Below, piece by piece: positions 1-22,684 of a stretch of DNA of 22,684 bases. The notes under the pieces were generated by a model, which worked only from the letters and a program-made list of their open reading frames with translations, searched no databases and had not been told where the DNA came from. The stretch is from a virus. Location of the stretch: IMG/VR virus record IMGVR_UViG_3300037278_000678, positions 1-22,684 of that record. The stretch is one strand, 5' to 3'. The position numbers were made by a program, and so were the translations under genes. Numbering within the stretch: position 1 is the first letter of the stretch; the number at the start of each line of letters is the position of its first letter.

Positions 1-1988
1 TTGACGATGTAAGAGCCGATCATCCTCTTTGAAAACTTCTCGGCCTCGAATGGAGAGCTTGATCGGTACTGCTCAACTTGAACAGGCATTCCCTCGAATA
101 TGACCCTCTTGTAGACGATGTAATTGTTTTCGTCCTTCTTGCCTTCTACTGGCCGTTGTCGCCGCTCTTCGAACTCACCTTCATGGCCGCAGTAAAGAGC
201 GATTATAAATGCCATCACAATATCGTCATGGGCACCTTCTCCCTCCGCGCCATCCTCAGTGAAGTCTCTCAACTCATCGATCAAATACTTGTTACGGATG
301 AGCACCTGATTGTCGAGCATCATCTTCGACATGTGCGCTATCAGAGTCCGCTTAGATTTGTAGTCGGTCCACCATCCAACGATGTCAGTCATGAAGTGCT
401 TGAGGCGGTCCATGCGCTTGAACCGATAAATGTTTTCGTATTCGTAGTCACGCATCAGACGAGTGTTGGTTGCCATGCCAAAGGAATTGACTTCGACAGC
501 CGCAAGAGCTTCGTTGTAGTACCAGCAAAGAGCAAGCACAATGTCTGTAAGGTTGTACGGGTCCATGTACCCATGCCAACTTGCAACCTGTTCATCGAGT
601 TGATGGCCGTCACCGATCTTGATTACTTCACAGCAGGAATAATCCGCACCTTTCTGCCCTAAAGCAACATCGGCGGATACGACGTATCTAGCCCCTGGAA
701 TCCGCTTCTCCCACATGTGCAAGCGGTTTTCGTTCTCCGGGTATGACGCCTTTTTAACAAGTCCAAGCAATTCCCCTTTATCGTCACGCGGATTTATTTC
801 CGTCATGTGGAGATGCGGCAACCACTGAGTAAAATCAAAACTGATTTCTCCAATCCATCTTGGTTCTTCAGTCAATTTGCTGTAGCGGTTGATGACCCCT
901 CTAGGAATTGCGGAGATGATTGCGTTTTGGAATGACACTTCAGCGGTGACCGGATACTCTTGGTCGAAAATCATATCGTCGCCGTCAGTGGCGATGAATT
1001 CCTCCTTCGTCTTTCGCATCCAGTTGATCGTTTCATTCGATATAGTGATGCCATCTTTCTTCTTTATCTGCTCAACCATATCTTTCTCTTCGAGAGTCAG
1101 TGTAAATGCTTCTCCCTTTGGGATTGGTAGTGAGTAGGTCTTCGGTCTCCGATAGAACGGAATGAAGATCGGATGCCAATCAACCGATCCAGCCTCTGCG
1201 CGTCTCCACAGGTTATGCCACGCATCGTTACGTCCATTGGCTGTTGATCCCATGACGTAGAATCCGTCTTTAGCAAGAAAGGTACGAATGAGCGACTTTG
1301 AAAGCTGTGACGAATCCTTCCAGTGAGCCAACTCGTCCAGCATCGCGCATCGAAAACCCTTACCTCGACCAACACCTGAAGGTCTGTTGGCATTGTCTGC
1401 GTACACCCAGTTCTTCAATCCTGGGCGGCTTGTTCTTAAATTTTCATCTGGCTCGTCAAAGCAGTACACCTTTCCATTCTCGTGCTTCATGACTCTTGGC
1501 TGCATCCACCACGGCAGGAATGAGAAAGCGGACTCGTACATCTCCATGTTGTACTTTGCGCCGTCTTCATCCTGAGACACAAAAACTGTGTTGGTGTGCT
1601 TATACCGAATTACTGTCTTGTGAAGGAACTCGCCAACCATATAGGTCGTGTATCCCATGCGGCGAGCTTTATCGACAATTGCACGAACACGCCCATACTT
1701 CTTCTCCAGTTTTCTCAATTCATCATGGAGAATTTCTTGGCTGTCAAAAAATGGGTAGAGACCTTGGAAGCCTTTGTCTTCAGTTCGGACGGCGTAGTAG
1801 TTAGAGAGAAAATATCGAGTGTCAATCAGGGAGTGGTAGCATTCACCATCGATCCATTCATTATCGGCAGAGGAAAGCGAGGCTCGGGCTTCATCATCCC
1901 CTATGTTGCCGGCCCGGTACTTCTGCCGGTGCATGTCGAGGATTTCTATGATCTCTCCAAGGTACTTGTTCGCCCGAATGATCGACAT
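1..1988 (-). CDS. terL: Terminase large subunit (TerL), C-terminus cut by window edge
   Basis: This is the packaging motor ATPase and nuclease that cuts concatemeric phage DNA and pumps it into the prohead. The frame stays open for 662 codons from an ATG at 1988 to the window edge, so the C-terminus is missing. The ATPase domain shows a Walker A-like segment KARRMGYTT (residues 107-115), Walker B with catalytic acid MLDEL (216-220) and a coupling motif GSTANG (247-252). The RNase H-like nuclease shows VVSADVALG (Asp440), an acidic AAVEVNSFG strand (Glu499) and GAHDDIVMA (Asp588/Asp589), as in T4 gp17-type terminases. The start follows the stop of the SprT-like gene by one base, so translation is probably coupled. 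The motif order is full and nothing looks broken. Assignment is by motif reading only. Confidence 0.93.
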   Translation of the reverse strand, partial: MSIIRANKYLGEIIEILDMHRQKYRAGNIGDDEARASLSSADNEWIDGECYHSLIDTRYFLSNYYAVRTEDKGFQGLYPFFDSQEILHDELRKLEKKYGRVRAIVDKARRMGYTTYMVGEFLHKTVIRYKHTNTVFVSQDEDGAKYNMEMYESAFSFLPWWMQPRVMKHENGKVYCFDEPDENLRTSRPGLKNWVYADNANRPSGVGRGKGFRCAMLDELAHWKDSSQLSKSLIRTFLAKDGFYVMGSTANGRNDAWHNLWRRAEAGSVDWHPIFIPFYRRPKTYSLPIPKGEAFTLTLEEKDMVEQIKKKDGITISNETINWMRKTKEEFIATDGDDMIFDQEYPVTAEVSFQNAIISAIPRGVINRYSKLTEEPRWIGEISFDFTQWLPHLHMTEINPRDDKGELLGLVKKASYPENENRLHMWEKRIPGARYVVSADVALGQKGADYSCCEVIKIGDGHQLDEQVASWHGYMDPYNLTDIVLALCWYYNEALAAVEVNSFGMATNTRLMRDYEYENIYRFKRMDRLKHFMTDIVGWWTDYKSKRTLIAHMSKMMLDNQVLIRNKYLIDELRDFTEDGAEGEGAHDDIVMAFIIALYCGHEGEFEERRQRPVEGKKDENNYIVYKRVIFEGMPVQVEQYRSSSPFEAEKFSKRMIGSYIV

Positions 1989-1989
1989 A

Positions 1990-2421
1990 CTAGAGCCACC
2001 CGTCGAAAGCGCCAGCGTTCATCAATCGTCGCATTTCTTTTTTCCAGTTTTTTCCTTCCCCCATGCTGCGACCGAATTTGCTATTCACTTTCATGTGGGC
2101 CATTTCATGAAGTAGGGACAGTCTGGTTTCATTGACATTGAGGTCATCCGGCAAGAGTATTGCCTTTGGGCACGGATGCCCTGCAACCTTACCCCCATAG
2201 CAGCAGAGTCCGTCTACGTCGTCATAGCCGCCAAGTCGGGTTATTTCACGCCTCGGAAGAAACATGAGCAATACTTCTTCAGTTGGAGGAATGGTGTTTC
2301 CAAAATGCCTATTGCGAAGGACTCGATAGTCCCGCATCAAGTCGATGATTCGCAACTCTGCGATGGTTGGAGTCACCATCTTGATGCGTTCTACTTCCGA
2401 CTTGGAGAGTTTGGATACCAC
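1990..2421 (-). CDS. SprT-like zinc metallopeptidase
   Basis: A 143-residue protein with a zinc-protease signature LLHEMAHMKV: His105, Glu106 and His109 form HExxH. The C-terminal half, with GKNWKKEMRRL near 123-133, matches the SprT/Spartan-like fold seen in many phages. In most relatives the third zinc ligand is a His in an HGxxW context. Here that place reads GEGKNW, so Glu122 may replace it. The C-terminal zinc ribbon of cellular SprT is absent. Cellular relatives digest DNA-bound or crosslinked proteins; the phage role is unknown. The start is GTG, overlapping the stop of the upstream gene by one base, and the stop lies one base before the terminase start. This places a peptidase between the probable small terminase and TerL. 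Confidence 0.8.
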   Translation of the reverse strand: MVSKLSKSEVERIKMVTPTIAELRIIDLMRDYRVLRNRHFGNTIPPTEEVLLMFLPRREITRLGGYDDVDGLCCYGGKVAGHPCPKAILLPDDLNVNETRLSLLHEMAHMKVNSKFGRSMGEGKNWKKEMRRLMNAGAFDGWL

Positions 2422-3035
2422 TATTCTCCCTCTTCGTCTTCGCCGTCTTCATCGTCGCTGCTAGGAGGATCTTCATCGCGGTCCAGATACCCAGGCACAG
2501 CCGCTACTTCGGCAGGGAGCAAGTTCTCTTCTGCGGCCCTCTTTCTCAGCCGGTCCATCCTCTCTTCTGTGGTCTCCGCTGTGCTCAGATTGGCTACCTG
2601 ATTCGTCTGGTTCACGTTGATCTCCGCAATCGGCTGCTTTGGTTGCTTGGCGACAATAATGTCCTTTACGATGCGGCTGGCCTCAAGGCGCGTGGTCTTG
2701 TCGTCCTGCTTGACGATCTTCTTCTTCCCAGTGTTTGCGTCGTTGATCTCGACCAACTCAGTCGCCTCCAAGAGTCCGACCATGCTGTTTTCGAATGCCG
2801 GCATCACCCTGAGAATTGATTCGTTAAGACGAAGCTCAACTCTCCCAGATTCATTCTGCCTGTTGTAGCTTTCGATCTGGCGCACGGAATCCTTGACGGT
2901 CTCGACGCTCACGCTCTCAGACTTGGCGATAGCCTTCAACCTTTCAGGCTCGGTCCCGGTGAGCGCCTGGAACTTCACAAACCGCATCAAGTGACGCGGG
3001 TCGCGCATGTTGTGCTTAGAAAATGCAGTCGCCAT
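2421..3035 (-). CDS. Probable terminase small subunit-like DNA-binding protein
   Basis: A 204-residue protein. Residues about 30-54 (ERLKAIAKSESVSVETVKDS) read like a helix-turn-helix, the middle is helical and charged, and the last 15 or so residues are almost all Asp/Glu/Ser. An N-terminal helix-turn-helix, a central oligomerisation region and a charged tail fit small terminase subunits, which bind the packaging site and hand DNA to TerL. Position supports this: it lies two genes upstream of the large subunit. The ATG overlaps the preceding gene's TAA by one base (TAATG), and its own stop overlaps the GTG of the SprT-like gene. No diagnostic motif proves the function, and a general DNA-binding protein is the alternative. 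Confidence 0.5.
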   Translation of the reverse strand: MATAFSKHNMRDPRHLMRFVKFQALTGTEPERLKAIAKSESVSVETVKDSVRQIESYNRQNESGRVELRLNESILRVMPAFENSMVGLLEATELVEINDANTGKKKIVKQDDKTTRLEASRIVKDIIVAKQPKQPIAEINVNQTNQVANLSTAETTEERMDRLRKRAAEENLLPAEVAAVPGYLDRDEDPPSSDDEDGEDEEGE

Positions 3036-3541
3036 TACTTGCCCTCCGGTTCACCGCTCAAGTCAGCAAGCTCCTTGAGTCGCGCATGATCTGCTTCGCG
3101 GGTTGCGGCCTTCATCCTCTCCTGAGTTTCAAAGTCCGCAGCCTGGGTGTCTCTTTCTTGTTCGAGCACTTCCTCATCGGTCGCCGTCACGTCCACTTCT
3201 CGGGCAGATTCAGCGGGCGCATCCTCCTCCACAACTTTGATTGGGAACCTACCCAAATACGGGTCCGGCATTCTCGATCCGTACTGCTCCTGCTTGGGAA
3301 TGATCGACTCCGGTTCGTCTCCCGGAGTTGCAACCGGCGCCGACTGTGCGATCTGCCGAAGAATGGAAAGGTCTTCGCGGTAGGACCTCGCTATCTCTGT
3401 AGCGTCCTTTAGGGTACTGGTAAGGTCGTTGGCGACACTCATAATTCGCTTGGAGCCCGTCACAACCCAGCGCACGAATGTCCATACGCCGAGACAAGCG
3501 AAAAATCCACCGACAATACAGAGCCAGATTATGCCTGTCAT
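3035..3541 (-). CDS. Membrane-anchored protein with acidic coiled-coil-like tail
   Basis: A 168-residue protein with one strong N-terminal membrane segment (about residues 3-27, rich in Ile, Val, Phe and Trp), then a basic turn and a helical, charged region to the end. Residues 30-67 have heptad-like spacing and residues 105-165 are rich in Glu, Ala and Arg. An N-terminal anchor with an extra-membrane coiled coil is also seen in inner-membrane spanins and in many unassigned phage proteins, so I name no function. The ATG overlaps the stop of the zinc-ribbon gene as ATGA, and the TAA overlaps the next ATG. It therefore belongs to the same translationally coupled series as the packaging genes. 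Confidence 0.75.
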   Translation of the reverse strand: MTGIIWLCIVGGFFACLGVWTFVRWVVTGSKRIMSVANDLTSTLKDATEIARSYREDLSILRQIAQSAPVATPGDEPESIIPKQEQYGSRMPDPYLGRFPIKVVEEDAPAESAREVDVTATDEEVLEQERDTQAADFETQERMKAATREADHARLKELADLSGEPEGK

Positions 3542-3786
3542 TCCGCAATCCTCACTTCACTTCCGTCATCACGCAACGCAACTATCTGCGACGAAGAATC
3601 GGTCATTACTGTTGAGTGGACCTTGTAGTTGCATCCAGTTTCTTTGTTCTTGCAGACGTACTCCAGATGATCGACAACCTGTTTCTGTCCCCTGCGGCCC
3701 ATCACTACCTTCGGCTTCAAGACGGTTCCGCAACTATGACACACGAGATTGGCCGCGACTAACGGCGAAAGGTCCGGTATTGACAT
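3538..3786 (-). CDS. Small zinc-ribbon protein
   Basis: An 82-residue protein with two Cys pairs: CHSCG (Cys16, Cys19) and a second set at Cys45 and Cys52 (YVCKNKETGC), a typical zinc-ribbon spacing. The frame is open further upstream to 3888. I choose the ATG at 3786 because GAGGAG lies about seven bases before it, while the two earlier ATGs sit almost on top of that site. With this start the gene still overlaps the 3' end of peptide deformylase by 53 bases. Its stop overlaps the next start as ATGA. No function is recognised. Such ribbons bind nucleic acid or protein, and many in this window look similar. Confidence 0.75.
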   Translation of the reverse strand: MSIPDLSPLVAANLVCHSCGTVLKPKVVMGRRGQKQVVDHLEYVCKNKETGCNYKVHSTVMTDSSSQIVALRDDGSEVRIAE

Positions 3787-4348
3787 GCCCATTCTCCTCA
3801 TTCCTTCTTGTTTGTGCTCTGCGCATTGCTTTCCAATTGTGAAATCGTTCCAGAACCTCTTTCCTGCGCCGCTCTGGAACCCTGTCAACGAAAAATGTTC
3901 CCGTCAGATGATCGAGTTCATGTTGAACGATTCTCGCCACCGATCCCCTAAACGTCAACTTCTTTCGCTCGTATGGAGTTTCTGCTAGAGAAGCCTCAAC
4001 GTCGACGATTTCAAGCCGTGGCACCATGCACTCATTTCCCGAAGGCGGCAAACTTAAACAGCCCTCCGGTTCCTTAATCTCTTTTCCGTACAACCTAGTG
4101 ATCTCCGGGTTCACTAAACCAATGACTATTCCGTGACTCCTGCCGATCAATACGAATTGCTTGAAGCATCCTATCTGCGGAGCCGCCAATCCCAATCCAT
4201 CTGCCTTTCGCATCACTTCGATCATGTACTCGAATAATTTCGGAATCTCCGGCCACTCAGCCTCTTCGACAGGCTTCGCAAGGATGTTGTTCATCTCTGG
4301 CCCATAAATAGAGAGCCTAAAATTCCTCTGAAAGTACATTTCCCTCAC
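3734..4348 (-). CDS. def: Peptide deformylase
   Basis: Removes the formyl group from the initiator Met of new proteins and needs a metal ion, usually Fe2+. All three family motifs are visible in order: GLGLAAPQIG (residues 51-60), EGCLSLP (95-101, metal ligand Cys97) and QHELDHLTG (142-150, His143, Glu144, His147). At 204 residues it is longer than most phage deformylases. The extra C-terminal 40 or so residues are basic, and the last part overlaps the next gene. The start is GTG at 4348, overlapping the preceding stop as GTGA; an ATG at 4339 behind GGTGAGG is an equally reasonable start. Phages use this enzyme probably to keep up with deformylation of their own proteins, as inferred for cyanophage enzymes. 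Confidence 0.93.
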   Translation of the reverse strand: MREMYFQRNFRLSIYGPEMNNILAKPVEEAEWPEIPKLFEYMIEVMRKADGLGLAAPQIGCFKQFVLIGRSHGIVIGLVNPEITRLYGKEIKEPEGCLSLPPSGNECMVPRLEIVDVEASLAETPYERKKLTFRGSVARIVQHELDHLTGTFFVDRVPERRRKEVLERFHNWKAMRRAQTRRNEENGHVNTGPFAVSRGQSRVS

Positions 4349-4812
4349 CTGGGTACAACAATACTCCCAGCAGCCCTCGACCGTTCGGCCTTGAACATGA
4401 TCTCAATTGCTTCAGGGATAGCCGAGTTGCCAATCAATTCAAGACGATCTGTGTCCGCCCTCAACCATTGAGGCATATACATCTTATGCGTAGTACACCG
4501 CGTCCCCCTGGCACACTCGCAACCAAGCCAAGTGTCAAGCCGCTCTCGCGCTTTCGCGGTCCAGTCAAAATGTTCGGGGTAGATTTGCGGCAGAAAATAA
4601 TCGGCGCAGAAGCATAGACCGTCAGACCTCAACCCAACGGCTCTGCCGGTCACTATCGGTCCAGCGTTGCTCGGAACCAAGACAATCATGTAGCCGACGT
4701 TTTTCCACGATGACGTGTCGGCTGCGGGTTGACTTTCTGGAACCGCAATTACTTCCGTGGTTGGCGATTCCTGCTTCTCTTTGCGCCGGTCAATTACCTC
4801 AAAATTCGACAA
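4345..4812 (-). CDS. Hypothetical phage protein with Cys/His cluster
   Basis: A 155-residue protein I do not recognise. The middle carries CFCADYFLP and then CECARGTRCTTH (about residues 98-109), a Cys/His cluster that could bind a metal. The N-terminal 35 residues look disordered (Glu, Pro, Ser, Thr). The start is TTG at 4812, supported by GAGGGGGAAG about nine bases upstream; no better ATG exists before the conserved-looking part. It overlaps the upstream gene by 14 bases and runs into the deformylase start with a four-base overlap, so it is probably co-translated with it. Confidence 0.7.
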   Translation of the reverse strand: MSNFEVIDRRKEKQESPTTEVIAVPESQPAADTSSWKNVGYMIVLVPSNAGPIVTGRAVGLRSDGLCFCADYFLPQIYPEHFDWTAKARERLDTWLGCECARGTRCTTHKMYMPQWLRADTDRLELIGNSAIPEAIEIMFKAERSRAAGSIVVPR

Positions 4813-4987
4813 TGTAATCTTCCCCCTCGCTGGTTATGGTTTCACCCGGCAGTAGGCAGTACGCGAACGCTACGCGGCTATCATTCTTCGCAACGATCTC
4901 TCGAAGGACTACGCATGATCCTTCTATCTCGACGTAGCCTTTAGCTACCGAACGCTTTCCCCCGTTCTTTATTTTCAGACTTGCCAT
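4799..4987 (-). CDS. Small hypothetical protein (62 aa)
   Basis: Not recognised. The protein is short, beta-strand-like (alternating Val, Ile, Tyr) and has no Cys cluster or membrane segment. The ATG at 4987 has AAGGAG six bases upstream, and that site overlaps the stop codon of the previous gene, which is why the start is secure. Its 3' end overlaps the following TTG-initiated gene by 14 bases. It belongs to the compact leftward series leading to the packaging genes. Confidence 0.7.
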   Translation of the reverse strand: MASLKIKNGGKRSVAKGYVEIEGSCVVLREIVAKNDSRVAFAYCLLPGETITSEGEDYIVEF

Positions 4988-4997
4988 TGCTCACTCC

Positions 4998-5285
4998 TTA
5001 GTTCGGCTTTGGTTTGTTTTGATCGATGGCATCCTTGATGTTCGACACCATCATTTGATTCTCTCCGGTTTTGAATCCCTCACGCGCCTGTTGCTCAAAA
5101 GCAATAGACGTTGTTTTTGATGCAACCTTTAGAACCCCAATCTGGAGCGCAAAGTCTATGAAGTTAACCTGCATCTCCAAACCCATAGGAGAATGCACGA
5201 TCACGATAATCGGACACCCCTCGCGCTCCTTCAAATGGTTCTGGACCGCCTGCATGAATCCTTCGTGGGTCATAGGGGACTCCAT
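4998..5285 (-). CDS. Hypothetical protein (95 aa)
   Basis: Not recognised. The N-terminal part (MTHEGFMQAVQNHLKERE) is helical and is followed by a hydrophobic strand (PIIVIVHSP). The C-terminal half is polar and ends in a Lys/Pro/Asn tail. There is no signal peptide. Its ATG overlaps the stop of the upstream gene by one base (TAATG) with only a weak site before it, so initiation probably depends on translation of the upstream gene. A second Met at residue 5 is a possible start. Confidence 0.7.
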   Translation of the reverse strand: MESPMTHEGFMQAVQNHLKEREGCPIIVIVHSPMGLEMQVNFIDFALQIGVLKVASKTTSIAFEQQAREGFKTGENQMMVSNIKDAIDQNKPKPN

Positions 5286-5539
5286 TAGTTCACCGCCGCT
5301 CTGTGTGTGATAATCGTTCGGTCCTGAGAGTAAATCTCAGTGATCTTTGGGTGGCAAGCGCAGTCACGCCCCAAGTTGTGAACCCCAAAGTTCAACCGCT
5401 GCGGGTCCGGCTCCTCTTTGAAGGGAACAATATGAGCCACGTTGTCGTAGCGAGGGTCTTCAGGATCGAAGTCTGTCGACGGAGTAATAATCTCCAATGC
5501 TCCGCTCTCCACGTTCTTGACTACGACCAGCCAGCGCAT
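5285..5539 (-). CDS. Hypothetical protein (84 aa)
   Basis: Not recognised. It begins MRWLVVVKNVESGALEI, strand-like, and ends with a short CACHPKITEIYS segment whose Cys/His could bind metal but is too small to call a ribbon. Both ends are coupled: the ATG overlaps the upstream TAA (TAATG), and the stop overlaps the next ATG in the same way. Compact series without gaps suggests a single message. Confidence 0.7.
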   Translation of the reverse strand: MRWLVVVKNVESGALEIITPSTDFDPEDPRYDNVAHIVPFKEEPDPQRLNFGVHNLGRDCACHPKITEIYSQDRTIITHRAAVN

Positions 5540-5859
5540 TACTTCTTTCCCTTCCCAAAGAATTCCGCGATCTTGGCTTCAATCGCCAGCACTCGCGGGT
5601 CGGCAGGGCGCCGCTTGATGCGGATCTCAAGATAGTACGTGTTCGGAATCTTGTCCGGGTTCGGGTTGTCGTTCTGGTGGAAGTCCCACTCAAACACCCC
5701 GGTATCCCACTCGTAGGTCGTTGAGCCCCACTGAACCTTCGACTGGTTCTGCTGAATCGGAAGCCGGAACGCCTGATGCAGCAGCGTCTTTAGTTCGGCC
5801 CACTCCTCAACCGTGACGTTCTCGTACTTTGTTACTTCGTTTGCGAATTTCTCTTTCAT
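5539..5859 (-). CDS. Hypothetical acidic protein (106 aa)
   Basis: Not recognised. The frame is open upstream to 6081, but I place the start at the ATG at 5859. AAGGAG precedes it by about ten bases, the ATG overlaps the upstream stop as ATGA, and the longer reading would cover the whole upstream gene. The protein has a helical N-terminus (MKEKFANEVTKYENVTVEEW) and a Trp/Tyr-rich central strand region (VQWGSTTYEWDTGVFEWDF), ending in a basic GKGKK. It could be a small structural or scaffold-type protein, but no family is evident. Confidence 0.7.
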   Translation of the reverse strand: MKEKFANEVTKYENVTVEEWAELKTLLHQAFRLPIQQNQSKVQWGSTTYEWDTGVFEWDFHQNDNPNPDKIPNTYYLEIRIKRRPADPRVLAIEAKIAEFFGKGKK

Positions 5860-6062
5860 GCTGTCTGTTCTCCTTCTTTGTTCTCTGGTGCGTGATTCTC
5901 GAACGGCAGAACCGGATTCTTTGCCGCTCGCTTTCCATGCCCTCGCGTCCACGGCCAGATGTAGCGGCCGGCGAACCAAATGCTCAATCCGGGGTTCAAA
6001 CTCTGCGGCTTTCCCCAATACACCCCGAACACCAAATCCTTTTGCGTCAGTCGGACTTTCAT
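5856..6062 (-). CDS. Small hypothetical protein (68 aa)
   Basis: Not recognised. The N-terminal half is strand-like with several Trp and Tyr residues, and the C-terminal half is basic and then acidic. The ATG at 6062 has GAGGGAG seven bases upstream, placed inside the last codons of the preceding gene, whose stop is three bases before the ATG. The stop overlaps the next ATG as ATGA. Confidence 0.65.
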   Translation of the reverse strand: MKVRLTQKDLVFGVYWGKPQSLNPGLSIWFAGRYIWPWTRGHGKRAAKNPVLPFENHAPENKEGEQTA

Positions 6063-6065
6063 GGA

Positions 6066-6251
6066 CTACTCCCTCTTCCATTGGTAGCCGCGAAGAACTA
6101 ACTCCTGAAGCGCTAAATACCTCGCCTCTGTTGGCGTTGGCATCGTGTCTTCGTTGTTGTCGAGAAGGATTTCCACCAACCGCTTGTCGCTCGGCGCCTT
6201 GCGCTTGATTGCCGCCCTCGCTTCATCCGTCAGTACGATTGTCTTTTTCAT
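6066..6251 (-). CDS. Small hypothetical protein (61 aa)
   Basis: Not recognised; helical and basic (MKKTIVLTDEARAAIKRKAP at the start), ending WKRE. The frame stays open to 6311, but the ATG at 6251 is chosen because GGAG lies six bases before it. That GGAG is the right arm of the dispersed palindrome TCCAAATTTTGGA (6258-6270), so the ribosome binding site of this gene is built from the repeat. The short helical, basic make-up could suit a regulator, but there is no clear helix-turn-helix. Confidence 0.65.
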   Translation of the reverse strand: MKKTIVLTDEARAAIKRKAPSDKRLVEILLDNNEDTMPTPTEARYLALQELVLRGYQWKRE

Positions 6252-6257
6252 CGCCAC

Positions 6258-6270
6258 TCCAAATTTTGGA
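6258..6270. repeat. Dispersed palindrome TCCAAATTTTGGA, copy 1
   Basis: First of five exact copies of a 13-base palindrome with a single central T. On the minus strand its right arm supplies the GGAG ribosome binding site of the gene starting at 6251. It could be an operator for a dimeric protein or a small mRNA hairpin over the ribosome binding site. Confidence 0.7.
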
Positions 6271-6291
6271 ATCCAAAACCGCTCAGTCGTC

Positions 6292-6498
6292 CTATCGCCG
6301 CGTGATGACATCCTTCAAAATTAAGGTCTTCGCCATCTCCAGCATCCCCAACCGCGTCGACAAAACCGATGTCGATCCGAGTGTGATGATGTCGCCGCCG
6401 GCTTCAGTCATAATCACAAGACACTCGACCGCATCGCCAACCTCTTCCATCGCCTTGACCAGCGTCTCTGTCGGAGTCCTCTTGATTACATCGCCCAT
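6292..6498 (-). CDS. Small hypothetical protein (68 aa)
   Basis: Not recognised. It has a helical N-terminus (MGDVIKRTPTETLVKAMEEV) and a central hydrophobic strand (CLVIMTEAGGDIITLGST), and ends in a basic helix. The ATG at 6498 is preceded by GGAAGGG at about six bases. The leader AGCGGTTTTTGGAAGGG is shared almost exactly with the next gene upstream, which points to a copied leader. No metal-binding or membrane motif. Confidence 0.65.
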   Translation of the reverse strand: MGDVIKRTPTETLVKAMEEVGDAVECLVIMTEAGGDIITLGSTSVLSTRLGMLEMAKTLILKDVITRR

Positions 6499-6518
6499 TC
6501 TTACCCTTCCAAAAACCG

Positions 6519-6725
6519 CTAGACTTTTCTCCATCGGTCCCTGCCGCCGACATATATATCGCGGACGCGCTCAACGTAAATCACTGCCTCCGGATTCATC
6601 CCCCGCGCTCGCTCAATGGCTTTGGCTTGGGTTGGGAGAATCGCGCTGGCCCGTTCCGAACCCGGCCTCCGTATCGCATACTCGCCGGTCCTTGTCTTCT
6701 CGATGTACAGTTCAGACTTTGCCAT
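6519..6725 (-). CDS. DUF2188-like small protein
   Basis: A 68-residue protein whose layout resembles DUF2188: a short strand (ELYIEKTRTGEYAIRRPGSE), a helix with alanines (PTQAKAIERARGMN), a strand (EAVIYVERV) and a final turn carrying Asp, Gly and Arg. DUF2188 proteins are common in bacteria and phages, with no firm function. The frame is open to 6788; the ATG at 6725 is chosen because GGAAGGGG stands seven bases before it, in the same leader as the downstream gene. The family call is from pattern memory, so it is moderate. Confidence 0.6.
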   Translation of the reverse strand: MAKSELYIEKTRTGEYAIRRPGSERASAILPTQAKAIERARGMNPEAVIYVERVRDIYVGGRDRWRKV

Positions 6726-6791
6726 TCGACCCCTTCCAAAAACCGCTCGAAAACCGCCAGCCCGCGCCAGCGGGCACCGTCGTGCCACGCA

Positions 6792-7025
6792 TTACACTAA
6801 CTCTTCAACTCGACTCACATTCGACAACGCAGCGAACTGAATCAACTTACCATCCTCCACGCGGAACAAATCCACATATTCTGTCCCGCACGACCAGAAG
6901 TGACACTGCCACTCCTCCGGTGCATTATTGTGAAATGTCACCTTCAACCTGATCGGTCTCACCGCTTCCGTATTCAATATCCCTCCAACCTTTCTGCCTA
7001 CATCCACATCATTGCACATCTTCAC
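6792..7025 (-). CDS. Hypothetical protein (77 aa), start uncertain
   Basis: Not recognised. The core RLKVTFHNNAPEEWQCHFWS and EYVDLFRVEDGKLIQFA reads as a small beta protein with several aromatic residues. Three starts compete: GTG at 7025, ATG at 7019, and a TTG at 6977 directly behind GGAGGG. The two upstream starts lack a clear ribosome binding site, so the shorter form (62 residues) is possible. This is the first gene of the leftward packaging series. The AT-rich stretch before it (7026-7110) probably holds its promoter. Confidence 0.55.
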   Translation of the reverse strand: MKMCNDVDVGRKVGGILNTEAVRPIRLKVTFHNNAPEEWQCHFWSCGTEYVDLFRVEDGKLIQFAALSNVSRVEELV

Positions 7026-7461
7026 GCTTTTGTGTTGACCAACTCAAATACACAACTTTTCAAAACTTCAAAACTGCTTACATCATTTCAACTTCTTGGA
7101 TTTTGAAAATCTGTTCGCTGGACCAGTCGCGTAGCGACCGGACCCCCACCCCACCCCCTTGCGCCGGGTCCGTTGCGGCGTGCGTGCTGGGCGGTGGGCG
7201 CTGGCCGTGGCAGGGCGGCGGGGCAGGGGCAGGGCAGGCGGGAGGGGCTGGGCCAAGCTGCGGAAGGCGAAGCAGAGGCAGGGTACCGGGACCGATGGAA
7301 GGCTCAAGAATGGCACCGGGTGGCGTCAATCATTAGAAGTGGGCGCGGTGAAGCTGGTACAGGGTGCCATGAGGCAGGCGAAACTGCCATGCTGTAGTAT
7401 GTCCAGCTTGGCTGCGATGCGTCCTAGAGGCGCTGGTCAGGCCGTTTCAGGACACAACAAA
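7026..7461. other. Gap without a supported gene; AT-rich side and G/C-run side
   Basis: About 435 bases with no gene I can support. The left part (7026-7110) is AT-rich with short repeats such as TTCAAAAC in tandem and the palindromes TTTTCAAAA and ATTTTGAAAAT, and is a fair place for a promoter of the leftward series. The right part (7130-7330) is very rich in G and C, with C5-A-C4-A-C5 near 7143-7159 and many G-runs after 7189. Open frames here are Pro/Arg/Gly-rich, have no ribosome binding site and are best read as composition artefacts. Confidence 0.6.
7213..7252 (+). other. G-quadruplex-capable G-run tract
   Basis: Seven runs of three or four G (starting at 7213, 7220, 7226, 7232, 7240, 7244 and 7250) with loops of one to five bases on the + strand. 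A further set of three G-runs is on the opposite strand at 7143-7159. The sequence fits the standard G-quadruplex rule. Folding is predicted, not shown. Confidence 0.65.
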
Positions 7462-7481
7462 GCCCCAGACGTATCTGGGGC
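7462..7481 (-). terminator. Leftward intrinsic terminator after the 60-aa gene
   Basis: On the minus strand an eight-base-pair stem GCCCCAGA / TCTGGGGC encloses a TACG loop (UACG in RNA, UNCG class) and is followed by TTTGTTGT. It lies 20 bases after the stop at 7502 and closes the modular middle region. Confidence 0.8.
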
Positions 7482-7501
7482 CAGTGTTGCCGATCCTGCC
7501 G

Positions 7502-7684
7502 CTAGTCGAGGTAGAGCCGGGTATTGATGTTCTTGAACTGGTCTTTGCCGTTGTAGGTTCCCATGTACATCCAGCCTCCGGCGTAGTTCCATTCCCCATC
7601 TTTGCCGCTGAGCCTGCCTGCTGCTATCGCCTCTTCAAATGCCTGCCTGCTGTCCTTGAATACTGGTGCTGTAGTGGTTGCCAT
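7502..7684 (-). CDS. Small hypothetical protein (60 aa)
   Basis: Not recognised. The N-terminal half is helical (SRQAFEEAIAAGRLSG), followed by an aromatic, Gly-rich stretch (EWNYAGGWMYMGTYNGKDQF). That pattern, a loop of Gly/Tyr/Trp after a helix, suggests a small binding protein. The ATG has GGAGGGAAC before it, and a perfect hairpin (7695-7708) stands just upstream of the ribosome binding site. It has its own terminator downstream and another upstream, so it appears to be a one-gene transcription unit. Confidence 0.75.
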   Translation of the reverse strand: MATTTAPVFKDSRQAFEEAIAAGRLSGKDGEWNYAGGWMYMGTYNGKDQFKNINTRLYLD

Positions 7685-7694
7685 GTTCCCTCCT

Positions 7695-7708
7695 GCGGCT
7701 TTGGCCGC
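7695..7708 (-). promoter_or_regulatory. 5' leader hairpin before the ribosome binding site
   Basis: GCGGC CAAA GCCGC on the minus strand is a perfect five-base-pair stem with a four-base loop. It directly precedes AGGAGGG of the gene starting at 7684. The same arrangement is seen before the genes starting at 14546 and 17043. It may stabilise the message or keep the site open. Confidence 0.55.
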
Positions 7709-7743
7709 ATCCCCAATATCTCACCGCTGCCAGACAAAGAAAA

Positions 7744-7764
7744 GGCCCCACCAGAGGCAGGGCC
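7744..7764 (-). terminator. Leftward intrinsic terminator after the 102-aa gene
   Basis: The minus-strand stem GGCCC ... GGGCC is followed by TTTTCTTTG, about 23 bases after the stop at 7787. It separates that gene from the next unit starting at 7684. Confidence 0.75.
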
Positions 7765-7767
7765 GAT

Positions 7768-7780
7768 TCCAAAGTTTGGA
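7768..7780. repeat. Variant copy of the dispersed palindrome (TCCAAAGTTTGGA)
   Basis: It differs from the five exact copies only at the central base (G for T), so the arms are unchanged. Unlike most others it lies just behind a stop codon (7787) and in front of a terminator. Confidence 0.55.
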
Positions 7781-7786
7781 AAGTTT

Positions 7787-8095
7787 CTACTGTATGACGT
7801 GCTGCCGCTTGCCGTTCTGCTCGATCACCGTATCTCTGTTGAGGTAGCCGATTATGCTGCTCTCTGAGAGTGGAGCCGTCGCCCTGGTGTGAAACTCTCC
7901 ATAGCTCAGCGCGAACCCTGGCAGGGCGCGTACTGCGTTGTAGGCCGTCGCTACCAGACAATCAACCACATACAGATAGTCGCTCATGCCGCCGCGCTGC
8001 GCGTGGTCAAGCTCCTGAATACCGTTCGTGCGGATCGTGCCGGAAACTTCCGCGATGACTCGATCAATGATCTTTGATGCTTCCAAATGGTTCAT
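7787..8095 (-). CDS. Hypothetical helical protein (102 aa)
   Basis: Not recognised. It is mostly helical: MNHLEASKIIDRVIAEVSG, then YLYVVDCLVATAYNAVRALPG, with the end carrying ESSIIGYLNRDTVIEQNGKR. The frame is open to 8152, but the ATG at 8095 has GGAGGG nine bases upstream, which fixes the start. It is the last of three small genes in the unit read from the promoter at 8551-8579, and a terminator follows at 7744-7764. Confidence 0.75.
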   Translation of the reverse strand: MNHLEASKIIDRVIAEVSGTIRTNGIQELDHAQRGGMSDYLYVVDCLVATAYNAVRALPGFALSYGEFHTRATAPLSESSIIGYLNRDTVIEQNGKRQHVIQ

Positions 8096-8099
8096 GGTT

Positions 8100-8315
8100 C
8101 TACCCTCCAAACAGCGTCGGGTTAACCTTGCCGAAGAACAGAGGAGAATCATTCTCCATGCTCCCGGCTCGGTGGTTGATGTCGGCGAGGGGCTTTAGCA
8201 TCTCTGCGGTTAGCTCCTCGGCTTGCATTGCGGCTGCGGCCTGGGACTGCAACTCAACTGCGGTCTCCATGCCGGCGAAGGTGTGAGACTCTACCGGCTT
8301 AACCATGCGCTTCAT
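8100..8315 (-). CDS. Small hypothetical protein (71 aa)
   Basis: Not recognised. A middle helix rich in Ala, Glu and Gln (METAVELQSQAAAAMQAEEL) is followed by a polar end. There are no Cys clusters or membrane segments. The ATG at 8315 has AGAGG seven bases before it; Met4 (ATG at 8306) is a weaker alternative. It sits between two small genes of the same unit with gaps of a few bases. Confidence 0.7.
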   Translation of the reverse strand: MKRMVKPVESHTFAGMETAVELQSQAAAAMQAEELTAEMLKPLADINHRAGSMENDSPLFFGKVNPTLFGG

Positions 8316-8318
8316 GGT

Positions 8319-8528
8319 TCACCTCTTCAGCCGATAGGCTTCAGCTTTCAGGATAGAGAACCCAAGTTCCTTGGAATACATCCACTCTTCCGGTTTGTAC
8401 GTTCCTTCATCCTGCTGTTTCATGGCCGTAGCAATCCACAAGGCGCGGTCAAACTCAATGCGGTTACGTGTCATGTGCTGGATGCCTTCGGCCATGTCGA
8501 TTACTGTCATGTCCTCAAAGTTCTTCAT
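8319..8528 (-). CDS. Small hypothetical protein (69 aa)
   Basis: Not recognised. It starts MKNFEDMTVIDMAEGIQHMT and has a conserved-looking middle (WIATAMKQQDEGTYKPEEW). The reading frame extends to a TTG at 8543, but the ATG at 8528 is correct because GGAGGG lies before it. The leader (GGAGGG, then AACACT, then ATG) is nearly the same as that of the unrelated gene starting at 15095. It is the first gene of its unit, with a promoter at 8551-8579. Confidence 0.75.
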   Translation of the reverse strand: MKNFEDMTVIDMAEGIQHMTRNRIEFDRALWIATAMKQQDEGTYKPEEWMYSKELGFSILKAEAYRLKR

Positions 8529-8550
8529 AGTGTTTCCCTCCAATGTCCCT

Positions 8551-8579
8551 ACTATCGGCCAAAGCCGCTAAGACTTCAA
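8551..8579 (-). promoter_or_regulatory. Leftward sigma70-like promoter, twin of the one at 9810-9838
   Basis: Minus strand: -35 TTGAAG (8574-8579), 17-base spacer, -10 GATAGT (8551-8556), then AGGGACATT and the ribosome binding site. The -35 box, the spacer core CTTAGCGG and the -10 match the promoter at 9810-9838 closely, so the two appear copied. Confidence 0.65.
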
Positions 8580-8667
8580 TGCCCCTCAATTCTGCCATGC
8601 TAGGGGCTGTCCGAGGCCGCTGCAGCTCGTCCTGGGGCTTCCTATTGCGGCTTTGGGGCAAGAAAAA

Positions 8668-8689
8668 GGCCCGATCCGAAGACCGGGCC
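8668..8689 (-). terminator. Leftward intrinsic terminator with UUCG loop
   Basis: Nine-base-pair minus-strand stem GGCCCGGTC / GATCGGGCC closed by a C(TTCG)G tetraloop and followed by TTTTTCTT. It lies 22 bases after the stop at 8712. The strongest terminator in the window. Confidence 0.88.
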
Positions 8690-8711
8690 GAATCTCGCAT
8701 GATCGCGCTGT

Positions 8712-9413
8712 CTACCAGACAAAGCCGAAATGCTCGACGGCTGCGCGAAACGCCACCAACAACGCGGGGAGCCTCGCCTCCAGCCGCTCTTTCAATCCGG
8801 GCGCTGTCAGGTCTTCGTCTGTTGCTTCGGGCCACACTGCCGAACTGCGGGCGAAGTCTAGCTGTCTTTCCTTCCCATCGCCTACGATCCAGACCGGCTC
8901 CCAAGTTGCCGTGAGTGATTCCTGTGGTTGTTCATTGGACTCGCGCCAATCGGTATGGCCGATTTTCACTATCTCACCATCGGAACCGCGAATGATCCGC
9001 TCCCAGACGGGCAGCTTCGTCTTGCCGTTGCGGAGTTGCCGCTTCTCGCCTTTGAGGAGTCCTTTGTAGTCGCGGTCGCTGGCATGGTAGACGGTATTTG
9101 CAACGTAGTGCATGGGGCCGTCAGAACTGCACAGATGCCACTTGATGAACGGCTCAAGCCCAGGAAAAGCTGCTGCAACTTCGTCATGGAGACAGCCGCC
9201 AGCTCCGCCACCCTTGCGGCGGTCAACCGGGCGAATATCCGCTGTGATACTGAAAGTGTTATGCCCATTGCCACGCTCGTCGTCATAGCGGACTTCTGCA
9301 ACGATCACAGAAGGCTCACCGTAGTACGTTATGCGTTTGGGGCCAAACTTCGCCCGCTGCCGTTTCGCTGTCTCGCTTTGCGTTGTGATTGCCAAAGCCG
9401 CTACGCTCCCCAT
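8712..9413 (-). CDS. Conserved phage protein of unknown function (233 aa)
   Basis: A basic N-terminus is followed by strands and then the block GGCLHDEVAAAFPGLEPF and KWHLCSSDGPMHYVANTVYH (about residues 93-131). That block is one I have seen in phage proteins of unknown role, with conserved His, Asp and Trp residues. The C-terminal part is helical and acidic. The His/Asp-rich centre would suit a metal site, but I see no known enzyme signature. The ATG at 9413 has GGAGGG eight bases upstream. It follows three membrane microproteins in one unit and ends at the UUCG terminator. Confidence 0.75.
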   Translation of the reverse strand: MGSVAALAITTQSETAKRQRAKFGPKRITYYGEPSVIVAEVRYDDERGNGHNTFSITADIRPVDRRKGGGAGGCLHDEVAAAFPGLEPFIKWHLCSSDGPMHYVANTVYHASDRDYKGLLKGEKRQLRNGKTKLPVWERIIRGSDGEIVKIGHTDWRESNEQPQESLTATWEPVWIVGDGKERQLDFARSSAVWPEATDEDLTAPGLKERLEARLPALLVAFRAAVEHFGFVW

Positions 9414-9446
9414 AGTTGCACCCTCCGCCAGCCTTCCGGCCAGCCG

Positions 9447-9575
9447 TTACCATGCTACCAACTCGTAGATTGCTGCATACACCAGCAACCCAAACGCTAC
9501 CGCTCCGGCAAACCCTTTTACCTGTCGCCAGGTCTTCGGGTCGCCGTTCACTAGGTTGTAAAGCCATTCATCCAT
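9447..9575 (-). CDS. Membrane microprotein (42 aa)
   Basis: Starts MDEWLYNLVNGDPKTW and has one membrane segment from about residue 22 to 41 (VAFGLLVYAAIYELVAW at the end). The frame stays open upstream to 9701, but the ATG at 9575 overlaps the stop of the previous microprotein (TGATG), which decides the start. With the two microproteins before it, it forms an overlapping set read from one promoter. Small membrane proteins of this kind could be holin-like, superinfection-related or host-modulating; nothing here distinguishes these. Confidence 0.65.
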   Translation of the reverse strand: MDEWLYNLVNGDPKTWRQVKGFAGAVAFGLLVYAAIYELVAW

Positions 9576-9712
9576 CACAGCACCAGCCCGATCAAAAACA
9601 TTATTCCGGCTGCAACGATCCACAACAACCTGTACATGGCGCGGCTTTGCGTCCACTTCGCCCAGGCCAGGAATACCGCTAGAGCGATTACCAAACCCCA
9701 CGGAACTACCAT
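9575..9712 (-). CDS. Membrane microprotein (45 aa)
   Basis: Found by reading the gap between larger genes. It begins MVVPWGLVIALAVFLAWAKW and has two hydrophobic segments (about residues 3-18 and 28-45) separated by a short basic stretch with Arg and Gln, so it may be a helical hairpin. The ATG at 9712 lies inside the last codons of the preceding microprotein (seven-base overlap), and the stop overlaps the next ATG. The tight coupling and the all-hydrophobic reading favour a real gene. Confidence 0.6.
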   Translation of the reverse strand: MVVPWGLVIALAVFLAWAKWTQSRAMYRLLWIVAAGIMFLIGLVL

Positions 9713-9792
9713 ACAGCCACCTTTCCCAGCCGCCACGATACGAAAACCGCCGCAGCAGCTACCCCAACAAAGAACCCAATCACGTAGGCCAT
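9706..9792 (-). CDS. Membrane microprotein (28 aa)
   Basis: Begins MAYVIGFFVGVAAAAVFVSW and ends with a basic-hydrophobic LGKVAVW, so it is a single membrane helix with a positively charged end. The ATG at 9792 has GGAGGG five bases before it, and the promoter 9810-9838 stands directly upstream. It is the first of three overlapping membrane microproteins. The good ribosome binding site and promoter make chance unlikely despite the length. Confidence 0.6.
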   Translation of the reverse strand: MAYVIGFFVGVAAAAVFVSWRLGKVAVW

Positions 9793-9809
9793 AAGCCCTC
9801 CATGACCCA

Positions 9810-9838
9810 ACTATGCCCCCAAACCGCTAAGGCTTCAA
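9810..9838 (-). promoter_or_regulatory. Leftward sigma70-like promoter for the microprotein unit
   Basis: Minus strand: -35 TTGAAG (9833-9838), 17-base spacer with CTTAGCGG, -10 CATAGT (9810-9815), then TGGG and the ribosome binding site. The -35 box overlaps the stop codon of the upstream gene, so there is no room for a terminator between them. Confidence 0.65.
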
Positions 9839-10179
9839 GGGGTCACTACAATCCGCCATCTTTGGCACTGCGAATTGAAGCAGGCTACGCCACCAGTTAT
9901 CGCCTCCATTGGACGTAAGCAGGCTCGACAAACACGCCTTGGTTTCTCGATCTCTGCCGGCTTCGGACTCTCGTGATCTATCGGTCTCTCTACCCTCGCC
10001 GGCTTCGGACCTCGCGCAATAATCATTTTCTCGGCCTTCGGACTCTCGACCTTACCTGAGTTCCAATGGCTTGACCTGCACTTCCGGCTCGGACATCGTG
10101 CCGGATCACTCGCGCTCTCAGGTATCCAAGTCCACCCGCAAACATCACATTTCCACGCTTCTATCGTCACTCTCGCCAT
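9835..10179 (-). CDS. Double zinc-ribbon protein
   Basis: A 114-residue protein with two separate ribbons. The first is rubredoxin-like: CDVCGWTWIP (Cys11, Cys14) with CPSRKC (Cys29, Cys34), followed by RSSHWN. The second is CRAC (Cys84, Cys87) with CFNSQC (Cys100, Cys105). A Pro/Lys/Glu linker joins them. The first ribbon type, ending CPSRKC then a Trp, is common in small bacterial and phage proteins of unknown role. The ATG at 10179 lies at the end of a duplicated element (10177-10219). The ribosome binding site AGAGG is unusually far, about 12 bases, so initiation may be controlled. Confidence 0.75.
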   Translation of the reverse strand: MARVTIEAWKCDVCGWTWIPESASDPARCPSRKCRSSHWNSGKVESPKAEKMIIARGPKPARVERPIDHESPKPAEIEKPRRVCRACLRPMEAITGGVACFNSQCQRWRIVVTP

Positions 10180-10219
10180 TGGTACAGTGTACCTCTAATC
10201 GCATTGGTACAGTGTGCCT
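10177..10219. repeat. Tandem 18-bp repeat, 25-bp period, over a start codon
   Basis: Two copies (10177-10194 and 10202-10219) of cattggtacagtgtRcct differ by one base. Each holds a palindromic core, GGTACAGTGTACC being perfect in the copy next to the gene. The minus-strand ATG of the gene at 10179 is part of copy 1; the second copy gives an upstream ATG in another frame. The stretch 10220-10416 behind it shows no supported gene. Confidence 0.7.
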
Positions 10220-10416
10220 AAATCTATCCCCTGAATGCAATACACTCACCGTGGTGCCACATTCGAGCGTATTTATAGGGCGCTCCAGTGGGCCGAGGAA
10301 AGGCTCATCCATCGCGGTCTTTTCGGCTGGCTGTGCTTGTGGTTTGTCTGTGTCGGTGTAATTGGTGAGGGCGTCTGCAAGCGTTAATGATTTTGGTGTG
10401 GGATGGGCAAGAGAAA

Positions 10417-10440
10417 GCCCGCGCCAGAGTAGACGCGGGC
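10417..10440 (-). terminator. Leftward intrinsic terminator after the 101-aa gene
   Basis: Seven-base-pair minus-strand stem GCCCGCG / CGCGGGC with a ten-base loop, followed by TTTCTCTT. It lies 18 bases after the stop at 10458 and closes the long unit that contains the XRE regulator. Confidence 0.8.
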
Positions 10441-10457
10441 CGTGTGTTGCGGAATAT

Positions 10458-10763
10458 CTACAGAGTCGCTTTGTACTCTGCAAGCTCCTGGGGGAGTGTT
10501 GACGTGTGACCGGCGCTAAAGTCTTCGGGTGCGATCTCTTCGATCACCAGCCGGGTAAAGTGCGTGCCGTAGGCTTGATTTGTTGCCTTCAGGTCGTCCG
10601 CTCTGTGCTTGCGGGCTATCTTTGCCAGAGGCACATCACTCTCGAAGGCTCCGAGATACTTCCAGAGTTCGCACGAGAGTTGATCCACGGTAGGCGCAAA
10701 CTGTATTGTTACCGTGCTTCCGTGTCTTGTGAGTCCGATGTGCTGTAAAACTCTCTTTGCCAT
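10458..10763 (-). CDS. Hypothetical protein (101 aa)
   Basis: Not recognised. It starts MAKRVLQHIGLTRHGSTVTI, with two strands, then helices carrying many charged residues (PLAKIARKHRADDLKATNQA). No metal-binding or membrane motif. The ATG at 10763 has CGAGGA about six bases before it. A 57-base spacer separates it from the upstream gene and holds no sign of its own promoter, so it is probably the last gene of the long unit. A terminator follows. Confidence 0.7.
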   Translation of the reverse strand: MAKRVLQHIGLTRHGSTVTIQFAPTVDQLSCELWKYLGAFESDVPLAKIARKHRADDLKATNQAYGTHFTRLVIEEIAPEDFSAGHTSTLPQELAEYKATL

Positions 10764-10820
10764 GAATCCTCGCTTTCGCTGTGGTTGTCTTCTCTGCGGT
10801 TTTGAAATGCCTTGCGGCTT

Positions 10821-11402
10821 TCAGACTTCGCCGGTCACTTCTTGCCAGTCGGTTGCAGTCAGGTCTTCGCGTGTCAGCCTCGGAAAGTCCGCAATTACGT
10901 TGTGTTGGCCCTGCCAGTTCGATGTTCTGATCTCGCGCAAGTAATCACTTCCTGCCGTGAATCCGTGCGGGTTGGCGTGCATCGGGCGCTTGAAGAGCTT
11001 CCCGCTGTTGGCGAAGTCCGCCAGTGTCTTCCCTGCCTGCGGCTCGCGGTTCTGCCGGCGCCACTCTGCCGCATGGTTCGTCGTAACCATTCCGTTTCCT
11101 TCACAGTAGCCGTTGCACAGGTCTGGAGTTCCCTCACACTGCGGGCACGTTACCATCGGTTCGCCGGCGGTAGGTGGCCAGGGATATGTACAACGAGCGT
11201 CAAGTTCAAACTTTGTCCTATACCCATTTCCATCGACTCGAATCGCTTCATCTTCGTTGAGTTTCTTAAACGTGACGCTTCCGCATGGTCCAACCCTAAA
11301 TTCAGACCCAACAGGTACATAGGCGAATATTTTGAACTTTCTCTGGCCTAATCTATTGCATACTGTTGCGTGGATTTCGGCGTGTTCTTCGCGGATTCCC
11401 AT
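10821..11402 (-). CDS. Hypothetical protein with DnaJ-like zinc finger (193 aa)
   Basis: A protein with a beta-rich N-terminal domain, then CPQCEGTPDLCNGYCEGNG (Cys86, Cys89, Cys96, Cys100), which resembles half of a DnaJ cysteine-rich repeat, then a charged helical C-terminal part. DnaJ zinc modules bind proteins or nucleic acid; no J domain is present. The frame is open to 11480, but the ATG at 11402 is chosen because AAGGGAGG lies nine bases upstream in a leader that is repeated almost exactly at 12587-12615. A 16-base palindrome (11438-11453) lies just upstream, so this gene may have its own control. Confidence 0.7.
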   Translation of the reverse strand: MGIREEHAEIHATVCNRLGQRKFKIFAYVPVGSEFRVGPCGSVTFKKLNEDEAIRVDGNGYRTKFELDARCTYPWPPTAGEPMVTCPQCEGTPDLCNGYCEGNGMVTTNHAAEWRRQNREPQAGKTLADFANSGKLFKRPMHANPHGFTAGSDYLREIRTSNWQGQHNVIADFPRLTREDLTATDWQEVTGEV

Positions 11403-11427
11403 TTTTGTGTCCTCCCTTGCATGATGT
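11399..11427 (-). repeat. Leader repeat ('ATGCAAGGGAGG' type), copy 1
   Basis: The 29 bases covering the ribosome binding site (ATGCAAGGGAGG), spacer (ACACAAAA) and start ATG match 12587-12615 with a single difference (GACAC against GAAAC). The coding parts behind the two leaders are unrelated, so the leader was copied as a unit. Confidence 0.75.
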
Positions 11428-11437
11428 ACTACGTTTT

Positions 11438-11453
11438 GGTGCGATATTGCACC
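11438..11453. promoter_or_regulatory. 16-bp near-palindrome, candidate operator
   Basis: GGTGCGATATTGCACC differs from its own reverse complement at one pair only. It stands 35 bases before the start at 11402 and just behind the XRE-regulator gene group. Thirteen bases (ttttggtgcgata, 11434-11446) recur exactly at 21274-21286 in the divergent control region, which suggests a shared binding protein. Confidence 0.55.
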
Positions 11454-11460
11454 TGTTAGG

Positions 11461-11799
11461 CTACCTTCCAGCGTTCCCAATGTCGAGAGTCTTGCGAATG
11501 TCTTCCACTAGCGCGGTCTTATCACGGTAGAATCCTTCACCTTCCATGTAGTGCCAATCTACGAGCAAGTGAGATTCTAGAAAATAGAGAACCCTAAACA
11601 GGCACTCTTCCAAAGGTTTTCCGTGCATCGGGCAATCCGGATTCTTTGGTACATCTATGCCCTTTCCCTCGAAATGGTTGCAGGATGGATGTTTATGGTC
11701 GAAAGAGATCAATACTCCATGGCCATATTGTGTACAGCTATCATCCTTTTCCATGTGTGAGCAATTCGAGCATAGTTTTTCTTGGATGTAATCAAGCAT
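11461..11799 (-). CDS. Cys-rich hypothetical protein (112 aa)
   Basis: Not recognised. The N-terminal two-thirds carries Cys at 10, 13, 22, 40, 56 and 66 with several His (CSNCSH, HPSCNHF, CPMHG), enough for one or two metal sites. The C-terminal part is helical and acidic. The ATG at 11799 has GGAGG five bases before it and overlaps the end of the XRE gene by eight bases, so the two are probably made together. Redox or zinc-dependent partner of the regulator is possible but not shown. Confidence 0.7.
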   Translation of the reverse strand: MLDYIQEKLCSNCSHMEKDDSCTQYGHGVLISFDHKHPSCNHFEGKGIDVPKNPDCPMHGKPLEECLFRVLYFLESHLLVDWHYMEGEGFYRDKTALVEDIRKTLDIGNAGR

Positions 11800-12058
11800 A
11801 TTTCCTCCGTTTGGGGTTCCAAAGCATCAAGATGTAGTCAGCGCGGCACTTGAGAGCGAGACAGATCGAGTGAAGCGTGAAAGCGCTTGGCATTCGCCTT
11901 CCGCACTCAAGATGCGATATTGCAGCGGGCTTCAATCCTGTTTTAGCGGCTAATTCTGCCTGAGTCATTCCGCGCCATATGCGCATTCGTTGGACTCTAA
12001 ACGCAACCATTTCCTCAAATGATCCGGTCGCATTGCTGATTGGTGGATAGCCAGTCAC
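11792..12058 (-). CDS. XRE-family transcription regulator
   Basis: An 88-residue protein with a clear Cro/C1-type helix-turn-helix at residues 31-52: MTQAELAAKTGLKPAAIS followed by HLECGRRMPS, then a third helix (LHSICLALKCRADYIL). There is no C-terminal peptidase or dimerisation domain, so it is a one-domain regulator. It binds DNA as a dimer in known relatives. The candidate site nearest to it is the palindrome at 11438-11453, with part of it repeated at 21274-21286. The ATG overlaps the upstream stop (ATGA). It is not next to an integrase, so a lysogeny role cannot be argued from this window. Confidence 0.88.
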   Translation of the reverse strand: MTGYPPISNATGSFEEMVAFRVQRMRIWRGMTQAELAAKTGLKPAAISHLECGRRMPSAFTLHSICLALKCRADYILMLWNPKRRKYA

Positions 12059-12354
12059 ATCCGCCTCCGGAACACCTTGAAAGCGCCCGGCGTATCAGAA
12101 TCGCCGATGTGAAGGACAGGCTCTCCCGATATTGGGTGCGTGAAGTAGAGATATGCAACGTAACTATTTTCTTCCTCAGCAAGCTGTTCGCGCATCTTGA
12201 CGTATGGTCCTCTTCCGTCCGTCTTCGCCTTTGCCTGATTCATTTCAGCAAGTTGCGCTGCAATTTCGATCAAAGCCAAAGCCGAATAGACTTCGCCGGG
12301 CAGTACGTTGTGCTCGAATCCGCTTTTCATGCTTCTGATTTCTGATGCGTTCAT
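12055..12354 (-). CDS. Hypothetical protein (99 aa)
   Basis: Not recognised. The N-terminal half is helical (LPGEVYSALALIEIAAQLAE, then acidic-basic helix), and the C-terminal half has strands (SYVAYLYFTHPISGEP). It has ATGA overlaps at both ends, with the gene before and with the XRE regulator after, so it is co-translated with the regulator and may act with it. This is inference from position only. Confidence 0.7.
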   Translation of the reverse strand: MNASEIRSMKSGFEHNVLPGEVYSALALIEIAAQLAEMNQAKAKTDGRGPYVKMREQLAEEENSYVAYLYFTHPISGEPVLHIGDSDTPGAFKVFRRRM

Positions 12355-12776
12355 TGGATGCCTGCTCTCTTCATTGCGTCTTTCATGCTAGTTCCGTAGA
12401 TGGTGATGATCTCAGACGGCACAACTTGGCCGACTTCGATAGGTTTGGCGAGTCCGAGCGCAACGTCAACAGCGGTAGGGATAACGCCAACGCGCACCTT
12501 ATATGGCTTCAATTCAGGTAAGGTAGCGGTCCCGGCTTTGCGATTCGCTTGCTGCTCCAGTTTGAATGCGAGTGTCCCTATACAGTCCATTTTTGTTTCC
12601 TCCCTTGCATGATGTGTGCCGGTTGTGGGATGCTTCGAGCATTCAGTATGTTTCTCTCCCTTTAGTGCCGGGTAGGGGGCCGTTTCTCCGCATTGCAGGC
12701 AGTGGAAGTAGTAATAACCTTCTGGGGCTATACACTCCCACTTATGAGGATTCTTAGCTAGAGTGTAAATACCCAT
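12351..12776 (-). CDS. Zinc-ribbon protein with strong internal start at 12590
   Basis: Read from the ATG at 12776 (GGAGG about nine bases upstream) this is a 141-residue protein. A zinc-ribbon-like half (Cys15, Cys26, Cys29, Cys46, His49: HCLQCG and ECSKH) precedes a second half (ELKPYKVRVGVIPTAVDVAL) without Cys beyond its first residues. At residue 63 (position 12590) an internal ATG has a full copied leader with AAGGGAGG, nearly identical to the one before the gene at 11402. So either one fused protein is made, or a 79-residue protein starts at 12590, or both. Only the 79-residue part is certain. The stop overlaps the next ATG (ATGA). Confidence 0.65.
   Translation of the reverse strand: MGIYTLAKNPHKWECIAPEGYYYFHCLQCGETAPYPALKGEKHTECSKHPTTGTHHAREETKMDCIGTLAFKLEQQANRKAGTATLPELKPYKVRVGVIPTAVDVALGLAKPIEVGQVVPSEIITIYGTSMKDAMKRAGIQ
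12587..12615 (-). repeat. Leader repeat ('ATGCAAGGGAGG' type), copy 2, inside an open frame
   Basis: Matches 11399-11427 with one difference over 29 bases and ends at the ATG at 12590. Unlike copy 1 it lies in frame within a longer open frame and would be translated as HHAREETKM if the upstream start is used. Confidence 0.75.
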
Positions 12777-12807
12777 CGACTTGCGCCTCCAATGCGCTGT
12801 ACTGCGG

Positions 12808-13149
12808 TTATGCTGCTTGATCGACTGCGAACAGTTCCAACAGTTCCGCATAGCGCGGATCGTTGCCATGTATGGTTTCATGCTCGAACTTCATGTCTCC
12901 GCGCATGATGGAAATGTGCCCATAGATGCTGTATTCCGCGATGTAGGTTCGCCCATCGCTTCCGTCAACGATCCGGGCCAGCTTCGCGTAGGTCAGTTTC
13001 TTCGGCTCGCCTGTTGTGGTCCGTACCGCTCGCTCACCGCGCTTGGGATATTGCTCAATCTCGAACTGAGCCCTAACGCGCTTGCTTCCGCTCGGCCAGT
13101 CCTCGATTACCGCTTTCATCCTTGGATTGCTGTACGTCAATGCGCTCAT
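12808..13149 (-). CDS. Conserved phage protein of unknown function (113 aa)
   Basis: Reads as a small beta-rich protein: MKAVIEDWPSGSKRVRAQFE, then GERAVRTTTGEPKKLTYAK, IVDGSDGRTYIAEYSIYG and HISIMRGDMKFEHETI. I recall this pattern from unassigned phage proteins. The order of strands and the DGRTY turn suggest a compact fold, not an enzyme I can name. The ATG at 13149 has AGGGAGA eight bases upstream; the open frame reaches 13254, but that part overlaps the preceding gene and lacks a site. Confidence 0.7.
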   Translation of the reverse strand: MSALTYSNPRMKAVIEDWPSGSKRVRAQFEIEQYPKRGERAVRTTTGEPKKLTYAKLARIVDGSDGRTYIAEYSIYGHISIMRGDMKFEHETIHGNDPRYAELLELFAVDQAA

Positions 13150-13177
13150 TTTCGTTCTCCCTAATGCTGGTTGCCTC

Positions 13178-13411
13178 TCAAAACAGTGATAATTGCGCTT
13201 CGGTTTTCGGCTCCGGTTCCCATGCTTCCGGCTCCGGTTCGTTGCGGCTTTCAACTACTGCCACTGTACCTTGCAATGCAGGCTGGTGGTAGGGGTCGGT
13301 TATGTCCCTGCCGCAGATCCCACACTGGTACGGCTTCTTGCGGCTTTTGTCCACGAAAGCATGGAAAGCCTCATCTGCCGTTGCCCAGCCGAACCTTGCT
13401 CCGTTTCTCAT
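13178..13411 (-). CDS. Small Cys-pair protein ending in a sliding-clamp-binding motif
   Basis: A 77-residue protein. The N-terminus is helical, then one CGICG pair (Cys30, Cys33) with a nearby His gives at most half a zinc site. The C-terminal 20 residues are a Glu/Pro linker (NEPEPEAWEPEPK) ending exactly in QLSLF (73-77). QL[S/D]LF is the consensus that docks into the bacterial beta sliding clamp, as in DNA polymerase, Hda and mismatch repair proteins, and a C-terminal place on a flexible linker is typical of them. It may hijack or block the host clamp. The ATG at 13411 has GAGGG before it. The palindrome copy at 13424-13436 lies 12 bases upstream. Confidence 0.75.
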   Translation of the reverse strand: MRNGARFGWATADEAFHAFVDKSRKKPYQCGICGRDITDPYHQPALQGTVAVVESRNEPEPEAWEPEPKTEAQLSLF

Positions 13412-13423
13412 CGCACCCTCGAT

Positions 13424-13436
13424 TCCAAATTTTGGA
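13424..13436. repeat. Dispersed palindrome TCCAAATTTTGGA, copy 2
   Basis: Exact copy, here between the stop at 13442 and the ribosome binding site of the gene starting at 13411, 12 bases from its ATG. The arms are longer here (ATTCC/GGAAT). Confidence 0.7.
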
Positions 13437-13441
13437 ATTTC

Positions 13442-13648
13442 TCAGCCCTGGTAGTTCATCACAGCTATGTCGAAGTCTTCCGCTCGCATGTCCCGCTCGT
13501 GCTGCTTACCGCAGGGATCGCGGGCGCAAAGCAGAGTCTTATCCGATGGAAAATACAGAGCGTCTTCGCCTTTCTTGATGCCCAGATCACAGCGGGAGCA
13601 CTTCCCGCCAAACTTAGTTTTGAGCCAATACGGGGTTGTGTTTCTCAT
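13442..13648 (-). CDS. Small zinc-ribbon protein (68 aa)
   Basis: Cys17 and Cys20 (CSRC) and Cys41 and Cys46 (CARDPC) with a His soon after give a four-Cys site; the middle is FPSDKTLLC. The layout, a GGKCSRC pair followed by a loop with GEDALYF, resembles small treble-clef-like zinc proteins of phages. The ATG at 13648 has GGAGG nine bases upstream, and the open frame to 13690 adds nothing. It is probably the first gene of the long unit that contains the XRE regulator, since a terminator lies just upstream. Confidence 0.7.
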   Translation of the reverse strand: MRNTTPYWLKTKFGGKCSRCDLGIKKGEDALYFPSDKTLLCARDPCGKQHERDMRAEDFDIAVMNYQG

Positions 13649-13697
13649 TGCGGTTTTCCTCCATGCTTCGATTGTTGCACTACTCCACAAATAGACA

Positions 13698-13721
13698 AGC
13701 CCCCACCCAAAGGCAGGGGCT
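13698..13721 (-). terminator. Leftward intrinsic terminator after the 269-aa gene
   Basis: Minus-strand stem AGCCCC ... GGGGCT with a 12-base loop, then TGTCTATTT. It lies 16 bases after the stop at 13737. The T-stretch is followed within 30 bases by the leader of the next gene. Confidence 0.75.
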
Positions 13722-13736
13722 CATCCTTGCACTTCA

Positions 13737-14546
13737 TTACGCTGCGGCCGTCTCGCTCTGCGCCTCGGCCGTCTCATTGTGGGCTGCTGCTTGGATCTCG
13801 CGCTCTGCTCTCCGCTGTAGCTCCTCCCGGTAGCACTCGACGTAACTTGTCGCCCGTCGCCGGGTAACATGGCTGTCTACTGCGGCTTGGCAGGCTTCAA
13901 ACGCATCGCGGAAGACTCGCGCAAGTTGGTACTGGTCCGCCTGCGATCCCCTGATTGTCTTCGCGCTCTCAAACCATTTCAAGTGAACGGCTGGCATCTC
14001 CATGTAGCCGCTCTTGAGGTTTTCCGCGACCCACGTCCGAACGGCGTCGGCATACTGCCAGCGTTCCAGACCGTCCATGTGTTCGTTGCACACAAGACCG
14101 AGGATTGATTCCGCCGTCCCGGTCTGGTACTCGTTCAATTCCTTGTACCGGGTGTCGTATTGCAGTTTCGGGTTCCGCGAGACTTTTAGCTCGCTCATGC
14201 TGTAATACCGTTTCTTGTTCCAGTCCTTGTCTTTCTCTAGATCGAAGACAAGCGATGCGGCAAACCTGAGTGAGTCCAGCCGTGGTTGCGCGTGGAACAT
14301 GTGGCTGTAGTTACTGGCGATCTCCTCGTCTTCCAAGAGAATGACGGCCAAGGAAAACAGGTAGTCGATTGCATACTCCTCAGTCACGGGCCAATCGTGG
14401 CTGTGCTGAGTCATGCCGTCACCCATCGTTTCGAACATGCGGAATTTTTGGGTGAGAAAAGGGTTAGCGCGATACTCCCACTTGTCGCTGTCGAAGGAGT
14501 AACCAAACTTGGCTGAATTTGCGATTGAAGCGAATTTCTTGTACAT
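13737..14546 (-). CDS. Hypothetical protein (269 aa)
   Basis: Not recognised despite its length. The N-terminal 100 residues mix helices with aromatic residues (KFGYSFDSDKWEY, FETMGDGMTQHSHDWPVTE), and the centre has charged helices (DLEKDKDWNKKRYYSMSELK). From about residue 200 the chain is a long Gln/Arg/Ala/Glu-rich helix (RRRATSYVECYREELQRR) ending in an Ala/Glu/Thr tail. No Cys cluster, membrane segment or known active site. The ATG at 14546 has GGAGGG seven bases upstream with a perfect hairpin just before it. A terminator follows the stop. Confidence 0.75.
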   Translation of the reverse strand: MYKKFASIANSAKFGYSFDSDKWEYRANPFLTQKFRMFETMGDGMTQHSHDWPVTEEYAIDYLFSLAVILLEDEEIASNYSHMFHAQPRLDSLRFAASLVFDLEKDKDWNKKRYYSMSELKVSRNPKLQYDTRYKELNEYQTGTAESILGLVCNEHMDGLERWQYADAVRTWVAENLKSGYMEMPAVHLKWFESAKTIRGSQADQYQLARVFRDAFEACQAAVDSHVTRRRATSYVECYREELQRRAEREIQAAAHNETAEAQSETAAA

Positions 14547-14558
14547 CCCAATCCCTCC

Positions 14559-14573
14559 ATCGGCTTTGCCGAT
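14559..14573 (-). promoter_or_regulatory. 5' leader hairpin touching the ribosome binding site
   Basis: Minus strand ATCGGC AAA GCCGAT, a perfect six-base-pair stem whose last bases run straight into GGAGGG of the gene at 14546. A weak promoter candidate TTGCTC, 17 bases, GACTAT lies just upstream. Confidence 0.5.
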
Positions 14574-14612
14574 AACTGATAGTCACACTCTTCCCCATAG
14601 AGAGCAATCCCC

Positions 14613-15095
14613 CTATTGCTCCGCTGCGGCCGGCTCCATCCCCGTCAAGGTCTGCGGAACAAAGAGAGACTGTTGCACCGCCAGCTTTCCAGACTTCCGA
14701 CGTATCGCATCGCGCCACTTCGCGCAAAACTCGCCATCGGGCTGCGGCGCCATGTCGAGAAATTCCACCGGGCACGTGTCGTCATACGGCCCCATCGCCT
14801 CTTCCATGTCCTTGTGGCCCCACCCATAACTGCCGTCTTTGTCGAGCAAGGAAAGACCGATCCACTTCTCGGTCGTGACCGTGCCATCCGGCTTTGTCGT
14901 TGTCGTCTCCCGAACGTACCAGAGAGAATTGCCAACGCAGCGATACGCCAGCACGATTGATTGCGTCCTGGTTCCGGCTGGCTTGGCCCCGTACCATGAC
15001 TTCGCGGTTTCCTCGGTTGCGGTTGTGTCCCACGGCTCAAGAATGTCGTGAATAATTGTTTCCTTTGAAGCTCCACGTCTGAATGTCCACCCCAT
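14613..15095 (-). CDS. Conserved phage protein (160 aa), DUF6927-like
   Basis: Starts MGWTFRRGASKETIIHDILE and carries SYGWGHKDMEEAMGPYDDTC near the middle. The pair 'MGWTF start plus GWG-KDM-E-MGP' is one I associate with the unassigned phage and mobile-element family DUF6927; the number is from memory and not certain. The N-terminus is basic and helical and the rest strand-rich. The ATG at 15095 has GGAGGG upstream. Its leader matches that of the gene at 8528. The promoter for it is embedded in the previous terminator (15117-15153). Confidence 0.65.
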   Translation of the reverse strand: MGWTFRRGASKETIIHDILEPWDTTATEETAKSWYGAKPAGTRTQSIVLAYRCVGNSLWYVRETTTTKPDGTVTTEKWIGLSLLDKDGSYGWGHKDMEEAMGPYDDTCPVEFLDMAPQPDGEFCAKWRDAIRRKSGKLAVQQSLFVPQTLTGMEPAAAEQ

Positions 15096-15116
15096 AGTGT
15101 TACCCTCCATGTCCCC

Positions 15117-15144
15117 ATAGTAAAAGAAAAGCGGAGCCGGTCAA
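15117..15144 (-). promoter_or_regulatory. Promoter whose -35 box is the loop of the preceding terminator
   Basis: Minus strand: -35 TTGACC (15139-15144), 16-base spacer, -10 TACTAT (15117-15122), then GGGGACATGGAGGG. The -35 hexamer is exactly the six-base loop of the terminator at 15130-15153 and the -10 abuts its T-stretch. Confidence 0.65.
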
Positions 15145-15153
15145 GGCCCCGCT
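15130..15153 (-). terminator. Leftward intrinsic terminator overlapping a promoter
   Basis: Minus-strand stem AGCGGGGCC / GGCTCCGCT (nine pairs, one G-T) with loop TTGACC, followed by TTTTCTTTT. It lies 12 bases after the stop at 15165. Confidence 0.82.
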
Positions 15154-15164
15154 CAGGGTTGCAG

Positions 15165-15440
15165 TTACTCAATGCTGGTATCGAAGCCCTCCAGTTCGCT
15201 AAGAGCCTCGATGATCTGCCCGGCACCTTCGTGGAACTTGTCACGGATCGCTTCTAGCTCGTCGGCCTTCTCGGTGTAACGACTGGCCTTGTCAGGGAAC
15301 TTCTCTTCCATGTTTCCGGCTTTCTCTTGCAGTTCGTCGATAGCGGCATCCAGGTCGTCAACCTCTGCTGGGATGTCACCGTAGGTCTTTTGCAACGCCG
15401 CTAAGGCGGCTGCGTGCTGTTTATCCAACCACTTAGGCAT
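15165..15440 (-). CDS. Helical hypothetical protein (91 aa)
   Basis: Not recognised. It is nearly all helix with many Glu, Lys, Ala and Asp (LDAAIDELQEKAGNMEEKFP, then ASRYTEKADELEAIRDKFHE) and heptad-like spacing, so a coiled coil or helical bundle is likely. The ATG at 15440 is preceded by GGAGGGTGAA; a GTG 15 bases further up lies on the ribosome binding site and is not the start. Last gene of its unit, followed by the overlapping terminator and promoter. Confidence 0.75.
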   Translation of the reverse strand: MPKWLDKQHAAALAALQKTYGDIPAEVDDLDAAIDELQEKAGNMEEKFPDKASRYTEKADELEAIRDKFHEGAGQIIEALSELEGFDTSIE

Positions 15441-15451
15441 TTCACCCTCCG

Positions 15452-15565
15452 TCACTTCACTGCGGTTTTGGCTCGCCTCTCAGCGTAGCGGTTAATCGAC
15501 TGCCGACGGCGATCACGCTTGCCGTCAGACTCCTTCCTCAACTTGAACTTCACTCGGATTTTCAT
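15452..15565 (-). CDS. Very basic microprotein (37 aa)
   Basis: Found by reading between larger genes. It begins MKIRVKFKLRKESDGKRDRR, and nearly half its residues are Lys or Arg, so it probably binds nucleic acid. The ATG at 15565 has GGAGGG ten bases upstream. It overlaps the 3' end of the zinc-finger gene by 41 bases, and its stop is 11 bases before the next ATG. Without it there would be a 69-base gap carrying a good ribosome binding site and no gene. Confidence 0.55.
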   Translation of the reverse strand: MKIRVKFKLRKESDGKRDRRRQSINRYAERRAKTAVK

Positions 15566-15821
15566 TCCCCAATCCCTCCGGTTTCTCGATCTGTGGATGC
15601 CTTTCCATCTCCAGCGTTCCAGTAGTCAAAAAACGCTGGAACAACGTCACAGCATGGCCCGATCCGCAAGCATGATGATCGTTCGGACTCGGCACCTTTT
15701 GCTTCCCCAATGAACCAACCTTAAACGCCTTACCTTCCAGCCGTACCCACCACCAGTGATTTACGGACTGCTTCTCGATCCCGCAGATGTCACAGATTAT
15801 CGGACTTGACTTGATCGACAT
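15525..15821 (-). CDS. Cys/His-containing hypothetical protein (98 aa)
   Basis: The N-terminal CDICG pair (Cys10, Cys13) and a later HHACGSGH (His49, His50, Cys52, His56) make a plausible zinc site. Between them lies NHWWWVRLEGKAFKV, a Trp-rich strand. The C-terminal 20 residues are acidic and disordered. No family recognised. The ATG at 15821 has GGAGG five bases upstream. A terminator 46 bases upstream ends the previous unit, and a leader with TGCAAGG lies between. Confidence 0.7.
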   Translation of the reverse strand: MSIKSSPIICDICGIEKQSVNHWWWVRLEGKAFKVGSLGKQKVPSPNDHHACGSGHAVTLFQRFLTTGTLEMERHPQIEKPEGLGNENPSEVQVEEGV

Positions 15822-15866
15822 ACTGCCTCCATGACGTTATCCTTGCACATCCCCCATAGAAAACAA

Positions 15867-15888
15867 GGCCCCTGCCGTAGCAGGAGCC
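15867..15888 (-). terminator. Leftward intrinsic terminator with UACG loop after the DUF932 gene
   Basis: Nine-base-pair minus-strand stem GGCTCCTGC / GCAGGGGCC with C(TACG)G tetraloop, followed by TTGTTTT. It lies 22 bases after the stop at 15910. Confidence 0.85.
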
Positions 15889-15909
15889 CCGTCTTCGCCG
15901 TGGAGGGTA

Positions 15910-17043
15910 TTAGGCGGCATCTTCAATGACCTGGCCGGTTTTGCCGTCGAGCATCGCGCCAGCAACTTTCATCACTTCCAGCTTGCGGCCCTCGTCCTCG
16001 ACCTTCGTATTCGCAATCCACGAAATCGCGTTCGACATCCGCCATGTGGTTGAGCCCGGAGGAAGCATCTCGACTTCGGGAGAGTTGAAAGCCTCCACAA
16101 CAGCATCGACTTCTCCCTTGCGGAGATTCTTCTTCAGGAACCCCATCACGTTCTTGGGGTCGATCTTCTCCGTGTTCGCCTTCTCGATCAAACCCATGTA
16201 CTCGTTGACGTTCTCTGCGGCTAAGGACCGTTGCACAATATCCTGCGCGGCCGATGCCATTGTCTGAGTGTCCAGATCGTAGGTGCGCTGTGACAGTTGC
16301 AGGTCTTCGCCCAGCCGCGCCCCAAGGTGGATCTTGCGGAGGTCTTCGGTTGAAATGGCCCGGTTCGTACACCACAACCGCTCAACAAAGGTGCGCAGCG
16401 ACAGAGCACCCTGGCCGAAGTCTGAATTCTCCAGAGCTACGCCGAAAATCATGACCTCGTGTGGCACCGGCTCAAAGACGTAGGGAAGCACAGCCTTGAC
16501 CGCTATCTTCGTCTCCAGCGCGTATCCATCGAGAGGCACCGCCCCGAAGGTGGCGACGGCCTGAATGAACTGGTCGACGATTGGCCGTGAGTCCAGGCGC
16601 CGATAGGAATCCGACAGGAACCCGCGAACCTCGTTCTTGACGCTGCGGGTCAGATACCGTGCGCCGTTGCCGTTGTGATAGATGCGGTTCAGGTTCTCCG
16701 CTACCAGTTCGGCCCCCCACTGGCCTTTCTCCATGAGCCTATCAATGAAGGACAGAGGGATGTCAGCCCTCGCTGCGGCTTGCCCGATTGCGTGACGGTG
16801 GAAACCTTCTTCCGTCCGGTCGGTGTCGGGAAAGCGAACCTTGATGCCATTCCCCAGGGTAATGAATTCCAACTTTTTTGCCGCTACGATGCGGTCCGTT
16901 GGAACTTGCGTCTGTACCTGTTCGATTACCGCGAGAGTCCTTGCTTTCCCCCGCTCAATCTCGGCTTCAAACTTCGACCGAGCTTCCGCTGCGGCTGCGC
17001 TTGCCGCTACGTTGTAGTCCTGCGCTCCGTGGTGATAAAGCAT
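15910..17043 (-). CDS. DUF932 domain protein
   Basis: A 377-residue protein. After an Ala-rich, helical N-terminus (to about 60), the core shows GFLSDSYRRLD (141-151), ENSDFGQGALSLRTF (205-219) and RLWCTN (222-227). These are the blocks of the DUF932 family carried by phages and plasmids, whose function is unknown. The C-terminal third is helical. The ATG at 17043 is chosen because GGAGGG lies nine bases upstream; the open frame goes on to 17115 without a better site. It has its own promoter (17088-17115), a leader hairpin and a terminator, so it is a one-gene unit. The largest non-terminase gene here. Confidence 0.75.
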   Translation of the reverse strand: MLYHHGAQDYNVAASAAAAEARSKFEAEIERGKARTLAVIEQVQTQVPTDRIVAAKKLEFITLGNGIKVRFPDTDRTEEGFHRHAIGQAAARADIPLSFIDRLMEKGQWGAELVAENLNRIYHNGNGARYLTRSVKNEVRGFLSDSYRRLDSRPIVDQFIQAVATFGAVPLDGYALETKIAVKAVLPYVFEPVPHEVMIFGVALENSDFGQGALSLRTFVERLWCTNRAISTEDLRKIHLGARLGEDLQLSQRTYDLDTQTMASAAQDIVQRSLAAENVNEYMGLIEKANTEKIDPKNVMGFLKKNLRKGEVDAVVEAFNSPEVEMLPPGSTTWRMSNAISWIANTKVEDEGRKLEVMKVAGAMLDGKTGQVIEDAA

Positions 17044-17056
17044 TCTTTCAACCCTC

Positions 17057-17076
17057 CAAGGTTGTGTGATTCCTTG
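17057..17076 (-). promoter_or_regulatory. 5' leader stem before the ribosome binding site
   Basis: On the minus strand CAAGG and CCTTG pair across a ten-base loop; the second arm runs directly into GGAGGG of the DUF932 gene. It parallels the hairpins before the genes at 7684 and 14546. Confidence 0.45.
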
Positions 17077-17087
17077 CATCTGCCCCA

Positions 17088-17115
17088 ATACTACCCTCAG
17101 ATGTTTTCGAGTCAA
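17088..17115 (-). promoter_or_regulatory. Leftward sigma70-like promoter of the DUF932 gene
   Basis: Minus strand: -35 TTGACT (17110-17115), 16-base spacer, -10 TAGTAT (17088-17093), then TGGGGCAG. Both boxes are close to consensus. It lies directly behind the stop of the previous gene at 17121. Confidence 0.7.
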
Positions 17116-17120
17116 GACCC

Positions 17121-17429
17121 CTACTCTTCAGGATTGAGTTGCGACACCAGCAGCCCAGCATCCGTCAACAGCCGCCGAGCCTTCATCTTGAACTCGGAGA
17201 ACCCCATCACAGGCACATCGGCCTGGATATGACTCCCCGGCTTGTGATCGGAATCGCTCGGCCTCGACCAATACCCAGCCAGCGGCTTCAAAGCCTCCTT
17301 GATCGCACTCTTCCCTCGCCCTCGCAAGAGAACCCCACGGCCAAACAGTACCCTCCGCTTCGGACCAACTACCAAAGAGCGTCCAGCGGAACTCTCGTGA
17401 ATCCGCAAAGTTGATAGAAAACAATACAC
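17121..17429 (-). CDS. Hypothetical basic protein (102 aa)
   Basis: Not recognised. Two frames are open here over the same stretch. I take this one because its make-up is protein-like (KSAIKEALKPLAGYWS, and MKARRLLTDAGLLVSQ near the end), while the other is rich in Trp, Cys and Gly. It starts with GTG at 17429, directly behind the previous stop, with AAGGG about seven bases upstream. The rare start and the competing frame make the exact reading uncertain. The promoter of the DUF932 gene starts right after its stop. Confidence 0.5.
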   Translation of the reverse strand: MYCFLSTLRIHESSAGRSLVVGPKRRVLFGRGVLLRGRGKSAIKEALKPLAGYWSRPSDSDHKPGSHIQADVPVMGFSEFKMKARRLLTDAGLLVSQLNPEE

Positions 17430-17789
17430 TTACTTGCCCTTCGCTTTCTCGCGCTCTGCACGCTTCCGCAGGTTGCCGAACAGAGACCCCAACCGCTCAA
17501 ACATCGTCGGCTTGATCACTTCCAACTCTGCGGCTGTGGGAACCAACTGGTAGGTCGTCCCATCCGGCAAAGTCTTCTTCTCTAAGAGCTTGCGCTTGGC
17601 GCTCCGCTCCAGCCGCTTCTTCTTCATGAGACTGAAGGCTTTAGGACCGATGGAGCGATTGAAGACTTCTCTTAGGTTGCGGCTTGTCAGACCGGGATTG
17701 TTGGGCATCAATCGCTTGAGCTTCTTCCTACTCAAAGGCTTCTCGCAATCCGTTTGAGTCCCAGTCATGTCGTGGTGCAGTAAAGCCAT
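17430..17789 (-). CDS. Basic hypothetical protein (119 aa)
   Basis: Not recognised. It is strongly basic in the middle (SRKKLKRLMPNNPGL, then MKKKRLERSAKRKLLEKK) and again at the end (LRKRAEREKAKGK), so nucleic-acid binding is likely. A GTG at 17801 is also open, but the ATG at 17789 has GAGGG six bases upstream and is preferred. The start is 8 bases after the upstream stop. It runs straight into the GTG of the next gene. Confidence 0.65.
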   Translation of the reverse strand: MALLHHDMTGTQTDCEKPLSRKKLKRLMPNNPGLTSRNLREVFNRSIGPKAFSLMKKKRLERSAKRKLLEKKTLPDGTTYQLVPTAAELEVIKPTMFERLGSLFGNLRKRAEREKAKGK

Positions 17790-17797
17790 CGCTTCCC

Positions 17798-18004
17798 TCA
17801 CTTTAACGGCGCGGCCATGATCCTGTGCGCCTGTCTGAACTCCACCTGAAACCGCTGCCCCGCCTGCCTCAGCGTATTTACTCTGTGAAGATATGCGTCT
17901 CGGCTTATTTGTGAACGCCGAAACTCGTCGCGGATCGTGTCAAACTCCGCTAGTACGTTCCCGACCGCAGTCTGGAACTCGTCCTTGCATACTCGGTCTT
18001 CCAT
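17798..18004 (-). CDS. Small helical hypothetical protein (68 aa)
   Basis: Not recognised. It is helical and charged (DEFQTAVGNVLAEFDTIRDE, then RRSQISRDAYLHRVNTL), looking like a small coiled-coil protein. A TTG two codons earlier is also open; the ATG at 18004 with AGGAGGG eight bases upstream is the start. It is 18 bases after the preceding stop. Confidence 0.7.
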   Translation of the reverse strand: MEDRVCKDEFQTAVGNVLAEFDTIRDEFRRSQISRDAYLHRVNTLRQAGQRFQVEFRQAHRIMAAPLK

Positions 18005-18022
18005 CCCCAATGCCCTCCTTCT

Positions 18023-18286
18023 TTACTTACGCTTGTGCCTTCCGATGTACGCGAACTCCCGCGACCAATCACACGAGGAACAGCAAAAACCACAACACAC
18101 GTCTCCATCGGGAGTGTCGTCCATCAAATCTTGTGTAAAGCCATCACTCTTGCACCTTGTCTCATGCCGGTCCGCTGCACGAACTGCCGGAGTGTTCCTT
18201 GGATGAAGCCGTAGGTTGAATCCGTGGGGATCGTCTCCAACAAGCAACCGGCGCTTTTCAAATGGTTTTCCATTTTGGCTTGCCAT
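18023..18286 (-). CDS. Cys-rich hypothetical protein (87 aa)
   Basis: Not recognised. The C-terminal part has a dense cluster, CCGFCCSSCDW, with another Cys about 20 residues before (ETRCKSDG), which could hold a metal. The N-terminus is basic (KPFEKRRLLVGDD). The open frame begins at TTG 18298, but the ATG at 18286 has GGAGG five bases before it. This site is formed by the right arm of the palindrome copy at 18294-18306, as for the gene at 6251. A microprotein stop (18308) lies immediately upstream. Confidence 0.7.
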   Translation of the reverse strand: MASQNGKPFEKRRLLVGDDPHGFNLRLHPRNTPAVRAADRHETRCKSDGFTQDLMDDTPDGDVCCGFCCSSCDWSREFAYIGRHKRK

Positions 18287-18293
18287 TGCGTCC

Positions 18294-18306
18294 TCCAAAT
18301 TTTGGA
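18294..18306. repeat. Dispersed palindrome TCCAAATTTTGGA, copy 3
   Basis: Exact copy. On the minus strand its last bases plus the next two make the GGAGG site for the gene at 18286, seven bases from the ATG. Same arrangement as copy 1. Confidence 0.7.
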
Positions 18307-18307
18307 A

Positions 18308-18391
18308 TTACCTCGTTAACCCCCAAAGAATCGCTGCCAGAAAAGACAGCCGAACCAGCCACTTCATCAGCCTAAACCTGTGTGCGGCCAA
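18308..18391 (-). CDS. Membrane microprotein (27 aa from TTG, 19 aa from ATG)
   Basis: The sure part, from the ATG at 18367, begins MKWLVRLSFLAAILWGL and is one short membrane helix ending in Thr-Arg. A TTG at 18391, one base after the stop of the previous microprotein with GGGGG about seven bases upstream, would add eight basic residues. The reading is short, so the call is tentative. Its support is the neighbouring microprotein in the same orientation and the lack of other content in 18299-18478. Confidence 0.4.
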   Translation of the reverse strand: MAAHRFRLMKWLVRLSFLAAILWGLTR

Positions 18392-18392
18392 G

Positions 18393-18479
18393 TCAATGCC
18401 CCCGCTTCTGCGGCCATGCAAATAAAATAATCACAGCCGCAGTTAACGCAAAGCCAAGTAAAACAAAGACCTTATCCAT
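18393..18479 (-). CDS. Membrane microprotein (28 aa)
   Basis: Found by reading the gap behind the ParB-like gene. It begins MDKVFVLLGFALTAAVIILF, a single membrane helix, and ends WPQKRGH, a basic tail. The ATG at 18479 overlaps the stop of the ParB-like gene (TGATG), so it is translationally coupled and does not need its own site. Length, coupling and composition match the microproteins at 9.4-9.8 kb. Confidence 0.55.
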   Translation of the reverse strand: MDKVFVLLGFALTAAVIILFAWPQKRGH

Positions 18480-19315
18480 CACCTGCCCCTGGCGCGAACG
18501 TAAGAATCAGCCGCAGAGACCAATTCATCCCTGGCAATGGTCAAGTCCATCACCAAATCCGCAAGACCATCGGCTTTCTCCAGCCACTTGTCAATCTGAG
18601 CCTTGGTCGCTTCCTTGGCCTTGGTTGCCACGCCAGGGCCTTTCTCGCGTCGGACGGTAGTCTCACCCTTCGCCTTGGCCTCCGAAGCCGCTGTAGCCAG
18701 TCTCTCGCCCGCCGTGAGGGGATTCTTCTTCGCCTCAGCTACTGCGCGGCCCTCGCTGACCTTCACCCCGTCGACGCCCTTCCTTACCGCATCCTTGACT
18801 GCGATGGGAGCCGCATTCAGATCCAGAGCCTTCTTTGCGATGCGGATTGCCTTCTGCGGATCGGTTGTGATCGACGGTGGAACGCACTTCACTACCTCGT
18901 CAAGAGGCTGGCCCAGGTCGATCAACTGCTGGAGAACTTTGCCCAATTCCAACAGCGTCGGCGCCAACCCGGTATTCCGCAGGATGCTCCGCTTGAGCAA
19001 ATAGACTTCATCGCCCTTCACCTGGAAACAGGGAATATACCCGTCCCACTTCTCCTTGCGAAGTTCCTTGCAGGCCGTCAAACGGCACTCGCCGCCTCCC
19101 GGTGCCAAGTACCACTTCCCATCCGAAAAGATTACGTCGATGGGGTCTTTAACCCCTTCATTCCGAATGGATTCCTTCAACCAAGCAACATGCGCTTTGG
19201 TCTCTGCGGAGTTCATGTCACGGTAGTTCGAGCCCGCGATGATGCTGATGATTTCCGGCCGCAGGTTCCCGCCGCGAACACTCCCCGTACTGTCTTTCTC
19301 GATTTGTGAAGCCAT
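18479..19315 (-). CDS. ParB-like nuclease-domain protein
   Basis: A 278-residue protein. Residues about 20-115 carry the ParB/Srx N-terminal fold: IISIIAGSNYRD, then WLKESIRNEGVKDPIDVIF, and the signature GGGECRLTACKEL (73-85), equivalent to the GERR nucleotide-binding box; RSILRNTGLAPTLLELG follows. The second half is Ala/Lys/Glu-rich and helical, without the usual CTP-switch centromere domain visible. Phage ParB-like proteins may bind or cut DNA or regulate; no ParA partner is seen nearby. The ATG at 19315 is preceded by AGGAGGG and GGAG, and the open frame to 19381 is ignored. Its leader contains palindrome copy 4. Confidence 0.82.
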   Translation of the reverse strand: MASQIEKDSTGSVRGGNLRPEIISIIAGSNYRDMNSAETKAHVAWLKESIRNEGVKDPIDVIFSDGKWYLAPGGGECRLTACKELRKEKWDGYIPCFQVKGDEVYLLKRSILRNTGLAPTLLELGKVLQQLIDLGQPLDEVVKCVPPSITTDPQKAIRIAKKALDLNAAPIAVKDAVRKGVDGVKVSEGRAVAEAKKNPLTAGERLATAASEAKAKGETTVRREKGPGVATKAKEATKAQIDKWLEKADGLADLVMDLTIARDELVSAADSYVRARGR

Positions 19316-19335
19316 TTCTCCAACCCTCCTTCGAT

Positions 19336-19348
19336 TCCAAATTTTGGA
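19336..19348. repeat. Dispersed palindrome TCCAAATTTTGGA, copy 4
   Basis: Exact copy between the stop at 19362 and the ATG of the ParB-like gene, about 20 bases from the ATG. The ribosome binding site lies between. Confidence 0.7.
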
Positions 19349-19361
19349 GTGCCGTTCCCGG

Positions 19362-19538
19362 TTACTTGGCGATAAAAGCATTGACGCCGACCGTCACCGG
19401 CTTGCCGTCAACGGTTGCGGATGTCTGTACGAGGCCCGACGACGTTGCCACGATCAAGGTCTTGCCGCTCTTGCTCAACTCCGGCGTCCTCAACGGCAGC
19501 GTAATTACCAAATCCTTCCCTACGATTTCAACCTTCAT
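19362..19538 (-). CDS. Small conserved protein of unknown function (58 aa)
   Basis: Reads as a beta protein: MKVEIVGKDLVITLPLRTP, then SGKTLIVATSSGLVQTSATV and GKPVTVGVNAFIAK. I recall short bacterial and phage proteins with this same order (MKVEI.GN.L.I..PL, SGKTLVVA, KPV.VG.NAY) and no known role. The ATG at 19538 has GGAGGG six bases upstream in a leader of the TGCAAGG type. It is the first gene after the consensus promoter at 19603-19631 with a leader of about 60 bases. Confidence 0.7.
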   Translation of the reverse strand: MKVEIVGKDLVITLPLRTPELSKSGKTLIVATSSGLVQTSATVDGKPVTVGVNAFIAK

Positions 19539-19602
19539 GAGTACCCTCCCTTGCATTTGAGATTGAGATGCTGAAACTGTCTACATCCCTTCATGGTCTC
19601 TC

Positions 19603-19631
19603 ACTGTATGGGGGAAATGATTATTTGTCAA
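19603..19631 (-). promoter_or_regulatory. Strong leftward sigma70-like promoter
   Basis: Minus strand: perfect -35 TTGACA (19626-19631), 17-base spacer, -10 TACAGT (19603-19608). The -35 overlaps the stop of the upstream gene at 19628. It would drive the small gene at 19538 and the ParB-like gene. Confidence 0.75.
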
Positions 19632-19900
19632 ATAGCCTTGCAGTCTGGGCAGATGAATGAGGCTATGAAACCATGCGCACAGCGTTCCCCAAGCCGCAGA
19701 GAGTCCGTGCCTTTTAGGGCTTTCTTTATTGCAGAGTCGCCGTAGATCCGAACTGCCTCGATCTCAATATCTTGGCCGGCAAGCCGGATAACCGTGTGCC
19801 CGGAGTAATTCCTGCGACAGTTTGGGCAGGCACCGGGACACTCAGCGGCCACGAATTGCAGACGGCAGCGGTCGCAAACCCATAAGAAATCAATTTTCAT
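19628..19900 (-). CDS. Double zinc-ribbon-like protein (90 aa)
   Basis: The N-terminus has CDRC (Cys9, Cys12) and CPGACPNC (Cys21, Cys25, Cys28); the C-terminus has CAHGF and CPDC, giving a second set of pairs. The middle is a strand/helix stretch (IEIEAVRIYGDSAIKK). No family recognised beyond zinc ribbon. The ATG at 19900 lies inside the last codons of the upstream gene (11-base overlap), so the two are coupled. The consensus promoter for the next gene begins within its stop. Confidence 0.72.
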   Translation of the reverse strand: MKIDFLWVCDRCRLQFVAAECPGACPNCRRNYSGHTVIRLAGQDIEIEAVRIYGDSAIKKALKGTDSLRLGERCAHGFIASFICPDCKAI

Positions 19901-20288
19901 TGGGAATCAAACCGCCACCTGGTTGCACAATTCCCACGGGCCATCGCGAAAAATACTCTTGCCACCATTCAATAGCAGGCTCAATGATTTGTTGCACATA
20001 CGTGCATGTAGGACAGCAAACCAATGTCGCCACTTGCTCTGTAGCGGGATCGAACTCAGTGTAAATCTCTGCGGTGTTCGTCCAATGGCCACATCCCCAA
20101 TTTAACAAGCCTTGGTACGAAAACGGATATATCGGCTTGTAGTCCGCATGTTTCCAATTTTTCGGTGGACTCGTCTGCGGAGGCTGGGGAAAGACGGGAC
20201 TTCCGGGGCCTCCGGGTTGGGTGTAAACGAGGAGCCCGTTCTGGTATCCACCGTTGTAAAGCGTTCCGATCTGGGGAAGTCCCGCCAT
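19890..20288 (-). CDS. Conserved phage Cys/His protein of unknown function (132 aa)
   Basis: The first 45 residues are Gly/Pro-rich (TQPGGPGSPVFPQPPQTSPP). Then come LLNWGCGHWTNTAEIYTEFD (Cys66, His68) and TLVCCPTCTYVQQIIEPA (Cys91, Cys92, Cys95), which would make one zinc site, and an aromatic end (EWWQEYFSRWPVGI). I recall this pair of blocks (CGHW...AEI and CCP.C...IIEP) from unassigned phage proteins. The ATG at 20288 is three bases after the upstream stop. Coupled to the zinc-ribbon gene behind it. Confidence 0.65.
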   Translation of the reverse strand: MAGLPQIGTLYNGGYQNGLLVYTQPGGPGSPVFPQPPQTSPPKNWKHADYKPIYPFSYQGLLNWGCGHWTNTAEIYTEFDPATEQVATLVCCPTCTYVQQIIEPAIEWWQEYFSRWPVGIVQPGGGLIPNEN

Positions 20289-20291
20289 GCG

Positions 20292-20585
20292 TCAATTGTC
20301 TGCCTTTTCCTTCGCGGCTTCAACTTGTTCTTTTGAGCGGAAACCCTGCCATTGCTTCCGGCCCTGAGTCTGCCGCTTCCTCGACGCGGCCCCTGGATTC
20401 AGCCTCCGCTTGTTCTTCGTGATCCCCTTCCTGATGTAGATCGCGTCTCGGATCTCTGGCGCCTCTTCCCAGTTCAGGCTTCCACATACCTTGCACTTCT
20501 CGGGAGGGTCTTCTCCCCGCTCCAAGTCGAAACATTTGCCACATATTTCACACAAACAGCGCCGGACTATGATGATTACAATCAC
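20292..20585 (-). CDS. Zinc-ribbon protein with basic tail (97 aa)
   Basis: An N-terminal rubredoxin-like ribbon with CLCEICGKC (Cys10, 12, 15, 18) and CKVCGSLNW (Cys31, Cys34), of the same general kind as the first ribbon of the gene at 9835-10179. The rest is basic (NKRRLNPGAASRKRQTQGRK), so nucleic-acid binding is plausible. The start is GTG at 20585, overlapping the upstream stop as GTGA with only a weak site, so it depends on coupling. Confidence 0.7.
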   Translation of the reverse strand: MIVIIIVRRCLCEICGKCFDLERGEDPPEKCKVCGSLNWEEAPEIRDAIYIRKGITKNKRRLNPGAASRKRQTQGRKQWQGFRSKEQVEAAKEKADN

Positions 20586-21196
20586 CGTTTTCCAGCCGGA
20601 CTGAAGTAGGCGTCCAGAGCCTCCTGAAAGAACTCGTTACACCAACGCTCAAGGGTTATGCCTCGATCCTTCGCTAACTCGTTCACCGGCTCAAACACGC
20701 CTTCTGGAATCGCCACGATAACTTTGGTGGAGCCGTCCGGCTGGAGACCGACGATTGGGAAACTCTTGCCGCCGAGCGGAGGTTGCAGGTCTTTTATCGT
20801 CCCCGTCCCAACCGCCATTGCGGTTTCCAGGTCGACTCCATACGGTTCGCCAAGAACCTGTATTAGCTCTGGAGACTCGTCGACTTCCTCGAATTCGGCG
20901 TCGATTACCGCCTCCCCAGACTCATTTAAGGCCGCCTCAAGTCCGTCGTCATGTGCAAGGCTGGTTTCAGAATTTTCCAAATTTTGGAATTCTGCCGCTC
21001 CGTTTTCCGTTTCTAGGTTACCGGGGGTTTCGTTCCCCTCTTGAGGCTCCAAAACGGCCTCTTTGGGGGGTGTCTCGTGTCCCTCAACCGTGGATTGCTC
21101 TGTCATTTCTCTCGTCTCCTTTTGCGGCTTAACTTCTTTGTTCCCACGCGGTTTCATGTTGTTTCCGATCTTTCTCGCTTTTTGTCCCTTGCCCAT
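20582..21196 (-). CDS. Hypothetical protein with acidic middle (204 aa)
   Basis: Not recognised. A basic N-terminus (MGKGQKARKIGNNMKPRGNK) is followed by about 90 acidic, disordered residues, and from about residue 140 a folded part (PEGVFEPVNELAKDRGI, then TLERWCNEFFQEALDAYF). That last part could be a short DNA-binding or ribbon-helix-like unit. The start is uncertain: the ATG at 21196 (AAGGAGGG ten bases up) and the ATG at 21106 (AAGGAG ten bases up) both have good sites, so two forms are possible. First gene of the leftward set, behind an extended -10 promoter. Palindrome copy 5 lies inside the coding part. Confidence 0.65.
   Translation of the reverse strand: MGKGQKARKIGNNMKPRGNKEVKPQKETREMTEQSTVEGHETPPKEAVLEPQEGNETPGNLETENGAAEFQNLENSETSLAHDDGLEAALNESGEAVIDAEFEEVDESPELIQVLGEPYGVDLETAMAVGTGTIKDLQPPLGGKSFPIVGLQPDGSTKVIVAIPEGVFEPVNELAKDRGITLERWCNEFFQEALDAYFSPAGKR
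20976..20988. repeat. Dispersed palindrome TCCAAATTTTGGA, copy 5 (within a gene)
   Basis: Exact copy inside the coding sequence of the 204-residue protein, read there as part of EFQNLENSE in the disordered region. The only copy not in a leader. Confidence 0.7.
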
Positions 21197-21223
21197 GATC
21201 GATTTGCCCTCCTTATCGACCAA

Positions 21224-21232
21224 ATCATAGCA
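21224..21232 (-). promoter_or_regulatory. Extended -10 promoter (TGCTATGAT), leftward
   Basis: On the minus strand TGCTATGAT matches the extended -10 form (TGN plus TATNAT). It would start transcription near 21217, just before the ribosome binding site of the ATG at 21196. No convincing -35 box is seen, as expected for this promoter class. Confidence 0.5.
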
Positions 21233-21263
21233 CTTTCCATTCGGCATTTTGGGGCTCACACCA

Positions 21264-21286
21264 CAAAAATGATTTTTGGTGCGATA
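21264..21286. promoter_or_regulatory. Operator-like site between divergent genes
   Basis: A perfect 15-base palindrome, CAAAAAT-G-ATTTTTG (21264-21278), overlaps the 13-mer ttttggtgcgata (21274-21286), which also occurs in the palindrome near the XRE gene (11434-11446). It sits between the leftward genes (start 21196) and the rightward genes (start 21333), the usual place for a divergent-promoter operator. No clear rightward promoter boxes were found. Confidence 0.55.
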
Positions 21287-21332
21287 CTGCCAACATGCAA
21301 AGGCACTTTAGTTCGACCAGAAAGGAAGGCAA

Positions 21333-21443
21333 ATGAACGCGCTGATTATGTGGTGGGGCGTACCTACAATGCTCCAGATCGTGCTCTGCATCGTAATTAT
21401 CACTCGTGAAGTGTGGACGGGCGGAAGGAAGTGGAAGCCATGA
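21333..21443 (+). CDS. Membrane microprotein (36 aa)
   Basis: First rightward gene. It begins MNALIMWWGVPTMLQIVLCI and has one membrane segment to about residue 23, then a basic end (REVWTGGRKWKP). The ATG has AAGGAAGG just before it (five to seven bases), and the stop overlaps the next ATG (ATGA). Both support a real gene despite its length. Confidence 0.6.
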   Translation: MNALIMWWGVPTMLQIVLCIVIITREVWTGGRKWKP

Positions 21444-21625
21444 CCCGCCCACGCATCACCGAATGGCCCTATGCCGATCCTGACCAGCAGGACGATCCGG
21501 TTCCCGACGTGCCGCTGATGGCCGCGCTGGTTGCGGTCGTGTGGTGGCTGCGCTGGTGGATCATGGCCGCTGTGGGAGTGGGCGTGGTGGTGTTTGGCGT
21601 GGTCTGGATTGCGGGGAGGATGTGA
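21440..21625 (+). CDS. Small membrane protein (61 aa)
   Basis: The N-terminal 25 residues are polar and acidic (PYADPDQQDDPVPDVP), followed by about 30 hydrophobic residues with many Trp and Val (LVAVVWWLRWWIMAAVGVGV and on), enough for one or two membrane passes. The ATG overlaps the previous stop, and the end overlaps the next start (TGATG). It is not recognised. With the preceding microprotein it forms a membrane pair at the head of the rightward genes. Confidence 0.65.
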   Translation: MTRPRITEWPYADPDQQDDPVPDVPLMAALVAVVWWLRWWIMAAVGVGVVVFGVVWIAGRM

Positions 21626-21837
21626 TGACAAGTGAGCAAAAAGTGAAGCAGGTTTACCCCAAGGCGTATTGGAGCGATCATCGGATATGTAGTCCTCTGG
21701 AAAATGGTCTGCCCTTCAAGGTAGAAATTTATTTATCTAGCAGGCTGACCGTGCCTCGCGGTACCAAAAGCAGCCAAGAACGGTGCTGGGCAGACGCCTG
21801 GAGACGCATAACCTCCGCCGCGCGGTCCTTGCCGTAA
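21625..21837 (+). CDS. Hypothetical protein (70 aa)
   Basis: Not recognised. It starts MTSEQKVKQVYPKAYWSDHR and has a strand (FKVEIYLSSRLTVP) and a helical end (ERCWADAWRRITSAARS). The ATG at 21625 overlaps the stop of the membrane gene and has GGGGAGGA before it. The last ten codons and the stop lie in a 29-base direct repeat (21809-21837) that occurs again at 22183-22211. Confidence 0.65.
   Translation: MTSEQKVKQVYPKAYWSDHRICSPLENGLPFKVEIYLSSRLTVPRGTKSSQERCWADAWRRITSAARSLP
21809..21837 (+). repeat. 29-bp direct repeat, copy 1
   Basis: Exact 29-base repeat of 22183-22211, about 374 bases apart. It begins and ends with TAA and contains CCGC-CGC-GCGG. Here the final TAA is the stop codon of the gene at 21625-21837. 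Confidence 0.85.
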
Positions 21838-21885
21838 ACAGTTTTCAACCAGTTGTACAGATCAACAGCATAAGGAGCAGCAAAA

Positions 21886-22185
21886 ATGAGCGCAGCTACC
21901 AAACTCCATCGAATCTGGCTCTACTTACTTGAGCACAGCCGTGATACGGATGCGATTATCCTCCTTAACCGGGTGATCCGTTTTGAAGAGGATAGACGCC
22001 GGTCATGTAACGCTTTTATGCAGGCCGCTCGAAAGGCTGGTAATGAGGCTGCGGAGCACGCAACTGGTTTCTACCAGCTTCCGGGGAATCCGCCAGACTG
22101 GTGGGATATTCAAGCGGCAGGGAATTTCGCCCGTAAGGCTGCAAGTAACGCTTTTGCTGCTCACCCGGAATTACGAGTAGCCTAA
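21886..22185 (+). CDS. Hypothetical helical protein (99 aa)
   Basis: Not recognised. It is mainly helical: MSAATKLHRIWLYLLEHSRD, then FEEDRRRSCNAFMQAARKAG and a last helix NFARKAASNAFAAHPE. Between them is a Pro/Trp turn (GNPPDWWDI). There is no membrane segment or metal site. The ATG has AAGGAG eight bases upstream. Its stop codon is the first TAA of repeat copy 2. Confidence 0.7.
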   Translation: MSAATKLHRIWLYLLEHSRDTDAIILLNRVIRFEEDRRRSCNAFMQAARKAGNEAAEHATGFYQLPGNPPDWWDIQAAGNFARKAASNAFAAHPELRVA

Positions 22186-22211
22186 CCTCCGCCGCGCGGT
22201 CCTTGCCGTAA
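22183..22211 (+). repeat. 29-bp direct repeat, copy 2
   Basis: Identical to 21809-21837. Here the first TAA is the stop codon of the gene 21886-22185, and the rest lies between genes. A short stem CCGGG / CCCGG follows further on. Confidence 0.85.
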
Positions 22212-22260
22212 GCGGTAACAGCAGGCCGGGCGCGCAGACCCGGAAGAATCGAGAAAGCAA

Positions 22261-22446
22261 ATGGCAGACATCAAGCAAGCGGCAAAATGGATGCAGGATC
22301 GCAAGCATGTGCGCCGGGCAGGCGACGAACCCAAATACGTGTGGGAGAGAGGCCGCGGCATTTATCGGGGCAACGAAGACGAAGGCGAGGTAATGGCGTT
22401 CACGTCCGCGGATCTGCTGGCTGAAGATTGGGAGATCGCAGAATGA
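22261..22446 (+). CDS. Small hypothetical protein (61 aa)
   Basis: The layout resembles small phage proteins with an aromatic-acidic core: MADIKQAAKWMQDRKHVRR, then KYVWERGRGIYRGNEDE and a tail FTSADLLAEDWEI. The late part, a strand leading to 'SADLLAEDWE', is a pattern I know from phage proteins of unknown function that carry DxWE ends. The ATG has GAGAAAG about five bases upstream, a modest site. Its stop overlaps the next ATG (ATGA). Confidence 0.65.
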   Translation: MADIKQAAKWMQDRKHVRRAGDEPKYVWERGRGIYRGNEDEGEVMAFTSADLLAEDWEIAE

Positions 22447-22607
22447 ACCCCACGCAGATAATCCTGATCCTCGACGCAGCGGCGGTCATCACCTGCGCCT
22501 GGTGCTTTGATGCCATGGCGCAGGGTCGAAAGTTGCTCAGCGCTGATTACCAGCCTGAACCAACGCCCTCGGAGTTATACGCAGCGCAAAGCGATTGGAG
22601 ACGATGA
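22443..22607 (+). CDS. Membrane-associated microprotein (54 aa)
   Basis: Begins MNPTQIILILDAAAVITCAW, one membrane segment to about residue 24, then a polar tail (PEPTPSELYAAQSDWRR). The ATG overlaps the upstream stop and the stop overlaps the next ATG, so it is part of a coupled series. Not recognised. Confidence 0.65.
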   Translation: MNPTQIILILDAAAVITCAWCFDAMAQGRKLLSADYQPEPTPSELYAAQSDWRR

Positions 22608-22684
22608 TGATGCGCGACGAGATCTGGACCACGGCAGTGGCTTTTGCCGACGCACACATGCGCGATGCCGGCCGCAAGTCCTGG
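22604..22684 (+). CDS. Partial hypothetical gene, cut by window edge
   Basis: Open to the last base from ATG codons at 22604, 22607 and 22610 (three in a row, so the exact start is open; the first overlaps the upstream stop as ATGA). The 27 codons read MRDEIWTTAVAFADAHMRDA after the first Mets. Too short to identify. Confidence 0.5.
   Translation, partial: MMMRDEIWTTAVAFADAHMRDAGRKSW

Follow-up and report, generated by a model that had tools for sequence, protein, structure and literature searches.

The question raised by this locus is whether a short gap in a phage genome, between a zinc-ribbon gene and the gene of a 233-aa protein, carries three membrane microproteins and, if so, what these might do in the host. 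The window, i.e. the whole stretch of DNA analysed, is a virus record of 22,684 bases from a tailed phage, whose large terminase subunit matches the PHROGs terminase families, its nearest annotated relatives being less than 30% identical. A DNA-level search of phage records with the window gave no match. The minus strand carries almost every recognisable gene, in the order ParB-like gene, phrog_1362, HTH regulator, numerous small genes, a peptide deformylase gene, a weak match to SprT-like proteins and, at the left end, the terminase; the cassette sits amid small accessory genes, between the regulators and ParB-like gene on one side and the terminase on the other. The phage-encoded peptide deformylase (3737-4348, minus strand; PHROG 2890, E 4e-25) is placed between the small genes and the terminase genes, and in a G+C-rich segment at 7025-7502 frames of low complexity overlap on the two strands, none of them convincing as a gene.

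Minus-strand positions 9792-9447 encode three short hydrophobic proteins, P1 of 28 aa (9792-9706), P2 of 45 aa (9712-9575) and P3 of 42 aa (9575-9447), located as described in the initial annotation between the zinc-ribbon gene upstream (114 aa, 9835-10179, minus strand) and the gene of the 233-aa phage protein downstream (8712-9413, minus strand). The proposal that every start overlaps the preceding stop applies to P2 (a 7-nt overlap with P1) and to P3 (a 1-nt overlap with P2, TGATG) but not to P1, which starts 42 nt past the stop of the zinc-ribbon gene. The downstream gene starts 33 nt past the end of P3 with a strong Shine-Dalgarno sequence of its own. Its product shares 37-53% identity with proteins in Pseudomonas, Vibrio, Achromobacter, Shewanella and Providencia phages and is weakly matched in Bacteroides phages.

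Dinucleotide shuffles of the 421-nt gap, scored for linked ORFs that each have 25 aa or more and a membrane-type stretch, yielded three linked ORFs in none of 4000 trials and two in 0.5%. With codon bias scored from a training set of eleven long window genes, the claimed frame came out top of six for P1, P2 and P3 (0.23, 0.19 and 0.25, respectively; 0.18-0.22 for the other clear genes). A diverged copy in the related phage L015 differs from the window by 11 substitutions within the cassette ORFs, with no indel, and all three frames, for which frame-breaking changes in relatives had been the proposed check, are intact. When 11 substitutions were placed at random, at least one frame was broken in 62% of the simulations, and residue changes averaged 8 against the 6 seen, six or fewer occurring in 16%, which gives mild support for coding constraint. 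One synonymous change falls in P1, four non-synonymous and one synonymous in P2, and two non-synonymous and three synonymous in P3; these 5 synonymous and 6 non-synonymous changes from a single informative copy are too few for a test of purifying selection, and for P2, with four of its five changes altering a residue, constraint on the exact sequence does not appear demonstrable. Two further copies (L002 and L003) are near-identical to the window here, with 2 changes in 7710 bases, and hence barely informative; one of these changes, at 9666, replaces A by V at P2 residue 16. Shuffles, codon bias and the diverged copy with intact frames together back three real, co-inherited and probably co-translated membrane microproteins.

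An alternative is that the ORFs are untranslated and the sequence is maintained for another reason, e.g. as a leader or regulatory RNA. This would agree with three ORFs that are all shorter than the usual gene-length cut-offs and have no database matches, and with a leader that folds somewhat better than its shuffles, but a chain that no shuffle reproduced, a best-of-six codon bias in every ORF and 11 substitutions of which none breaks a frame make it very improbable. The leader itself (9793-9842, minus strand) contains P1's ribosome binding site, GGAGGG, and is conserved with the cassette in L015. Two hairpins are predicted at 9772-9842 (minus strand), one of them over the P1 start codon (z -2.7, 2 of 200 shuffles equally stable) and one upstream (z -1.5); the sequence over the start is identical in L015 and hence carries no covariation information. 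A dedicated RNA element in the leader was considered and set aside, the hairpins being present but just mildly better than shuffles.

The initial annotation had further placed one promoter and one strong ribosome binding site at the head of the cassette. The promoter is unsupported: a scan gave no minus-strand sigma-70-like site of at least 9/12, the best readable candidate being TTGAAG-17-CATAGT with 8/12. The strong ribosome site was found, but the later genes are not devoid of sites, as predicted pairing with the 16S tail amounts to -9.8 kcal/mol for P1 (GGAGGG), a moderate -7.2 for P2 (AGGTGG) and a weak -5.6 for P3, compared with -10.0 for the 233-aa gene and with a median of -3.5 and a 5th percentile of -9.5 kcal/mol for the minus-strand ATGs of the window. 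We suggest that the cassette is transcribed within a long leftward (minus-strand) operon and that ribosomes would load at the strong site ahead of P1. As the anatomy indicates, P2 and P3 would then be reached by re-initiation at the overlapping stop-start codons, with the own site of P2 helping, and the three proteins are probably co-translated.

Hydropathy analysis bears out the description of the proteins as hydrophobic for all three, with best 17-residue Kyte-Doolittle windows of 2.4, 2.8 and 2.0 for P1, P2 and P3; "very hydrophobic" suits P1 and P2 (GRAVY 1.62 and 1.60) but overstates P3 (0.37), which has one helix and a charged N-terminal half. P1 has one predicted membrane helix (residues ~3-19) followed by the positive tail WRLGK, which by the positive-inside rule suggests an N-out/C-in orientation. 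In P2, two hydrophobic stretches flank the basic turn WAKWTQSRAMYR, and the same rule makes it probably a hairpin with a cytoplasmic turn, whereas AlphaFold2 run on two sequences modelled one long helix of residues 5-44 and not a hairpin (pLDDT 84, pTM 0.40). P3 combines a basic amphipathic N-terminal part with one predicted membrane helix, its model showing a short helix (3-9) and then a second one (13-40), with the basic part ahead of the membrane span (pLDDT 85). The small-xxx-small (GxxxG-like) motifs GFFVG in P1 and GFAGA and AVAFG in P3 are compatible with helix packing, yet such motifs are very common. The products would thus be expected to insert into the host inner membrane, P1 by one helix, P2 probably by a hairpin and P3 by one helix with an amphipathic foot.

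The borders of the cassette are visible in L015. The two phages are ~97% identical over the block 9840-9407 (minus strand), which runs from the stop of the zinc-ribbon gene to where the next gene starts. On one side of it the zinc-ribbon gene has strongly diverged, and on the other another ORF and a gene for a DUF7249 protein of 77 aa stand in place of the 233-aa gene; farther out the sequences are again ~98% identical. Since L015 keeps the cassette and its leader with both neighbours divergent or replaced, the cassette is a mosaic module of its own. In two other loci (L023 and L024, with a neighbour gene 67% identical), the place before the DUF7249 gene is occupied by a single 81-aa two-helix protein, and in L025 a conserved 70-aa gene directly follows the zinc-ribbon gene, with no membrane ORF between. 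Such differing contents are what one would expect if the slot serves swappable accessory genes. The L024 protein of 81 aa, with RAMxRxL shared between it and P2/P3, was tried as a homologue of these two, but shuffled sequences scored equally in ~8-18% of trials and the candidate was rejected.

Searches with P1-P3 of phage records, viral contigs and bacterial genomes retrieved only the near-identical copies L002 and L003 and the L015 copy, and no family, isolate-phage record or bacterial genome was matched in Pfam, PHROGs, phage records and bacterial genomes. A back-translated P3 pattern also matched in T4-type contigs of ~170 kb; the one examined (L125) was a chance match inside a longer protein, with no membrane stretch there. 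Within the reach of these searches the cassette proteins are new in sequence and ordinary in kind.

How ordinary the arrangement is was assessed in a survey of 842,589 bases, comprising the window and loci collected mostly via neighbouring genes and not for membrane proteins, apart from a few direct look-ups, with the L015 copies excluded. It contained 16 two-step chains of tiny membrane ORFs and one three-step chain, the present cassette, against 1.7 +/- 1.4 and 0.05 in twenty shuffles of the same DNA. Tandem tiny membrane ORFs in phage loci are thus ~ten-fold over shuffles; many of the pairs have good ribosome sites, and chance may account for a few that lie on the antisense strand. The DUF7249 gene has a single tiny membrane ORF abutting it in 10 of 56 loci (2 in the antisense control), some of these loci being near relatives, so that they are not ten independent cases. 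The ORFs directly preceding this gene range from 27 to 81 aa and are of unrelated sequence. The 77-aa DUF7249 protein itself (L015:3183-3416; loci L028-L107) is very widespread in viral contigs, with 190 loci. The window also holds a second overlapping pair of small membrane ORFs at 21333-21625 on the plus strand, at the divergent right end of the contig, which encode 36 aa (MNALIMWWGVPTMLQ...) and 61-70 aa (MTRPRITEWPYADPD...), with a AAGGAAGG-type ribosome site before the first.

The unrelated single ORFs beside DUF7249 genes, the unrelated pairs throughout the surveyed loci and the preponderance of residue-altering changes in P2 would all suit another explanation, namely that P1-P3 are translated but form no single machine, being independent, young or loosely useful peptides of a sort that phages easily gain and lose. 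Set against this are the retention of all three together in L015 despite the exchange of both neighbours and the overlap of the reading frames, and we regard the explanation as a real possibility, if on balance an unlikely one. The reading that we prefer, tentatively and at somewhat less than an even chance, takes the cassette for an exchangeable accessory module whose products are putative co-translated inner-membrane proteins that modulate the host envelope. The three proteins would most likely pack together and/or with a host membrane protein and alter its behaviour, and the putative role could be e.g. to block the entry of superinfecting DNA or to inhibit a host membrane protein. Envelope modulation is favoured because the module is missing in one relative, another membrane protein occupies the slot elsewhere, the setting is one of small accessory genes and no endolysin is recognised in the window. 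Known exclusion proteins or inhibitors gave no sequence match to P1-P3 in Pfam, PHROGs or phage records. A more specific version seems distinctly improbable, namely that P1-P3 (28, 45 and 42 aa) are a three-component membrane complex whose members are produced at a coupled ratio through a single ribosome entry site and pass between phages as one block, and that it works as a new minimal device for exclusion or host-membrane control of no known family.

The main rival to host-envelope modulation is that P1-P3 are holin-like lysis-timing proteins (e.g. holin, antiholin and accessory helix) which act late and depolarise or perforate the membrane. Lysis genes are commonly upstream of the terminase in lambdoid phages, P1 and P3 have GxxxG-like motifs and, by hydropathy and models, all three are small proteins with a membrane helix, as in holin-like cassettes. 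However, PHROGs recognised no endolysin in the window, on contigs that may be fragments, the relative L025 does without the cassette at this place, and to our knowledge the characterised holins are all larger than 28 and 42 aa. Neither Pfam nor PHROGs gave a holin-family match for P1-P3 up to E 1; three Pfam families of lysis enzymes (Phage_lysozyme, Amidase_2 and SLT) had no hits in either the window or the close relatives, these contigs being possibly fragments, and no lysis genes were recognised in the longer relatives, including among the best 25 of 57 families, where all contigs may likewise be fragments. Actinobacterial phages can carry, in their lysis cassettes, two to four membrane-helix genes in a row, whether or not lysB adjoins them (PMC9671378), and in Mycobacterium phages lysis was shown to be controlled by two holin-like genes of this sort (PMC13056207). 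Since lysis loci with three membrane genes in a cassette are on record (PMC9671378) and every contig may be a fragment, we retain the holin-like role as an alternative, and consider it quite unlikely.

Predictions of small phage genes number more than two million, and for most of them the function is unknown (review PMC11323111). The cassette is a clean case of genes that standard annotation drops, i.e. three frames of fewer than 50 codons that are statistically strong jointly and have no library relatives, and the survey suggests that tiny membrane genes recur side by side, and beside DUF7249 genes, well above chance. If the three proteins form one complex, they would make a tiny membrane device on which joint action by tandem phage microproteins could tractably be tested.

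Among known systems, the type of action favoured for the cassette is that of T4 Imm and P22 SieA, phage-encoded inner-membrane proteins that block DNA injection (review PMC11436027); these are single genes for larger proteins with no sequence match to the cassette, so that the resemblance is one of type only. The Gordonia phages Suerte and KappaFarmDelta share with it three consecutive small membrane-helix genes that are mutually unrelated in sequence, but theirs adjoin lysA/lysB and encode mostly larger proteins with two to four helices (PMC9671378), whereas the cassette encodes proteins of 28-45 aa with no lysis enzyme recognised nearby. Also comparable are tandem pairs in other phage loci (28+29 aa in L091, 31+30 aa in L084, 36+36 aa in L057 and 55+54 aa in L120) and the 60+51-aa pair of membrane ORFs in T4-type phages such as Citrobacter phage CF1, which are likewise adjacent or overlapping on the same strand with a membrane helix each, and differ in having two members, unrelated sequences and a hypothetical or unannotated status. 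With its genes on one strand, overlapping, each with a helix and in a chain above chance expectation, the cassette belongs to this descriptive class of tandem tiny phage membrane genes and is an extreme case of a widespread phage architecture.
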